Shown: positions 1-60,870 of the stretch, piece by piece | Position numbering within the stretch: the stretch's first letter is position 1 | How the letters are laid out: every line of letters starts with the position of its first letter | Source: Acidimicrobiia bacterium | GTDB taxonomy: Bacteria; Actinomycetota; Acidimicrobiia; Acidimicrobiales; Acidimicrobilacustridaceae | Assembly: GCA_020832495.1 (NCBI GenBank) | Contig: JAFIEP010000014.1 | Location: 1 to 60,870, forward strand | DNA: 60,870 nt | Direction: 5' to 3' | Notes under the pieces: generated by a model | The model's database searches: none | Seen by the model: only the letters and a program-made list of their open reading frames with translations | Told to the model about the DNA's origin: nothing | Made by a program: the position numbers and the translations under genes

Positions 1-1882
1 TGTTGTTGTCGATCATCCAGGCGATGGCGTCGGCGAAGGGGTGGCTGGGGCCGACGTCGGTGAAGGTGGTGCCGGGGGTGGTGGTGGGTGTGGGTTGGCC
101 GGCGGCGCGCCAGAGGAAGGCGGCGGTGGCTTGGCGGGTGACGTTGGCGGTGGGTCGGAAGGTGCCGTCGGGGTAGCCGGTGGTGATGTTGTTGTCGATC
201 ATCCAGGCGATGGCGTCGGCGAAGGGATGGCCGACGCCGACGTCGGTGAACACCGTCACCGGCAGGAGCGGTTGGTCCGAACCGATGGCGGCAAGCGGGG
301 TCAGACCCAACGCCAGTACCCCCTGCGTGGTCGCCCGTCGCCACTGGTCGCGCGCGCTCACGTCGCCGGTGCCGATCCCGCTCTCGAGGGCGGCCGCCAG
401 CGCTCCTGGGTTGTAGCCCAGTGCGCCGATGTCGTCCGCTGCCGCGCCAGCCGATCCGTCGAGGAGCTGCAGCGAGCGGATCCAGGCGGCGGCAGCCTGC
501 GCGTCGGCCGATCGGCCGACGGCGCTCAGGGCGGCGCCGGCCAACCCCGTGCTGTTGGCGTTCGCAGCCGCGGTGACGGCCGTGCCCCCGAAGGCCCCGG
601 TTCCCGGGTCCTGACGCGACAAGGTCCACAGCACGGCGTCACGCAGCGCTGCGGCGACAGCCGGTGTGCGGGGCAGTCCCACCAGCGCCCCGATGGCCAG
701 GAAGGTGCCGTCAGCATCGACCTGGGTGTCGGTCACACATGCGGGATCGCCGACGTAGAACAGTCGGAACCCGCCGCTGGGGCACTGTTGGGCCAACAGG
801 AACGACACCACCGCGTCGGGCACCCCGGCGTCGGTGCGCTCCAGGCCGAGCACGGCGTAGGCCTGTGAGAAGCCGTTCGACAGGTCGCCGCTGCCCGGGT
901 CGGCCAGTTGGTCGGCCACCCGGCCCGCCCACGGTCCGTCGGTGACCACGAGCGACCGGACCTCGGCCTCGAGGTCCCAGCCGTCGACGTCGTGCACGTC
1001 CCGCCCGGCGGCGGCGTAGGTGAAGAGTGCCTTGGTGAACGGCCCGGCGAAACGATCCTCACCGAAGGTGGTGTAGGCGCTGAGCTCCGCAGTGACCTGA
1101 TCGAACGCAGCCACGGTGGCCGGGGTGTGGGTCCGTCCGCCGGCGGCGAGCGCCAGCAGGGCGTCGAGGGTCACCCCGATCTCGAGGGTCCCACCGAAGC
1201 CCTCGAAGATCCCGCCGCTGGTGTCGAGCTGGCCTTCGATCCACTCGAGAGCGGCGATCGCCTCGGCGGACAACGCTGAGGCCCTGCGCTCGACGAGGTC
1301 GGCGAGTCCCACCCGAGGCGCCTGGGTGTCGAAGGCCTCGGCCCACGACAGGGCAACGATCGCATCGACGGGCAGCGGTCCCGACCCGAGACCGAGTTCG
1401 CTGAAGGCCCAGCCGGGCCCGGCGACGTCCCAACCGTTCGGCAGCGCCCAGTACGACCAGAACCCGCCGGTGATCCAGCAGTGCGGGTAGCCCTCGGTGG
1501 GCCGTCCGTCGATGGTGCACACGGTGCCGGCGCCCGACTCGGAGGTGGTGGTGAAACCGGCGGCGGCCAGCGCCGCCAGCCCGCTGGGCTGCTCGCCGGG
1601 CGCACAGCGCACGTGCACCTCGTCGGCGAGGGCGGTGAAGTCGACCACCAGGGTCACGCCGGCTCCCGGGGCGCAGGCGACACCCGTGATGGTCGGGGCG
1701 GTCGAGGCGGCAGCGGCCGGTGCCACTCCCGGGACTGCCGCCATGAGGAGCAACAGGGTGAGCCACACCGACACAGTGGTGGCGCTGCCGGGACGGTGGT
1801 GCCTGCGCTGAGGTGCCCGGTGGGTGGGCGGCGCGTCGTTGCCTCGGATGGTGTCGACGATGGCGGGGCGGGGAAGGGGCAC
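1..1882 (-). CDS. SLH-anchored transcobalamin-like surface protein (3' end off window)
   Basis: This gene runs off the left edge, so only its first 627 codons are visible. I chose the GTG start because AGGAGG lies four bases upstream. After a hydrophobic signal segment (residues about 40-60), residues about 72-165 form a DUF4430-like (transcobalamin C-terminal-like) beta domain: VTLVVDF, a cysteine near the strand after it, then WSYW and GWAFSE. Residues about 170-535 are alanine/leucine-rich helical repeats with GGF-type turns (for example SGGFRLF), resembling the prenyltransferase/squalene-cyclase alpha/alpha toroid. From about residue 545 there are SLH repeats (FTDVGVGHPFADAIAWM, GYPDGTFRP, VTRQ). 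A cobalamin riboswitch precedes it. I infer an extracellular B12-capture protein bound to cell-wall polymer; binding itself is not shown by sequence. Confidence 0.82.
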   Translation of the reverse strand, partial: MPLPRPAIVDTIRGNDAPPTHRAPQRRHHRPGSATTVSVWLTLLLLMAAVPGVAPAAAASTAPTITGVACAPGAGVTLVVDFTALADEVHVRCAPGEQPSGLAALAAAGFTTTSESGAGTVCTIDGRPTEGYPHCWITGGFWSYWALPNGWDVAGPGWAFSELGLGSGPLPVDAIVALSWAEAFDTQAPRVGLADLVERRASALSAEAIAALEWIEGQLDTSGGIFEGFGGTLEIGVTLDALLALAAGGRTHTPATVAAFDQVTAELSAYTTFGEDRFAGPFTKALFTYAAAGRDVHDVDGWDLEAEVRSLVVTDGPWAGRVADQLADPGSGDLSNGFSQAYAVLGLERTDAGVPDAVVSFLLAQQCPSGGFRLFYVGDPACVTDTQVDADGTFLAIGALVGLPRTPAVAAALRDAVLWTLSRQDPGTGAFGGTAVTAAANANSTGLAGAALSAVGRSADAQAAAAWIRSLQLLDGSAGAAADDIGALGYNPGALAAALESGIGTGDVSARDQWRRATTQGVLALGLTPLAAIGSDQPLLPVTVFTDVGVGHPFADAIAWMIDNNITTGYPDGTFRPTANVTRQATAAFLWRAAGQPTPTTTPGTTFTDVGPSHPFADAIAWMIDNN

Positions 1883-1892
1883 AGTGCCTCCT

Positions 1893-1918
1893 GGTGCTGC
1901 GCCGACGGTCCCAGCACC
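1893..1918 (-). promoter_or_regulatory. hairpin next to the RBS of the SLH gene
   Basis: On the minus strand GGTGCTG and CAGCACC form a perfect 7-bp stem with a 12-nt loop that ends directly before the AGGAGG ribosome-binding site. It lies between the minus-strand cobalamin riboswitch and the start codon, so it is a candidate part of the expression platform. The switching mechanism is inferred. Confidence 0.4.
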
Positions 1919-1999
1919 CCTCGCCGCCACGGGCAGGCCGCGGCATCGGTGGATCCTGGCTCCGACGCCGTAGACCTCGACGGTGTGGTGGAGCCGCTG

Positions 2000-2180
2000 C
2001 GTCTCCGGTCGGGTGTTCCGACTCGGCCCCGGGCCGGGTGGCCGGGGCTCCACGGTTGCGGGTCAGTGCCGGAGTCGTACCGGACTTCCCCCCACCGGAG
2101 GCATGGTGGCAGGGGCCGCCGGCGGTGGCCGACCCCGCCGGGACGCTACCGGTGCCCTCCCCGTGGCGCAACCGTCCGCC
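2000..2180 (-). promoter_or_regulatory. cobalamin riboswitch (minus strand)
   Basis: Reading the minus strand, positions about 2090 to 2050 carry the B12-box core: GGAAGTCC, then a tetranucleotide turn, then ACTCCGGCACTGACCCGC followed by AACCGTGG. The conserved 3' closing segment GAGTCGGAACACCCGAC lies at about 2025-2009. Both match the cobalamin riboswitch (AdoCbl class) consensus I know. The outer boundaries are approximate because I did not fold the RNA. It would control the SLH-anchored transcobalamin-like gene about 120 nt downstream. Confidence 0.88.
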
Positions 2181-2194
2181 GCTGTGGTCGGTGA

Positions 2195-2340
2195 CGAACC
2201 GAGGCTGCTTGCCGGGTGGCGGATCGGTGTGGGACGCTTCTGTCACAAGTAACGCCGCGTGGTGGGGGAAGCCGGTGAGAGCCCGGCACTGACCCGCAGC
2301 CGTGTGAGCCTCTTCGGAGGCTCGAGTCGGAATGCCCACC
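2195..2340 (+). promoter_or_regulatory. cobalamin riboswitch (plus strand)
   Basis: Positions about 2267-2303 contain the B12-box core (GGAAGCCGGTGAGAGCCCGG, then CACTGACCCGCAGCCGTG). Positions 2322-2339 carry the 3' conserved segment GAGTCGGAATGCCCACC. It abuts the divergent minus-strand riboswitch almost back to back. It would control the surface-protein/ECF operon starting at 2457. Confidence 0.9.
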
Positions 2341-2400
2341 GCACAGCGATGCTTCGTGCTCATCCGTCGAGGACCGCGGAGACCGAAGCCTGTCGGAACC

Positions 2401-2450
2401 GTGGGCAGCCTTCCCACGTCCTCCCCAGGCGATCGGAGCCGGAGGAGGAT
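2401..2450 (+). promoter_or_regulatory. putative riboswitch expression platform (SD-sequestering)
   Basis: Two local pairings are visible between riboswitch and start codon. GTGGG (2401-2405) can pair with CCCAC (2413-2417), and GTCCTCC (2418-2424) can pair with GGAGGAT (2444-2450), which is the Shine-Dalgarno sequence of the gene at 2457. This would allow control of translation initiation. No U-tract follows, which argues against a classical intrinsic terminator. The mechanism is inferred. Confidence 0.5.
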
Positions 2451-2456
2451 CACCCC

Positions 2457-3575
2457 ATGCCCGCAGCCCGTCGACCAGCCGGTCGGCGATCGGCGCGCCT
2501 CGGTGCGCTGCTGGTGGCCGTCGCTGTGGTCGGCGTCGTCGGGCTGTCCTCATCGGCTGCGTCCTCGGTACCTGCCCCGTCGACCGACGAGGCCAGGTCG
2601 TGGACCTCGGGACCGTGTCCGACCACCGCCGGCGTCACCGTGGTGGTCGACCTCACCGCGTTCGATCTGGGGATCCACGTGCGCTGTGCTCCCGGTTCGC
2701 CGTCGAGCGGTTTCGCTGCGTTGGCCGGCGCCGGGTTCGAGCACCGCACCGCCGTGCGGTCGCCCGGGTTCCTGTGTCGGATCGACGGCCACCCCGCTGA
2801 CGACCCCTGTGTCAACGCGGCACCGGCCTCGGCCTACTGGTCCTATTGGCTGGCCTCACGGGGTGGGCAGTGGTGCTACAGCAACCTCGGGGCCGGCAAC
2901 CGCCAGCCACCGCCCGGCACCGTGGAGGGCTGGTCGTTCTCTCGCAGCACGTCGGGCGCGCAGGCCGCGCCGCCGGGTGTGGCGCCCCCACCGCCCCCAG
3001 CCGGTACGAGCACCCCGTCGCTGGGGTCGGGGGACTGCGACCCGGCGGTGGCGCCGACACCGACGACCACCACGACCACGATCCGGCCGCCCACCACGAC
3101 GCGTCCGTCGGCACCGAGCGGCGGGAATGGCCACAGCAGCGGGCCGTCGAGCGGCGGTACTGCGCCGAGCGGCCCCGTCGTTGCACCCGCTGCTCCGAAC
3201 GATGCGGCGCGAACGTCGCCGACCACGGCGCCGTCGACCACCACGACCACGAGCGAACAGCGCACGACCACCACCACGGCCGGAGCACAGGCGGACGCGT
3301 TCGATGCGGAGGCCCCCAGCGGCGCACAGCGCGTCGACGGTGCCGGTGACCTCACCGAGGAGGAGACGACGCGCCGCGCGTCGCGGTCCGACGCCGCCGA
3401 GGTCGACGACGAGGCTGCCGCGGGGGTGACCATCGTCGACGAGGACGGCGGTGGCAGTTTCCCCACCGGAATGGTGGTCGGTGGTGCCCTGGTGGCCAGT
3501 CTCGGCATCGGGGCGATCGTCACGAGCCGTCGTCGCGACGTCGACGGCCCGTCGGCCGAGTTGGGCTCGTCGTGA
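2457..3575 (+). CDS. DUF4430-like surface protein, first gene of B12-riboswitch operon
   Basis: A 372-residue exported protein. The ATG was chosen over upstream in-frame codons because GGAGGAGG lies just before it and because earlier codons fall inside the riboswitch. It has a signal peptide (residues about 15-38) and a DUF4430-like domain (about 50-165: VTVVVDLTAF, two conserved cysteines, WSYW, WCYSN, EGWSF) clearly related to that in the divergent SLH protein. A long Pro/Thr/Ser linker (about 175-300) follows. The C terminus has an SFPTG motif, a hydrophobic helix and an RRRD tail, resembling a wall- or membrane-anchor signal. It overlaps ecfT by four bases (GTGA), so it is co-translated with the transporter. 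I infer that it presents cobalamin to the transporter. Confidence 0.85.
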   Translation: MPAARRPAGRRSARLGALLVAVAVVGVVGLSSSAASSVPAPSTDEARSWTSGPCPTTAGVTVVVDLTAFDLGIHVRCAPGSPSSGFAALAGAGFEHRTAVRSPGFLCRIDGHPADDPCVNAAPASAYWSYWLASRGGQWCYSNLGAGNRQPPPGTVEGWSFSRSTSGAQAAPPGVAPPPPPAGTSTPSLGSGDCDPAVAPTPTTTTTTIRPPTTTRPSAPSGGNGHSSGPSSGGTAPSGPVVAPAAPNDAARTSPTTAPSTTTTTSEQRTTTTTAGAQADAFDAEAPSGAQRVDGAGDLTEEETTRRASRSDAAEVDDEAAAGVTIVDEDGGGSFPTGMVVGGALVASLGIGAIVTSRRRDVDGPSAELGSS

Positions 3576-4816
3576 ACGCCTTCGGCGGGTCGCGCACGGC
3601 GCTACGCCTGCCTCGCCCGTTGCACCCGGGTGCGTGGTGGCTGTGGGCGCTCGGCATGGCCACCGCCGCCAGCCGAACCACCAACCCGCTGCTGCTGGCC
3701 TTGCTCATCGCCGTCGTTGCCCAAGTGGTGGCTGCCCGACGAACCGACGCTCCGTGGGCCCGCGGGTTCAAGGCCTACATCATCTTGGGATTGGTGGTGA
3801 TCGCCATCCGGGTGGTGTTCCGCATGCTGCTCGACGGCCAGCACGGCACCCACGTGTTGTTCACCCTGCCCGAGATCCCGTTGCCCGAGGCGGCCATGGG
3901 TATCCGACTGGGCGGCCCCGTCTCGCTCGAGGGCGTGTTGGCCGCCTTCTACGACGGGCTGCGGCTGGCCACCCTGCTCATCTGCATCGGGGCGGCCAAC
4001 GTGCTGGCCAATCCCAAACGGTTGCTGGCTGCCATTCCGCCGGCGCTCCACGAGGTGGGGGTGGCCATCACCGTGGCGCTCACCATGGCGCCCCAGCTCC
4101 TCGAGAGCGGTCAGCGGGTGCGACGGGCCCAGCGCCTGCGGGGTGACGCCCCCGGGCGGGTGGAGCGTCTGCGACGCATCGTGGTGCCGGTCCTCACCGA
4201 CGCATTGGACCGCTCGCTGCTGTTGGCCGCCGCCATGGACTCCCGCGGCTACGGCCGCCGCGCTCAGGTGCCGACGCGCACGCGCCTGGTGGTCAGCGCT
4301 CTTGTGCTCGCCGGGCTGGCCGGCGTGGCCGTCGGCACCTACGGGCTGCTCGACGCCACCACCCCCGCTGCGCTGGGCCTGCCCGTGGTGGCCGTGGGTC
4401 TGCTCCTCGCCGGGGTCGGACTGTCGGTCGGCGGACGTGGGGTGCGGCGGACCCGCTACCGACCCGATCCGTGGCGCGCCCCGGAATGGGGAGTCGCGAC
4501 CACTGGTGCGCTGGTGGCTGTGGCCCTCGTCGTCATCGGCGGGATCAACAGCGCGGGGCTGCACCCCTCGGTGCAGCCGCTCGAGTGGCCGACGCTGCCA
4601 CCCCTGGCCACCCTGGCCATCCTCGTCGGACTGTTGCCCGCCGTACTGGCCCCGCCGGTGCGGCCACCCACGCCGCGCCGTCGTGTGGCAGTCGACAGCT
4701 CAGCCGCTTCGTCCACGTCGACCACCGGACGGGGTGCCAGGGCGAGTTCCGGCTCGGACGCCGCCTCGGGCGACGACATCGCTCGACCGCCGGTCGTCGT
4801 GGAGGTGCGCACGTGA
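3572..4816 (+). CDS. ecfT: ECF transporter T component (EcfT)
   Basis: The 414-residue membrane subunit couples the ATPase to the substrate-binding S subunit in energy-coupling-factor transporters. It has several hydrophobic segments (for example about 15-75, 115-145, 230-285, 310-360). An EcfT coupling-helix signature is visible around residues 215-232 (AAAMDSRGYGRR; the family has an A-x-x-S/A-R-G motif touching the ATPase). It starts with GTG in a 4-base overlap with the upstream surface protein and ends in a 4-base overlap with the ATPase gene. An alternative reading as a generic CbiQ-family protein is equivalent. Confidence 0.92.
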   Translation: MNAFGGSRTALRLPRPLHPGAWWLWALGMATAASRTTNPLLLALLIAVVAQVVAARRTDAPWARGFKAYIILGLVVIAIRVVFRMLLDGQHGTHVLFTLPEIPLPEAAMGIRLGGPVSLEGVLAAFYDGLRLATLLICIGAANVLANPKRLLAAIPPALHEVGVAITVALTMAPQLLESGQRVRRAQRLRGDAPGRVERLRRIVVPVLTDALDRSLLLAAAMDSRGYGRRAQVPTRTRLVVSALVLAGLAGVAVGTYGLLDATTPAALGLPVVAVGLLLAGVGLSVGGRGVRRTRYRPDPWRAPEWGVATTGALVAVALVVIGGINSAGLHPSVQPLEWPTLPPLATLAILVGLLPAVLAPPVRPPTPRRRVAVDSSAASSTSTTGRGARASSGSDAASGDDIARPPVVVEVRT

Positions 4817-6441
4817 TCACCTTCGACCACGTCAGCGTCCGCTATCCCGACGCCGACCATCTGGCCCTGGTCGACGTGGAGCTGCACATCGACGAAGGCG
4901 AGCTGTGCCTTGTCACCGGCCGCACCGGCGTGGGCAAGTCGACGCTGTTGGGGGCCATGTCGGGCCTCGTTCCCCACTTCACCGGCGGCCACCTCAGCGG
5001 CCGTGTGGTGGTGGCCGGTCGCGACACCGCCTCGCACCCGCCACGGGAGCTGGCCGACGTGGTCGGCGTGGTCGGACAGGATCCATTGGCCGGCTTCGTG
5101 ACCGACGACGTGGAAGCAGAGCTGGCCTACGGGATGGAGCAGCTGGCCGTGTCACCGGCGGTCATGCGCAAGCGGGTGGAGGAGACACTCGACCTGCTGG
5201 GCATCGCCGAGCTACGCAGCCGCCCGCTGCGCACGTTGTCGGGTGGTCAACAGCAGCGGGTGGCCATCGGGGCGGCGCTCACCGCCCAACCCCGCGTGCT
5301 GGTGCTGGACGAGCCCACCTCGGCGCTCGATCCCACCGCCGCCGAGGACGTGCTGGCAGCCATCACCCGGCTGGTGCACGACCTGGGCATCACCGTGGTG
5401 GTGGCTGAGCATCGACTCGAGCGGGTGGTGCAGTACGCCGACGTAGTGGCCGAGGTGCTGGCCGACGGTTCGGTTCGCTACGGGCCGCCGGCGGAGTTGC
5501 TGCGTGACGCGGCGGTGGCGCCCCCCGTGGTCCACCTGGGGCGGCTGATGGCGTGGGAGCCCCTGCCGCTGTCGGTACGCGACGCCCGCCGCCGCGCCAC
5601 CGTCCTGCGCCAGGAGTTGGCCGATCGCCCGCAGCCGCTCCGAGCGTCGGTGCGCCCTTCGGGGGCGCCGCTGCTCGCCACTCGGCGGTTGTCGGTGACC
5701 CACGGCGCCGTGGTGGCGGTGCGCGACGTCGATCTCGCACTCGCCGCCGGTGAGGTCACGGCGCTCATGGGTCGCAACGGCGCCGGCAAGTCGTCGCTGC
5801 TGTGGGCCTTGCAGGGCAGCGGTTCGCGCCACAGCGGTTCGGTGTCGGTCGACGGCCGTGACCCGGCCGAGCTGCCGGCGGCGGAGGGGCGCCGGCTGGT
5901 GGGTCTCGTCCCACAGACACCGGCTGATCTGCTCTACCTCGAGTCGGTGGCTGCCGAGTGCGCTTGCGCCGACCAGGAATCCGGCCAACCCACCGGAGGC
6001 TGCGCGGCACTGCTCGACCGTCTGGTGGTGGGCATCGACCACCAGGCCCACCCCCGAGACCTCTCCGAAGGTCAGAAGCTGGCGTTGGTGTTGGCTGTGC
6101 AACTCACCGCCCGTCCCCAGGTGGTGTTGCTCGACGAACCCACCCGGGGGCTGGACTACGACGCCAAGGAGCGCCTGGTCGAGGTGCTCGGCGAGTTGAC
6201 CAGCCAGGGCCGCTCCGTGGTGGTGGCCACCCACGACGTCGAGTTCGTTGCCGCTGCCGCCGACCGAGTGGTGGTGCTGGCCGACGGCGAGGTGGTGGCC
6301 GACGGCCCGACGGCCGAGGTGGTGGTGGCCTCGGCGGCCTTCGCCCCGCAGGTGGCCAAGATCCTCCATCCCGAACCGTGGTTGACGGTGACCGAGGTGG
6401 CCGACGTCCTGCGGAGCAGCGCCGAGCGGGTGGCACCGTGA
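4813..6441 (+). CDS. fused ECF transporter ATPase (EcfA-EcfA')
   Basis: 542 residues with two complete ABC domains in one chain, replacing the usual two ATPase subunits. Domain 1: Walker A GRTGVGKST (about 36-44), signature LSGGQQQRVAIG (about 142), Walker [14 protein letters not shown] (about 163). Domain 2: Walker A GRNGAGKSS (about 319), a divergent signature LSEGQKLALVLA (about 417), Walker B VVLLDEPTRGLDYD (about 437). The GTG start overlaps the ecfT stop by four bases; an upstream extension of the frame is only a shadow of ecfT. It energises uptake of the substrate bound by the S component at 6438. Confidence 0.94.
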   Translation: MITFDHVSVRYPDADHLALVDVELHIDEGELCLVTGRTGVGKSTLLGAMSGLVPHFTGGHLSGRVVVAGRDTASHPPRELADVVGVVGQDPLAGFVTDDVEAELAYGMEQLAVSPAVMRKRVEETLDLLGIAELRSRPLRTLSGGQQQRVAIGAALTAQPRVLVLDEPTSALDPTAAEDVLAAITRLVHDLGITVVVAEHRLERVVQYADVVAEVLADGSVRYGPPAELLRDAAVAPPVVHLGRLMAWEPLPLSVRDARRRATVLRQELADRPQPLRASVRPSGAPLLATRRLSVTHGAVVAVRDVDLALAAGEVTALMGRNGAGKSSLLWALQGSGSRHSGSVSVDGRDPAELPAAEGRRLVGLVPQTPADLLYLESVAAECACADQESGQPTGGCAALLDRLVVGIDHQAHPRDLSEGQKLALVLAVQLTARPQVVLLDEPTRGLDYDAKERLVEVLGELTSQGRSVVVATHDVEFVAAAADRVVVLADGEVVADGPTAEVVVASAAFAPQVAKILHPEPWLTVTEVADVLRSSAERVAP

Positions 6442-7478
6442 CGGCGGCGGCGCGTCCCGTGGGCGCCGAGGGAACCGATGGCCGGCGGGGCCGCGACGGG
6501 CGCCGGGGAGCCGGGCGCCGCTCAGCGAACGGAGCTCGTCGGCGCTCGGCCATGGCGCTCGGCTGGCAGCCGGCCCTGGTGCTCGGCGTGGTGTCGCTCA
6601 TCGGGGCGGCCATGTTCGCCTGGCCGCTGCTGTTGCAGCCGCCCGACGAGTTCGCTCACACCAGCGACGCGCCGTTCGTCTTCGTGCTCATCCTTCCCAT
6701 GCTGTTGGCCGTGGTGTTGTCGGAGGTGCACCGCGGCGGGCTCGACACCAAGGCGTTGGCCATGCTGGGCGTGCTGTCGGCCATCGGGGCGGTGCTGCGG
6801 CCCATGGGGGCCGGCACGGCGGGCATCGAGTTGGTGTTCTTCTTGTTGGTGCTCGCCGGACGTGTCTACGGCCCTGGGTTCGGGTTCGTGTTGGGCTGCA
6901 CCACCATGGCCAGCTCAGCGCTGCTGACCGGCGGCGTCGGCCCGTGGCTGCCGTTCCAGATGTTGGCCGCCGGGTGGGTGGGCCTCGGTGCGGGTCTGCT
7001 GCCGTGCCATCGCCTGCGGGGCCGCGCCGAGATCGCGTTGCTGGCCGCCTACGGGGCGGTGGCTGCGTTCGCCTACGGCTTCGTCATGAACCTGTGGTTT
7101 TGGCCGTTCACCTTGGGCGCCGGAACGCAACTGTCGTACGTGGTCGGGGCGCCGCTGCTCGAGAACCTGCACCGTTTCGTGCTGTTCACGTTGGCCACCT
7201 CGGCGTGGGGGTGGGATCTCGGACGGGCGCTCACCAACGTGGTGGCCATCTGTCTGCTCGGACCGGCGGTGCTCGTCGTGTTGCGTCGCTCCGTACGGCG
7301 GGCCAGCTTCGGGGCGCCGGTGACCTTCTCGCCGGGGACTGCGTCGGCTGTGCCCGCCCGGGCGGTGCTGGCATCCGCTCTGCCGGCGTCGAGTGCCGTC
7401 GCCGAACCGGTCGACGATGGCACCGGTGCGTCGCCACTCGGGCGAGCACCTGGCGACCGGTCCCCGCCCTCCGCCTGA
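6438..7478 (+). CDS. ECF transporter substrate-specific (S) component, probably cobalamin
   Basis: A 346-residue membrane protein whose GTG start overlaps the ATPase stop by four bases. A basic, low-complexity N terminus (about 1-40) precedes six or so hydrophobic helices (about 45-65, 72-92, 100-130, 140-165, 185-215, 250-285). It includes the glycine/aromatic stretch around GAVLRPMGAGTAGIELVFF seen in large actinobacterial ECF S subunits. An Ala/Pro/Val-rich tail follows. Substrate assignment rests on the riboswitch and the transcobalamin-like neighbours, not on a recognised binding motif. Confidence 0.85.
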   Translation: MTAAARPVGAEGTDGRRGRDGRRGAGRRSANGARRRSAMALGWQPALVLGVVSLIGAAMFAWPLLLQPPDEFAHTSDAPFVFVLILPMLLAVVLSEVHRGGLDTKALAMLGVLSAIGAVLRPMGAGTAGIELVFFLLVLAGRVYGPGFGFVLGCTTMASSALLTGGVGPWLPFQMLAAGWVGLGAGLLPCHRLRGRAEIALLAAYGAVAAFAYGFVMNLWFWPFTLGAGTQLSYVVGAPLLENLHRFVLFTLATSAWGWDLGRALTNVVAICLLGPAVLVVLRRSVRRASFGAPVTFSPGTASAVPARAVLASALPASSAVAEPVDDGTGASPLGRAPGDRSPPSA

Positions 7479-7586
7479 GCGGCCCAGCCGATCGTCCCAG
7501 TAGGGCGACTCCGCAGGGCCCTTCGCCGGATCGCCTGGGTCCTCCGACCCTGCCATCCGGCCCCAGGGGGGGCGCACATTGGACGC

Positions 7587-8087
7587 ATGAGAGTTCTGGT
7601 GAGTGCTGGTACGAAGCATGGGGCCACCGCCGAGATTGCGGAGCGGATCGGCGAGGTACTCATCAGTCGCGGCTTCGAGATCGAGGTCACCGAACCCACA
7701 GACGTCGGTGAGCTCGACGCCTTCGACGCGTTCGTGCTGGGGAGCGCCGTCTACGCCGGGCACTGGCGCGCCGAGGCCCGCGACCTGGTGCAGCGGGTGG
7801 CCGCCAGCGCGCTCGATCGGCCGGTGTGGTTGTTCTCGAGCGGACCGCTCGGCGATCCACCGAAGCCCGACGACGACGCCGTGGACGTGGCCGAACTCGT
7901 CAAGCTCGTGTCGGCGTGGGACCACTGCACGTTCGCCGGTCGGCTGGAACGGGCCCGCCTCGGCTTCGGCGAACGTGCCATCGTGGCGGCGTTGCGGGCA
8001 CCCGAGGGCGACTTCCGCGACTGGGACCTCATCGCCGGTTGGGCAGCGGGCATCGCCGAGGAGTTGGACGTGCGTCGCAGGGCGTGA
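7587..8087 (+). CDS. flavodoxin-domain protein
   Basis: 166 residues. The N terminus (MRVLVSAGTKHGATAEIAERIG) is the FMN phosphate-binding loop of flavodoxins, in the T-x-H/Y-G-x-T form seen in the HemG/protoporphyrinogen-oxidase-like group. AFVLGSAVYAGHW (residues about 48-60) matches the second FMN-contacting loop and WLFSSGPLGDPP (about 85-96) the third. It lies 109 bases beyond the ECF operon and converges with a TetR gene. Its electron partner is not evident. Confidence in the fold is high, in the role low. Confidence 0.85.
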   Translation: MRVLVSAGTKHGATAEIAERIGEVLISRGFEIEVTEPTDVGELDAFDAFVLGSAVYAGHWRAEARDLVQRVAASALDRPVWLFSSGPLGDPPKPDDDAVDVAELVKLVSAWDHCTFAGRLERARLGFGERAIVAALRAPEGDFRDWDLIAGWAAGIAEELDVRRRA

Positions 8088-8105
8088 CGTCGACAGCGAC
8101 GCCCT

Positions 8106-8122
8106 ACCCGTGGGTCACGGGT
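8106..8122. terminator. hairpin between convergent genes
   Basis: ACCCGTG-GGT-CACGGGT is a perfect 7-bp stem between the flavodoxin gene and the convergent TetR gene, overlapping the TetR stop codon. It has no U-tract on either strand, so terminator function is only plausible. Confidence 0.35.
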
Positions 8123-8780
8123 GCGAGCGTTCGAGGCCTCGCCACGTGTCGGGCCGCACACCGGCGAGGCCGGTCTCGATGAACTCGGCCAGGAAGTCGA
8201 CGAGGGCGTCTCCTTCCCAACCCGGTTCGGTGAGGCGCAGGGTGACGATCTGCTCGGTCATGGCGAACAGGAGACGGGCGACGACGTCGGCGCCCTGGTC
8301 GATCGGCTTGCCGGCGGCGCTGGACTCGCGGCGGTAGTTGGCGGCCATCACCTCGACGAGGCGATCACGTAGTTCCCGACCGACGTCGGGATCGTCGTCT
8401 GGCCACGAGTAGGGCGCTCGCACGAGGAGCCGGAAGGCATCGGGGTGACGCTCTGCGTGGTCGATGATCGCCGCCACGCGACGGCGCGTGCGCTGGGACA
8501 GGTCGAGGTCGTTCGTCTCGGCGTTCACCAGCCGGATCTTGTCCTGGAGGTCCTGCACGGCGTGCTCGACACAGACCCGGAAGAGGTCGTCCTTCGATTC
8601 GAAGAGCTCGTAGATGGCCGGCTTTCGGACACCGGACTCGGCGGCGATGTCATCGACCGACACTCCCACCCGCCCATGAGCAGCGAACTGGCGGGTGGCT
8701 ACGTCGAGCACCACGGTCCGTCGCACTCCGACGGGCAGCTTCGGCGGTCGTCCCCGAAGGCCAGTGGTGCTCAACGTCAC
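8115..8780 (-). CDS. TetR-family transcriptional regulator
   Basis: 221 residues with an N-terminal helix-turn-helix (about residues 20-70: TRQFAAHGRVGVSVDDIAAESGVRKPAIYELFESKDDLF) typical of TetR/AcrR proteins, followed by an all-helical ligand domain. The start is GTG at 8780. It is transcribed away from the amidohydrolase/COQ4/PhyH/P450 operon, and the shared intergenic region holds an inverted repeat inside a promoter, so it is the likely repressor of that operon. The ligand is unknown. Confidence 0.93.
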   Translation of the reverse strand: MTLSTTGLRGRPPKLPVGVRRTVVLDVATRQFAAHGRVGVSVDDIAAESGVRKPAIYELFESKDDLFRVCVEHAVQDLQDKIRLVNAETNDLDLSQRTRRRVAAIIDHAERHPDAFRLLVRAPYSWPDDDPDVGRELRDRLVEVMAANYRRESSAAGKPIDQGADVVARLLFAMTEQIVTLRLTEPGWEGDALVDFLAEFIETGLAGVRPDTWRGLERSHP

Positions 8781-8839
8781 GACTTTCGAACGGGTTGGTA
8801 CGCCATTCCATCACCCTACACAGTGATCTGTCGGAGCCC

Positions 8840-8868
8840 TTGCCTAGTTACGAACTAATCAGTACGTT
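8840..8868 (+). promoter_or_regulatory. promoter with embedded TetR-type operator, leaderless start
   Basis: TTGCCT (8840-8845), a 17-base spacer and TACGTT (8863-8868) form a sigma70-like promoter whose transcription start would fall at or next to the ATG at 8875, giving a leaderless mRNA. The spacer and -10 contain the inverted repeat ACGAACT-aatc-AGTACGT (6 of 7 arm positions match), a TetR-sized operator. Confidence 0.6.
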
Positions 8869-8874
8869 ATTGCC

Positions 8875-9981
8875 ATGGTCACCACTCTTCCTGCGGTCCA
8901 CGGCCGCATCAACGATCTCGACAGTCACCTCCAGGTGCCGATCTCACGCTGGGCCGAGGTCTTCGGCGAGGCAACGTCCCGCTTCGGCGAGCGCTTCGCT
9001 GGTATTCCGCTGTTCGATGCCACCGACGAGCCCGAGCTGGACACCGACTCGGTGTGGACCACCAAGGGCACGGCGGCGCCGGGTGCGTCCACCCCCGAAG
9101 GCCGCCTGGCGGCCATGGACGTGATGGGCATCGAGCGCCAGCTCATCTTCCCCCAGGTGGTGCTGGCCATGCCTGCTTGGTCGGACCATCCCCGCGCCGA
9201 GACCGTGCTGCGCGAGTACAACGACGCCGTCCTGCGCTGGACGGCTGCGGGCCAAGGCCGCCTTCGTCCGACCGCCCTGTTGAACCTCACGAGCATCGAG
9301 GGCGCCATCGTCGAAGCCGAGCGGGTGGCAGCCGGCGGGGCGCGGGCCGTGTTCATCCAGGACGGTATCGCCCCCGGCGGTCACTCCCCGGCGGCGCCCG
9401 AGGTTGATCCGCTGTGGGCGCTGCTGGCCGAAGCCGACCTGGCCGTCACGCTGCACATCGGTGGCCAGGAAGGCTTCTTCGGCTCCGACGCCTGGTCGGA
9501 TGCCGACCTGTTGCGGCCCGGCGGCTTCTCCACCGGCGAGCCGGTCGGTCCGCACATGCTCGCCACCATGCACCTGGCCGCGCAGAACTACCTGGCGTCG
9601 ATGCTCTTCGGCGGGGTGTTCGACCGCCATCCCGGGCTGCGTTTCGGGGTGATCGAGCTCGGCGCCATGTGGGTCGGCCCATTCGTCGACCTGCTCGAGG
9701 ATCGCGTCCAACTGTCGAACCGGCTGCGCGAGGGGCTGCAGCGCCGCCCATCCGAGGTCTTCGTCGACCAGGTGCGGGTGACGCCGTTCTTCTGGGAACG
9801 CACGGCCCGCCAGATCGAGCGCTACGGCATGGCAGAGGTCTACGCCTTCTCCACCGACTTCCCACACCCCGAGGGTGGCACCGACCCCATCGGGCGGATG
9901 GCCTCCGACATCGAACCCCTCGGTGACGACGCGGTCGAGGCGTTCTTCGTCCGCAATGCCGAGCTCCTGCTCCCCGAGTGA
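8875..9981 (+). CDS. amidohydrolase family 2 metal-dependent hydrolase
   Basis: 368 residues with the TIM-barrel amidohydrolase-2 layout (ACMSD / vanillate-decarboxylase-like group). DLDSHLQVP near residue 15 replaces the usual DxHxH strand-1 motif. TLHIGG (about 195) gives a barrel histidine and FSTDFPHPEGG (about 324) the strand-8 aspartate. Family members hydrolyse or decarboxylate cyclic and aromatic acids. It is the first gene of the TetR-controlled operon, followed after 30 bases by the COQ4-like gene. No Shine-Dalgarno is visible, which fits leaderless translation. The substrate cannot be read from sequence. Confidence 0.88.
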   Translation: MVTTLPAVHGRINDLDSHLQVPISRWAEVFGEATSRFGERFAGIPLFDATDEPELDTDSVWTTKGTAAPGASTPEGRLAAMDVMGIERQLIFPQVVLAMPAWSDHPRAETVLREYNDAVLRWTAAGQGRLRPTALLNLTSIEGAIVEAERVAAGGARAVFIQDGIAPGGHSPAAPEVDPLWALLAEADLAVTLHIGGQEGFFGSDAWSDADLLRPGGFSTGEPVGPHMLATMHLAAQNYLASMLFGGVFDRHPGLRFGVIELGAMWVGPFVDLLEDRVQLSNRLREGLQRRPSEVFVDQVRVTPFFWERTARQIERYGMAEVYAFSTDFPHPEGGTDPIGRMASDIEPLGDDAVEAFFVRNAELLLPE

Positions 9982-10011
9982 CGCACCGCCCACTGCACGG
10001 AGGGAATCCCC

Positions 10012-10695
10012 ATGTCCACCGCTCGTCCCGACTCCCCCGAACTCGCGCCGCCGCTGCGCGACGAGCTGTTCTTGTCGCTCCGACGCTGGACCGTCGACGG
10101 ATCCGTGGCGTTGACCCACGAGTTCCTTCGCACCGGTGATCCGCACGCCCGGGCCTCGTACATCGAGATCCAAGAGCGCGAACCGGTCGCCCAGCGCCTG
10201 CTCGACGAGCGCTACCTGGCGCCGATACCCGACATGGACACCCTTCGCTCGCTGGAGGAGGGAACCCTCGGGCGGGCCTTCGCCACCCACATCGACGACA
10301 ACGGACTCGACGTGGCCAAGCTGCGCGAGTCCGCTTTCATCGAGGCGCACGCACGCGACGGTGAGGCCCAGGGGTACCTCGCCGAGCGCGGCTTCCAACT
10401 CCACGACCTGTTCCACGTTCTCACCGGCTACGACACCGGCCCCCTCGGCGAGGTCGGCGTCGTGAGCTTCACCGCGGCGCAGACCATGTCGCCGTACCCC
10501 ACGTTCATCATGACGACCCGCCCGCTGCAGATGGCGCTCTACGAGCCCGAGCTGCTCCCGTTCGTCATGGATACGGTGGTCGAGGGGTGGACTCGCGGGC
10601 GCCTGGCCGACAAGCTCGTCGGGGTCCGTTGGGAGGACCACTGGGACGAATCCCTCAGCGAGTTGCGCGCCCGCCACAAGATCACTGTCTCGTGA
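10012..10695 (+). CDS. COQ4-like protein
   Basis: 227 residues carrying the COQ4 hallmark metal motif HDxxH-x11-E: H131-D132-L133-F134-H135 and E147 (HDLFHVLTGYDTGPLGE). COQ4 acts on the benzenoid ring in ubiquinone biosynthesis; recent work describes it as catalysing oxidative C1 decarboxylation. Actinobacteria use menaquinone, and this gene sits in a catabolic-looking operon with an amidohydrolase, a PhyH dioxygenase and a P450, so ubiquinone synthesis is unlikely. I infer a related ring or carboxylate reaction on another substrate. AGGGA precedes the ATG. Confidence 0.85.
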   Translation: MSTARPDSPELAPPLRDELFLSLRRWTVDGSVALTHEFLRTGDPHARASYIEIQEREPVAQRLLDERYLAPIPDMDTLRSLEEGTLGRAFATHIDDNGLDVAKLRESAFIEAHARDGEAQGYLAERGFQLHDLFHVLTGYDTGPLGEVGVVSFTAAQTMSPYPTFIMTTRPLQMALYEPELLPFVMDTVVEGWTRGRLADKLVGVRWEDHWDESLSELRARHKITVS

Positions 10696-10720
10696 CGACC
10701 CATCCAGCACCGGAGGTGTC

Positions 10721-11572
10721 ATGACCACCCAGACCGCCGCAGCGCTCGAGCACTTCGAGCCGAATGCCGACTCCGACGCCATGCTTGAGGCGCTACGGCG
10801 GGACGCGGCCATCGTCATCGAGCGACTCGTCCCGCCAGGGGAGCTCGACGCGCTGCGCGCCGAACTCGACCCGCACCTCGACGCCACCCCCTACGGCGAG
10901 ATCGACTTCCACGGCAACCACACCCGCCGGGTCGGCGCCCTGATCGCCCGCTCGCCGGAGTGTGGGCGCCTCGCCGCCCACCCGCTGCTGGTCGGGCTGG
11001 CGGAGGGTTTCCTCGGCCCCTTCTGCGACGAGATCCAACTGCACTTCACCCAGGCGGTGCGCATCGACCCCGGCGAGTCCGCCCAGATGCTGCACCGCGA
11101 CCGGGGTGTGTGGGGCGGCTACCTCACCCGCAAGATCGAAACGCAACTGAGCACCATCTGGGCCCTCGACGACTTCACCGCGGCCAACGGTGCGACTCGC
11201 GTCGTGCCCGGCTCCCATACCTGGCACCGTGACCGCACCCCCGAGCCCCACGAGATCGTCCCCGCCGAGATGCCCGCCGGGTCGGTGCTGGTGTACTCCG
11301 GCTCGGTCCTCCACGGCGGCGGCGCCAACACCGCAGACCACAACCGGCGAGCCGTGCTGTTGCACTACACCCTCGGTTGGCTCCGCCAGGAGGAGAATCA
11401 GTACCTCTCCTGTCCTCCCGAGGTGGCTCGTTCACTCGACCCCGAGCTCCGACGGCTCATCGGCTACCAGCGGGGCGGCATCCTCCTCGGCTTCTACTCG
11501 CCACCGACAGCCCCCGGCGAAGGACCCGAACTCGTCGACCCCGGCGTGCTCTTCGACGACACCACTTCCTGA
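10721..11572 (+). CDS. phytanoyl-CoA dioxygenase (PhyH) family protein
   Basis: 283 residues of the Fe(II)/2-oxoglutarate-dependent PhyH superfamily. The iron ligands are visible as H125-x-D127 (LHRDRG) and H198 (VLHGGGAN). The downstream NRRAVLLHY (about 209-217) supplies the arginine expected to bind 2-oxoglutarate. SD AGGTGTC precedes the ATG, 25 bases after the COQ4-like gene. It probably hydroxylates an intermediate of the operon's pathway; the substrate is unknown. Confidence 0.92.
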   Translation: MTTQTAAALEHFEPNADSDAMLEALRRDAAIVIERLVPPGELDALRAELDPHLDATPYGEIDFHGNHTRRVGALIARSPECGRLAAHPLLVGLAEGFLGPFCDEIQLHFTQAVRIDPGESAQMLHRDRGVWGGYLTRKIETQLSTIWALDDFTAANGATRVVPGSHTWHRDRTPEPHEIVPAEMPAGSVLVYSGSVLHGGGANTADHNRRAVLLHYTLGWLRQEENQYLSCPPEVARSLDPELRRLIGYQRGGILLGFYSPPTAPGEGPELVDPGVLFDDTTS

Positions 11573-11709
11573 GCTGCGCGCCACGCTCACCGAGTTGCGT
11601 TGCGATTTCGTGCACCGGGTGCTCGGTTCGTTGCGCACCTGAGCAGCTCCTACGATCACCACCGACGGCTCCCGCCGATCACCCGACGCTGCTCCCCAGG
11701 AGGGACACG

Positions 11710-13029
11710 ATGACCGATGCCGACGACGGGTTGGCAACGCTGCTCGACGCCGCCAACGCCGGACCCGACCTCGAGCTGGCTCAGCTGGGCAAGGGCGTCG
11801 GGGATGCCGCTGATCTCGCGCTGGAGGACATCAACCCGGTGAACCCCTACCTGTTCAGCGAGAACCGCTGGCAGGATCACTTCGCCCGGCTGCGCGCCGA
11901 AGACCCGGTCCACCTGAACGAGATCGAGACTGCTGGCCGCTACTGGTCGATCACCAAGTACGACGACGTCCGGGCGATCGACGGGAACTGGGAGGACTTC
12001 TCCTCAGCGCGCGGTATCTCGCTGGGTGCCAAGCCGGGCGCCGGAACGGAGACCCTGCAGGACCTGGTGCGGACCTTCATCGCCATGGACCCACCCGAGC
12101 ACACCCAGCACCGCAAGACCGTGCGGTCGGTGTCGGCGCCGAGCCACCTGCGCAACCTCGAGCCGCTCATCCGTGAGCGCACCGTCGCCGTGCTCGACGC
12201 CCTGCCCGAGGGAGAGATCTTCGACTGGGTCGACATCGTGTCGATCGAGCTCACCACCTTGATGCTGGCCACCCTGTTCGACTTCCCGTTCGAGGACCGC
12301 CGCAAGCTCACCCGGTGGTCCGACGTCGTGTTCGCCATCCCTGAGCCCGGCGGTGTCATCGAGTCCAACGAGCAGAAGATCGAAGAGCTGGTCGAGATGG
12401 CCGGTTACTTCGGCGAGCTGTGGGAACAACGCATCGGCGGTGACGGGTTCGACCTCGTCACCCTGATGGCCAACGGCGAGACGACCAAGGACATGGACCC
12501 TCTCGTCGCCGTCGGCAATCTGATCCTGCTCATCGTCGGTGGCAACGACACCACTCGCAACACCATGACCGGCAGCGTCTACGGGCTCAACAAGTTCCCC
12601 GACCAGTACGACAAGCTCAACGCCGACCCCACGCTGATCAGCGGGCTCGTCCCCGAGATCATCCGCTGGCAGACCCCGTTGCCCTACATGCGGCGCACCG
12701 CCAACCACGACTGCGAGATCCGCGGCCGGCAGATCCGCAAGGACGACCAGATACTCATGTGGTATCTGTCCGCCAACCGTGACGAGGACGTCTTCGACGA
12801 CGCCGAGCGCATCGATCTCGAACGCCCCAACGCCGACCAGCACCTGTCGTTCGGCTACGGCATCCACTTCTGCATGGGCAGCCGACTCGCCGAACTCCAG
12901 CTGCGCGTCCTGTGGGAGGAGATCCTCGCCCGCTTCGAGCGCATCGAGATCCACGACGAGCCCGAGCGGGTCTTCTCGACCTTCGTCAAGGGCTACGCCA
13001 ACCTCCCCGTCACCGTGACCCGACGCTGA
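11710..13029 (+). CDS. cytochrome P450
   Basis: 439 residues. I chose ATG 11710 (preceded by AGGAGGGACACG) over in-frame codons further upstream, which only read through the end of the PhyH gene. Landmarks: I-helix GGNDTTR (about 277-283), E316-IIR319 (ExxR), heme loop FGYGIHFCMG with the thiolate cysteine at C388. The sequence (NPVNPYLFSENRW near the N terminus, FIAMDPPEHTQHRK) resembles bacterial class I terpene- or steroid-hydroxylating P450s. It needs a ferredoxin and reductase, neither of which is in this operon. It is the last gene of the TetR-linked cluster. Confidence 0.95.
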   Translation: MTDADDGLATLLDAANAGPDLELAQLGKGVGDAADLALEDINPVNPYLFSENRWQDHFARLRAEDPVHLNEIETAGRYWSITKYDDVRAIDGNWEDFSSARGISLGAKPGAGTETLQDLVRTFIAMDPPEHTQHRKTVRSVSAPSHLRNLEPLIRERTVAVLDALPEGEIFDWVDIVSIELTTLMLATLFDFPFEDRRKLTRWSDVVFAIPEPGGVIESNEQKIEELVEMAGYFGELWEQRIGGDGFDLVTLMANGETTKDMDPLVAVGNLILLIVGGNDTTRNTMTGSVYGLNKFPDQYDKLNADPTLISGLVPEIIRWQTPLPYMRRTANHDCEIRGRQIRKDDQILMWYLSANRDEDVFDDAERIDLERPNADQHLSFGYGIHFCMGSRLAELQLRVLWEEILARFERIEIHDEPERVFSTFVKGYANLPVTVTRR

Positions 13030-13042
13030 CCGGCGACGGCGA

Positions 13043-13182
13043 GCGACGGCCGTCGAAGCCGGCGGCGACGTGGTCCTGACCGACGACGTGGACACCCGCT
13101 GACCTTCGGCTCGTGGGCAGCGCGGCATCTCGGCCAAGCCGGACGCGCACCGAACGACATCGACGTGCCCGTGACCGGCTGA
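13043..13182 (+). pseudogene. fossil fragments of a VapC tail and a nucleotidyltransferase
   Basis: Two consecutive frames in this short gap read like domain ends. Positions 13043-13102 translate to ATAVEAGGDVVLTDDVDTR-stop, closely resembling the C-terminal part of the intact VapC at 16305 (AAAVEAGGGVVLTGDEDDL). Positions 13102-13182 translate to FGSWAARHLGQAGRAPNDID then VPVTG-stop, like a GSWAAR...NDIDVLV nucleotidyltransferase active-site strip. Neither has a start or a full domain, so both are decayed remnants. Confidence 0.55.
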
Positions 13183-13189
13183 CCACTGA

Positions 13190-13645
13190 TCAAATGGCCC
13201 CGGGTCGTGCCAGCGGCGTGTGCCGCTTCGGTGCCCGAGTCAACAAGGTGGCCAGCGGTGCCAGTTCATGAACGCCGTCGGGATCAACGGCGACGACGAG
13301 CAGATCGGCCCCAGCGACCTCGAGGCCGACCTGCAGGCACGCCCCGCAGGGAAAGGTGAGTCCGCCTGCCGTTCTCGGGGCGCACACCGCGAGCATGGCG
13401 GGTGCGACTCCCTCGGTGACCGCAGTGAACAGGGCGACCCGCTCGGCACACATGGACAGGCCGAGCGACACGTTCTCCACCAGCACACCGCGGGTTGTCC
13501 GCCCGTCGGAGCCGACCACGGCGGCGCCCATAGCGAACCGGGAGTACCGAGCGTACGCGCTCGCCCTGGCGTCAATGGCAAGGTCGATCGCTGTGTGCAA
13601 CCGCTCCTGTTCGTCGTCGGGCCTCGCCTCGGGCTCTGGTGACAT
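13190..13645 (-). CDS. cdd: cytidine deaminase
   Basis: 151 residues, close to the usual 130-150 of homotetrameric cytidine deaminases. Zinc motif residues are CAERVAL (about residues 66-72, Cys and catalytic Glu) and PCGACLQ (about 99-105). The ENVSLGLSMCAER stretch matches the conserved ENASYGLT-x-CAER segment. SD AGGGAGGTTCAGGCC precedes the ATG. It salvages pyrimidines by deaminating (deoxy)cytidine. No operon partner is adjacent. Confidence 0.9.
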   Translation of the reverse strand: MSPEPEARPDDEQERLHTAIDLAIDARASAYARYSRFAMGAAVVGSDGRTTRGVLVENVSLGLSMCAERVALFTAVTEGVAPAMLAVCAPRTAGGLTFPCGACLQVGLEVAGADLLVVAVDPDGVHELAPLATLLTRAPKRHTPLARPGAI

Positions 13646-13680
13646 GGCCTGAACCTCCCTGCGGTGTCGGCAGATTACTC

Positions 13681-13711
13681 AGCGCCACAGCGCCACAGCG
13701 CCACAGCGGCG
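13681..13711. repeat. short tandem repeat, 9-bp unit
   Basis: Three direct copies of AGCGCCACA followed by a partial AGCG, upstream of the cytidine deaminase start. It is a potential slippage site; no function is evident. Confidence 0.8.
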
Positions 13712-13851
13712 AGCGGCGAGTGCGGGCCACGCATCGAGCACCGATGTCGCACTCCACGTGTGTGGGAGGTGCCCCGAGGGTGAAGCACCCGGCGAAGGGG
13801 CAGCGGACTCGCTCGAATCAAGCAGTCGGCTCGGCCCGAGCGCTTTCTGGA

Positions 13852-13875
13852 AGCTTCGACGGTACCGTCGAAGCT
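13852..13875. repeat. 24-bp perfect palindrome
   Basis: The half-site AGCTTCGACGGT is followed immediately by its exact reverse complement, giving a perfect 12+12 palindrome with no spacer. It sits 85 bases upstream of the flavoprotein gene at 13961 and on the far side of the cytidine deaminase start. It may be an operator for an unlinked regulator or a cruciform element. The rest of 13646-13960 holds no gene I can support. Confidence 0.75.
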
Positions 13876-13960
13876 GTCACACCCGACGTCGGGCGCATGG
13901 TGTGTCGAGCACACAGCGCACGCCCGACCAGTCCGCCAGGTCACGAAGGGGCACCTCGAT

Positions 13961-15139
13961 GTGACGAAACCGACCAGAGTAGAAGGTGTGTTGGTCGTCG
14001 GCGGTGGGTACGCGGGTCTTCACGCCGCCTGCGCCGTTCGTCGGTGTGGTGTTCCCGTCACGGTCGTGGATCGCACCGGTCAGCACGATTTCGTGACCCG
14101 ACTCGCCGCTGTCGCCGGGGGGACTGCTCCGGTCGAGGACGCCTCCGGACCCCTCGGGTCCTTCGTGGACCCGGTGGTGGTGGGCACCGTCGTCGCGATC
14201 GCCGACGGTTCGGTGACCATGTCGAGCGGGCGGACCATCACCGCCGACGCTGTTGTCGTCACCGCAGGTTCCGCGCCGTCACGGCCGCCTGTCGATGGCA
14301 TCGAACTCGCGCACGTCCTGCGGTCCGCCGAAGATGCTGCAGCACTGCGTGGACCCATCGCCAGCGCGTCGTCGATGGTGGTCATCGGTGGTGGGGCCAC
14401 GGGGATCCAACTGGCCGGCGCAGCCGCAGTTGCGCATCCATCGCTGACTATCCACCTGGTCGAGGCAGCACCACGACTCCTCGCAGGCATGCCAGGAGCA
14501 TTCAGTTCTGGCGCGACCCGGATTCTCGAAAGCCGCAACGTCCGGATCCACATGAGTTCCAGTGTCGAACGCATCACCGAGCGAGGGGCTCTCGTCGACA
14601 GCAGTCTGCTCGAGGGTCTCGTGGTCTGGGCGGGTGGCTTCTCGGCACTCGCCCAGCGATACGGCGTGCCGACCGCTGAGGACGGGCGCATCCTCGTCGA
14701 CGAGGCTCTGCGCGTGCAGGGCAGTCAGCGTACGTTTGCCGCGGGCGACATTGCCGCGCATCGCGATCGCAACGATCACCCGTTGCCCATGTCCGCCCAG
14801 ATCGCTGTTCGGGCGGGCTCCGCCGCCGGCCGCAACGCTGCCTGTGCAGCGCTGGGCGAACCGACCGAAGTAGTCGACCTCCGCCAGATCGGGTGGGTAC
14901 TCGACCTCGGTGGACGTCGCGGCCTCGCCCAGGTCGGTCCGATCAATCTGACTGCACCGGGTGCCGACCTGATCCCCCCGATCCTCCACGACGCCATCGA
15001 CCTCAAGGACCTCCTCGACGTCGGCGGGGTGCACGCCTTGAGGTACGCCTCCTCATCGGTGCGTTCACTGTTGACGTGGCCCTTCGCCGTTTGGCCACGA
15101 CCCAGCGCCCCACCCGCCATGATCGACCATGGCTCGTAG
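13961..15139 (+). CDS. FAD-dependent oxidoreductase, NDH-2-like
   Basis: 392 residues of the pyridine nucleotide-disulfide oxidoreductase fold. VLVVGGGYAGLHAA (about 10-23) is the FAD Rossmann GxGxxG variant. VVIGGGATGIQLAGAAA (about 143-159) is the NAD(P)H-binding loop. TFAAGDIAAH (about 257-266) is the second FAD contact. The arrangement is that of type II NADH dehydrogenases and related quinone or ferredoxin reductases. The C-terminal stretch after about 300 is short and I see no strong transmembrane helix. The GTG start was chosen because the FAD motif begins ten residues in. Electron acceptor unknown. Confidence 0.88.
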   Translation: MTKPTRVEGVLVVGGGYAGLHAACAVRRCGVPVTVVDRTGQHDFVTRLAAVAGGTAPVEDASGPLGSFVDPVVVGTVVAIADGSVTMSSGRTITADAVVVTAGSAPSRPPVDGIELAHVLRSAEDAAALRGPIASASSMVVIGGGATGIQLAGAAAVAHPSLTIHLVEAAPRLLAGMPGAFSSGATRILESRNVRIHMSSSVERITERGALVDSSLLEGLVVWAGGFSALAQRYGVPTAEDGRILVDEALRVQGSQRTFAAGDIAAHRDRNDHPLPMSAQIAVRAGSAAGRNAACAALGEPTEVVDLRQIGWVLDLGGRRGLAQVGPINLTAPGADLIPPILHDAIDLKDLLDVGGVHALRYASSSVRSLLTWPFAVWPRPSAPPAMIDHGS

Positions 15140-15185
15140 GCGGCCCCTACCATCGGAGGGTGAACCCTCTGGAAGGAACCGGCCC

Positions 15186-15602
15186 ATGAACATCATCGGC
15201 AAGATCGCCCAGACCGCCGCTGCGCTCTGGATTCTGGACGTCTGGTTCCTACGGTTCAGCAAGGACACGGGCTACCGGGGCGGCGATGCCACGAACATGA
15301 AGGAGGAGTTCGCCGTGTACGGACTCTCCGAGACACAGATGTACGCAGTCGGCGCAACCAAGGTCGGTCTTGCGACCGCGATGCTGGTCGGGCACGCAGT
15401 GCCAAAAGTTACCCGACCTGCCTCGATAGGCCTCGCCACGCTCATGGTCGGCGCGATCGGAATGCACATCAAGGCCGGAGACCCCGTGAAGCAGTACCTC
15501 CCTGCGCTGTCGGTCTTCTCGTTGGCCACCGCCTCGGCCGTCCTCAACGGCAAAACGGACAGCTCGCCGACCGAGGTCTCGGTCGCGCCGTCATTCGAGT
15601 GA
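15186..15602 (+). CDS. DoxX-like small membrane protein
   Basis: 138 residues with four hydrophobic helices (about 5-25, 50-75, 80-98, 105-125) and the general look of the DoxX-like family (METKVGLA-type helix: YAVGATKVGLATAMLVGHAVPKV). SD GGAAGG lies nine bases upstream of the ATG. It starts 46 bases after the flavoprotein gene and may be co-transcribed; in other bacteria DoxX-like proteins go with thiol or quinone redox. The role here is unproven. Confidence 0.7.
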   Translation: MNIIGKIAQTAAALWILDVWFLRFSKDTGYRGGDATNMKEEFAVYGLSETQMYAVGATKVGLATAMLVGHAVPKVTRPASIGLATLMVGAIGMHIKAGDPVKQYLPALSVFSLATASAVLNGKTDSSPTEVSVAPSFE

Positions 15603-16057
15603 GCGACACGTGACCCGAGGCCAATGTCGTGCTGGTCGTCACATGATGCGGGTCCTGTCGGCAGGCGAATAGGGGGAGGCTCCGGACGAGCGAGGGTCGT
15701 TGAGATCGCGCCGCTGCACCTGCTGGCGGACCTGTTGATGCTCACCGGCTACCAGACGATCGAGCCGGCATACCCTGGCTCGGTGTGGAGGACCGGGTCA
15801 CTGCGGGAGATCGTGCTCGGGGCGGCGCTCCTGCTGACCATGCGTAGGCGTCGCCGGAGATCGCGGTCGGCTCGCCCCGCTGGCTGTGCGGCCTCTCCCT
15901 CCCGACGCTGCCAGCACAGCGCTGACGACTCGGTCGGCGACGATGCCGCGGGAGGTCCGCTCGGCTTGTCGGTCAACAGTGTCCCGGATCGGCCGTGATG
16001 CCACGCTCCCCGCTGGCGGTCCGTAGCCGTTCTGGGGTACCGCCTCCGCTGCCTTCT
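15603..16057 (+). other. intergenic stretch with a possible decayed membrane-protein fragment
   Basis: No gene can be firmly supported. One plus-strand frame between about 15700 and 15880 reads APLHLLADLLMLTG then YQTIEP, a charged loop, and LREIVLGAALLLT followed by an arginine cluster. That looks like two membrane helices of a real protein, but it has no convincing start, and the downstream frame to 15998 is low-complexity. Treat it as a possible gene remnant. Confidence 0.3.
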
Positions 16058-16073
16058 GCCTACTTCGGTAGGC
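16058..16073 (+). promoter_or_regulatory. operator/hairpin before vapBC
   Basis: GCCTAC-TTCG-GTAGGC is a perfect 6-bp inverted repeat with a UUCG tetraloop, ending seven bases before the vapB ATG and covering the place where a ribosome-binding site should be. As DNA it could be the operator for VapB autoregulation; as RNA it could restrict translation. Confidence 0.5.
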
Positions 16074-16080
16074 GTTGAGT

Positions 16081-16308
16081 ATGACTACGACCAAGCGGAA
16101 GGTGTCGGTCTCGCTTGACGAAGACCTGGTTGCCGAGCTGGAGGCTGGCGACGAGGCGCTGTCGGCACAAGTCAACGACGCAGTTCGATCCGAGCTCGAG
16201 CGCCGGCGACACCACCGGCTTCTGACTGAGCTACTCGACGAGCTCGACGCCATCCAGGGACCGCCCGACGAGAGGCTCGTCCGCAAGTACACCGACCTCC
16301 TGGGATGA
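16081..16308 (+). CDS. vapB: VapB-type antitoxin
   Basis: 75 residues. The N terminus KRKVSVSLDEDLVAELEAG is a ribbon-helix-helix DNA-binding strand and helix. The acidic/leucine C terminus (LLDELDAIQGPPDERL) is the usual toxin-binding tail. A TTG two codons upstream is also in frame, but ATG is preferred. It overlaps the PIN toxin by four bases (ATGA), the usual antitoxin-first order. It should neutralise the toxin and repress its own operon. Confidence 0.88.
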   Translation: MTTTKRKVSVSLDEDLVAELEAGDEALSAQVNDAVRSELERRRHHRLLTELLDELDAIQGPPDERLVRKYTDLLG

Positions 16309-16718
16309 GCTTCGTTCTGGTGCTCGACTCCGAGGCGCTGTCGAGCGTCGCCCGTCAGCGTGGCCCGAGGTTCAGAGAGGTACGTGCCGCGCTCGAGGCA
16401 GCGCGCCGCCTGCAGCGAGACGTCCTCACGCCAGCTGTGGTCCTCGCTGAGCTCTACCGAGGGCCTGGCCACAAACAGGTCATCGACTCCTGCCTCCGCC
16501 GAGACACCTGGATCAGCGTGCGCGACACCGACCGATCCTTCGCTCGGTTCGTCGGAGGTGTGCTCGCTGCCGCCAGGGCGGACTCGTCAGACCTCAGCGA
16601 CGCCCACGTGGTTGCTGCGGCCGTTGAAGCTGGAGGCGGCGTGGTCCTGACCGGCGACGAGGATGACCTCGAGCGGCTGTCAGCGGCCTATCCGAACGTC
16701 CACGTCAGCAAGATCTGA
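16305..16718 (+). CDS. vapC: PIN-domain ribonuclease toxin VapC
   Basis: 137 residues, the normal size of a PIN domain. The acidic metal ligands are visible as LDSEAL (Asp near residue 8), LAELYRG (Glu about 48), SDAHVVAAA (Asp about 98) and LTGDEDDL (Asp about 118-121). VapC toxins are Mg-dependent RNases, often cutting tRNA. The pair looks intact. Confidence 0.9.
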   Translation: MSFVLVLDSEALSSVARQRGPRFREVRAALEAARRLQRDVLTPAVVLAELYRGPGHKQVIDSCLRRDTWISVRDTDRSFARFVGGVLAAARADSSDLSDAHVVAAAVEAGGGVVLTGDEDDLERLSAAYPNVHVSKI

Positions 16719-16827
16719 CGGCGCCCTGTTCGCCGTCCAAGAACGCCGAGGGTTGTCATTTCCACGACGAGTCGTGGACCTGGCGGGACGGCGTCCAAGC
16801 CCTGTGCGCCGACACCTGTCCGCGCAC

Positions 16828-16960
16828 GACGTCGACGAACTCGTCGGTGCGACCTCGCAGGATCGTCGATCGATGCACTCACCGCGCACTTGGGGATCAA
16901 CCGGACGACGACCATCCGCCACCTCGGTCGTCGCGCCATCGAGCGACCAGGCGCCAGTAG
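16828..16960 (+). pseudogene. recombinase helix-turn-helix fragment
   Basis: VDELVGATSQDRR, then after a one-base shift IDALTAHLGINRTTTIRHLGRRAIERPG. This is the C-terminal HTH part of a serine recombinase/invertase-like protein (pattern: variable IDALA-x-x-LGINRTTV-x-x-HL-x-R). No catalytic domain lies upstream, so it is a broken remnant. Confidence 0.5.
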
Positions 16961-17011
16961 CCCTGCAGGTCGGTCGGCAGCGTGGCTGGGACGAGGCGAC
17001 CGCGGTGGGGT

Positions 17012-17266
17012 GGTGTTCCGTTCCGACAAGAGCGGCGAGCACCATGGCGAGATCTTCGTCGCGGCGTGTGAGTCGTTGGGGGTGACCCGATCGATGGGTC
17101 GAGTCGGCGTTGGCCAACGCGGCCGTCGAATCGTTCAACTCGACCCTCGAGTGGGAGCTGCTCTCCCGCCGAATGTTCGACGCCAAAGAGCAGGCCCGCC
17201 GAGAGGTGGCGGCCTTCCTCGCCACCAGAGCCACCGAGGAGGCCACCCTCCACGAAGCAGCATGAC
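17012..17266 (+). pseudogene. IS3-family transposase (integrase core) remnant
   Basis: VFRSDKSGEHHGEIFVAACESLGVTRSMGRVG, then after a frameshift near 17108 ALANAAVESFNSTLEWELLS and RRMFDAKEQARREVAAFLA. This matches the DDE core of IS3-like transposases: HSDRG...FVAACESLGVTRSMGRVGSALDNAAAESFNSTLEWELL. The first part and the C-terminal NTRRRHS strip are missing, so the element is dead. No clear terminal inverted repeats are seen. The rest of 16719-17467 holds nothing else I can support. Confidence 0.75.
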
Positions 17267-17467
17267 ACCGGCCTCTCAGCTCGCCCCCAGGCCCACGGCA
17301 CGACCCGATTGCACCAACCAGCGGGCAGATGAGCGGCTTCAACCCCAATCAGAAATCCTCCACGAATCGGGGGGAAGCCCAGTTGACACATTGAGCTGAC
17401 CAACGGTTACCTCTACTCTCTCCCCGTTCGAGTGATCCACGGCGGAGTGACGGAACCGGAGAGCACC

Positions 17468-19078
17468 ATGACCCGTCGGGCGCCACTGGCGGCACTGACC
17501 CTGGCCCTGCTTCTCACCGCGACGGTGGCGTGCACGTCCGACGACGGCGCCGCATCGGGCGGCAGCGAGAGCACCGCACCGGCGGACACCGGGGGCCAGC
17601 CCATCGACGTACCCGGTCTCGATGCTGCGGCGCTCGAGATCATGAACAAGCCCCAATACGCCAACGGGCGCTGGGGCATCGCAGTGAGCGATGTCGAGAC
17701 CGGCGAGGTCCTGATCGATCTCGACGCTGACAGGCTGGTCGAGCCGGCGTCGGTCACCAAGACGTACAGCGTTGGCGCCGCCTGGATCGAGCTGGACCCG
17801 GACAGCACCGTCACCACCCCGGTGAAGCGCACCGGGGAGGTCACCGGTGGTCGCCTCGACGGCGACCTCGTCCTCGTCGCCCAGGGCGACCTGACCATGG
17901 GCGGGCGCACCAAGCCCGACGGCACCGTCGACTTCACCAATCTCGACCACAACGACGCCAACGTCCTACCCGGCGCCACCCTGACTCCCGGGGACCCGCT
18001 CGCCGGCCTCGATGAGCTGGCCGTCGAGGTGGCGGCGTCGGGCATCACCGAGGTGTCCGGCGACGTGATCGTCGACGATCGGCTGTGGGACGAGCACGAG
18101 CTCGAGGACCAGCCCATCACGCCCATCGTGATCAACAACAACCTCATCGACCTGACGTCCACGCCCAGCGAGGAGGGCCAGCCCGCCACCGTCGAGGTCC
18201 GCCCGGTCGTGGCGCCCTGGACGGTGACCACCCAGGTGCAGACGGTGGCTGCCGGCGGCGACACTCGCATCGAGGTGTCCTCACCCGAGGACGGCACCAT
18301 CGTGCTCACCGGTACCGTCGCCGCCGACAGCGACCCGGTGCTCAACGTCTACGCCTTCGATGACCCGGCGACCTTCGCCCGTACCGCATTCATCGAAGCC
18401 CTCCAGCGGGCCGGTGTCACCGTTGCGGCCGACCCGGTGGCGCCGAACCCGGTCGACGCCCTCCCGTCCGAGGAGGAGGTCGCCGGGCTGACGGCGGTGG
18501 CCGAGCTCGAGTCGCTGCCCCTCGCCGAAGAGGCCACCTACATCCTCAAGGTCTCCTACAACCGGGGCGCCGAGACCTACATCTGCCGTCTCGCCGTGGC
18601 GTCCGGCAGCAAGGACTGCGAGGACGGGTTCCCCGAGGCAGCGCGGATTTGGCAGGGGGCCGGGCTCGACACCGACCAGGTCGTGATGGTCGACGGCTCG
18701 GGCCTGGTCGGCAACCTCGTCACGCCGGCCAGCCAGGTGCAGCTCCAGACCATCATGGCGCAGCGGCCCGACGGCGATCGGTGGCGGGACGCCTTGCCCA
18801 TTCTTGGCGAGGACGGATCGCTGGCCATGGTGCAGGCGGACAGCCCGGCCAGGGGGAACGTGTGGGCCAAGACCGGCACTCTCGTCACCGGCGACTTGTT
18901 CAACCAGCGCATTCGCCTCGAGGCGAAGGCGCTCGGCGGCACCATGACGAGCGCCAGTGGACGTCAGCTCGCCTTCGCCGTCGTGCTCAGCAACGGCGTC
19001 ATGACCGAGATCGAGGACGTGTTCCTCGCAAATGACGACGTCGGCGCCGTCGCCGCCGCCATCCAGCAGTCGTTCTGA
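17468..19078 (+). CDS. D-alanyl-D-alanine carboxypeptidase/endopeptidase, PBP4 family, lipoprotein
   Basis: 536 residues. The ATG is preceded by GGAGAGCACC. A lipoprotein signal ends in LLTATVAC (Cys about residue 22). All penicillin-binding motifs are present: S95-V-T-K98 (SxxK with the catalytic serine), S363-Y-N365 (SxN) and K468-T-G470 (KTG). A large insert between the first two motifs is typical of the S13/DacB family. It trims or cleaves peptidoglycan cross-links outside the membrane. Membrane tethering by lipidation is somewhat unusual, as many relatives are only secreted. It is transcribed alone. Confidence 0.94.
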   Translation: MTRRAPLAALTLALLLTATVACTSDDGAASGGSESTAPADTGGQPIDVPGLDAAALEIMNKPQYANGRWGIAVSDVETGEVLIDLDADRLVEPASVTKTYSVGAAWIELDPDSTVTTPVKRTGEVTGGRLDGDLVLVAQGDLTMGGRTKPDGTVDFTNLDHNDANVLPGATLTPGDPLAGLDELAVEVAASGITEVSGDVIVDDRLWDEHELEDQPITPIVINNNLIDLTSTPSEEGQPATVEVRPVVAPWTVTTQVQTVAAGGDTRIEVSSPEDGTIVLTGTVAADSDPVLNVYAFDDPATFARTAFIEALQRAGVTVAADPVAPNPVDALPSEEEVAGLTAVAELESLPLAEEATYILKVSYNRGAETYICRLAVASGSKDCEDGFPEAARIWQGAGLDTDQVVMVDGSGLVGNLVTPASQVQLQTIMAQRPDGDRWRDALPILGEDGSLAMVQADSPARGNVWAKTGTLVTGDLFNQRIRLEAKALGGTMTSASGRQLAFAVVLSNGVMTEIEDVFLANDDVGAVAAAIQQSF

Positions 19079-19305
19079 CCGACGAGCGCTCGACGCGTCG
19101 GGCGGCAGTGCATCGACGCTGGGTCTCGGGTCCCACGATCGAACGGCACCGTTGCCATGTCCACAACGAGTGGACCTGGTGGGACACGAACCCTCGACCT
19201 CTGCCGTGTGTGGCCAGCACGCTGGCCGGCTATCGCCTGGTCGTGACCAACGCGCCCGGCAACCTCCGGCCTACACGGCGTTCACCATGCCGATAGCCTG
19301 CGGCG

Positions 19306-21969
19306 ATGCGCCGCCTCTGGCTCGTCGTGGTTGCCTCCCTGCTCGTTGCCGTGGTGCCCGCGGCAGCGGCTGACCAGCAAGCGTGGACCGACCCCAGAAC
19401 CGGTGCGCCGGTGCTCGACGAACTCGAGGACCTCTTCCTCACCACTCGCCCGAGCCTCGGGCCCACCACGGTCGTCTCGTTGGCGGGCACCGACACGGCG
19501 CAGCGAATGACGCTGCGCACCCTCCAAGGTGTGGTCAACAAGACCTCCGCCCGGATGTACCTCATCGACCCCGGTGACCAGGGTGCTCAGCCCATTCTCG
19601 ACGCCTACGTGGCGCGTGGCGACGTCACCGTGGTCGAGACCATCAACGCCCAAGGGGCGCTTGAGAAGTTCGCCCACGAGGCGAACGGTTACGTCATCTA
19701 CGAACCGGCCCAGGAGTGGACCGTGCACGGCGCAGCGGCCATTGCGTCGCTCGAGGGCGGCGTGGTCACCAGCGCCGCGCAGGTGCCCGCACTGGAGGCC
19801 CTCGGGCTGACCGAGATCGACGACGTGCGTGGCCGATGGGCGAACAACGTGGCCGCGCAGCTCGACGTGGCCGCCACCTATCGGGACCAACTCCCCTCCG
19901 ACGCCGTGGCGGTGATCAGCCACGGCGACACCATGTGGGACTTCGCCCACCAGCAGGGCGTCCTCACCATGTTTTCCCGGCCCACGGATCCGACGTGGGC
20001 AAGCCTCAGCCCCATCCTCACCGACACGCCCGCCGGGTCCCCGATCTACGGCTACATCGCCCGCAACGACGTGGAGGAAGCGCTGGGTGTGGCCACCCTG
20101 AGCGCCAACGGCCTCCTGCTCGTGCCCACCGACACCACCCGCAACCTTTCGTTCCACGTGGCCGTCGGCGCCGACCGGCCCCGGGCCACCGTGGCCCCGC
20201 CGCAACTCGACGACGTCGACCCGTGCGTGGCCGAAACAGTGAACGTGGTGGTCGCACTCACCGACGGTGACAACCTCAACGTCCCGCTCAACCACTTCTT
20301 CCGGCCCGACAACTGGCCGACGGCCCGCCGGGGCGACCTGCCGATCGGCTGGTCGATCACTCCCAGCCTGGCCACCCTGGCGCCCGGCATGTGGGACGTC
20401 TACGTCGAGCAGGCCACCGCCGCCGACGAGCTGGTGGCCATCATCGGCATCGCCTACGCCGCCCCGGCGCTGCTGCCCGACGCCCGCAGCTTCTACCGCC
20501 AGTCGTTCGCCACCATGGAGACGCTCGGTCTCTCCACTTTCTGGTCGCTCGGCGGCGCGCTCGACACGCCGACGTCGGTCTACTGGTCCACCGTCGACGA
20601 GGAGGCCCGTCCCGGAGTGCCGGGCGGGATCCTGGTGAGCTACGGCAACGGCGTCGGCGAGGCCTACTACAGCCCCGCCGGCATTCCCGCCTTCACCTCT
20701 CGCTCGATCTACGACGACCAGCCAGCCGATCTCGAGGCGCACGTGCGCGACGTCATGGCCATGGCACCCGAGGAACGGCCACTGGTGCTGTTCCTGTCGG
20801 CAGCCAACTGGCGGAACTCGGCTCGTGACGTCATTGCGCGCCTCGCCCCGCTCGCCGACGAGGGCGTGCGGTTCCTGACCCCGGCGCAGGCGGCGGCCTG
20901 CATGCCCGACGCTCCGCCGGCGCCGCCGCCGGCCGAGCTGTACCGACCGTGCCTGGCCACCGATCCGGTGGTGCAGCAGGGCCTGGAGCTGATCAGCGCC
21001 CCGGCGGCCAACGAGGTGCGTCGGGTGCCGACCGCAGTGGCGCTCCCGGCGACGGTGACAGCCACCGAGGCGGTCGGGCCCGGCGGGCGCATCGACTACC
21101 AGGCCACCGTCGCAGTTGACATGGTCAGCTTCGCCGAGGAGATCTTCGAGACGCGCATCCACCCGATCATCGTGTCCGGTTACGGATCCGAGATCGCCGA
21201 CGAAGCCTGGCTGCGAGTGGTGTTCGATGCCATGGGCACCACCTTCTCGCTGCCCGAGGGGACTGAGCCGATCGGCGACCCGACGGTGGCGAGCAGCGGC
21301 GAACCGGCGACGGCCACCTGGACGTCGTCGGGGCTGCGGGTGTCCCTCGGCCGGCTCGTCGGCGACGCCCAGGTTGCGCCGGAGGCCTCGACGGCGACGG
21401 CTCCGTTCGAGGTCGACCTGGCATGGAGTGTGCAGGCGGCGACACGGCCCGACGACCACGTGGCCGAGGTGGTCGAGGACGAGCTGTCGTTCACATTGGA
21501 CTTGTCGATCGGGCTGTCGCTCAGCGGATTCGACCTGACCGGCGGCGTCGTGGCCGATTGGGAGTGCGAATCCGGCAACCGCGTCGTCGCTGCCACGCTG
21601 GTCGAGGGCACCGCGCCGCCGAGCACGTCGACCACCACGTCGGTGCCACCGACGACCTCGACCAGCACGACGCTCGCGCCGACCAGTTCGACGACGGAGC
21701 CCCCGGTCACCACGACGACGGTGCCACCGACGACCTCGACCACCACTGCAGGACCGGCAACGACCGCCGGACCCACCACCACCGGGCCCGAGGGATCGGT
21801 AGGGGGATCGGTCAGCGGCCCAGGTGCTGCGGGGGTCCTCGGCGGCTCGCAACGTCCACGGCCGAACGCGTTCGGTGCTCCGCCGGCTCGCCCCGGATTC
21901 GGTGCGCCTCGGGCCGGGACCCCACGTCCCGCGGTGCCGGTCCGGGCGAACCCTCGGTTCGCCGGCTGA
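19306..21969 (+). CDS. secreted GxGYxYP-domain protein
   Basis: 887 residues. A signal peptide (about 1-22, ending AAAADQQ) is followed by a domain resembling the GxGYxYP N- and C-terminal families (LQGVVNKTSARMYLID near 70-85; VVVALTDGDNLNVPLNHFF near 310-328; WSITPSLATLAPGMWDVYV; later NWRNSARDVIARLAPLADEG). That family is found with putative glycan-processing proteins and is enzymatically uncharacterised. From about 540 to 765 there is a second, beta-rich region, then a Thr/Ser/Pro linker (about 770-830) and a Pro/Gly/Arg tail without an LPxTG motif. It probably acts on extracellular or cell-surface glycans together with the next three genes; this is inference from context. Confidence 0.75.
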   Translation: MRRLWLVVVASLLVAVVPAAAADQQAWTDPRTGAPVLDELEDLFLTTRPSLGPTTVVSLAGTDTAQRMTLRTLQGVVNKTSARMYLIDPGDQGAQPILDAYVARGDVTVVETINAQGALEKFAHEANGYVIYEPAQEWTVHGAAAIASLEGGVVTSAAQVPALEALGLTEIDDVRGRWANNVAAQLDVAATYRDQLPSDAVAVISHGDTMWDFAHQQGVLTMFSRPTDPTWASLSPILTDTPAGSPIYGYIARNDVEEALGVATLSANGLLLVPTDTTRNLSFHVAVGADRPRATVAPPQLDDVDPCVAETVNVVVALTDGDNLNVPLNHFFRPDNWPTARRGDLPIGWSITPSLATLAPGMWDVYVEQATAADELVAIIGIAYAAPALLPDARSFYRQSFATMETLGLSTFWSLGGALDTPTSVYWSTVDEEARPGVPGGILVSYGNGVGEAYYSPAGIPAFTSRSIYDDQPADLEAHVRDVMAMAPEERPLVLFLSAANWRNSARDVIARLAPLADEGVRFLTPAQAAACMPDAPPAPPPAELYRPCLATDPVVQQGLELISAPAANEVRRVPTAVALPATVTATEAVGPGGRIDYQATVAVDMVSFAEEIFETRIHPIIVSGYGSEIADEAWLRVVFDAMGTTFSLPEGTEPIGDPTVASSGEPATATWTSSGLRVSLGRLVGDAQVAPEASTATAPFEVDLAWSVQAATRPDDHVAEVVEDELSFTLDLSIGLSLSGFDLTGGVVADWECESGNRVVAATLVEGTAPPSTSTTTSVPPTTSTSTTLAPTSSTTEPPVTTTTVPPTTSTTTAGPATTAGPTTTGPEGSVGGSVSGPGAAGVLGGSQRPRPNAFGAPPARPGFGAPRAGTPRPAVPVRANPRFAG

Positions 21970-22095
21970 GTGGGCGGCATCCGACCCGGCATCACTCGCC
22001 TGACTGAGCGCCCGATCGCTGCGGTGGGTACCGTTCGTCTGCGCCGACGACCGGGACAGTGGGTCGGCGACGGGTTCGAACTGGAGCGGACGACG

Positions 22096-23835
22096 ATGCA
22101 CCGGGAACGGCAACGCCCGAGGCGAACGCTGGTGGCGGTGGCGGTCGTCCTCGCTGTCGTGGCGGCGCTCCTGGCGGCATCACCATCGTCAGCGGCGCAC
22201 CGCTACGTCGACGTGCCGGCGACGCACCCGTTCCACGACGAGATCTCGTGGATGACCGACTCGGGTCTGGCCGCAGGGTTCTCCGACGGGACGTTCCTCC
22301 CGGGCGCCAGCGTCAGTCGGCAAGCCATGGCGGCCTTCCTCTACCGCCTGTGGGGCGCGCTCGAACAGCCCATCGTCCCGGCGAGCGACGCCGGGTTCAC
22401 CGACGTCGGTGCGGACCACCCCTTCGTGGCCGAGATCGGCTGGATGGCAGAGTCTGGTATCGCCTCGGGCTACGCCGACGGCACCTTCCTCCCCGGCGCG
22501 CCGGTCAGTCGCCAGGCCATGGCAGCCTTCCTGGCCCGCTTCTGGGAAGCCACCGGTGGCGCGGTGCCGCCCCTGCCGAGCGATCCCGGGTTCAGCGACG
22601 TCCCGCTCACCCACCCGTTCTGGGGCTCGATCGCCTGGATGGCCGGCGCCGGGATCACCACCGGGTTCTCGTCCGGCGAGTTCCAGCCGACCGCGCCGGT
22701 CAGCCGCCAGGCCATGTCGGCGTTCCTGCAACGACTCGGCGTCGCAGCTGGGTTGCCGGCTCGTCCGCTGGTGGATGTGACGTGGACGGTCGCCAACCAG
22801 ACGGTGGTGGTAGAGGACGTCGCACGACGGAATAGCGGGCTCGACATCTGGGTCGACGGGAACATCGGGTTCCTCGATGCGGGATCCGAGGTGCGGGGCA
22901 TCGCGGCCAACGGCAGCCGCCCGGCCCGTTGGACGGTGGGAGACGAGGCCTTCCTGGCGGAGGTGCTCGATGCCGGCTCACCGATCGTCGGCCTGCCATC
23001 GGACGTCGAGTACGCCGCCGGCGGCCCGGTGTACCGGGACCCCGACTCGGGCGCGGTGTTGCTCTTCTACCATGGGGAGAAACGCCGGATGGGCCAGTTC
23101 TCGGTGCTGAACTTCTGGTCGTTCGTCGGGTTGGCGATCTCGCACGACGACGGCGACACGTTCACCGACCTCGGTCCGATCGTCACCCCGCACCTGGGGC
23201 AGAACGATCCCGGGACCGGCGGCTGGTCGGTGGGGGTCGAGGTTGGCGGCGCTCCCTACGTCGTGGTGGGTGACTACTTCCACGTGTACTACCGGGATGT
23301 GGTGGTCGACGAGTTGTTCACGTCGGCACTGAACGTCTCGGTGGCGCGGGCCCCCGTCGACGAGGTGGTGGAGGCTGCCCTGGCGGGCGGCGCTGCGGAG
23401 TGGATGAAGTTGGGAGCCGACGGCTGGGACCAGCCCGGGCTCGGCGGCCGTGGCACCGAACTGGTGCCGCCGGGGCCGACGACGAACTGGTTCGATGTTG
23501 CCTACCTGGTGGACCACGACCTCTATGTCTTGGTTGCCTCGAGCGGTTCAGGACTGAACTGGTCGGTATGGGCAACGGTGAGTACCGACGGCATCGTGTG
23601 GACACCGCCGCGGCTGGTGCTCGAGGACCCCGAAGGTCGAGAGTCGCTCTACGTGTCGCTCAGCTCTCCAGACCGCCGCTCCCAGCGGCAGGTCGTCGGC
23701 GACGTGGTGCACGTCTACCGCACCCGCTCCACGGTGGACGAGGGGTTGCGGACCCGCTGGTCGGGTGACGTCACCATCGAGCGGTTCGACCTGCGCCTCG
23801 TCGAGGTGCTGCCACCGAAACGCAACGGCTCGTGA
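22096..23835 (+). CDS. SLH-anchored beta-propeller glycosidase-like protein
   Basis: 579 residues; ATG chosen because a signal peptide follows (VAVAVVLAVVAALLAASPSSA). Three SLH repeats (about 36-90, 95-150, 155-215; each with F-x-D-V and GxxDGTF-x-P-type motifs) should bind wall polymer. Residues about 230-575 form a repeated beta-sheet domain (DIWVDGNIGFLD, GGPVYRDPDSGAVLLFYHGE, NFWSFVGLAISHDDG, YVHVYYRDV) resembling five-bladed GH43/sialidase-like propellers. I could not identify a catalytic pair. It overlaps the next paralogue by four bases. Confidence 0.78.
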   Translation: MHRERQRPRRTLVAVAVVLAVVAALLAASPSSAAHRYVDVPATHPFHDEISWMTDSGLAAGFSDGTFLPGASVSRQAMAAFLYRLWGALEQPIVPASDAGFTDVGADHPFVAEIGWMAESGIASGYADGTFLPGAPVSRQAMAAFLARFWEATGGAVPPLPSDPGFSDVPLTHPFWGSIAWMAGAGITTGFSSGEFQPTAPVSRQAMSAFLQRLGVAAGLPARPLVDVTWTVANQTVVVEDVARRNSGLDIWVDGNIGFLDAGSEVRGIAANGSRPARWTVGDEAFLAEVLDAGSPIVGLPSDVEYAAGGPVYRDPDSGAVLLFYHGEKRRMGQFSVLNFWSFVGLAISHDDGDTFTDLGPIVTPHLGQNDPGTGGWSVGVEVGGAPYVVVGDYFHVYYRDVVVDELFTSALNVSVARAPVDEVVEAALAGGAAEWMKLGADGWDQPGLGGRGTELVPPGPTTNWFDVAYLVDHDLYVLVASSGSGLNWSVWATVSTDGIVWTPPRLVLEDPEGRESLYVSLSSPDRRSQRQVVGDVVHVYRTRSTVDEGLRTRWSGDVTIERFDLRLVEVLPPKRNGS

Positions 23836-25115
23836 CTCGCGGCCGGCTCGCCGTTGCAGCCACGCTCCTCCTTCTCGTGGCCCTCAGCGGATGGGCGGCA
23901 GCGACGATCGTGGCGAACGACCCGGACGTCGACATGCCCCACGAGGTGGCGGGTGAGTCGGCCGACCGTGATCGCCGGGGGGAACCCGCCGAGTCAGGTC
24001 CGAGCTGGCTCTCGGCGGTGGCCGACCGGTTGGCGGCCGATCACGTCGCCGTGATGGCGATGCTCGAGGCTGCACTGGCGCCTGCGATCGGTTGGGAGGT
24101 CGTCGGCAGCGAGGTGATGGTGAGCGACGAGGAGCGTCGCGCCAACGGCCTCGATCAGTGGATCGACGGCAACATCGGGTTCGTGGACCTCGGCGGCGCC
24201 GTGTGGGGTTTCGCGGCGAACGGGCCCAGCACGGCTCGATGGAGCGTTGGTGAGGACCGCCTGGTCGGTGACGTGCTCGAGGCGCGGATGGAGATCGTGG
24301 GGCTGCCCGACGACGTCGGCTATGCGGCCGGAGGGCCGGTGCATCTCGACGAGGCGTCGGGGGCGTTGTTGATGCTCTACCACGGTGAGCAGTACCCCGG
24401 CGGTGTGGTGTCGACCGCCGACTTCTGGTCGTTCGTCGGGATGGCGGTGTCGGTCGACGGGGGTGCGACGTTCACCGACCGGGGTCCGGTGGTCACCCCG
24501 CAGGTGGCCCTGGACGACCCGGCACGCACGTTCGCCGTCGAGGTGGGCGGCGCGCCGTTCGTGGTGGGCGACGACGGCAACATGTACGTCTACTTCCGCG
24601 ACGTGGTCGAGGACGACGATCAGTTGTCGGTCCTCAACCTGTCGGTGGCACGGGCACCCCTCGACGAGGTGGTGGCCGACGGCTTGGCCGGCCGTGCCAC
24701 GGCGTGGCACAAGTTCGACGGTGACGGCTGGAACGAGCCAGGGCTCGGTGGTCGGTCCACTGACCTCCTGGAAGGTGCGCCGCACCCCAACTGGTTCGAC
24801 GTGGTGTACCTGGCCGACCGTGACCTCTACGTGCTGGTGGCGTCGCACGGCGGCGGACTGCAGTGGGAGGTGTGGACGTCGGCCAGCCGGGACGGGCTGC
24901 GGTGGTCGGACCCGCAGACGCTGTTCGCCGACCCCGAGGGCACCGAGTCGCTGTACGTGTCGCTCAGCTCGCCCGATCTGCGGTCGCAGCGGGTGGTGCA
25001 CGGCGACGTCGTCCACCTCTACCGCACCCGCTCCACTGTGGCCGAGGGCAACCGCACCCGGTGGGACGGCGAGGTCACCGTCGAACGGACCGAACTGCGA
25101 CTCGGATCGGAGTGA
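23832..25115 (+). CDS. beta-propeller glycosidase-like protein, paralogue 2
   Basis: 427 residues with GTG start in a 4-base overlap with the preceding paralogue. The SLH repeats are replaced by an N-terminal hydrophobic segment (about 5-27) without a lipobox, so it is secreted or membrane-anchored. Residues about 90-425 match the propeller domain of the neighbours (LDQWIDGNIGFVDLGG, GGPVHLDEASGALLMLYHGE, DFWSFVGMAVSVDGGATFTDRG, MYVYFRDVV). Very similar in protein and DNA to paralogue 3 at 25419. Function inferred as carbohydrate binding or cleavage at the cell surface. Confidence 0.75.
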   Translation: MTRGRLAVAATLLLLVALSGWAAATIVANDPDVDMPHEVAGESADRDRRGEPAESGPSWLSAVADRLAADHVAVMAMLEAALAPAIGWEVVGSEVMVSDEERRANGLDQWIDGNIGFVDLGGAVWGFAANGPSTARWSVGEDRLVGDVLEARMEIVGLPDDVGYAAGGPVHLDEASGALLMLYHGEQYPGGVVSTADFWSFVGMAVSVDGGATFTDRGPVVTPQVALDDPARTFAVEVGGAPFVVGDDGNMYVYFRDVVEDDDQLSVLNLSVARAPLDEVVADGLAGRATAWHKFDGDGWNEPGLGGRSTDLLEGAPHPNWFDVVYLADRDLYVLVASHGGGLQWEVWTSASRDGLRWSDPQTLFADPEGTESLYVSLSSPDLRSQRVVHGDVVHLYRTRSTVAEGNRTRWDGEVTVERTELRLGSE

Positions 25116-25164
25116 GTCGGCTGTCGGGGTGGCCTGGCTCAGCCCGTTGCCGACGATCAATTCC

Positions 25165-25192
25165 TAAAGATTCCGTCAGGCGCCGCCGATCA
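25165..25192 (+). promoter_or_regulatory. sigma28/FliA-like promoter candidate
   Basis: TAAA (25165-25168), 16 bases, then GCCGATCA (25185-25192) is close to the flagellar sigma28 consensus TAAA-N15-GCCGATAA. It lies in the 303-base gap before the lipoprotein paralogue at 25419, about 225 bases from its ATG. One base of spacing and one of eight -10 bases differ from consensus. Nothing else I recognise lies in 25116-25418. Confidence 0.4.
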
Positions 25193-25418
25193 CCGAGTAG
25201 TTCGTTGGACCTATGGGTGGTGCCTGTCGCCGGCAAGGGAGCCGGTCGCGCTGTCGAGGTGGTCGTGTGGGAGCACGGCCGGTAGGGACCGAAGACGCCC
25301 CCGAGCGCCAGCGAACCTTCGACAAGGACCGATGCAGTCAGCCTCCGGGTAGCCCCGTGCGCGTCCGCGCCACGTTCCTCGGTGGACGGCGTGTGTCGGC
25401 GCGACCCCAGGAGCCCTC

Positions 25419-26645
25419 ATGAGAACGCGCCCGCTTGCCTATCTCGCCATCGTGTCGTTGCTGGTGCCATTGGCGGCATGTGACCTGCAAGGGGAGGCGC
25501 CGCTCGACGGCGAGGAGTGGGCGAGCCTGGTGGCCTCGGGCACACCAGCAGACGGCCATCGTGGGGCTGCACCCGCACCCGATCCCGATCCGGAACCCGA
25601 ACCGCTGCCGACCATCGCCTGGGACATCGGTCGCAGCGAGGTGGTGGTCAGCGACGAGGAACGGCGCGCCAACGGCCTCGACCAGTGGATCGATGGGAAC
25701 ATCGGGTTCGTGGAACTCGACGGTGTCGTACGGGGCTTTGCGGCCAACGGTCCGCAGTCGGCCCAGTGGACGGTGGGGAGCGACCGCCTCGTAGAGGACG
25801 TGCTCGAGACCCGCATGGACATCGTCGGTCTGCCCGACGACGTGCGCCACGCGGCGGGAGGGCCGGTGCATCTCGACGAGGCGTCGGGGGCGTTGTTCAT
25901 GCTCTACCACGGTGAGCAGTACCCCGGCGGTGTGGTGTCGACCGCCGACTTCTGGTCGTTCGTCGGGATGGCGGTGTCGGTCGACCGTGGTGCGACGTTC
26001 ACCGACCGGGGTCCGGTGATCACCCCGCACGTGGCCATCGACGACCCGGCACGCACGTTCGCCGTCGAGGTGGGTGGCGCGCCGTTCGTGGTGGGCGACG
26101 ACGGCAACATGTACGTCTACTTCCGCGACGTTGTCGTCGAAGAAGGTGACCATGTGTCGGCGCTCAACCTGTCGGTGGCGAGGGCATCGCTCGACGAGTT
26201 GGTGGCCGACGGCCTGGCCGGCCGTGCCACGGCGTGGCACAAGTTCGACGGCGAGGGCTGGAGCGAACCAGGTGTCGGCGGCAAGGGAGCGGAGATCATG
26301 GCGGGTGCGCCGCATCCGAACTGGTTCGACGTCGCCTACCTGGCCGACAGCGACCTCTACGTGCTGGTGGCGTCGCACGGCGGTGGCGTGCAGTGGCAGG
26401 TGTGGGGATCGGTCAGCCGCGACGGGTTGACATGGACCCAGCCGCAGACGCTGTTCGCCGACCCCGAGGGCACCGAGTCCCTGTACGTGTCGCTCAGCTC
26501 GCCCGATCTGCGGTCGCAGCGGGTGGTGCACGGCGACGTCGTCCACCTCTACCGCACACGCTCCACCGTGGCCGAGGGCAGCCGCACCCGCTGGGACGGC
26601 GAGGTCACCATCGAACGGACCGAACTGCGACTCGGCGTCGGTTGA
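25419..26645 (+). CDS. beta-propeller glycosidase-like lipoprotein, paralogue 3
   Basis: 408 residues. The signal ends in VPLAAC (lipobox; Cys about residue 21), so this copy is lipid-anchored. After a short spacer the propeller domain (about 65-405) follows with the same landmarks as paralogues 1 and 2 (LDQWIDGNIGFVELDG, GALFMLYHGEQYPGG, TADFWSFVGMAVSV, ESLYVSLSSPDLRSQR). Long DNA stretches (for example 25857-26130 versus 24324-24598) are nearly identical to paralogue 2. It is preceded by a 303-base gap and so probably has its own promoter. Confidence 0.77.
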   Translation: MRTRPLAYLAIVSLLVPLAACDLQGEAPLDGEEWASLVASGTPADGHRGAAPAPDPDPEPEPLPTIAWDIGRSEVVVSDEERRANGLDQWIDGNIGFVELDGVVRGFAANGPQSAQWTVGSDRLVEDVLETRMDIVGLPDDVRHAAGGPVHLDEASGALFMLYHGEQYPGGVVSTADFWSFVGMAVSVDRGATFTDRGPVITPHVAIDDPARTFAVEVGGAPFVVGDDGNMYVYFRDVVVEEGDHVSALNLSVARASLDELVADGLAGRATAWHKFDGEGWSEPGVGGKGAEIMAGAPHPNWFDVAYLADSDLYVLVASHGGGVQWQVWGSVSRDGLTWTQPQTLFADPEGTESLYVSLSSPDLRSQRVVHGDVVHLYRTRSTVAEGSRTRWDGEVTIERTELRLGVG

Positions 26646-26678
26646 CCCAGGTCGCTGCGGGCGTCGTCGCTGCCGGCG

Positions 26679-27665
26679 TCACCGGTCGCCCGATGTCGCC
26701 CGGTCGATGGCCCCGGCCAGGGCGTGCCTGAGCTGGTCGATGCCGGGCTGCTCGACAGGGAAGTGACCACACCCCTCGAGCACCACCAGGTCGCCCCTGG
26801 TGGCCAGACGTTCGAACCAGCGTTGGCTGAGCTCGAGTGGCGTCCAGCGGTCGTCGCCTGGGTGCGTGAGGGTGACTCGACAGGCAGCAAAGGTCTCGGG
26901 CTCGTAGGCCAGCGGGTGCTGTAGCCAGCTTCGGATGAAGCCGAGCGGCACCCTGCTGGCCGCACCCAAGGGGTCGGTCGCACACGTACGAGCCAGGGCC
27001 GGGCTGTTGGCGATGAGGCGGATCGGTGCGAGCCAGCCGATGGGAACTCGCAGGCGGTCGGTGACCCGGGGTGCCAGCCCCAGGACGGATGGGCCGAGCG
27101 CCCCGAGGGCGGGCGTGCGGGCTGCCGCTCGGCGATGGGATGCCAGACGGGGATCGAGGAGGCAGGTCACGATGGCCTCGGCGACCGGGGCGGTGCTCTG
27201 GTGGGCCACGTCGAGGGCCAGACGCCCACCCATGCTGGCGCCGACGAGGATCACCGGTGCGTCGCTGCCCGCCGCTGCCTCCACCACCTGCACGCTGGCG
27301 TCGATCCACTGCTGGTAGGTGACACCGCTCGGATCGGGCACGACCGTGTGTCCGTAGCCGGGGAGGTCGAGGGCGAGCACCTCGCATCCCAGTTGCTGCG
27401 CCGCAACCGCGAACGGGGCGAGCATGCGTCCGTGGCCGCCGCCTCCGTGGAACACCACGACGACGGCCCGAGGCGTGGGCCGAGGCGTCGGGTGATGGTG
27501 GACGTGCAGGGCCGTCCCGTCGGTCAACCACTGCCAGCGGCTGACCGCTGGCGGATCAGCCACGTGGAGGTCGTCCGGGACGAAGGGGTGGTAGCGGACG
27601 ACATGCGGGTCGGCGGTGGGGGAGGACCGTCTGGCAAGAACATGAGAAATATTCATATTCGACAT
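26679..27665 (-). CDS. alpha/beta hydrolase
   Basis: 328 residues with the start taken at ATG 27665 (a second ATG three codons later is possible). AVVVVFHGGGGHGRML (about 70-85) is the oxyanion-hole strand. VGASMGGRLALD (about 148-159) is the nucleophile elbow with the serine in GASMGG. VTLTHPGDDRWTP (about 270) supplies the acid and EGCGHFP (about 300) the histidine. It is divergent from the TetR gene at 27687 with only 21 bases between starts, so that regulator probably controls it. Substrate unknown. Confidence 0.88.
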   Translation of the reverse strand: MSNMNISHVLARRSSPTADPHVVRYHPFVPDDLHVADPPAVSRWQWLTDGTALHVHHHPTPRPTPRAVVVVFHGGGGHGRMLAPFAVAAQQLGCEVLALDLPGYGHTVVPDPSGVTYQQWIDASVQVVEAAAGSDAPVILVGASMGGRLALDVAHQSTAPVAEAIVTCLLDPRLASHRRAAARTPALGALGPSVLGLAPRVTDRLRVPIGWLAPIRLIANSPALARTCATDPLGAASRVPLGFIRSWLQHPLAYEPETFAACRVTLTHPGDDRWTPLELSQRWFERLATRGDLVVLEGCGHFPVEQPGIDQLRHALAGAIDRATSGDR

Positions 27666-27680
27666 GGTGTCAGCTACGCT
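27652..27680 (+). promoter_or_regulatory. compact divergent promoter region of TetR/hydrolase pair
   Basis: On the plus strand TTCATA (27652-27657), 17 bases and TACGCT (27675-27680) form a weak sigma70-like promoter that would start transcription close to GTG 27687. It overlaps the start of the divergent hydrolase gene, whose AT-rich 5' end (GAAATATTCATATTC on the plus strand) is unlike its surroundings. A TetR bound here could control both genes. Confidence 0.4.
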
Positions 27681-27686
27681 GCTCTC

Positions 27687-28313
27687 GTGCAAGGCACCCG
27701 ACCTCGTCCGGTCCAGGCGCGCTCCCGTGAGCGGATGCAGCGGATCCTCGACGCCGCCGTCGACGAGTTCGCCGAACTCGGATACGAAGCCGCCTCCACC
27801 ACAGGGATGGCACGGCGTGCCGGCGTGTCGATCGGGTCGCTGTACCAGTACTTCCCGGACAAGGAAGCGGTCCTCGTCGAGATCGCCGAACGCCATCTCG
27901 ACGAGGCGTCGGCGGCCATGGCCGTGGCACTCGAGGCCGCCGCCGCTGCCGAAACGTTCGAGGGGTTGGTGGCGGTGCTGGTGGACACCGCCGTCGAGGT
28001 GAACCACGGCGACCCTCGGCTGCACCAGGTGCTCTACCGAGAGGCGCCGCGACCTCGTCACCTGCAGGCGCGCCTCGACGACCTGGAAGCGGGGTTGGCA
28101 GCCTGGTTGGCTGACCGGCTGGAGCAGTTCGGCCTCGACGCCGAACGGGCACACCTGCGGGCACGCGCTGCCGTCGTGGCGGTGGAGGCGCTGGTGCACG
28201 AGTTCGTGCTGGCGCCGCCGGCGGGCATCACCTCCGAGGCGGCCAGGCGCGAGGTCGTGCGGGCCGCCGTGCAGATGGTGGGCGTCGACGGGTCGGCCCG
28301 GCGAGTGACCTGA
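27687..28313 (+). CDS. TetR-family transcriptional regulator
   Basis: 208 residues from GTG 27687, chosen because a promoter-like -10 lies just upstream and the protein then begins a normal distance before the HTH (QARSRERMQRILDAAVDEFAELGYEAASTTGMARRAGVSIGSLYQYFPDKEAVL, about 8-61). An in-frame ATG at 27642 would add 15 residues. The C-terminal half is helical, as in the family's ligand domain. It is divergent from the alpha/beta hydrolase and is its likely regulator. Confidence 0.92.
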   Translation: MQGTRPRPVQARSRERMQRILDAAVDEFAELGYEAASTTGMARRAGVSIGSLYQYFPDKEAVLVEIAERHLDEASAAMAVALEAAAAAETFEGLVAVLVDTAVEVNHGDPRLHQVLYREAPRPRHLQARLDDLEAGLAAWLADRLEQFGLDAERAHLRARAAVVAVEALVHEFVLAPPAGITSEAARREVVRAAVQMVGVDGSARRVT

Positions 28314-28401
28314 CGTGCCCGCCGCTGAGGGGGCGCCGATTGCAGCGACTCGACGGCGGACGGTCCGGCGCGCCGGCAACCGTCCGTGCCAAGGTGTTCC
28401 C

Positions 28402-28842
28402 ATGGATCTCGCGCAGCTACAGCAGGAATCGGCACGCATGGGCATGTGGGTGCACCTGGCCACCACCGCGCCGGACGGAGCGCCCCATGTGGTGCCCGTG
28501 CACCCCAGCTGGGAGGACGCAACCCTGTGGGTCATGGTGGGCCTCGAGTCGGTCAAGGTGCGCAACATCGGCCACGATCCCAGGGTGATGCTCCACTGGC
28601 AGGTGGGGGAGGACACCGGCTTCGACAGCCTCATGGTCTGGGGTCGCGCCGCCGTGCACGACGACCTCGACACCAAGCGTCGCCTGTGGACCGGGGTGTT
28701 CGACTACGACCTCGACATGTTCTCCCCCGGCGGCCCGGAGGGCTCACCGGAGACCGGGTTCGTGGCCATCGAACCGGAGCGGGCCGTGGTGCTGCGCGCC
28801 TTCGGCTCCGCCGGACGCGAGGAGTGGCGAGCTGGTCGGTGA
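28402..28842 (+). CDS. pyridoxamine 5'-phosphate oxidase-like flavoprotein
   Basis: 146 residues of the split-barrel FMN/F420-binding fold: MWVHLATTAPDGAPHVVPVHPSWED (about 15-39) is the characteristic first strands and VKVRNIGHDPRVMLHW (about 52-67) the dimer-interface segment. In actinobacteria such proteins include F420- or heme-binding reductases, so cofactor and substrate cannot be assigned. The ATG at 28402 is favoured because the fold begins immediately. Confidence 0.8.
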   Translation: MDLAQLQQESARMGMWVHLATTAPDGAPHVVPVHPSWEDATLWVMVGLESVKVRNIGHDPRVMLHWQVGEDTGFDSLMVWGRAAVHDDLDTKRRLWTGVFDYDLDMFSPGGPEGSPETGFVAIEPERAVVLRAFGSAGREEWRAGR

Positions 28843-28980
28843 CCGCCGCTGAGCTGACCGGTCGGTCGGCTGTGGAGGTACGGGCAACAGCCGTCGTGAC
28901 CACAGCACCAACGTCGCCGGGCTGGCTCTACCATTGCGTCAGGGTCGAGCGGCCACCCGACCTGGTCTGAGGAGCGAGCC

Positions 28981-29418
28981 ATGGCCGACAATCCACCCGA
29001 GCGTGCCGCAGCGCACCAGATCGGCGAAGCCGCTGAGCTGACCGGCCTGTCCCTGCGCACCATCCGTCACTACGAGGAGGTCGGTCTGGTCTCGCCATCG
29101 ACTCGCAGTGCCGGAGGGTTCCGGCTCTACAGCGACGCCGAGGTCGACCGACTCCGACTGGTCAAGCAGATGAAGCCGCTGGGTTTCACCCTCGAGGAGA
29201 TGCGAGAGCTGCTCGACACCCGCGACCGCTTGGCTGATGCCGACAGCGACGGTGCCGACGAGCTCCGTGACCGACTCGCCATGTTCGCTGAGGTCGCCGA
29301 GGAGCGCTGCGCACAGCTCCGTGCACAACTCACCGAGGTGGAAACACTGGCGACCCGCTTGCGGAACGAGGCCACCGCACCGTCGCGGACCACGGCCGCC
29401 GGGAAACCTCGCCGCTGA
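28981..29418 (+). CDS. MerR-family transcriptional regulator
   Basis: 145 residues. HQIGEAAELTGLSLRTIRHYEEVGLVSPSTRSAGGFRLYSDAEVDRLRLVKQMKPLGFTLEEM (about 11-73) is the MerR winged-helix domain. A coiled-coil helix (about 75-130) follows and there are no metal-binding cysteines, so a metal sensor is unlikely. SD GAGCGAGCC lies upstream. The 196-base gap to the SulP gene contains a MerR-type promoter with a 19-base spacer, so SulP is the likely target. Confidence 0.92.
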   Translation: MADNPPERAAAHQIGEAAELTGLSLRTIRHYEEVGLVSPSTRSAGGFRLYSDAEVDRLRLVKQMKPLGFTLEEMRELLDTRDRLADADSDGADELRDRLAMFAEVAEERCAQLRAQLTEVETLATRLRNEATAPSRTTAAGKPRR

Positions 29419-29473
29419 GGTGCTGCGGGCCTGACCGCCGAGCCGCCCAGTGTCGGAAGACACACCGATGGAA

Positions 29474-29504
29474 TTGGTTGTCTAACCTCACGTAAGGGTA
29501 AGTT
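29474..29504 (+). promoter_or_regulatory. MerR-type promoter (19-bp spacer) before sulP
   Basis: TTGGTT (29474-29479), 19 bases, TAAGTT (29499-29504). The overlong spacer is the feature MerR regulators correct by DNA distortion. The partial dyad AACCTCACGT / AGGGTAAGTT (29484-29504, 6 of 10 pairs) covers the spacer and -10. Confidence 0.5.
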
Positions 29505-29614
29505 CCGCTGCTCCTGCGGAGGCTCCAACGACGAGCGCGTCACAGCTTCACGCGGTTACGCCCGAACCGGCGATGAGGTTCGGCCCCCCGTTCGTCGTCT
29601 GAAGTGGATCCTCG

Positions 29615-31114
29615 ATGTCTCTTGCCGTCCCCGAAGCCAATGTTGTCGACTCCTCGGTCCGAAACGCGTTGCGTTCGCCGAAGCTCCTGCGAGTCGAGGT
29701 GTTTGCCGCCCTGGCGGTCGCACTGGCGCTGATCCCCGAGGCGATCTCGTTCTCGATCCTCGCCGGGGTCGACCCCCAGGTCGGCCTCTTCGCCTCGTTC
29801 ACGATGGCCGTGACCATCGCCATCGTCGGAGGGCGTCGGGCGATGATCTCTGCTGCGACCGGCGCGGTCGCGCTGATCGTGGCACCGCTGGCATCCAGCC
29901 ATGGCCTCGACTACCTGATCGCAGCGGTGATCCTCGCCGGCGTGATGCAGGTGGGACTCAGCCTTGCCGGGGCAGCCAAGTTGATGCGATTCATCCCCCG
30001 AAGCGTCATGGTCGGCTTCGTCAACGCGCTCGCCATCGTGATCTTCCTGGCGCAGATCCCTCACCTGATCGACGTGCCGTTCGTCGTCTACCCCCTCGTG
30101 GCGGTCGGTATCGCCACCCTGGTGTTCTTCCCCAAGCTCACCGGCGCCGTCCCCGGACCGCTCGTCGTGGTCGTCCTGCTCACCGTGACGGTCGTGCTGT
30201 TCGGCATCGACGTCCCCGACGTCGGCGACCAGGGCGATCTCCCCAAGAGCCTCCCCTCGTTCTTCATCCCCGACGTCCCGTGGACCATGGACACCCTCCA
30301 GCTCCTCGCCCCGGTCGCCTTTGCGATGGCGCTCGTCGGCCTGCTCGAGTCGCTCATGACTGCCAAGCTCGTCGACGACATCACCGACTCGCACTCCGAC
30401 AAGACCCGCGAGGGATGGGGCCAAGGCGTGGCCAACATCGTCACCGGCTTCTTCGGGGGCATGGGCGGCTGCGCCATGGTCGGCCAGACCATGATCAACG
30501 TGAAGACCTCCAAGGCGCGCACCCGCATCTCGACGTTCCTCGCCGGGGTGTTCCTGTTGATCCTCGTCGTCGGGCTCGGCGACACCGTGGCCAAGATCCC
30601 GATGGCTGCACTCGTGGCCATCATGATCATGGTCTCGGTCGGGACCATGGACTGGCACTCGGTCAACCCACTCACCCTGCGCAACATGCCCTTCAGCGCC
30701 ACCGCCATCATGGTCACGACCGTCGCCGTCACCGTCGTCACCCACAACCTCGCCTACGGCGTGATCCTCGGCGTCATCGTGGCCACGATCTTCTTCGCCC
30801 GGCGGGTGGCTCACTTCACCGAGGTTGTCGACATCGCCCACCCCGACGACGACACCCGCGTCTACGCAGTGCGTGGCGTGCTGTTCTTCGCGTCGAGCAA
30901 CGACCTCTTCTACCAGTTCGACTACGTCAACGACCCCCAGAACGTGATCATCGACCTGTCCCAAGCACAGATCTACGACTCGTCCACCGTGGCCGCCCTC
31001 GACGCCATCGAACTCAAGTACACCCGCTACGGAAAGAACGTCGAGATCATCGGCATGAACGAACCGAGCGCCAAGTGGCACAGCCTCAGCGGACGACTCG
31101 GCGCCGGCCACTGA
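29615..31114 (+). CDS. SulP-family anion transporter with STAS domain
   Basis: 499 residues. Residues about 25-400 contain the many helices of the SLC26/SulP fold, including LALIPEAISFSILAGVDPQVGLFASF (transport-site region) and the GGMGGCAMVGQT motif (about 284-295). The C-terminal STAS domain (about 410-490) has IIDLSQAQIYDSSTVAALD, with the D-S-S-T phosphorylation-type site known from anti-sigma antagonists. Family substrates are sulfate, bicarbonate or other anions; the sequence does not decide. It lies downstream of a MerR regulator and a MerR-type promoter. Confidence 0.93.
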   Translation: MSLAVPEANVVDSSVRNALRSPKLLRVEVFAALAVALALIPEAISFSILAGVDPQVGLFASFTMAVTIAIVGGRRAMISAATGAVALIVAPLASSHGLDYLIAAVILAGVMQVGLSLAGAAKLMRFIPRSVMVGFVNALAIVIFLAQIPHLIDVPFVVYPLVAVGIATLVFFPKLTGAVPGPLVVVVLLTVTVVLFGIDVPDVGDQGDLPKSLPSFFIPDVPWTMDTLQLLAPVAFAMALVGLLESLMTAKLVDDITDSHSDKTREGWGQGVANIVTGFFGGMGGCAMVGQTMINVKTSKARTRISTFLAGVFLLILVVGLGDTVAKIPMAALVAIMIMVSVGTMDWHSVNPLTLRNMPFSATAIMVTTVAVTVVTHNLAYGVILGVIVATIFFARRVAHFTEVVDIAHPDDDTRVYAVRGVLFFASSNDLFYQFDYVNDPQNVIIDLSQAQIYDSSTVAALDAIELKYTRYGKNVEIIGMNEPSAKWHSLSGRLGAGH

Positions 31115-31176
31115 CGATCGGACCGAGCTCCGACGTCGAACTGCAGGACGATTCGATCTCCTGACCGAGACGACCG

Positions 31177-31195
31177 AGCCGAGGATGCCTCGGCT
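31177..31195. terminator. bidirectional hairpin between convergent genes
   Basis: AGCCGAGG-ATG-CCTCGGCT is a perfect 8-bp stem with a 3-base loop, 62 bases after sulP and before the 3' end of the convergent zinc-ribbon gene. There is no U-tract. It is symmetric, so it could serve both transcripts. Confidence 0.5.
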
Positions 31196-31249
31196 GGACG
31201 ACCCTTATCGCCGACCACATGTCGCGTCGGCCGTACCTGCGCCGATGGG

Positions 31250-31575
31250 CTACTTCATGCCGCCGGCTGGGTTGTCGGGCGGCGGCAGCGGGGTGTTGCT
31301 CTCGCGGACCCGCTGAACCCGTTCGGGTTCGCACACCGGGCAGAGGTGCACCGTGGTCACCGACACGATCGAGAGTTGGCTGCCCCGGGACTTCTCCCAC
31401 ACGGCCTGGGCGGCGGGGCGCAGGTCGGTGGTGCCACAGGTGGGGCACCGGGGCGTGAGGTCGCGATCCCACGTCAGGTCGCACGCCTCGCAGGTGATGC
31501 GGATGACGTCGTCGTCGCGCTCACGCGGAGGTGCTCCTCGGAGCCACACGACGGGCAGACCATGTCGTCACTCAC
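31250..31575 (-). pseudogene. zinc-ribbon protein gene split by a frameshift
   Basis: From GTG 31575 (or ATG 31563) the frame reads VSDDMVCPSCGSEEHLRV, giving the first CxxC pair. The frame then runs into unrelated sequence and stops. One base out of frame, the same strand continues RDDDVIRITCEACDLTWDRD and LTPRCPTCGTTDLRP, giving the matching CxxC pairs, followed by a third pair LCPVCEP and a stop at 31250. The switch must lie at about 31525-31535. The gene is either recently broken, affected by a sequencing error, or frameshifted during translation. If only the downstream frame is used, a GTG at 31549 would yield 99 residues. Confidence 0.7.
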
Positions 31576-31812
31576 GACATCACCGTTCGCCGGCTGGGTG
31601 ATGGCGGGCGGCGCCGTTCGGTGGGCACGTCACACGCCCACCCTACGGCAGCGTTGGCGCATCGGCCCCAGACGTTGCCCTCGAACCGCCGCTCGCTGTC
31701 TTCGCTACGGTGGGGGATCTGACCCGCACGACACCGGCGGAACGGCGCGTCAGCACACCCGCTCAGCGAGCGGGCCATGGATGTGGATCCGCCGCACAGG
31801 AGGAACTGACCG

Positions 31813-33072
31813 ATGCCGACCAACCCTGCCCTGCTCTTCGGTGAGATGGCCGGCAAGCCACCGGAAGAGGCCAAGTTTTTCTGGTCGGGCGGCCCGGTCG
31901 AGGTGGCCGAGCGCACCTGGTTCGCCTCGCAGCTGAGTGGGGTGACCGCCTTCGAGACCGACGACGGCGTGGTGCTGGTCGACGCCGGCGCCGTGATGTT
32001 CGCACCCATGCTGGCGGGGTCGATCCGCGAGAAGACCCAGGCCCCCATCCACACGGCCATCTTCACCCACGGCCACGTCGACCACGCCTATGGGTTGTCC
32101 GAGTTCCTCGTCGAGGGGCAACCGACCCCGGTGGTGATCGGCCACGAAGCCATGCCGGCTCGGTTCGCCCGCTACGAGGCCACCGCTGCCCACAACCGGG
32201 CCATCAACGCCCGTCAGTTCGGGGGGAGGACGTCGGCCGACACCGGCGCGGAATGGGTGAGCCCAGCCATTCCCCCGAACCAGCTCTACGCCGACGAGCT
32301 GGTCATCGAGGTGGGTGGTGTCACCTTCGAGCTGTTCCACGCCCGCGGTGAGACCGACGATCACACCTGGGTGTACTGCCCGGACCGCAGGGTGCTCTGC
32401 CCCGGTGACCTCATCATCTGGGGTGTCCCCAATGCCGGCAACCCACAGAAGGTGCAGCGCTATCCGTGGGACTGGGCCGACGCACTGCGGCTCATGGCGG
32501 CCAAGGAGCCGGCCTCGATGGCTCCCGGCCACGGCGGGCCGGTGGTCGACGACCCCGAACTCGTGCACCGCATCCTGGTCGACACCGCCGACTACCTCGA
32601 TGCCGTTGTCGAGCGCACCCTGGCCGTGCTCGAGGACGGCTCCCCGCCCCATGTCGACGTGGTGCACGCCGTGGAACTCCCGACGCCGGACCAGCCGTGG
32701 TTGCAGCCCGTCTACGACGAGGGTCAGTTCATCGTCCGCAACGTCATCCGGCACTACGGCGGCTGGTTCTCGGGTCGTCCCAGCGAACTGAAGCCGGCTC
32801 CGAGGCCGGTGCTCGCCGGGGCGGTGGCCGCCCTGGCCGGCGGCGCGCTCGAGTTGGCCCGGGTGGCCAACCAACACGCAGCGGCAGGCGACCTGGCCGT
32901 GGCCTGCCACCTCGCTGATTTCGCCCTCGAGGCCGACCCGGCCGACGAGACAGTGCAGGAGATCGTGGCCGAGATCTACGACCAGCGGGCCGAGGCGGAG
33001 ACCTCGCTCATGGCGGTCAATCTGATGAACAGCGCCGCCGCCCACGCCCGCGCCGGCGAACCCTACGCCTGA
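31813..33072 (+). CDS. MBL-fold hydrolase, alkylsulfatase-like
   Basis: 419 residues. The metallo-beta-lactamase metal motif is H86-G-H88-V-D90-H91 (THGHVDH). Further ligands are in FHARGETDDHTW (about 177-188) and MAPGHGG (about 236-242). After residue about 250, ILVDTADYLDAVVERTLAVL and the later helical segment (about 335-410) resemble the alkyl-sulfatase dimerisation domain. SdsA1-type enzymes remove sulfate from alkyl sulfates. The SD AGGAGGAAC precedes the ATG. An ordinary lactonase-like MBL protein is the alternative. Confidence 0.85.
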   Translation: MPTNPALLFGEMAGKPPEEAKFFWSGGPVEVAERTWFASQLSGVTAFETDDGVVLVDAGAVMFAPMLAGSIREKTQAPIHTAIFTHGHVDHAYGLSEFLVEGQPTPVVIGHEAMPARFARYEATAAHNRAINARQFGGRTSADTGAEWVSPAIPPNQLYADELVIEVGGVTFELFHARGETDDHTWVYCPDRRVLCPGDLIIWGVPNAGNPQKVQRYPWDWADALRLMAAKEPASMAPGHGGPVVDDPELVHRILVDTADYLDAVVERTLAVLEDGSPPHVDVVHAVELPTPDQPWLQPVYDEGQFIVRNVIRHYGGWFSGRPSELKPAPRPVLAGAVAALAGGALELARVANQHAAAGDLAVACHLADFALEADPADETVQEIVAEIYDQRAEAETSLMAVNLMNSAAAHARAGEPYA

Positions 33073-33227
33073 CCGACCTTTGGCCCTCGTGTCCCGGCCG
33101 GCCGCTTCGACGCGCCCTCGCGTCATCTCGGGGACACGCAGAGGTCAGAGCCAGGACAGCTAGCCGACCCCTGATGGTTACCGCTGCGAAATAGCAGCGA
33201 AGCAGCGCGTCCTTACTGTGCACCGCT

Positions 33228-33944
33228 ATGTATACAACACCGGATCCAGGGCGGACCGGGACTCGTTCGGAGGCGGCCTACGCCGCGCTGAAGGACCGTC
33301 TGTTGAGCGGGGACCTGCCGCTGGGCCACCGCCTGGCAGAGGAAGCACTCGCCGCTGAACTGTCGGTGTCGCGCACGCCGATTCGCGAGGCACTGTCGCG
33401 ACTGCATGCCGACGGCCTCGTCGAGCGGCACCCCTCGGGCGGGTACACCCCAGCGCCCCCCGATCTGCACACGGCCCGCGACCTCTACGAGGTCCGCTTC
33501 GCCCTCGAGTTCCGAGCGCTGTCGCTGCCGACCATCACCGGGGTTGCACACGACGCCGATTCGCTCGAGGCCTTGCGGGCGGACTGGCGATCGTTCGATG
33601 CACCGGTGGGTGACGACGAGACGAACCCCGACTTCGTGCTCCTCGACGAGGACTTCCACGTGCGGTTGGCCTGCGCCTCGGGGAACGAGGCGATCGGCGA
33701 GTTCCTCATGCGGGTCAACGAACGGATCCGACTCGTGCGGATGCACGACTTCCTTTCGGCCGAGCGCATCGAACGAACCATCACCCAGCACATCGACGTG
33801 CTCGACCTCCTGCTCGACGGGCGCCTCGACGCAGCCGAGGACGCCCTGCAGGCCCACTTCCAGGAGTCGCTCGGTGTCGTGGAACAGCGGGTGGCCACGG
33901 CGCTGGCCCGCATGGTGTCGTCCAACCGGCGGTCGGGTCGATGA
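33228..33944 (+). CDS. GntR-family (FCD) regulator of the ureide operon
   Basis: 238 residues. Winged helix: [68 protein letters not shown] (about 7-75). Then an FCD ligand domain with [20 protein letters not shown] (about 140-160) and the [23 protein letters not shown]-x-x-H helix (about 185-210), giving the metal-binding Asp/His positions of the family. It overlaps the ABC ATPase by four bases, so it is the first gene of the operon. The start codon overlaps TGTATACA, suggesting autoregulation. Confidence 0.93.
33229..33236. promoter_or_regulatory. GntR operator core overlapping the start codon
   Basis: TGTATACA is a perfect 8-bp palindrome, unusually AT-rich here, beginning at the second base of the GntR gene's ATG. 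FCD-type GntR regulators often bind short TGTATACA-like sites, so bound protein would block initiation of its own operon. No Shine-Dalgarno is evident. Confidence 0.5.
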
Positions 33945-35515
33945 CCGAGCCTGCGGAGCCGACGGCGAGCGACGCCATCACCGACGATGCCCCTGCACAG
34001 GACGTCGCGCCGGCGAACCTCCTGCTGTCGGCCCGAGGGGTGACCGTGCGGTTCGGGAGCCTGGTGGCCAACGATGCCGTCGACTTCGACGTGCGCGCCG
34101 GAGAGGTGCATGCACTCCTCGGGGAGAACGGCGCCGGCAAGAGCACGCTCATGAAGGTGTTCTACGGGGTGAACCGTCCGGCAGCAGGCGAAGTGCTCGT
34201 TGACGGGGAGCCAGTGGAGCTCGGCTCCCCGTCGGCCTCGCGGGCACACGGCATCGGCATGGTGTTCCAGGACCTGCGCCTGGTGCCGGCGTTCACCGTG
34301 CTCGAGAACATCGAACTGGCCATCGGCACGGGACGGTTCCGCCGCGGCGACGCACGAACCCGGGTGCTGGAGGCCTCGGAACGCTACGGGTTGCGCGTCG
34401 ACCCCGACCGGCTCGTGCGCGATCTCGCCCTCGCCCAACGCCAGCAGGTGGAGATCCTGCGGGTGCTGATGCTCGACGCCAAGGTCGTCATCCTCGACGA
34501 GCCCACCAGCGCACTCGCCCCCCAGGAAGTGGACGCCCTGTTCAGCGTGGTCGACCGCCTGCGCACCGAAGGGTTGGGCATCGTGCTCATCACCCACAAG
34601 TTGGCGGAGACCCGCACCATCGCCGACCGAGCCACCGTGCTGCGAGCCGGTCGGGCCACCCTGTGCGGTGCCGACCCCTCCCAACTCACCGACGACGAAC
34701 TCGTCACCGCCATGGTGGGCAGCGTCCCGCCGGCACTGCCCGCCGAGCGGAGCCCTGCCGGCAAAGCGCTGGCGTTGGCCGTCAACGACCTGTGCGTGAA
34801 AGGCAACGACGGACGTCAGGCCGTGCGCGACGCCACCTTCGAGGTGCACGAGGGCGAACTCGTCGGCGTGGCTGGCGTCTCCGGCAACGGCCAGCGCGAA
34901 CTCCTCGAGGCGGTGCTCGGCATCCGCCCGATCGAGAGCGGCACGGTGGTCGTCGGTGGCGAGGTGCTGGAACGGAGCCATCCGGCGGAGGCCTTGGCCG
35001 CCGGGGTGTACTGCATCCCCGAAGATCCGGTGGCCGACGCCGTCGTGCCAGGTCTCACCGTCTTGCAGCACCTCGTGCTGTCCGGCGAAGGCATACCCGA
35101 GAAGGGCCCCTCGGTCGACTGGCGTGTGGCCCGCCGCCGGGCCGAGGAGAGCGAGGTGCCTGGGCGGCTGAACCTCGTCGACCTCGACCGCCAGGTGGCG
35201 ACCCTGTCGGGAGGCAACGTGCAGCGGGTCGTCCTCACCCGCATGTTCCTGGCCGAGAGCCCGACCTTGTTGGTCGTCGCCTATCCCAGCCGGGGCCTCG
35301 ACATCGCCTCGGTGCGGGCCACCCAACAGTTGTTGCTCGAACGCCGTGCGCAGGGCACGTCGGTGTTGATGGTGTCCGAGGATCTCGACGAGCTGATGCT
35401 GCTGTCCGACCGCATCGTCGTGCTGCACGACGGCGAGGTGGCGGGGGTCGTCGACCCCCACGTGGCCACCCGTAAGGACATTGGCCGGCTGATGTTGCAA
35501 GGAGCTGCGGCATGA
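33941..35515 (+). CDS. BMP-type ABC transporter ATPase (two ABC domains)
   Basis: 524 residues; ATGA overlap with gntR. N-terminal ABC domain: Walker [10 protein letters not shown] (about 65-73), then a degenerate signature [13 protein letters not shown] (about 165) and Walker [12 protein letters not shown] (about 182). C-terminal domain: the Walker A is the relaxed [11 protein letters not shown] form (about 310), signature LSGGNVQR (about 424), Walker B-like [12 protein letters not shown] (about 443), in which the usual DEP has become AYP. This asymmetry is typical of the nucleoside/sugar class (YufO, RbsA-like). It powers import with the permeases at 35512 and 36704. Confidence 0.94.
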
Positions 35516-36660
35516 CTGCCACCACGCCCATGCCGGGTGACGTCGGCGCCGATCCCCACGGTCACACGCCAGCGGATCTCCCCGACGGCGCCACCCCGCC
35601 CGACCCGATCATCATCGAGGAGGACATGCCGCGCACCTGGCCGGATCGGCTGCGGTCCTGGAGTCGGCTGGCGGCCGCGCTGGTCGGCGCCATCGGCATC
35701 TTCTCGGCCTTCCTCGTGGCCCGCGGCGCCGATCCGATCGTGGTGTTCGAGGCCATGTGGACCTCGGCCTTCGGTGATGCGAACAAGTTGGGCGAGACCC
35801 TCATCCGGGCCACCCCGCTGTTGCTGGCGGCCCTGGCAGTGGCGGTGCCGGCCAAGGCCGGGCTGTTCAACATCGGGGGCGAGGGCCAACTGGTGCTCGG
35901 GGCCATCGGTGCGGTGCTCGTGGCCTACTCCCTCGGTGAGGAGACCAACGGGGTGCTGACGCTGACGCTCATGGCCGTCGGCGGTGCGGTGGCCGGCGGT
36001 CTGTGGGCGGCCATCCCCGCCCTGTTGAAGTACTTCACCGACACCAGCGAAGCCATCGTGTCGTTGCTGCTCAACTATGTGGCCGTCATCGTGTTGGCCT
36101 GGCTGGTCTTCGAGCCGCTGAAGGACCCGATGTCCACCGGGCAGGCCTACTCTCGCCCGCTGGCCGCCAACCAGAACCTGCCCATCATCTGGGGCAACCG
36201 GGTGCATCTCGGGGTCGTGATTGCCGTGGTGGCCGCCGTGGCGGTGTGGCTGGCTCTGCGGGGCACCCGCTGGGGGTTCGCCCTGAAGGTGCTCGGTGGC
36301 AACCCCGAAGCCGCCCGCCGAGCTGGACTCAAGGTCGGGCTGCTGGGTTTCTCGGCGCTGGCCATCGGCGGCGCCCTCGCCGGGTTGGGCGGCATGCTGC
36401 ACGTGTCGGGCCTCGAGAACCGGCTGCGACCAGACCTGATGGTCGGCTACGGCTACATCGGGTTCCTGGCCGCCTGGCTGGCACGCCACGACCCGCTCAA
36501 GTCCATCGGGGCAGCCGTGCTGCTCGGGGCCATCGCCGTGGGTGGCACTGGGCTGAAGATCTCGGCCGGGCTCTCCGGTGCGGCGGTCAACGTCCTCATG
36601 GCCCTCGTGCTGCTGGCCGTCCTCGGCTGGAGCCGCCCTGCTCCCAAGGCTCTCCGATGA
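35512..36660 (+). CDS. BMP-type ABC transporter permease 1
   Basis: 382 residues; ATGA overlap with the ATPase. About 50 soluble residues precede roughly ten hydrophobic helices. [28 protein letters not shown] (about 105-132) is the BPD_transp_2 motif shared by branched-chain amino acid and nucleoside permeases of the YufP group. It ends 43 bases before the second permease. Confidence 0.94.
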
Positions 36661-36703
36661 CTTCTCGGCTTCCCTCCCGACCTGGGATCGAAAGGACGAC
36701 GAC

Positions 36704-37612
36704 ATGAACGTCGAAGCAGTGTTGGCCGGCGCAGTGGCCGGCGGCACGTCGATCCTCTACCCGACGCTCGGAGAGGTGATCTCCGAACGCGCCGGCGTCA
36801 TCAACCTCGGCACCGAGGGCTCGATGCTCGCCGGGGCACTCACCGCCTACGCCGTCGGCATCCAGACGGGCAACCCGTGGGCGGGGGTGGTCGCCGGCAT
36901 GGTGGCCGGCTCGTTGTTGTCACTCGTGCATGCCTTCATGGTGCTCACCAGGGGTGCGAACCAGATCGCCGTCGGACTGGTCGTCACCTTCTTGGGCCTC
37001 GGTCTCACCGCGCTGTTCGGCCAGGACTTCGTCGGCCGGGGTGTGGTGGCGCTCCGGGAGTTCCCCATCCCGGGCCTCTCCTCGCTGCCCTTTGTCGGCC
37101 GGGTGCTGTTCTCCCACGACGTGTTGACCTACCTGTCGCTGGTGGCGGCGGTGGTCCTGTGGTTCATGGTGTTCCGCACCCGCACCGGCATGAAGCTACG
37201 CGCCGCCGGTGAACGACCCGACGTGTTGCACACCTTCGGCATGTCGCCGACGGTGGTGCGCTACGCGGCCGTGCTGTGCGGCGGAGCACTCGCCGGCCTC
37301 GGTGGGGCCCAGCTCTCCACGGCGTTCACCCTCAACTGGTCCGAGGGCATGACCGTCGGACGTGGCTTCGTGGCGGTCGGCCTCGTGATCTTCGCAGCGT
37401 GGAACCCGCTCAAGGCCATCTTCGGCGCCTACTTGTTCAGCGGGGCCATTGCGTTGCAGCTGCAGCTGCAGGCCGAAGGTTCCGACATCTCCCGCTACCT
37501 GCTGCAGGCCCTGCCCTACCTGGCGGTGATCGTGGTCCTGGCCATCCTCAGCCGACGTAGGGCCAACGCCGCTCCCGAAGCGCTGAGTCGGGTGTTCGAA
37601 CACTCGACCTAG
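36704..37612 (+). CDS. BMP-type ABC transporter permease 2
   Basis: 302 residues. The ATG follows GAAAGGACGACGAC; an upstream in-frame start would lie inside permease 1. [31 protein letters not shown] (about 15-45) is the family motif. This is the YufQ-like partner of the permease at 35512. Confidence 0.94.
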
Positions 37613-37691
37613 CGGCGCCTGCCCTGCTCTGCCCTGTGCAGCGCGCCGCACGAGACCCCCCAAACACAAACCAACCCCCGGAGGTACCCGA

Positions 37692-38837
37692 ATGACCAGA
37701 CGACGACGTTGGACCGCAGCCCTTGTGGCGCTGTCCCTGGTGTTTGCCGCCAGTTGCGGCAGCGACGACAGTTCCGATGAAGCCGGCGGCGGTGGCGGCA
37801 CCGGCGACGGTGACAGCGACCTGACCATTGGCTTCCTGTACGTCGGGCCGAAGGACGACTTCGGCTACAACCAGGCGGCCTACGAGGGCAGCCTGGCCGT
37901 CGAGGCGGCGTTCCCCGAGGCCACCATCCTCCAGGCGGAGAACGTGCCCGAGACGGCCGAGGCCGAGGCGGCCATGCAGGACATGATCGACCGTGGCGCC
38001 GACATCATCTTCGCCACCAGCTTCGGCCACCTCGAGTTCGCCGCCAACATGGCCGAACAGAACCCCGACGTGGTGTTCCTTCACCAGGGCGGCCTCGTCG
38101 GTGACGACGTACTCGACAACCTCGGCACCTACTTCGGCACGGTCTACGAACCGGTGTACACCGCCGGCGTGGCGGCGGGCATGGCCACCGAGACCGACAA
38201 GCTCGGCTACGTCTACGCCTTCCCCATCCCCCAGACGCTGGCCAACATCAACGCCTTCCAGCTCGGGGCTGCGTCGGTGAACCCCGACGTGGAGACGATC
38301 GCCATCTCGACAGGCAGCTGGTGTGACCCCGGCACCCAGGCCACCGCCACCCAGAGCCTGCTCGACCAGGGCGTCGACGTCATCACCCAGCACCAGGACT
38401 GCACCAAGACGATCATCGAGGCGACCGAAGCGGCCGGTGCGATGTCGGTCGGCTACCACTTCGACGCATCGGAACTGGCGCCCGAGGGCTGGCTGACCGG
38501 TAGCGAGTGGGACTGGGACGACCTCTTCGTGCAGATCGTCCAGACCATCGTGGACGGCGACTTCGTGGGCAGCGAGTTCAACGGTGACTTCCGTGTCGGA
38601 CTGCAGACGGGCGACAACCCCTTCGTCCAGTCGCCCTTCGGTCCGCTGGTCGACGCCGACACCCAGGCGCTGATCGAAGAGATCGAGGCCGGGTTCATCG
38701 ACGGTGGCTCCCCCTTTGCCGGGCCGGTGCTCGACCAGGACGGCGAGATCGTCTGGGCCGACGGTGAACAGCCCACCTACGACGAGGTCGAGACGATGGA
38801 CTTCTTCGTCATCGGCGTCATCGGACGGACGGACTGA
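37692..38837 (+). CDS. BMP-family substrate-binding lipoprotein
   Basis: 381 residues. A lipobox (VFAASC, Cys about residue 22) is followed by an acidic linker and the BMP (PnrA-like) domain: TIGFLYVGPKDDFGYNQAAYEG (about 47-68), IIFATSFGHLEFAANMAEQNPDVVFLH (about 105-130), GYVYAFPIPQTLANINAFQLGA (about 175-196), VDVITQHQDCTKTI. BMP proteins bind purine nucleosides, but in actinobacterial and proteobacterial operons they also serve other nitrogen-rich heterocycles. Context suggests biuret or a related ureide as ligand; the sequence alone does not prove this. Confidence 0.93.
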   Translation: MTRRRRWTAALVALSLVFAASCGSDDSSDEAGGGGGTGDGDSDLTIGFLYVGPKDDFGYNQAAYEGSLAVEAAFPEATILQAENVPETAEAEAAMQDMIDRGADIIFATSFGHLEFAANMAEQNPDVVFLHQGGLVGDDVLDNLGTYFGTVYEPVYTAGVAAGMATETDKLGYVYAFPIPQTLANINAFQLGAASVNPDVETIAISTGSWCDPGTQATATQSLLDQGVDVITQHQDCTKTIIEATEAAGAMSVGYHFDASELAPEGWLTGSEWDWDDLFVQIVQTIVDGDFVGSEFNGDFRVGLQTGDNPFVQSPFGPLVDADTQALIEEIEAGFIDGGSPFAGPVLDQDGEIVWADGEQPTYDEVETMDFFVIGVIGRTD

Positions 38838-38844
38838 CCCCCGC

Positions 38845-38884
38845 TGCGACGGTCCCGGTGCTCACCCAGGCCGGGACCGTCGCA
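38845..38884 (+). terminator. strong intercistronic hairpin after the binding-protein gene
   Basis: TGCGACGGTCCCGG (38845-38858) pairs perfectly with CCGGGACCGTCGCA (38871-38884) around a 12-base loop, with no U-run. Its position, seven bases after the binding-protein stop and inside the operon, suggests mRNA stabilisation or partial termination. That would raise binding-protein yield over the enzymes downstream. Confidence 0.6.
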
Positions 38885-38896
38885 CGGTCCACTCCC

Positions 38897-39703
38897 GTGA
38901 CCACTTCATCGGACGTGTTGCATCCCCCTTTGCCGCTCGAGCGCCACGGCCGGCGGCGCCCGCAGCAACCTGAGGTCGTGCTCGTGCACGGCGTCGGGTT
39001 CGGGCCGTGGGTCATGGACGAGGTGGCGTCCCGGCTGAGTTCCACGTGCGCCGTCGCCGTGGTCGATCGACCCGGCTACGGCTCGCTGGCCGCTGAGCCG
39101 GCCATCGATCTCGACCTCGGAGTCGAACGGCTGGCCTCGACCTTGCGGTGCTCGGCGGCGCACACTGGCGTCGCACCCGTACTGGTCGGGGTCAGCGGTG
39201 GCGCCACACTCGGGTTGGCGGTGCTGCTGCGGTATCCGCACCTCGTCGACGTCGCCGTCCTGCACGAGCCGCTCCTCGGGCCAGCGGCACCGGCGCTGCA
39301 CGAGGCAGTCACCGACGCCGCCGCACGTCTCGCTGCCACGCCAGGTTGCGCCGCCGCCGCTGGGTTCGTGGCCGAACTGGTCGGCCTGACCACGTGGAAG
39401 GCACTGAGTTCCACCGAGCGCGACGGCGTGCTGGCGGTGGCGGATGTCATCCGAGCCGAGGTCACTGCCTTCGTCGGCTTCACCGTCGACCTCGGAGACC
39501 TCGAGGCGCTGGCTGCCGTGCCGGTCAGCATCGTGTCGAGCGTGGGTGAGCACAGTGCCCCCACCCGCCACGAGGCTGCCGCCGTGTTGGCCGCGGCCGT
39601 CGGCGTCAGCCCACGGGTGCTCGCCGGCTCCGGCCACCTGGCCCCAGCCGACGCGCCCGACGCGCTGGCGGACCTCGTTGTCGACGTGGTGGGCAGACCA
39701 TGA
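38897..39703 (+). CDS. alpha/beta hydrolase in ureide operon
   Basis: 268 residues from GTG 38897; the earlier in-frame GTG at 38858 lies inside the hairpin and is unlikely. VVLVHGVGFGPWVMDEVA (about 28-45) is the oxyanion-hole region. LVGVSGGATLGLAV (about 94-107) is the nucleophile elbow. GSGHLAP near 240 carries the histidine. The gene overlaps the next by four bases. It could open a ring or cleave an amide or ester of the imported compound; the reaction is unknown. Confidence 0.82.
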   Translation: MTTSSDVLHPPLPLERHGRRRPQQPEVVLVHGVGFGPWVMDEVASRLSSTCAVAVVDRPGYGSLAAEPAIDLDLGVERLASTLRCSAAHTGVAPVLVGVSGGATLGLAVLLRYPHLVDVAVLHEPLLGPAAPALHEAVTDAAARLAATPGCAAAAGFVAELVGLTTWKALSSTERDGVLAVADVIRAEVTAFVGFTVDLGDLEALAAVPVSIVSSVGEHSAPTRHEAAAVLAAAVGVSPRVLAGSGHLAPADAPDALADLVVDVVGRP

Positions 39704-40299
39704 GCCCGTCGACGCCGTTCGGCCCGGTCGCCGGGACGGAGCCCTACCCGTGGCCCTGGCCGGGCGAGATCGACCGTTCCGCCGTGGCCGTCGTGCTGGC
39801 CGGGTGGGACACCCACTGGGCGGCGCGTTCCGTTGGCGATTGTGACGGCGCCGTTGAGCGCCTTGATGCGCTCGTCGTCGCTGCGCTGGCCGCCGATGTG
39901 CCGGTGATCGGTCTCGCCCACCCACCGCCACCGAGAGCAATGTCGGCGTGGCCGGACCCGGTGCCGCTCGGCGGTGTGGGCATCGCCTCGGTGGCCGCCG
40001 GTGGTATCGGCGGTTTCAGTGCCGGACCGCTCGACGGTGTGCTGCGCGCCGAGGGTCGCACCCACCTGCTCGTCGCCGGCCACGGCCTCGAAGGACCAGT
40101 GCACTCCACCCTGCGCAGCGCCAACGACCGGGGCTACGAGTGCCTCCTCGTGGCCGACGCCTGCACCCCGCTGACGATCGACGCCGCCGCCAGCGCAGCC
40201 CACAGCGTGACCATGTCGGGCGGGATCTTCGGTGCCGTCGGTTCCACCGCCGACGTCATCGACGCACTGGCCCGCCACCCCAACGATCCAACCTCGTGA
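39700..40299 (+). CDS. isochorismatase-like pseudoenzyme
   Basis: 199 residues, clearly related to the biuret-hydrolase-like enzyme encoded next. Both start ...FGPV-x-x-x-x-PY-x-WP, and [16 protein letters not shown] matches [15 protein letters not shown]. The catalytic triad is absent: the Asp of CIDWQTDF is Gly (VLAGWDTHW), the Lys of IDKPGKGSF is missing (SVAAGGIGGF) and the Cys of TTDVCVH is Pro (GLEGPVH). The reading frame is intact and shows no decay. It starts in an ATGA overlap, and 15 bases separate it from the active paralogue. A structural or regulatory partner of that enzyme is the simplest idea. Confidence 0.8.
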   Translation: MSPSTPFGPVAGTEPYPWPWPGEIDRSAVAVVLAGWDTHWAARSVGDCDGAVERLDALVVAALAADVPVIGLAHPPPPRAMSAWPDPVPLGGVGIASVAAGGIGGFSAGPLDGVLRAEGRTHLLVAGHGLEGPVHSTLRSANDRGYECLLVADACTPLTIDAAASAAHSVTMSGGIFGAVGSTADVIDALARHPNDPTS

Positions 40300-40314
40300 G
40301 GAGGACGATTCCCC

Positions 40315-41004
40315 ATGACGACCTTCGGACCCGTCGAAGCAGACCCGTACACCTGGCCCTACAACACCACGTTCACCGCAGCCGACACCGCGCTGGTGTG
40401 CATTGACTGGCAGACCGACTTCTGCGGACCCGGCGGCTACGTCGACGCCATGGGTTACGACCTGTCCCTCACCCGGGCGGGTCTCGCACCCACCGCTGTG
40501 GTGTTGGCTGCCGCCCGGGACGTGGGGATGCACGTCATCCACACTCGCGAAGGTCACCTGCCGGACCTCTCGGACTGCCCGCCGAACAAGCTGTGGCGGT
40601 CGCAGCGGATCGGTGCGGGCATCGGGGACGCCGGCCCATGCGGGCGCATCCTCGTGCGTGGTGAACCCGGGTGGAACATCGTCCCCGAGGTGGCGCCAAT
40701 CGACGGCGAGGTGATCATCGACAAGCCAGGCAAGGGCAGCTTCTACGCCACCTCGCTGGACCTGATCCTGCGGACCGCCGGGATCACGAACCTGATCTTC
40801 ACCGGGATCACGACCGACGTCTGCGTCCACACCACCATGCGGGATGCCAACGACCGCGGTTACGAATGCCTGCTGCTCGAAGACTGCACCGGTGCCACCG
40901 ACCCCGACAACTACGCCGCCGCGTTGCAGATGATCAAGATGCAGGGTGGTGTGTTCGGCGCCGTGGCCCACTCCCGGGCGCTCCTCTCGGCACTGGGCAC
41001 GTGA
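40315..41004 (+). CDS. biuret amidohydrolase-like cysteine hydrolase
   Basis: 229 residues of the isochorismatase-like family. Triad candidates are D31 (CIDWQTDF), K137 ([10 protein letters not shown]) and C170 (TTDVCVH, followed by the cis-peptide region). The spacing 31-137-170 equals that of characterised biuret hydrolase as I remember it (36-142-175). Biuret hydrolase converts biuret to allophanate plus ammonia, and the next gene, overlapping by four bases, encodes the allophanate-consuming enzyme. Triuret hydrolase is the main alternative. SD GAGGAGGACG precedes the ATG. Confidence 0.88.
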
Positions 41005-42644
41005 GTCACGGAGGGAGCGTTCTGGGTGACGCCGTCTGGCTGGCTCGACTCGCCGACGACGACGTTGCCGCCGCAGTGGCCACCGCCAACGGACCCTTAG
41101 CCGGGTTGACCTTCGCCGTGAAGGACAATATCGACGTGGAGGGCCTGCCGACGACGGCAGCCTGCCCCACCTACGGCGGCGTGGCCGAGCGGTCGGCCAC
41201 TGCCGTGTCCCGTCTGGTGGACGCTGGTGCGGTGTACGTGGGCAAGACCAACATGGACCAGTTCGCCACCGGACTGGTCGGCACCCGAAGCCCCCACGGC
41301 ACGCCGCCGAACCCGTTCGATCCGGCGCTCGTGCCCGGCGGCTCCAGTTCCGGCTCGGCCGTAGCCGTGGCACGCGGGGACGTCGACGTGGCGCTGGGCA
41401 CCGACACGGCCGGTTCGGGCCGGGTACCCGCTGCGATGTGCGGCATCGTCGGGTTCAAGCCGGCACCGGGGGAGTGGCCTGCCGACGGCGTCGTCCCGGC
41501 GTGCAAGACCCTCGACACGGTGTCAGTGTTCACCACCACCATCGGGATGGCCTTGCGGGTCGATGCCGTGGTGCGCGACGCCGCCCCGATCGCGCCGGCC
41601 GCCGGTGCGGTGCGCGTCGGGTGTGCCGCCCCACCGTGGTTGGCGGCGTGCGACGACGTCACCCTCGACGGGTTGGCCCGCTCGCTGGAAGTGCTTGACG
41701 AGCGGGGTCTCGACCGTTGCGGGATCGAGTTGGGAGCGTTGTTCGAAGCCGGTGACCTGCTCTACGACGGCCCGTGGATCGCCGAGCGCACTGCGGTGGT
41801 GGGGGACTTCATCGATGCCCATCCCGACGACGTCGACCCGGTGGTGCGCGACATCGTGCTGGACGGTCGTCGGTGGTCGGCGGTGGACGCTTTCCGGGCC
41901 CGGTACCGGCTCGAGGAACTGGCCGCCGAGGTGGACCAACTCTTCGGCGGTATCGACGTGCTGGTGCTGCCGACCGTCCCGATGGTCCCCACGCTCGACG
42001 CCGTCGCCGCCGATCCGATCGGGGTGAACCGCGCGTTGGGCCGCTACACCAACGCCGTCAACCTTCTGGGGCTCGCCGTGCTCGCCGTGCCCGGTGTGCT
42101 GCGCGCCGACGGCGTTCCCACGGGTCTCAGCGTCATTGCTCCACCGCGCCGGTGGCCGGAGATCGTGGCCGTCGGCGCCGCCCTGTGCGGCGAGGACCTG
42201 TCGCCCCTTCGTGCCGAGTCGGCGGCGGCCTCCGGTGCCTCGTCACGCAGCGGCGGGCCGGACCGCATCGAGCTGGCGGTGGTCGGCGCGCACCTGAGCG
42301 GCTTCCCGTTGAACGAGCGGCTCACGTCGCGTGGCGCCCAGTTCGTGGAGCGCACCTCCACCGCTGCCGCCTACCGATTTCACGAACTCCCCGGCGGCCC
42401 GCCGCGACGACCGGCGTTGGAGCGGGTGGACACAGGCGGAGCGGCCATCGAGGTGGAGGTGTGGTCACTCGACCCCGACGGCTTCGCCCGGCTGACCGTC
42501 GAGGTGCCGCCCCCCTTGGCCATCGGCACCGTGGTGTTGGCCGATGGTCGGTCGGTCAAGGGCTTCGTCTGCGAACTCGGCGGGCTCACCGGGGCAGTCG
42601 ACATCACCGCCTCGGGCGGATGGCGGGCCCACACGCACAGTTGA
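41001..42644 (+). CDS. atzF: allophanate hydrolase (AtzF-type)
   Basis: 547 residues. N-terminal amidase-signature domain: K41 (FAVKDN), S115-117 region ([10 protein letters not shown]) and the [12 protein letters not shown] strip (about 134-145) give the Ser-cisSer-Lys triad. The residues from about 420 ([21 protein letters not shown] ... [14 protein letters not shown] ... GFVCELGGL) form the AtzF C-terminal domain. That domain completes allophanate breakdown to ammonia and CO2. The GTG start overlaps the biuret-hydrolase stop by four bases. It is about 50 residues shorter than the roughly 600 typical of AtzF. Confidence 0.93.
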
Positions 42645-42688
42645 GCGGGGGCACGGCGCCGGCCGCCAGCCGGCTCGGCACGGTTGGG

Positions 42689-43345
42689 TCAGGACAGCGC
42701 AGCGACCGTGAAGGTGGCGTCGAACCGCTTGCACCACACCGCCACATGGTCGAACACCGCCAGGTCGATCGGCTCGCCCGTCTCGGGGTGGACGGCAGGG
42801 ATCTCGTAGTTCTGTGCGCCGATGTTGCCGGTGAGGACGCCGAGTTCGACGTACTGCGACGGGTCCTCGTAGTTGCCGGTGCCGGTGCCGAGATAGACGA
42901 GGAGATCCGGGCCGTTGTCGGTGGCGAAGTCGTCTTCGAAACGGACGAAGCGTTGGTCGCTGCCGTCGGTGAGCACGTTGGCGGTGCCGGTGCCGTCGTA
43001 GCGCCCGACGCCGGAGAACTGCCCGCTCGCCAGGGTGATGATCGTCGGCTCGTCGCCACCGTGGTCAACCGCCGCGTCGCCGGCGTCTGGATCCTGGCTC
43101 GGGGTGCCCACATCATTCGAACCCTGACCACCGTCGGCCGGCTCGGTGGCGGGCGCCCCGCTTGCCGATGCGCCGGAGTCGAACACGGGCCCGGCTTCTT
43201 CGACGACATCATCGACGAACAGCGTCTGCACCCCGAAGAACCCGAACGCCAGGTAGAGCCCGACAGCCAGGGCGGCGGTGGCCCCACCGAGCAACCACCA
43301 CTTCTTGGTGCTGCGCCGCCCCTGCTCCTCGGATCGTTCATCCAT
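42689..43345 (-). CDS. DM13-domain membrane protein
   Basis: 218 residues from ATG 43345. A single N-terminal helix (about 17-37, WWLLGGATAALAVGLYLAFGFF) is followed by an acidic/Ser/Ala linker. Then comes a DM13-like domain (about 110-215: GQFSGVGRYDGTGTANVLTDG, DLLVYLGTGTGNY, VELGVLTGNIGAQNYEIP, VAVWCKRFDATF) with the conserved cysteine in VWCK. DM13 domains are proposed to carry electrons or hemes at the cell surface. The gene converges with the allophanate hydrolase gene, 44 bases apart. Confidence 0.85.
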   Translation of the reverse strand: MDERSEEQGRRSTKKWWLLGGATAALAVGLYLAFGFFGVQTLFVDDVVEEAGPVFDSGASASGAPATEPADGGQGSNDVGTPSQDPDAGDAAVDHGGDEPTIITLASGQFSGVGRYDGTGTANVLTDGSDQRFVRFEDDFATDNGPDLLVYLGTGTGNYEDPSQYVELGVLTGNIGAQNYEIPAVHPETGEPIDLAVFDHVAVWCKRFDATFTVAALS

Positions 43346-43493
43346 GGCTGGTAGAACACCGGAAGTCCTCCGAAACGTTCCCGATTCCTCGTCCGCCTGT
43401 ACGCCAGGTCTGAGGTCCTGTCGTCCCAGGTGAGCGGGTGTCCGTGACCGCCGCGGCTGCTCCACCGACGAATGGCCTGCGATACTCGACGGC

Positions 43494-44048
43494 ATGGCAA
43501 CCCGTCCTCCCACCGTCACCGCATCCTTGCTCGCCGGAGCGCTCGTCGTCGGTGCCATCGGTTGCTCGTCGTCGAGCGAGGAGTCGGTCGCCCCCACCAC
43601 CGACCGGCAACAGGCCGTCGCCGAGCGGGGCAGCGAGGTGATGCCGTTCGACCTCGACGCCACCATGCACGTCTTCACCCCGACCGACGACGGAGGCGTG
43701 CAGGACGTGGTCGCCGAGGACAGCACGGCTACCGAACAGGTGCGTCTGATACGCGAGCACCTGGCCGAGGAGACCGAACGGTTCGCTCGCGGCGATTTCG
43801 GAGACCCGGCCAGCATCCACGGCGACGACATGCCCGGCCTCACCGTGCTCGCGGACGCCCACGACCGCCTCGAGGTCACCTACAGCGACATTGCCGATGG
43901 CGGGCGCATCACGTATGTGGGTACCTCGCCGGAGGTCGTTGCTGCGGTCCACGACTGGTTCGCTGCCCAGGTGGCCGATCACGGCGACCACGCCATGACG
44001 GGCGACCACGCCGACATGCACCGGGAGATGCACGGCGAGGCGCCGTAG
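43494..44048 (+). CDS. small lipoprotein of unknown function
   Basis: 184 residues with a lipobox (VGAIGC, Cys about residue 24). The mature part contains MPFDLDATMHVFTPTDDGGVQDVVA, EQVRLIREHLAEETERFARGDFGDPASIHGDDMPG and HDWFAAQVADHGDH. These are features of a widespread actinobacterial family that is sometimes mis-annotated as aspartate carbamoyltransferase. The His/Asp/Met-rich tail could bind metal. No function is established. Confidence 0.75.
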   Translation: MATRPPTVTASLLAGALVVGAIGCSSSSEESVAPTTDRQQAVAERGSEVMPFDLDATMHVFTPTDDGGVQDVVAEDSTATEQVRLIREHLAEETERFARGDFGDPASIHGDDMPGLTVLADAHDRLEVTYSDIADGGRITYVGTSPEVVAAVHDWFAAQVADHGDHAMTGDHADMHREMHGEAP

Positions 44049-44050
44049 CC

Positions 44051-44359
44051 TCAGCGGCCGATGTCATCGGGGTCGGCCAGGATGAGGGCCCACGAGGCGA
44101 TGCCGTGGTCGCACCAGCCATCGGGCGTCGCTGTGCACTCGTCGGGGCACGGGCTGACCCCGTCGGCCACCCACTCCGCCAGTGTGTCCTCGTCGGGTGG
44201 TGCCCAACCGCTGGTGGTCTCGAAGAAGTGGTGGGCATTGCGCAACGCCGCCGCTCGGTCGATGGCTGGGGGTCGTGCGTCGCTCACGGTCACCAGTGTG
44301 GCGTCGGGTGCCGTCTGCGGCACCACGAGTGCACGATCGGTGGCTGTCACCTCGCCCAT
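44051..44359 (-). CDS. hypothetical protein
   Basis: 102 residues from ATG 44359, overlapping the 3' end of the upstream acyltransferase gene by 13 bases, so probably co-translated. It contains RNAHHFFETTSGWAPPDEDTLAEWVADGVSPCPDECTATPDGWCDHGIASWALIL, with three or four cysteines and several histidines that may bind a metal. I do not recognise the family. It abuts the stop of the convergent lipoprotein gene. Confidence 0.55.
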   Translation of the reverse strand: MGEVTATDRALVVPQTAPDATLVTVSDARPPAIDRAAALRNAHHFFETTSGWAPPDEDTLAEWVADGVSPCPDECTATPDGWCDHGIASWALILADPDDIGR

Positions 44360-45288
44360 CGTCGGGTGCGGTGGGCGATCCTGTCGCTGGGCCAGTTCGG
44401 CACCATGAGATGCCACTGTTCGGGGGCGACGCGTACCAAGGCCTCGAGTTCGCCGGCCAACCGTTGGGTGGTGGCGGCGATGTCGGCGCGCTCGTCGTCG
44501 GTGCACTGGACGGGCACCGCCGGGCGGAGTTCACCTCGGTGCTGGCCGTCGCCGACGTGGTAGATGGCCACCGGGATCAGCGGCGCGCCGCTCTGGCGCG
44601 CCAAGCGAGCCGGGCCCGGCGGCAGCGTCGTGCGCTCGCCGAAGAACTCCACCTCCACGCCCCGACCGCCCAGGTCCCGGTCGGAGACCAACACCACCAC
44701 CTCGTTGCGTTCGAGCGCGGCGGCGAGTTGGTCACGGACACCGGGGCCGCGCACCAGGACCGTGATGCCGTGCCGACGACGGACCTCCAACAACCACTCC
44801 AGCAACCGGCGCGGTCGGAGTCGCTCCACCACGGTCACCAGGGGATAGCCACGACCGGCCAGCCAGGCGCCCCCCAGATCCCAGCTCCCCAGGTGCGGGG
44901 TGACCAGCACCGCCCCGCGCCCCGCCGCCAGCGCAGCATCGAGGATCGCCAGACCTTCGGTGGCATCGACGCGGTCATCGAACTGACCACGAGGCGACGA
45001 CGCCAGTCGGAAGGTGTCCAGCCAGTACCGGGCGTAGGACCGGAACGACGCCCTCACCGCCCGTCGTCGCTCTGCGTCGGAAAGGGGTCCACCGGCCACT
45101 CGAGCGAGATGGCGGGCCACCATCCGCCGCCGGCGCGCCATGATCGTCATCGACACTGCCGCGATAACTGCGAGGAGCCTTTCCTCCCACCGATGCGGTA
45201 TCCGCCGGGCCAGCCGCCCGACCGCTCGGTAGAGGGGAGACCTGAAGCGACGCTTGCGCGGTTCGTGAGCACCTCGGGCTCTCGTCAC
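44347..45288 (-). CDS. lysophospholipid/PIM-type acyltransferase (LpxL/HtrB family)
   Basis: 313 residues; GTG 45288 chosen because sequence further upstream overlaps the esterase gene's frame. The acyltransferase HX4D motif is TPHLGSWD (about 143-150) and the later VRGPGVRDQLAAALERNEVVVLVSDRD (about 185-210) is the conserved acceptor region. In actinobacteria this family transfers acyl groups to phosphatidylinositol mannosides or related glycolipids at the membrane's inner face. The basic N terminus (RKRRFRSPLYRAVGRLARR) suits membrane association. Confidence 0.85.
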   Translation of the reverse strand: MTRARGAHEPRKRRFRSPLYRAVGRLARRIPHRWEERLLAVIAAVSMTIMARRRRMVARHLARVAGGPLSDAERRRAVRASFRSYARYWLDTFRLASSPRGQFDDRVDATEGLAILDAALAAGRGAVLVTPHLGSWDLGGAWLAGRGYPLVTVVERLRPRRLLEWLLEVRRRHGITVLVRGPGVRDQLAAALERNEVVVLVSDRDLGGRGVEVEFFGERTTLPPGPARLARQSGAPLIPVAIYHVGDGQHRGELRPAVPVQCTDDERADIAATTQRLAGELEALVRVAPEQWHLMVPNWPSDRIAHRTRRWAR

Positions 45289-45418
45289 CGGGCCGTCCCG
45301 CTGCTCGTGACCGGAGGGGGTGCCGGGCGACGGTGGTGGTTCCGCACCGGCGTCGATCCCCTCCAGCGTCCTCGGGTGCCGAGGGCAGAGCCGTGGCCCC
45401 GAGGCGACGGTCGACGGG

Positions 45419-46456
45419 TCACCCCGTCGGCTCGAGGTGGCGACCCATGGTGGCCACCATGTGATCACGGAACTCTCGGGACGGGCCGCGGTCGGGCAGG
45501 AGAGCATCGGCACCGTGGTAGGTGCCCGGTTCGAGCCGCAGCTCGCACGGCACGCCGGCTGCCTCGAGCCGTGTGGCGTAGTCCACGTCCTCGTCGAGGA
45601 ACAGGTCGAGTTCGCCCGCACCGATCCACGCCGGCGGCAGACCCGAGAGGTCCGCCCGCCGGGCAGGTGCCGCGTACGGCCGCTCGGGCGCTGACGTGGG
45701 CGGATGTCCCAGGTAGGCGGTCCAGGCGAAGCGGTTGGATGCGGGCGTCCAGATGAAAGTACCGCGGCCGCCGTGGTCGGCTCGCAGCACCGTCCGGTCA
45801 TCGAGCATCGGATAGACGAGCGCTTGGAAACAGAGCTCGGGGCCGCCTTCGTCGACAGCGCGTTGGGTCACGGCAGCGGCCAGCCCGCCGCCGGCGCTCT
45901 CGCCACCCACGGCGATGCGGGACGGGTCGATGCCGTACTCCTTCGCGTGGTCGTGGATCCAGCGCAGCGCCGACATGCAGTCGTCCAGCCCCGCTGGGAA
46001 CGGGTGCTCGGGGGCCAGCCGGTAGTCGACGTTCACCACCAGCGCGTCCAACTCGGCCGCCATCCGGCTGCAGATGGCCGTCGATCCTTCCGGGCGACCC
46101 ATGACGGTGCCGCCGCCGTGGAGCCACAGCACTGCCGGGCTCGGCCGCTGCCGGTCTGGTCGCTGATGGAGGAGCACCCGGACGCCGTCAGTTGTCCTGT
46201 GGTCGGTGGTCATCGTGGCGGGATCCGTGGGACTCGGTCGAGCCGCCATCAGTGTGCGAAGCACCCGCAGCGACCGCTCGCTCCCCACCGACACGGGCAG
46301 ATACAGCGCCGGGCTGCGCAGCTCTGGTCGGACGGCGGCGACAGCGGCGTGGCGACGGCGCAATCCCACCGCGGCAGCGGCCGCCCCGGCAGCCGCGGCC
46401 AGCCCGACGAGTCGGCGGGTTGCTCGTCTCGGGTGTCGTGTTCGAGTGCTGTTCAT
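45419..46456 (-). CDS. HSL-type alpha/beta-fold esterase
   Basis: 345 residues from ATG 46456 (SD GGAGGAGCGTC). A signal/anchor segment (about 15-35) is followed by the HGGG oxyanion motif (WLHGGGTVMG, about 112-121), the GESAGG nucleophile elbow (about 190-195), DLFLDEDV (about 288, Asp) and TYHGAD (about 317, His). This is the hormone-sensitive-lipase family of carboxylesterases acting on short-chain or lipid esters. The hydrophobic N terminus suggests export or membrane attachment, which is less common for the family. Confidence 0.9.
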   Translation of the reverse strand: MNSTRTRHPRRATRRLVGLAAAAGAAAAAVGLRRRHAAVAAVRPELRSPALYLPVSVGSERSLRVLRTLMAARPSPTDPATMTTDHRTTDGVRVLLHQRPDRQRPSPAVLWLHGGGTVMGRPEGSTAICSRMAAELDALVVNVDYRLAPEHPFPAGLDDCMSALRWIHDHAKEYGIDPSRIAVGGESAGGGLAAAVTQRAVDEGGPELCFQALVYPMLDDRTVLRADHGGRGTFIWTPASNRFAWTAYLGHPPTSAPERPYAAPARRADLSGLPPAWIGAGELDLFLDEDVDYATRLEAAGVPCELRLEPGTYHGADALLPDRGPSREFRDHMVATMGRHLEPTG

Positions 46457-46616
46457 GACGCTCCTCCTCGACGGGGTCACCCTACGTCGCGACCACCAGT
46501 ACCGCTCGTGCATCGACGGCTACCCGGTGTCGATCGCCCGTCGAGACCGGAGCCTCGACCACCTCGTAGAGGCACGACACTCGGAACCTTCCGAATCGTG
46601 GCATCGTCGTAGTGAC

Positions 46617-47183
46617 ATGAGGACGCATCTGAGCAACGCAGCACGTTGGCGGGTCCTGGCCTGCCTGGTCGTGGGGATCCTGGCGTTGAGTTCCTGTGGG
46701 GACGACACGAGCGAGCCCGTCTCCACCGAGCCTGGTGATCCAGCCACCACTGACACCACCATCGCTCCCGATGACGACGAACCGGGCGGGCCTCCGAGCG
46801 AGGAGGCCGAGGTCGAACCCGATCGTGCGATGGTGGGCACGAGCTGGGAGATCATCTCGACCTTGCAGGGGCCGGACGCCTTCGACACCGTCTCCGATGC
46901 CACAGGTGCCGGTGGTTCGTTGGTCCTCGAGGCCGACGGTACCTTCGAGATCACCACGCCATGTCTGGTGCGGAGTGGCACCTATGTCGAACGAGGCGAC
47001 GCTCGCGTCGTGTTCTCCATCACCGATGACCAGCCGCAACCATGCGAGGAACCCGATGACGAGCTGGCGGCGGCCGTCGATGCCGTGCTGGTCCACGGCG
47101 CCATCGTGGAGATCGACGGGGACGACATGACCATGTGGGCCGACGACGTCGGCCTCGGTCTGCGGGCTGCCGAGCAGCGCTGA
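46617..47183 (+). CDS. lipoprotein, META-domain-like
   Basis: 188 residues. A lipobox (ILALSSC, Cys about residue 27) precedes an acidic Pro/Thr linker. The C-terminal half (MVGTSWEIISTLQG, SLVLEADGTFEITTPCLVRSGTYVERGDARVVFSITDDQ, DMTMWADDVGLGLR) has the pattern of META/HslJ-like domains: G-T-x-W start, then G-x-F and C-x-x-x-x-G-x-Y. A 191-bp copy of its 3' end lies at 52960. Function unknown; the family often sits in envelope stress settings. Confidence 0.72.
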   Translation: MRTHLSNAARWRVLACLVVGILALSSCGDDTSEPVSTEPGDPATTDTTIAPDDDEPGGPPSEEAEVEPDRAMVGTSWEIISTLQGPDAFDTVSDATGAGGSLVLEADGTFEITTPCLVRSGTYVERGDARVVFSITDDQPQPCEEPDDELAAAVDAVLVHGAIVEIDGDDMTMWADDVGLGLRAAEQR

Positions 47184-47259
47184 CGGCGTCGGGAGGCCAG
47201 GACTGCACCTCACCGGGCCGTGCGGTCGTCGAGCATCGGCGGCGGTGTGTCGTCTGTGG

Positions 47260-47634
47260 TCACCGGCCGAGTTCCGGCCACCACCGCTCGTGTTCGAGGT
47301 CACGGATGTCTCGAATCCTGACACCCCACCGGTCGGCGAGGTCGGCGAGCAGTTGTCGAGCGGTCTCGGACTTCTCGGGTGAGAAGCGCAGCTTCACCCG
47401 CGGATGTACCTCGCCCTCAATGATGCTCCAGCCGAACGGGTCTGCGGTGATCCCCTCCTGTTGCGCGTGCCGCCGCCAGGCTCCGAACACCGCGGCCGCA
47501 CCGTCGATCGATGCCTCATGGGAACCTCTCCACTTGGCGAGGGCCTCTCTGGCCTCGGTGAGGTTGCCTCCGAGATCTGAGGGGCGCGGCGGCTCCGGAA
47601 GCGAGCTGGGATCCACCTGTCTTGGTGATCCCAC
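47260..47634 (-). CDS. hypothetical protein
   Basis: 124 residues from GTG 47634. Composition looks protein-like (PPRPSDLGGNLTEAREALAKWRGSHEASIDGAAAVFGAWRRHAQQEGITADPFGWSIIEGEVHPRVKLRFSPEKSETARQLLADLADRWGVR), with a mixed helix/strand pattern and no membrane segment. I do not recognise it. It is not obviously coupled to a neighbour. Confidence 0.5.
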   Translation of the reverse strand: MGSPRQVDPSSLPEPPRPSDLGGNLTEAREALAKWRGSHEASIDGAAAVFGAWRRHAQQEGITADPFGWSIIEGEVHPRVKLRFSPEKSETARQLLADLADRWGVRIRDIRDLEHERWWPELGR

Positions 47635-47902
47635 GAACTCGACCCACAGATCGACGAGGCCGGCTCTGCTTTTCGCCCGATGGAACCGGGCTCCTCGCCA
47701 AGGCTGTTGCGGAAGCTGCCGTTGAAGTACTCGAAGGCAGCCCCGAGAGCGCTACGACGTGCGCGACGACGCAACCTGAGCGACCACCCACCCTGGTTCG
47801 CCCGCTGAAGCTCTGCAGGGACCGAGTCCAGGACCAGCTGCGGTTGTTTCCGCCGCCGTTGCTCACGGACGGTGACGTGGTCGCTGCGGTGGGTGAACCG
47901 GG

Positions 47903-47931
47903 TTGTCGGTGTCATCGAACGTGTGTACCCT
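47903..47931 (+). promoter_or_regulatory. promoter of the HNH gene, leaderless
   Basis: TTGTCG (47903-47908), exactly 17 bases, TACCCT (47926-47931). The expected transcription start falls at about the GTG at 47938, and there is no Shine-Dalgarno, consistent with a leaderless mRNA. Confidence 0.6.
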
Positions 47932-47937
47932 GCTGGT

Positions 47938-49767
47938 GTGGCTTCGTTCGACCGCGACTCCGACCCCACCGACGAGGTCGATCCCACCCCCACCGGGTCC
48001 GACGCGCCCGGCGGAGCTGGTGACGGCGCCGGTGGTGGCGACGGTGCTGGTACTGCCGGCGCGCCTGGTGCCGGCCGAGCCGGCGACGGCGCGGCTGGTG
48101 GGTCGGGTTCGGGCCTGGCGGGTGTGGTGGCAGATCTGGTGGCGTCGGTCGATGGGCTGGTGGGGGCGTGTGACACCGCAGAGTTGGCGGCTACGCCGGG
48201 GTCGGTGATCGGCGACGCCGCGGTGACGGTGGGTACTGAGCTGTCGCGGCTGGGATGGGCTCGCCAGGCGCTGGTGGGGGCGTGGGACCTCTCAGGTGAC
48301 TGGTCGACCGGCGGGGCCCGCAACGTGGCTGGGGAGTACCGGCAGCGCACCGGCTGCACCACCAACGAGTCACGGCGGGTGGCACGCATGGCGCGGCGGT
48401 TGCGTGACATGCCCGCAACGTCGGCGGCGTGGCAGGCCGGTGACATCAGCGACGAAGCCGTCGACGCCTTGTGTCGTCTGCGCAACAGCCGCACCGCGGA
48501 GTTGTTCGAACGCGACGAAGAAGTGCTGGTTCGCTCCGCGCAGGCGCTCGACGGCGACGACTTCGCCCGCGTGGCGAACCATTGGGAGTCGTGCGCCGAC
48601 GACGAACTGGCCGACGACCACACCACCAGCCGCGACGAACGCGACGACGAACGGCGCAGCGTCGGGTGGACGTGTGACCGTCACGGCAACGCGCAGATCA
48701 TCGCCCGCCTCGAAGCGGTCGGCGGCGCCACGGTCATTGCCGAGTTGGAACGGCTCGAACGGCAACTGTTCGAAGCCGACTGGGCCGAAGCCCGCCAGAT
48801 CCACGGCGAGGACACCACGTCAGCGCACCTTAAGCGCACCAACAACCAACGCCGAGCCGACGCCCTGAAACTCATGGCCGAACGCTCCGCCGCAGCGGCC
48901 CCCAACGCCGCCAACGCACCACTCGTGTCCGTCCTCATTGACCTCACCAGCTTCACCCGAGCCGTCGACCTCCACCACCAACGCCACAACAACAGCCCCG
49001 ACAACGCCACCGCCGACAGTGGCGGACCGGGCACTCCCAACAGCGCCACCGTCACCAACACCGACACCACTGACTACAGCGACACCGACGGTGCCGGACC
49101 GCGCACTCCCAACAGCGACACCGACACCAACCCGACCAGCGGAACCGCTACCGGTGCCCCGCACGCCGCTACCACCCCGAGTGGCGAGACCGGGCCGAGC
49201 GGCCAGACCAGCCAGACCGGGCCGAGCGGCACGACCGGCCCGACCAGCGAGACGAGCCTGACCGGCCCGACCAGCGAAACGAGCGAGACGAGCCCGACCA
49301 GCGAGACCAGTGAGACGAGCGAGACCGGCCCGAGCAGGGAAGCCGGCCCGACCAGCGAAGCGGGCACCGCCACCGACGACGACCGGCGACGATCCGAATG
49401 GGCCCGACGCATCGCAGAACTCGCCAACGGCACCCCCTTGACCATCTCGCAGCTCGCCCGCCTCCTTGACAACGCCGACATCGAACGCTGCGTCATCGCC
49501 CCCAACTCGCGCATCATCGACATCGGGCACCGCACCCGCTTCTTCACCGGCGCCACCCGCCGCGCCGTCGAAATCCGCGACCGCTGGTGCACCCATCCAA
49601 CCTGCAACGAACCCGCCCACCGCTGCCACGTCGACCACATCACCCCCTGGTGCCACGGCGGCCCCACCACCCAAGACAACGGCCGCCTCCTCTGCGGCCC
49701 CCACAACCGAGCCCGCACCGACCACCCCACCCGACCCGAACGACCCCCACCACAACCACCGCCGTGA
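47938..49767 (+). CDS. 13E12/DUF222-type HNH endonuclease
   Basis: 609 residues from GTG 47938, chosen by the promoter position. An N-terminal Gly/Ala low-complexity segment (about 20-60) is followed by the DUF222 helical domain (about 65-340: WARQALVGAWDLSGDWSTGGARNVAGEY, RRVARMARRLRDMP, LRNSRTAELFERDEEVLV). A Thr/Ser/Gly/Pro-rich linker (about 350-480, TSETSETSPTSET-like repeats) precedes an HNH nuclease (about 550-590: CTHPTCNEPAHRCHVDHI, then TPWCHGG and NGRLLCGPHNR). This is a multicopy, recombination-prone actinobacterial family whose biological role is unsettled. Confidence 0.92.
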   Translation: MASFDRDSDPTDEVDPTPTGSDAPGGAGDGAGGGDGAGTAGAPGAGRAGDGAAGGSGSGLAGVVADLVASVDGLVGACDTAELAATPGSVIGDAAVTVGTELSRLGWARQALVGAWDLSGDWSTGGARNVAGEYRQRTGCTTNESRRVARMARRLRDMPATSAAWQAGDISDEAVDALCRLRNSRTAELFERDEEVLVRSAQALDGDDFARVANHWESCADDELADDHTTSRDERDDERRSVGWTCDRHGNAQIIARLEAVGGATVIAELERLERQLFEADWAEARQIHGEDTTSAHLKRTNNQRRADALKLMAERSAAAAPNAANAPLVSVLIDLTSFTRAVDLHHQRHNNSPDNATADSGGPGTPNSATVTNTDTTDYSDTDGAGPRTPNSDTDTNPTSGTATGAPHAATTPSGETGPSGQTSQTGPSGTTGPTSETSLTGPTSETSETSPTSETSETSETGPSREAGPTSEAGTATDDDRRRSEWARRIAELANGTPLTISQLARLLDNADIERCVIAPNSRIIDIGHRTRFFTGATRRAVEIRDRWCTHPTCNEPAHRCHVDHITPWCHGGPTTQDNGRLLCGPHNRARTDHPTRPERPPPQPPP

Positions 49768-49921
49768 CGCCCCACCCACTCCCGGGCGCCGAACAACCCC
49801 GACGCGCCATCACTCAGCCAGTGATGGAGCATGAACGCATGGCCGCGCACCAGCTGATCCATGTCCACGTGCAGGCGCGCCTCGTTCCGCCCGTGCCGTC
49901 CCGCCCGCGCCGCTGCACTAG

Positions 49922-50009
49922 TTCAGGTAGGCGAACTCCATCGGTCGGTGAACGGTGCCGGTCATGATCGCCGTTGACATCGGGGCCGTGATAGTCGCTC
50001 GCTCACGCA
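49922..50009. repeat. 88-bp imperfect direct repeat, copy A (truncated gene 5' end)
   Basis: It aligns without gaps to 51809-51896 with about ten mismatches. It contains an ATG (49964) starting a frame MIAVDIGAVIVARSRTL that mirrors the first codons of the membrane-protein gene at 51851 (MIGVDIGAVIAARSRKL). It then breaks off exactly where the hipBA promoter begins. Between the HNH stop at 49767 and this copy I see nothing else. Confidence 0.85.
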
Positions 50010-50015
50010 CGTTGG

Positions 50016-50088
50016 TTGTCGTCGAACGGCGACAAGAGTAGGGTTTCGTCGAACGGCGACACCTGTGCTGTGTCGTCGGACGACGACA
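50016..50088 (+). promoter_or_regulatory. hipBA promoter with three evenly spaced HipB operators
   Basis: TTGTCG (50016-50021), 17 bases, TAGGGT (50039-50044) form the promoter. Three 18-bp dyads follow the pattern TGTCGTCG-AA/GA-CGRCGACA: 50017-50034 (7 of 8 arm pairs), 50044-50061 (6 of 8) and 50071-50088 (perfect). Starts are exactly 27 bases apart. The first covers -35 and spacer, the second the -10/start region, the third the leader. Confidence 0.75.
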
Positions 50089-50098
50089 GGAGATCGCG

Positions 50099-50350
50099 GT
50101 GAGGTCCATTCGAACCCCTCGGGAACTCGGCCTGGCGATTCGGCGGGCGAGGTCCGATCGAAGCTGGACCCAGGCCGAGCTTGCCGAGCGAGCAAGGGTT
50201 GGACGTCCGTGGCTCTCCGAGCTCGAAGGCGGCAAGCGGACGGCGGAGCTCGGCCGTGTCCTCGCTGTACTCGAGGCACTTCAACTCACCGTCACGCTGG
50301 TTCCCGCTGAGACCGGCCTGGGGAAGGTCGATCTCGATGACCTCCTCTGA
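50099..50350 (+). CDS. hipB: HipB-type antitoxin/repressor
   Basis: 83 residues from GTG 50099, after AGGAGATCGCG. It is an XRE helix-turn-helix: RELGLAIRRARSDRSWTQAELAERARVGRPWLSELEGGKRTAELGRVLAVLEALQLTV (about 7-64). The order, antitoxin first with overlap into hipA, and the three dyads in its promoter fit HipBA autoregulation. It should neutralise HipA and repress the operon. Confidence 0.9.
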   Translation: MRSIRTPRELGLAIRRARSDRSWTQAELAERARVGRPWLSELEGGKRTAELGRVLAVLEALQLTVTLVPAETGLGKVDLDDLL

Positions 50351-51638
50351 TGCGATGGACGACACCCTGATCGTGATACTCGAGGGTCGGCCGATCGGAC
50401 GCCTCGAGCGAGGTGTCCGCGGGCTGCGCCTCACCTACGACGACAGCTACCTCGATGATCCACATGCCACGATCCTGTCCGCCTCCATGTCGGCACCGGT
50501 TCGCGACCACACCGACGGAGTCGTCACGCCGTGGTTGTGGGGACTGCTCCCCGACAACGCCGACGTTCTGAGCCGTTGGGGCCGAGAGTTCGGTGTGTCG
50601 GTCGCCTCACCGTTTCCCCTCCTCTCGACCCAGGTGGGCCACGACTGTGCTGGGGCCGTCCAGTTCTGCACAGCTGATGAGGTCGACGATCTGGTGGCGC
50701 GCCCCGGAGCACTCGAGTCGCTCAGCGAAGCCGACGTCGCCAGCCGCCTCAGGGCGCTCCGGGCTGATGCCACGAGCTGGCTGGGCCCCGGCTACACCGG
50801 GCAGTTCAGCCTCGCCGGCGCGCAGGCCAAGACCGCACTGGCATTCGACGAGTCGCAGGGTTGGGGCCAGCCCAGCGGTTCCGCTCCGACAACCCACATC
50901 CTCAAGCCCGCCGTCGCCGGCCTCGATGGTCATGATCTCAATGAGCACCTCTGCCTCTCAGCTGCTCGTCGGTGTGGCCTCGCCGCGGCCACGTCCCGAA
51001 TCGAATCCTTCGAGGATCAGACCGCCATCGTCGTCGACCGCTACGACCGACGCAGGGTGGACGGCGAGCTCATCCGGGTCCATCAAGAGGACGTGTGCCA
51101 GGCCCTCGGCATTCCCCCAGTTCGCAAGTACCAATCGGACGGTGGGCCGTCACCTGGGGACGTCGCTGAGCTTCTGCGATCGATCATGCCCAACGAACAG
51201 GCACGCAACGCCACGGGACGTTTCGTGGAGGCACTTGGCTTCAACTGGATCATCGCCGGGACCGATGCTCACGCGAAGAACTACTCGTTGCTCCACGCCG
51301 GGAACCAGACTCGGTTGGCGCCGTTGTACGACGTCGCCTCGGCGCTTCCCTACGACTCGAGCAATGGTCACAAGCTGAAGCTGGCGATGAAGCTGGGACG
51401 GGAGTATCGGCTCCATGCGACGGATCGGCTGTCAAGTTGGAACCGGCTTGCGCAGGAGGTCGATCTGGCAGCGGACGACGTCATCGGTCGAGTGGCGCAG
51501 CTGGCCTCAACGGTCGGCGACGCGTTCGCCGAGGTGGCAGGTGACGCTGCCATCGGTGAGCTCGACTCCGACCTCCCCGACCGGCTCGTCGAGGCGGTCG
51601 CCGCCCGCGCCGAGATGTGCCTGAGGATCCTGAGCTGA
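50337..51638 (+). CDS. hipA: HipA-type serine/threonine kinase toxin
   Basis: 433 residues. ATG 50337 overlaps hipB by 14 bases and has GGAAGG upstream; ATG 50355 is the alternative. An N-terminal couple-HipA region (about 10-110) precedes the kinase: GQFSLAGAQAKTAL (about 155-168), HILKPAV, NEHLCLSAARRCGL, the catalytic/metal strip NWIIAGTDAHAKNYSLL (about 301-317) and LAPLYDVASALPY (about 325-337). HipA toxins phosphorylate aminoacyl-tRNA synthetases (GltX in E. coli), inducing dormancy. All kinase motifs appear intact. Confidence 0.92.
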   Translation: MTSSDAMDDTLIVILEGRPIGRLERGVRGLRLTYDDSYLDDPHATILSASMSAPVRDHTDGVVTPWLWGLLPDNADVLSRWGREFGVSVASPFPLLSTQVGHDCAGAVQFCTADEVDDLVARPGALESLSEADVASRLRALRADATSWLGPGYTGQFSLAGAQAKTALAFDESQGWGQPSGSAPTTHILKPAVAGLDGHDLNEHLCLSAARRCGLAAATSRIESFEDQTAIVVDRYDRRRVDGELIRVHQEDVCQALGIPPVRKYQSDGGPSPGDVAELLRSIMPNEQARNATGRFVEALGFNWIIAGTDAHAKNYSLLHAGNQTRLAPLYDVASALPYDSSNGHKLKLAMKLGREYRLHATDRLSSWNRLAQEVDLAADDVIGRVAQLASTVGDAFAEVAGDAAIGELDSDLPDRLVEAVAARAEMCLRILS

Positions 51639-51808
51639 TGCTGCCGTCCATGTCCCGTCCCTCGACTCGCCCGCACCGTACGGGGGCCGCTCGCCGACGC
51701 TGGAGTTCGTCGGCTGTTGGATACCGGTGACTGTCTGATGGTGCGTGGTGGTGAGTCGACTAGCATGATGGTCATGTGTGGCCTCCTCGGACCGAGCCCA
51801 GGTCCAGC

Positions 51809-51896
51809 TTCAGGCCGGCGAACTCCATCGGTCGGTGCACGGTCCCGATCATGATCGGCGTGGACATCGGGGCCGTCATCGCCGCTCGCTCACGCA
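51809..51896. repeat. 88-bp imperfect direct repeat, copy B (5' end of membrane-protein gene)
   Basis: The partner of 49922-50009. It covers the upstream region and first 15 codons of the gene at 51851. With copy A it brackets the hipBA module. Confidence 0.85.
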
Positions 51897-52312
51897 AGCT
51901 GCGTGTGCAGTCCCTCCTGTGGACCGTGTGCTTCGCCGGCCTCGCATTCCTTCCCATTCTCCTAGCGGCTGACCGGATCTCGCCAGGGCGTGCACTCGCG
52001 TTCTTCGTCGTCAATCTTCTTGTCGTCTACCTGGCGGTCCGATGTGTCTTCTTGAGGGGCTTTTACCGGGCGCTGTCAGAGGTGAGCGATCATCGAGAGC
52101 AACACGTTGCCCGAGCCAGCAGATCGGGGAACCGGTACCGACTGGAGATCGGCGATCAGAATCTCTGGGGAGAAGGAGCCCCGATCATCGAGGAGAATGA
52201 AGCAGTAAATGTGGGAGTTCTCGGTAGCTTCGCCGAAGGATCCGATGTCGTGCTGGTGGTGAAGGACAGGGTTCTTTGGTTGCGCACCCCGCTCGAGGCA
52301 GCGGCCAGCTGA
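51851..52312 (+). CDS. small membrane protein of unknown function
   Basis: 153 residues from ATG 51851; a longer in-frame start at 51776 is less likely because the duplicated copy A also begins its protein-like frame at this ATG. Two helices (about 20-42 and 48-68) form a hairpin. A soluble C-terminal domain follows with RYRLEIGDQNLWGEGAPIIEENEAVNVGVLGSF and DVVLVVKDRVLWLRTPL, beta-rich and unrecognised. The first 16 codons are duplicated before hipB. Confidence 0.6.
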   Translation: MIGVDIGAVIAARSRKLRVQSLLWTVCFAGLAFLPILLAADRISPGRALAFFVVNLLVVYLAVRCVFLRGFYRALSEVSDHREQHVARASRSGNRYRLEIGDQNLWGEGAPIIEENEAVNVGVLGSFAEGSDVVLVVKDRVLWLRTPLEAAAS

Positions 52313-52425
52313 CCAACGGCAAAGCCGAACCCGAGTTCCCTGCAGCACGTCTCACCCGAGAGGATCCGGGTGGATTCCGACCTCCAGGCGCGACACGGTC
52401 GATTCGGTACGGAGAGGGAGGCTGC

Positions 52426-53097
52426 GTGGGGGGTCCGCTCGTGGGCGATAAGGAGTGGCGAGACGAGGTGGACGGGCGACTCGAGCTGCTCGCGTCGGTC
52501 CGGGGTGTCGATCGTCAGTCGTTCGAGGGTTGTTCGTCCGATTGGATCGAGCGAGTGGCCGCGGTGCAGGGGTTGGCGGAACTGCCGGCCCCGTCGCGTC
52601 GCCACACACAGGGGCCGCACGAGGCGTGGCCGAGACCTTCTGCCGAGGAGCTGGCGGCCTGGTCGGCCCGATCTCCGGCGTTCGCACGACTAGTTGCTGC
52701 GGCAGACGAGGCAGCAGACGAGACGCGAGCGCGCCACTGGGCGACGAGCCGACGACGCGCCGCCCAGTTGGCCGCTCGTCAGGCCGTGAGCGAGCGGCTC
52801 GACCGGCTCAGAGATGCCAGCGGGCGACGTCAGGTCGACGCGTATCGCGAGACGCTCGAGGAGGCGGTGGCCGCCCTCGTACTCGACGACGGAGGGGACC
52901 TGGTAGCTGCTGGTGACGTCGCCGAGTTGGCCGTGGTTGCCGCCATCGAAGCGGTCGAGGAGGCGACCCTCGCTTCGTGTTCTCCGTCACCGAGGACCAG
53001 CCGCAACCATGCGAAGACCCAGATGACGAGGTGGCGGCTGCCGTCGATGCCGTGCTGGTCCACGGCGCCACCGTGGAGATCGACGGGGACGACATGA
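52426..53097 (+). CDS. hypothetical protein with out-of-frame foreign C terminus
   Basis: 223 residues from GTG 52426 (SD AGGGAGG). Residues 1 to about 178 are helical, charged and Ala/Arg-rich (RARHWATSRRRAAQLAARQAVSERLDRL, AVAALVLDDGGDLVAAGDVAELAVVAAIEAVEEA) and look like a genuine protein. From 52960 on the DNA is a copy of a lipoprotein gene read in the wrong frame, so the last 45 or so residues are artificial. The original 3' end has been lost. I do not recognise the N-terminal part. Confidence 0.5.
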   Translation: MGGPLVGDKEWRDEVDGRLELLASVRGVDRQSFEGCSSDWIERVAAVQGLAELPAPSRRHTQGPHEAWPRPSAEELAAWSARSPAFARLVAAADEAADETRARHWATSRRRAAQLAARQAVSERLDRLRDASGRRQVDAYRETLEEAVAALVLDDGGDLVAAGDVAELAVVAAIEAVEEATLASCSPSPRTSRNHAKTQMTRWRLPSMPCWSTAPPWRSTGTT

Positions 53098-53150
53098 CCA
53101 TGTGGGCCGACGATGTCGGCCTCGGTCTGCGGGCTGCCGAGGAACGCTGA
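52960..53150 (+). pseudogene. truncated copy of lipoprotein gene (3' end only)
   Basis: 191 bases aligning gap-free with 46993-47183 at about 93% identity and including the stop codon. In its own frame it reads DPRFVFSVTEDQPQPC and DDMTMWADDVGLGLRAAEER. Differences from the intact gene are mostly conservative at protein level. No signal peptide or start remains. Confidence 0.85.
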
Positions 53151-53190
53151 CGACGTCGGTCCGAACCCGGAGCGCGTAGCGGCTGCCAGG

Positions 53191-56100
53191 TCAGCCCGGT
53201 CCGTGCTCCACGGAGCCGACGTCGCAGCCGGCGCCAGTGGGTCGGGGGGCGCCGCGTTGGTCGGTGTCGAGCGTGCCGTCGCACAGCCCGAGGGTCCCGA
53301 CGGGGATGTGGTCGAGCACCGGTGAGCCCTCGATCGCGACGTGGGTGTCGGTGGGCCCGCCGTTGGCTGCGAGTGGGCCCAGGAGCGGGTCGATGCCCTG
53401 GACGTCACCCGGGCCGGTGAGCTCACAGGTCGTGTCGAACACGACGTTGTACCCACCCGATGCGAGCGGGAACGTGCAGGCACCGAAGCCGATGGTGCCG
53501 GGGGCGATCACCGATCCGGCGACGGTCACGCCCGTAAGGCCGCTGGCGTGGACGATGTCCAGACCGTTGTTGTTGGCGATGGTCGATGCGTTGACGGTGA
53601 CCGACCCCGAGCTTCGGTGAATGGCGGCCCCGTAGAGGGAACGGTTGGTGCTCAGCGTGCTGTTCGTGATGAATGCGGTGCCACCAGCGACGAGGATGCC
53701 GCCGCCCTGGCCTTCGAAGGCGGCGTGTCGGTTGTGGGCGATGGTGGATGACAGCACGACGAGCTGTGCGCCCCCACTGACGTGGATGCCGGCTCCACGG
53801 GTGGACCTGCCGGTCATCTCGTTCCCGGCCACCGACACTTCCTCGATGGTGAGACGGCCACCGGTCAACCGGATGCCGGCACCCTGTGCGCCGTCCCCGT
53901 GCAGTCGTCCCCCGGTGACCGTCAGGTCTCGGAGGGTGACATCTCCGTTGTGCACGGTCAGCACGCGGTCGAGGCCGGCGGCGTCGATCACGGCACCGTT
54001 GCCGGCGACCGTGACGGTCTGGTGGATGTCGAGGTCGCCGGTGGCGTTGGCACCTTCCCCCGCTCCAGCAAGCGACAACGTCGGATGGACGCCTGGCTCG
54101 ATGGTGATGGTCGTGCCGGGAAGCGCGTTGGCGACGTCGATGGCAGCGCGCAGTGAGCAGGCACCGGCCGGGCCGGAGGCGTCCTGGCACACACCAGAGG
54201 CCGGATCGGCGGCGACGTCGTCGCCGCCGTGGTTGACGACGGCCATCGGGCCGACAGCTGGGAGCACTTCGACCGCCCCTGCCGTGCAGGTCCCCCCTTG
54301 GGGTCGAACCACGCCTCGTTGGTCCGTGGGGATGGTCCCATCGCACAGCCCCACGGTGCCTTCGGGTATGAGGTCTGCTGCGGGCGACCATGGTGCGGGC
54401 AGGTGGCTGAGTGTCGGACCGCCGTTGTCGCCGAGCGGACCCAGCACCACGGCGACGTGCTGGAGATCGTTCGTCGCGGCGAACCCACACGAGCTGTCGC
54501 CGGCCACGTTGTACCCACCGGACACCACGCTGCCGGCGCAGTCCGGGCCCGTGAGGTTCGACACTGCCGACCCTTCGACGGACACCGTTCCGGAGCGCTG
54601 ATGGAGGCCCGCCGCGCCGGTGGTGGCCGTGTTGTCGGCGATCGTCGACGCCGTGAGGTTGGCCGCGCCTCCGGCCACGAGGATGCCACCACCCTCGGCG
54701 CTGGCTCCCCCCGCGGCGTTGTTGCTGATGGTGGAGTTCACGACGGTGAGCGTGCCGGTCGAATAGATGCCGCCTCCGGATGCTGCGGCGATCGACAGGA
54801 CGTTGTCGCTGGTCGTGCTGCCGACGAGCGTCAACGTGCCCAGGTTGGCGATGCCGCCACCGTTGCCCGCCGCCGTGCCTGCGTTGCCCGTCACCGCGCT
54901 GTCGGTGAGGGTGAGTTGGGCGGGTTCGAGGATTCGGACGCCGGCGCCGTCCTGGCTCGTGAGGCCGCCGGTGATGGTGACCGCCTCGATGGCCACCTCA
55001 CCCTTTCGCACGTCCAGCGCACGGCCGACACCGTTCGCGTCGAGTGTCGTGCCGTTGCCCACGATGACGAGGTCGGAGACGACGACGAGGTTCCCCTCGA
55101 AGAAGCGGAAGGGGGTCGGTGTTGGCAAATCGACACCATTGAGGGTGATGGTGTCGACGTCTGGGTCTATGACAATGGTGGCGGGACCGGTGAGCCACGT
55201 GGTGGCGACGTCGAGGGCTGCTCGCAACGAGCACGCCCCGGCCGGCCCGGATGCGTCCTGGCAGGTGCCATTCCCGGGGTCGGCGGCGAGCGCATCGCCG
55301 CCGTGGGTGACGGTGAGCTCGAGCGACGGAGCGGGGTCCGGGCTGCTGCCCTCCGCCGAACCGATGTCGCAGGCACTGCCGTCGGGACGGGGCTGGCCTC
55401 GCTGGTCGGTGGCGATGCTGCCATCGCAGAGGTCGGGTGTGCCGACCGGGATGGCGTCGACGGCGGCTGAGTCGGCGAACGGTAGGAACGTGGCGCTGCT
55501 GCCGCCGTTGTCGGCAAGCGGGGCAAGGTTGGAGGACGCACCTTGGACGTCGCCGGCTTCGGTGGCACCGCACGTCGAGTCGGACACCAGGTTGTACCCA
55601 CCAGAGGTGATGTCGCCGGAGCAGTTCGCCGTCATCGGATTGTGGAGGATCGAACCGGCGATCGTCATGGAGCCGTCCTGCAGGTGAACCGCTGGACTCG
55701 TGCTGGTGCTCAGACCGTTGCTGGCGATGGTGCTACCGCGAATCGAGCTGGTCGCTGTCGCACCGCCCTGCTCGAGGCCGTTCCCGCCGCTGCTGCCGGC
55801 GTGGTTGGCGGTGATCGTGACATTGGTTGCTGTCAGGGTGCCGCCGTTGTAGATGCCGCCACCGCCGGCCGAGGAGCCCACCACTGCGTTGCCGTCGATG
55901 GTGCTGTTCTCGATGGTCAGGATACCGGCGTTGTGGATGCCGCCCCCTCGGCCGGCGCCTGCCCCGGTGACCGCCACGGTGAAGTTGTCGCGGATCGTTG
56001 CCTCGCTCAACGTCAGCTCGGCAGGAGCGTCGACCCGAATGCCGCCACCGAGGGCGTCGTCGCTGGTCGTCCGTCCGCCGGTGACGGTGAGGTCGTCGAT

Positions 56101-57579
56101 GGTGGATGTGCCTGCGTGGATGTGAAGGACGCGGTCGATGCGGTCGGCGTCAATGGTCGCACCGTTGCCCAGGAGGGTGAGGCCACTGCGGACGTCGAGG
56201 TCGCCAGTGGCATTGTCGTCTTCAAGCCTGCCGGGCCGACTGAGCGTGATGGTCTCGACGGTGGGGTCGACGACGATCGTGTTGATGTGGGGGTTGAGGT
56301 TGGCCACGTCGATGGCCGCCCGCAGCGAGCAGGCGTCGGGTGGACCAGAGGCGTCCTGACAGACGCCGGTGGTTGGGTCAGCGGCGACGTCGTCCCCGCC
56401 GTGGTTGACGACGATGGTCGAGTCCGCCAAGTCGAACGCCTCATGGGCGCCGATGTCGCAGGCGGACGCTCGAGGGCGACTGGCGAGGTGCTGGTCGACG
56501 CTGCCGACCCCTTCGCCACAGGTGGCGATGCCTTCGGGCACGGCGTTTCGCAAGGGGGAATCGGCGATCGGCGGGAGCACCCGGGTGGGTCCACCGTGGA
56601 AACTGAGGGGGGCGAGCGCCGCAGCGATGCCAGGCTGGTCGCCCGTGGCTGTGTCGGTGAGGCAGGTGCCGTCGCTGTCGGCGTTGTAGCCGATCGAGAT
56701 GACGGCGCCAGCACAGTCGCCGCCGTTGTTCTCGACGATGGCGGTGGTGGTGATCTCGGCGGGCCCTGAGAGACCGCCGGTGACTCCGCTGTTGTGGGCG
56801 ATGGTGGACCATCGGATGGCGGCGGGTTGGCTCGTGAGGATGCCGCCGCTACCACCGATGGAGTCGGCTCGGTTGTGCGCGATCGTGGAGTGCTGGATCT
56901 GGAGTGGTCCGTTGGTCCGGATGGCACCGGCGACGCCGCCGCGGTTGTCGACGATGGCGGTGGCCAGGAGGTTGACGCCGCCCGTGTTGGCATGGATGGC
57001 AGCGCCGCCGACCATGGCGGTGTTGGAGTGGATCTCTATGCCGATGCCCAGCAGTTCGGCAGCGTTCCCGACACGGATGGCTCCGCCACCGACGGCGGCG
57101 CCCCCGGTGAGGGTGGGACCCACGAGGGTGAGGCGTCCGCTGTGGACGTCGAAGACGCGGTCGAGTCCGTTGGCGTCGATGGTGGCATCGCCGGTGATGG
57201 TGAGGGCGTGGCGGATGTCGAGGTCGCCGGTGGCGGCGTGGTTGTCGTCCGCCCCGGGAATGGCGAGCGTGTAGGTAGCACCGTCGGAGAGCACGATGGT
57301 GTCGGCATGCGGGTGCAGGTTCGCTTCCTGGATGGCGGCACGCAGTGTGCAGCCTCCGGCGGTGGACGTACAGACACCGTCTCCGGGGGTTGCAGCCGGC
57401 GCATCGACGGTGGAGTCGACGACGAAGGTCACAGCGTCGGGGTCCTGGCAGCCGGCCAGCAGCCACAGGCCGGTGGCGAGGATCGTCAAGCGGAGCCACG
57501 ACCTCGCCCGCTGGTCGATCACCGACACTCCCCGACGCAGGCCGACCGGGCGGAACAGCGGAGCAGAGCTGTCGTTCAT
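53191..57579 (-). CDS. giant lipoprotein with four CSLREA-type beta-helix modules
   Basis: 1462 residues from ATG 57579; an upstream in-frame start would precede the signal. A basic start and the lipobox LWLLAGC (Cys about 46) mark it as a surface lipoprotein. Four modules of about 350 residues each begin with a D-G-V/T-C...C-S/T-L-R-A-A-I signature at about residues 72, 420, 785 and 1142. Each continues as right-handed beta-helix-like repeats (DLDI, GGGI, STI, NHA and similar) and closes with DQRG-x-PRP...CDIGA-type (choice-of-anchor Q-like) ends. Likely an adhesin or polysaccharide-binding protein. The modules' mutual similarity implies internal duplication. Confidence 0.88.
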   Translation of the reverse strand: MNDSSAPLFRPVGLRRGVSVIDQRARSWLRLTILATGLWLLAGCQDPDAVTFVVDSTVDAPAATPGDGVCTSTAGGCTLRAAIQEANLHPHADTIVLSDGATYTLAIPGADDNHAATGDLDIRHALTITGDATIDANGLDRVFDVHSGRLTLVGPTLTGGAAVGGGAIRVGNAAELLGIGIEIHSNTAMVGGAAIHANTGGVNLLATAIVDNRGGVAGAIRTNGPLQIQHSTIAHNRADSIGGSGGILTSQPAAIRWSTIAHNSGVTGGLSGPAEITTTAIVENNGGDCAGAVISIGYNADSDGTCLTDTATGDQPGIAAALAPLSFHGGPTRVLPPIADSPLRNAVPEGIATCGEGVGSVDQHLASRPRASACDIGAHEAFDLADSTIVVNHGGDDVAADPTTGVCQDASGPPDACSLRAAIDVANLNPHINTIVVDPTVETITLSRPGRLEDDNATGDLDVRSGLTLLGNGATIDADRIDRVLHIHAGTSTIDDLTVTGGRTTSDDALGGGIRVDAPAELTLSEATIRDNFTVAVTGAGAGRGGGIHNAGILTIENSTIDGNAVVGSSAGGGGIYNGGTLTATNVTITANHAGSSGGNGLEQGGATATSSIRGSTIASNGLSTSTSPAVHLQDGSMTIAGSILHNPMTANCSGDITSGGYNLVSDSTCGATEAGDVQGASSNLAPLADNGGSSATFLPFADSAAVDAIPVGTPDLCDGSIATDQRGQPRPDGSACDIGSAEGSSPDPAPSLELTVTHGGDALAADPGNGTCQDASGPAGACSLRAALDVATTWLTGPATIVIDPDVDTITLNGVDLPTPTPFRFFEGNLVVVSDLVIVGNGTTLDANGVGRALDVRKGEVAIEAVTITGGLTSQDGAGVRILEPAQLTLTDSAVTGNAGTAAGNGGGIANLGTLTLVGSTTSDNVLSIAAASGGGIYSTGTLTVVNSTISNNAAGGASAEGGGILVAGGAANLTASTIADNTATTGAAGLHQRSGTVSVEGSAVSNLTGPDCAGSVVSGGYNVAGDSSCGFAATNDLQHVAVVLGPLGDNGGPTLSHLPAPWSPAADLIPEGTVGLCDGTIPTDQRGVVRPQGGTCTAGAVEVLPAVGPMAVVNHGGDDVAADPASGVCQDASGPAGACSLRAAIDVANALPGTTITIEPGVHPTLSLAGAGEGANATGDLDIHQTVTVAGNGAVIDAAGLDRVLTVHNGDVTLRDLTVTGGRLHGDGAQGAGIRLTGGRLTIEEVSVAGNEMTGRSTRGAGIHVSGGAQLVVLSSTIAHNRHAAFEGQGGGILVAGGTAFITNSTLSTNRSLYGAAIHRSSGSVTVNASTIANNNGLDIVHASGLTGVTVAGSVIAPGTIGFGACTFPLASGGYNVVFDTTCELTGPGDVQGIDPLLGPLAANGGPTDTHVAIEGSPVLDHIPVGTLGLCDGTLDTDQRGAPRPTGAGCDVGSVEHGPG

Positions 57580-57953
57580 GGCCGTGACCCCCGTCGGCAC
57601 CCCGAGACAGCCAGCATTCGCCAGTGTCGAGCCCTTCGATGTTAGTCGGAGTGCCGCCGTCGTGCTTCTGGAGCGCTTCGGGGGTTCGTACCCGAGGTCC
57701 AGGATGGTCGAGTCGTGATCCGGGGCGGAAGGGGCGGGGCCGTCGCTCAGTGCGCACGTACGGCGGCCACCCCTCGACAAGCCGTCGCGCCTCTCCCGAC
57801 CCGTCGTCGCGCCCCCATGAACTTGCTCACGACGTACGCCGTGGCGTCGTCACGGGTGACTCACATCGTGGCTACCAGTCGGGACGAAGGTCCTGTCTGG
57901 CGCCAGCCTTCGCCCCTACAGTCGACATGCGGGGTCATCAATGATCGACTCCG

Positions 57954-58346
57954 GTCATCCGGAGCACCCTCGAGGCGGTGGTCGACCGCTACCCGGCGGT
58001 GACGTTGCAGGAGACGGACGGCTTCGTGAGCGGCGTGGCCGGTCAGGTCAACGCGCTGCTCCACATCGTGTACGGCCTGTAGGCCATTTCGATCGTCATC
58101 GCGGTGATCTGCATCGCCAACACGATCTCGCTGTCGGTGCACGAGCGGACCCGCGAGCTGGGCCTGCTCCGAGCCGTCGGCATGACCCGGGCGTTGTCCA
58201 CCCAGGGCCTCGAGGCCTTGGCCTTGCCGGTGGGCGAACTGTTGGTGCTGGTCGTGCTCGGTGGTCTGGTGGGCGTCATCGCCGCCCTACGCCCGGCGTG
58301 GCGGGCCGGCCGCCTCGACGTGGTGCGGGCCATCGCCACCGAGTGA
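57954..58346 (+). pseudogene. FtsX-like ABC permease C-terminal remnant
   Basis: Reading from 57954: VIRSTLEAVVDRYPAVTLQE ... VNALLHIVYGL, then a TAG (58080-58082), then AISIVIAVICIANTISLSVHERTRELGLLRAVGMTR, a junction, LPVGELLVLVVLGGLVGVIAALRPAWRAGRLDVVRAIATE and a stop. This is the end of a MacB/FtsX-type permease with an in-frame stop where a leucine is usual. The helix between the two halves is missing, as is the large N-terminal part. Nothing recognisable lies in 57581-57953. Confidence 0.85.
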
Positions 58347-58379
58347 CGGTGTGACGTGGTTGGCTTGCCGACTCGTGGG

Positions 58380-58475
58380 TGACGACAGCGCTCGGATCGC
58401 GACGTCGGCGTGGTCATTGGCGAGTGGCTCGAGGTGTTCGGGATCGCTGGTGAGCGCGACGCCGCTGACCTGCAC
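58380..58475 (-). pseudogene. possible PIN-domain C-terminal fragment
   Basis: In the minus-strand frame this reads QVSGVALTSDPEHLEPLANDHADVAIRAL, resembling the last strand and helix of VapC-type PIN domains (V-x-T-S-D-P-x-x-L). No upstream catalytic half is in frame. Low-confidence remnant. Confidence 0.4.
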
Positions 58476-58601
58476 GCGATCTGGGCCGGCGAACGCCCGT
58501 TGACGGGGGACCGGCTCGTCCGCCGCCGAGAATCGGCGCCCGGTGATCGAGTCCGTGACAGCCGCGGTAGCGGCCCCAGCTCGAGAACTGCGTGGCGCTT
58601 C

Positions 58602-59243
58602 TCAGAACCAGTCACTTCGCTCCGGTCCGCTCCGACTCGAGCCGACCGTGGCAAGACCCGACGCGATGGGGAGCACCACCAGGGCAGCCACCGGGGACAC
58701 CAGCGCGACCACGATCGCCAGCACCACTGCGATGAGGCTCACCCCCCAGTCCACTACGAGCCAACGGAACGTGCTTGCCGGCAGCGGGCGCCCCCATGCG
58801 TTCACCTGGTTGGCGCGCACCACGAACAACAGCCACACAGCAGACAGCACAAGGAACAGCCCGAGGAACGGCAGCACCGCAGCACGCTCGTCTGGGTGCT
58901 CGCCGACCAGGCTGGTCGGCAACGGAACGAGCACCACCCCGGCGAGACCGACGATGTTGATGGCGATCATGCCGGCCTCGATGCGATCCAGCGTTGCGAA
59001 GACCTTGTGGTGGAGCCACCAGATGTTCGCAACGAGCCCGAACGCCAACGCGAACGCGATGAGGCTCGGCACGAGATCCCGCCACATCGAACTGAGCTCG
59101 TCGGCCGGGACGCCGGGTGCGATCAGGTTGAGCACCAGCAACGTCAGCGCGATAGCGAAGACGCCGTCGGAGAGGTTGGCGATCCGACCGAACTCGATCG
59201 AGTCTCGGTCGTAGCTCCGAGCTACCGCTGCCGGGGTCGCCAC
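58602..59243 (-). CDS. TMEM175-family membrane protein
   Basis: 213 residues with six hydrophobic helices. RIANLSDGVFAIALTLLVLNL (about 20-40) matches the TMEM175 pore motif FSDGVFAIAxTLLVLEI, with the usual F replaced by L. Bacterial members are potassium channels lacking a GYG filter. WWLHHKVFATLDR (about 75-87) is the conserved helix-3 end. It is flanked by gene remnants on both sides but appears intact. Confidence 0.9.
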   Translation of the reverse strand: MATPAAVARSYDRDSIEFGRIANLSDGVFAIALTLLVLNLIAPGVPADELSSMWRDLVPSLIAFALAFGLVANIWWLHHKVFATLDRIEAGMIAINIVGLAGVVLVPLPTSLVGEHPDERAAVLPFLGLFLVLSAVWLLFVVRANQVNAWGRPLPASTFRWLVVDWGVSLIAVVLAIVVALVSPVAALVVLPIASGLATVGSSRSGPERSDWF

Positions 59244-59330
59244 AACGTCACACTATGCCGGGACCCGGCGCGGAGCACGTGTGGGAAACCGTGTAGCGGC
59301 GGACGGTCGTCACCTTTGGGGCACCCAGCC

Positions 59331-59612
59331 GGCACGGTGAGCCTTCCGTTCCTTTCGTCGGGCTGGCTGAAGCCCTGGTGCTGGCTGCGGTGCGCCGAAG
59401 CGGTGTGCCGATGCAGCGCATCGAGTACGGGGCCGACGGGTACCCGGAGCTGATTCGAGTTCCTGCCTACCGGAACGCCGACGTCCTGCGTGTCACATCC
59501 CGACGGGCTGCCTGACCTCTTGCTGGATCGGAGCCTCGGCCGGGTCAAGGTCCCCGCATCTTGCGCGCTGCCGACCTGCGTCTCGTCACGCTCGCCGAGC
59601 ACTACGGCTGAT
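59331..59612 (+). pseudogene. decayed DUF433 antitoxin / PIN-like toxin pair
   Basis: Positions 59331-59514 read GEPSVPFVGLAEALVLAAVRRSGVPMQRI, then after an apparent deletion EYGADGYPELIRVPAYRNAD and stop. This is the DUF433 (VapB45-like) pattern. Positions 59508-59611 read LPDLLLDRSLGRVKVP, a one-base shift, RILRAADLRLVTLAEHYG and stop, the start of a PIN-like (VapC45-type) protein. Both genes are truncated and frameshifted. Confidence 0.65.
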
Positions 59613-59790
59613 GGCCGACACCGTGGTTGCTGGTGGCCAGCGTGCAACCGGAGAGGCAGGACTCCTGGTCCGTCAAGCGCCAGTCGTCGTCGTCAGCGGG
59701 CACCCCTATCGCATGGCTGCGCAAGCGGAAGCCGCGTGCTGTGACGCCCAACGGACAGCCCGAGCCGGCTGATGACCCGTGTTTCCCCAG

Positions 59791-59934
59791 CTCAGCGCCC
59801 CTGCGCCTCAGATGTCGTCGTTCTGTCCGGGGGTCGTGCGTGAGTTGGACACTCGCGCGGAATCGCTGGTTGACCCGGGCAAACGGGTGTCCGCCTGTGG
59901 CCGCCATGACCGGGGCTGGGCCGTCCCCTGACGG
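59791..59934. repeat. 144-bp imperfect direct repeat, left copy
   Basis: It begins CTCAGCGCCCCTGC and ends CTGACGG, aligning gap-free to 60725-60868. The ends are well conserved and the middle is diverged; by eye about three quarters identical. With the right copy it brackets the MNT-HEPN module. Apart from this and the DUF433/PIN remnant, 59244-59972 holds nothing recognisable. Confidence 0.8.
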
Positions 59935-59972
59935 CCCAGAAACGGTCCGAGAACGAAGCGCCTCACCATCAG

Positions 59973-60344
59973 CTACGCGCCATCAGCATTGTCGGACTCA
60001 GGATCTGTCTCCAGTGTCTGCAGCGCAGCCTGAAGCTGATCGACGAACTTGGGGAGCACATCGCGGGCGGTGGTGTGAAGGATCTCGAGATCGATCGACC
60101 AGTAGCCATGAATGATCCTGTTTCGGAGCCGAGCTGGACGTGCCCACGGGATCTCAGGGAACCTGTTCCTGACCGCCTCGTCCAGCTGGGCTGCGGCCTC
60201 ACCGAGCACGGTGAAGTTCCACAGCAACGCGTCGCGCCGTTGCCGGTCCGATTCGAGTTCGCTCAGGTCCACACCGGAGACGAGGACCTGGGCCTGTTCG
60301 GCCGCCTCGATCATCTCGCCGAGCAGCAGGAGATCACGCTGCAT
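59973..60344 (-). CDS. HEPN-domain toxin (HepT-like)
   Basis: 123 residues from ATG 60344, overlapping the 3' end of the nucleotidyltransferase gene by 11 bases. It is all-helical with the HEPN RNase motif RX4H in LRNRIIHGYWSID (about 79-91). The motif extends to RX4HxY, whose tyrosine is the residue AMPylated by the partner antitoxin in characterised systems. The ALLWNFTVLGEAAAQL segment (about 41-56) is the conserved second helix. Confidence 0.9.
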   Translation of the reverse strand: MQRDLLLLGEMIEAAEQAQVLVSGVDLSELESDRQRRDALLWNFTVLGEAAAQLDEAVRNRFPEIPWARPARLRNRIIHGYWSIDLEILHTTARDVLPKFVDQLQAALQTLETDPESDNADGA

Positions 60345-60633
60345 AGAGGGGCTGAGCCTCGGCCAGGACCGCGTCACGCAGCCGTGCGTGTAGTGCCCTG
60401 CGCGAGACCAGGTCGACCTTCCGCCCCAGCGCTTCGGAGAGTTCGTCGGCCAGCGACTCGATCTCCCAGCCAAGCCTGGCGCCGGGGGCCAGCTCGTACA
60501 GGACGTCGACATCGCTGTCGGGTCGGGCCTCGCCCCGGCTGGCCGACCCGAAGACCTCGAGGCGCGCCACGCCGTAGCGGTGGCAGATCTGCCCGACGCG
60601 ATCGAGGTCCACGTCCATCCCTGCAATCGTCAC
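60334..60633 (-). CDS. MNT-type minimal nucleotidyltransferase antitoxin (MntA-like)
   Basis: 99 residues, the usual size. The catalytic motif GSx10DxD is visible as FGSASRGEARPDSDVDVL (about 28-45). In known pairs MntA inactivates HepT by transferring AMP to its tyrosine. Gene order (antitoxin first, overlapping) is standard. The pair is bracketed by 144-bp direct repeats. Confidence 0.9.
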   Translation of the reverse strand: MTIAGMDVDLDRVGQICHRYGVARLEVFGSASRGEARPDSDVDVLYELAPGARLGWEIESLADELSEALGRKVDLVSRRALHARLRDAVLAEAQPLYAA

Positions 60634-60724
60634 GGACCAAGTCTACGACAGCACCCAAGCACACGACCTTCCGATACCCGTCCGCCGATCAACGATTCCA
60701 CGAGTCGGACGCGAGACGTCGACC

Positions 60725-60868
60725 CTCAGCGCCCCTGCACCTCAAATGTCGTAGATCTGTCCGGGCGGTCTGCGTGACCTGCGGGTTCGCGTGGACTTGG
60801 GGCCTGACCTGCGGAAACAGGTGTCCGCCAGCGACCGCCATGTACCGGGGTGGGCCGTGCTCTGACGG
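60725..60868. repeat. 144-bp imperfect direct repeat, right copy
   Basis: The partner of 59791-59934, ending two bases before the window edge, so it may extend further. It may represent the scar or boundary of a mobile toxin-antitoxin cassette. Confidence 0.8.
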
Positions 60869-60870
60869 AC

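Follow-up and report, generated by a model that had tools for sequence, protein, structure and literature searches.

A predicted SLH-anchored protein with a transcobalamin-type beta domain and an alpha/alpha toroid beside a riboswitch-led ECF operon in an actinobacterial genome

The window analysed here, 60,870 nucleotides of DNA from an Acidimicrobiia bacterium, is the whole of contig C57 in a 4.46 Mb draft genome (147 contigs, 97% complete). At its first bases lies gene A, which is read on the minus strand from a GTG at 1882, with AGGAGG four bases before the start (by eye), and stays open up to the contig edge; because the window is the entire contig, the gene is cut there. On the plus strand run gene B and the genes of an ECF importer. 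The features discussed below are as follows.

1..1882, minus strand: gene A, SLBB-toroid-SLH protein, 627 residues visible, C-terminus cut at the contig edge
1706..1882, minus strand: putative signal peptide, residues 1-59 of gene A (basic start, hydrophobic core, Ala-rich end; by eye)
1325..1705, minus strand: transcobalamin-type beta-grasp (SLBB) domain as modelled, residues 60-186 of gene A (structure model, family alignments)
263..1327, minus strand: alpha/alpha toroid, residues about 186-540 of gene A (Pfam below cut-off, structure model)
86..250, minus strand: first SLH repeat, about residues 545-599 of gene A (Pfam)
2..76, minus strand: second SLH repeat of gene A (Pfam), cut by the contig edge and probably going on in contig C6
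2010..2094, minus strand: second cobalamin riboswitch aptamer, gene A leader (relaxed Rfam, lineage model)
2220..2364 (Rfam 2243-2357), plus strand: cobalamin riboswitch aptamer, leader of the importer operon (Rfam, lineage model)
2457..3575, plus strand: gene B, exported SLBB-domain protein, distantly of the SCO2322 family, with a Thr/Pro/Ser-rich stalk and a C-terminal hydrophobic segment by eye
3572..4816, plus strand: CbiQ-type ECF T subunit (Pfam)
4813..6441, plus strand: double ECF ATPase with two ABC stretches (Pfam; start approximate)
6438..7478, plus strand: ECF S component, PF12822 (Pfam; start approximate)

Gene A reads in the order signal peptide, beta domain, alpha/alpha toroid, SLH repeats. 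Residues 60-545 were modelled with high confidence (pLDDT 92.2, pTM 0.85) from 54 aligned proteins, which comprise gene A, seven beta-first fusions and a set of toroids and SLBB domains and which all come from the window or from the loci of our set of actinobacterial relatives. For residues 60-540 the sequence-only reading had proposed a transcobalamin-like pairing with the beta domain ahead of the toroid; frame and model have this order, and the structure models contain both folds and no unrelated one. The gene, its domain order and its confident fold models are established here, together with the riboswitches and the association with the importer operon in actinobacterial relatives.

The beta domain of gene A is, in its structure model, clearly of the transcobalamin type by fold. 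A separate model of the domain alone, built from 70 SLBB rows, reached a pLDDT of 85.2 and a pTM of 0.82, and in the comparison with transcobalamin that had been suggested for it the domain aligned best with B12 carriers and one bacterial structure: the 15 best VIA rows (Z 8.7-10.6 over 92-97 residues; the next row scored 5.9) hold 14 transcobalamin, haptocorrin or intrinsic factor entries and 3u7z, and the alignment with 2bb5 gave Z 9.1 and 2.8 A over 94 residues. VIA compared 269 chains taken from Foldseek's own list and is thus a second look at the same candidates; in Foldseek itself the same group of B12 carriers and 3u7z fills the top 19 rows at modest E-values, from 0.036 to 0.73 with none below 0.001. 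The title of 3u7z is that of a putative metal binding protein, and we take it to be a DUF4430 protein. The secondary structure assigned to the model by DSSP (E16-22, E29-36, H42-48, E53-55, E62-65, E82-87, E116-122) is compatible, in its order of elements alone, with a beta-hairpin inserted after a conserved helix, a trait of the transcobalamin-like SLBB clade.

The domain had also been called DUF4430-like from the letters of the sequence, a label that Pfam does not bear out. Pfam DUF4430 (PF14478), presumably the sequence model for the transcobalamin-like SLBB clade, matched nothing in the genome, in gene A or in any of the 70 SLBB rows, and was dropped as a label; the beta domain of gene A is without any Pfam match, and the 70 SLBB members gave no relevant Pfam match. 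A PDB sequence-profile search with SLBB profiles returned no transcobalamin or other relevant match. When SLBB profiles were compared with those of the DUF4430 domains of the phylum, the match was weak and collinear (27% local, 6% global probability), with a score of 26.3 against a best of 21.2 among 30 column-shuffled controls, in a comparison that is selective because a motif filter kept 12 of 25 loci. Canonical DUF4430 is present in 51 of 296 sampled genomes of the phylum and absent from this one, so the phylum contains SLBB proteins of two kinds. DUF4430 serves as a name for TCN proteins (PMC4350170).

The toroid has a Pfam Prenyltrans match at residues 341-497 that scores 19.6 bits, below the 26.5-bit cut-off, and aligns in VIA with a squalene-cyclase-type toroid at Z 24.5 (3.1 A, 270 residues). 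Cyclase, complement and macroglobulin toroids were returned by a PDB profile search with the whole protein, and structurally the toroid is closest to terpene cyclases and enzymes that act on sugars. Transcobalamin is absent among the rows listed by Foldseek and VIA for the whole two-domain model, which is no counter-evidence because the toroid fills the list. PF01122, the eukaryotic Cobalamin_bind model, does not match gene A; it weakly matches 8 of the 54 alignment rows (best E 0.0042), and more of these rows match the squalene-cyclase (28), prenyltransferase (28) and complement-TED (15) models. One could read the toroid as a secreted class II terpene cyclase-type enzyme with the beta domain as an accessory module, given that the nearest solved toroids are cyclases and that 30 of 32 toroid rows keep the D-x-D part (first and third Asp) of DXDD, which we take to be the class II terpene cyclase motif. 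The fourth position of this site is, however, Asp in 0 of 32 toroid rows, gene A is an exported and wall-anchored protein by its predicted signal peptide and SLH repeats, and toroid genes occur alongside cobalamin riboswitches and the genes of an ECF importer, all of which makes a cyclase extremely improbable in our judgement.

Two divergent cobalamin riboswitches lie between gene A and gene B. The plus-strand copy (RF00174) scores 42.5 bits, over the Rfam gathering threshold of 31.5, and is the sole match in the window at the curated threshold; it runs into gene B and the ECF operon, away from gene A, and is ruled out by its strand as the controller of gene A. The minus-strand copy scores 22.8 bits at 2091-2011 with relaxed Rfam settings, under the gathering threshold, and was recovered at 48.8 bits (E 4.4e-12; next window match E 1.1) by a lineage model built from ten riboswitches, namely the plus-strand copy and nine from other loci (two of the nine from the same genome), with the minus-strand copy left out. 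This match covers positions 47-122 of the 148 in the model and leaves the 5' part unmatched. The proposal that gene A stands under a B12 riboswitch is therefore borne out by the minus-strand aptamer and not by the strong plus-strand one, which points away. In the genome, where 150 of 7727 first-look candidates were scored, the lineage model gave four matches at E <= 0.001, two on C57, one on C54 and one on C58; three of the four were in the alignment of the model, Rfam confirms the same three, and a toroid or SLBB gene lies downstream of each of the four.

The riboswitch-led genes on C54 and C58 also read as toroid proteins, as scored by a toroid profile that contained neither of them.

L046 (C54), 3159-4871, plus strand: toroid-then-SLBB protein, toroid 126.6 bits, putative lipoprotein (lipobox, by eye)
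L047 (C58:44000-52000), 3110-5251, minus strand: toroid with three SLH repeats behind a riboswitch, toroid 74.5 bits

The C58 protein has neither a Pfam toroid match nor an SLBB match. In the C54 protein, which stands behind its cobalamin riboswitch, the toroid precedes the SLBB domain as in vertebrates; both domain orders thus coexist in one genome, since gene A is beta-first.

The locus has counterparts elsewhere in the actinobacteria. Within the order, a match at E <= 1e-6 was found in 11 of 248 genomes, this one included, a patchy distribution; in the 24 other genomes of the family there was none outside the SLH part of gene A among the matches listed. In the ten other genomes of the order, the genes run toroid, SLBB, CbiQ, double ATPase, S component wherever the toroid locus is uninterrupted (8 of 8); one of the remaining two is split over two contigs and the other has just an SLBB gene, on a contig of 4.5 kb. 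We also scanned a genome collection and analysed the best 80 of 254 relatives, all with actinobacterial titles. In these 80 loci toroid and SLBB domain are unfused in 67, fused beta-first in 7 and fused toroid-first in 6; an SLBB gene shares the stretch with the toroid in 61 of the unfused loci and is missing from the other 6, some stretches being cut by contig ends, and an SLBB gene is present somewhere in 74 of the 80. SLBB genes adjoin CbiO/CbiQ-type transporter genes in these relatives as they do in the window, with all three ECF parts in 62 of the 80 loci and any ECF gene in 69. In 69 of the 80, the lineage model found a same-strand riboswitch no more than 900 bases ahead of the best toroid gene. 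Among the other 11, four have riboswitches further up, before another toroid gene, two start at the contig edge, and in one the best match was another toroid gene; L067, L076, L081 and L086 have no riboswitch before the toroid gene by the lineage model, though upstream sequence is present, and in L076 a weak, short match lies downstream. L067 (8437-10650) has the divergent layout of the window, with a DUF4214 tail instead of SLH and no riboswitch found.

SLH anchors had been claimed for gene A, and PF00395 matches it at E 3.8e-14 in two stretches. Contig C6 ends in an exact 47-base overlap with the end of the window and continues as SLH sequence to a stop, on which ground gene A likely has three SLH repeats if C6 follows, a provisional count at the break. 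SLH proteins abound in the genome: gene A draws 176 matches at E <= 0.01, and almost every listed one falls on its SLH part. We considered whether gene A might be mainly a structural or adhesive S-layer protein that neighbours the B12 operon by chance. Against this, gene A has its own riboswitch, and ECF genes accompany the toroid/SLBB pair in relatives even though SLH occurs in 0 of their 80 loci; we regard an S-layer role of this kind as very unlikely. The 80 toroid proteins comprise 28 with LxxTG and a hydrophobic tail, 12 with a tail only, 8 with a motif only and 32 with neither, a typing that is indicative only because it comes from a crude motif script and some frames are cut or too long. 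A further SLH protein lies in the window at 22102-22644 on the plus strand, in an open frame of 621 amino acids.

The sequence-only reading had described the order of domains in gene A as permuted; the reversed order itself is supported, its novelty is not. In a midpoint-rooted tree of 75 SLBB domains over 123 columns, with many unresolved forks and 3 toroid-first rows, gene A groups with solo SLBB proteins, the C54 protein and two further beta-first fusions, a set of 11 rows split from the other 64 with support 100/98, and gene B falls with operon proteins. The starred branches of this tree require that the beta-first label was gained or lost five times or more, and they are incompatible with a single origin of the beta-first fusion without losses. 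Since three arrangements occur in the 80 relatives and at least five gains or losses are needed, the evidence points to gene fusion; circular permutation was set aside in favour of repeated fusion. The reversed order is not new, because the available portion of Burroughs et al. 2007 (PMC1796856) describes bacterial fusion proteins that carry the toroid before or after the beta domain, together with Gram-positive anchor motifs.

The tree also bears on how a binding site would be assembled. The toroid of gene A could pair with the SLBB domain of gene B in one B12 site, leaving the SLBB domain of gene A otherwise employed: 61 of the 80 loci have unfused toroid and SLBB genes in the same stretch, the toroid and SLBB of most relatives, being separate proteins, would have to pair, and the SLBB domains of gene A and gene B fall with solo and operon proteins, respectively. 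The pTM of 0.85 for the fused pair, with both domains confidently placed, suggests otherwise as far as a model can, and we think a site shared between the two proteins unlikely.

Gene B itself matches the SCO2322 family (NF040672) at 27.3 of the 85 bits required. That family matches most SLBB rows (53 of 70 at E <= 0.01), whereas the beta domain of gene A has no match to it; it is a subfamily name without function, and no paper bearing the name was found in the open-access literature among the matches listed.

Taken with the neighbouring importer, these features make it probable that gene A encodes a secreted, SLH-held corrinoid capture protein that feeds SLBB proteins and the ECF importer under riboswitch control. 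The SLH repeats would hold the secreted protein in the cell envelope, and its beta domain and toroid, we infer, would clamp a single corrinoid between them, in the manner of the two transcobalamin domains. The ligand could then be handed to SLBB proteins near the membrane (gene B on its stalk, the C54 lipoprotein) and be taken up by the adjoining ECF importer; a fall in intracellular cobalamin would release the two divergent riboswitches and thereby switch on capture along with import. The genome has MetH (1318 bits) and CobS (149 bits), and CobI/CbiL gave nothing over the cut-off in the 97% complete assembly (best 25.6 of 163 bits), on which grounds the organism uses cobalamin and probably imports it. 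This probable import, the riboswitches and the adjoining importer back a role in corrinoid capture. The same findings are consistent with a broader scavenger whose ligands include, or chiefly are, incomplete corrinoids or other cobamides, a variant of the capture protein and not exclusive of it: with CobS present and CobI/CbiL not over the cut-off, partial corrinoids could be used, and ECF-CbrT of Lactobacillus delbrueckii binds B12 and cobinamide alike, according to the accessible part of PMC5997447. The sequence does not distinguish such a scavenger from a B12-specific carrier, and the riboswitch class is named for cobalamin; we hold the broader specificity to be evenly balanced.

A corrinoid capture protein of this sort is a variant of a kind already predicted, since the available portion of Burroughs et al. 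2007 (PMC1796856) places bacterial SLBB proteins in CbiO/CbiQ operons and predicts B12 scavenging for them. The clade described there resembles the gene A locus in its secreted beta-grasp domain, toroid fusion in either order, anchor motifs, second paralogous SLBB gene, CbiO/CbiQ neighbours and predicted function. It is reported there from low-GC Gram-positives, planctomycetes and some euryarchaea, whereas gene A is actinobacterial, is missed by Pfam DUF4430 and comes with an SLH anchor, cobalamin riboswitches and an ECF S component. As far as we have searched, the SLH anchoring, the twin divergent riboswitches and the Pfam-invisible actinobacterial branch are new: among the matches listed, open-access titles and abstract openings included no SLH-anchored or actinobacterial SLBB-toroid protein, and neither they nor the available portion of PMC1796856 reported an assay of binding by any bacterial member.

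Vertebrate transcobalamin, haptocorrin and intrinsic factor share with gene A the modelled beta-domain fold and an alpha/alpha toroid partner, but have the toroid before the beta domain where gene A has the beta domain first; gene A, for its part, lacks a PF01122 match, is bacterial and predicted to be wall-anchored, and is a corrinoid binder by proposal. Bacteroides has a surface B12-capturing lipoprotein, presumably BtuG, whose fold differs from the transcobalamin-type pair. Such lipoproteins capture B12 ahead of an importer, as we propose for gene A, but in Gram-negative hosts (PMC6143338, from the part available). ECF-CbrT resembles the operon of the window in ECF-type import, with a corrinoid as its substrate; no surface capture protein is described for it in the accessible part of PMC5997447.

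More tentatively, and with less than even confidence, we suggest that the genome possesses a layered B12 line ruled throughout by riboswitches, in which the SLH-anchored toroid proteins of gene A and C58 would stand outermost, the stalked gene B and the lipid-anchored C54 SLBB protein below them, and the ECF importer last. The haem relays that cross the wall in other Gram-positives are an analogue. The carrier of this line would be a two-part clamp reshuffled by bacteria, its halves on separate chains or fused in either order. If so, vertebrate transcobalamin would be a single fixed instance of a domain pair under continual rearrangement in bacteria, both building blocks of the human B12 carriers would belong to a widespread actinobacterial uptake system unseen by Pfam, and Gram-positive bacteria would have a dedicated extracellular B12 carrier. 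The split, beta-first and toroid-first versions would then form a natural set for probing how the transcobalamin clamp works and arose.

Several of the loci carry features of their own. L075 (15568-18669, minus strand) and L079 (535-3561, minus strand) each have a frame of roughly 1000 residues in which the toroid is matched twice. L063 and L065, titled as a Bifidobacterium breve MAG, are toroid-first operons laid out as in L062 and L064, which are from other actinobacteria, and their naming may be wrong. On C54, L046 also holds, at 961-3084 on the plus strand, a DnaB-like helicase frame with an apparent in-frame intein, read by eye from its Cys start and a His-Asn before Ser.
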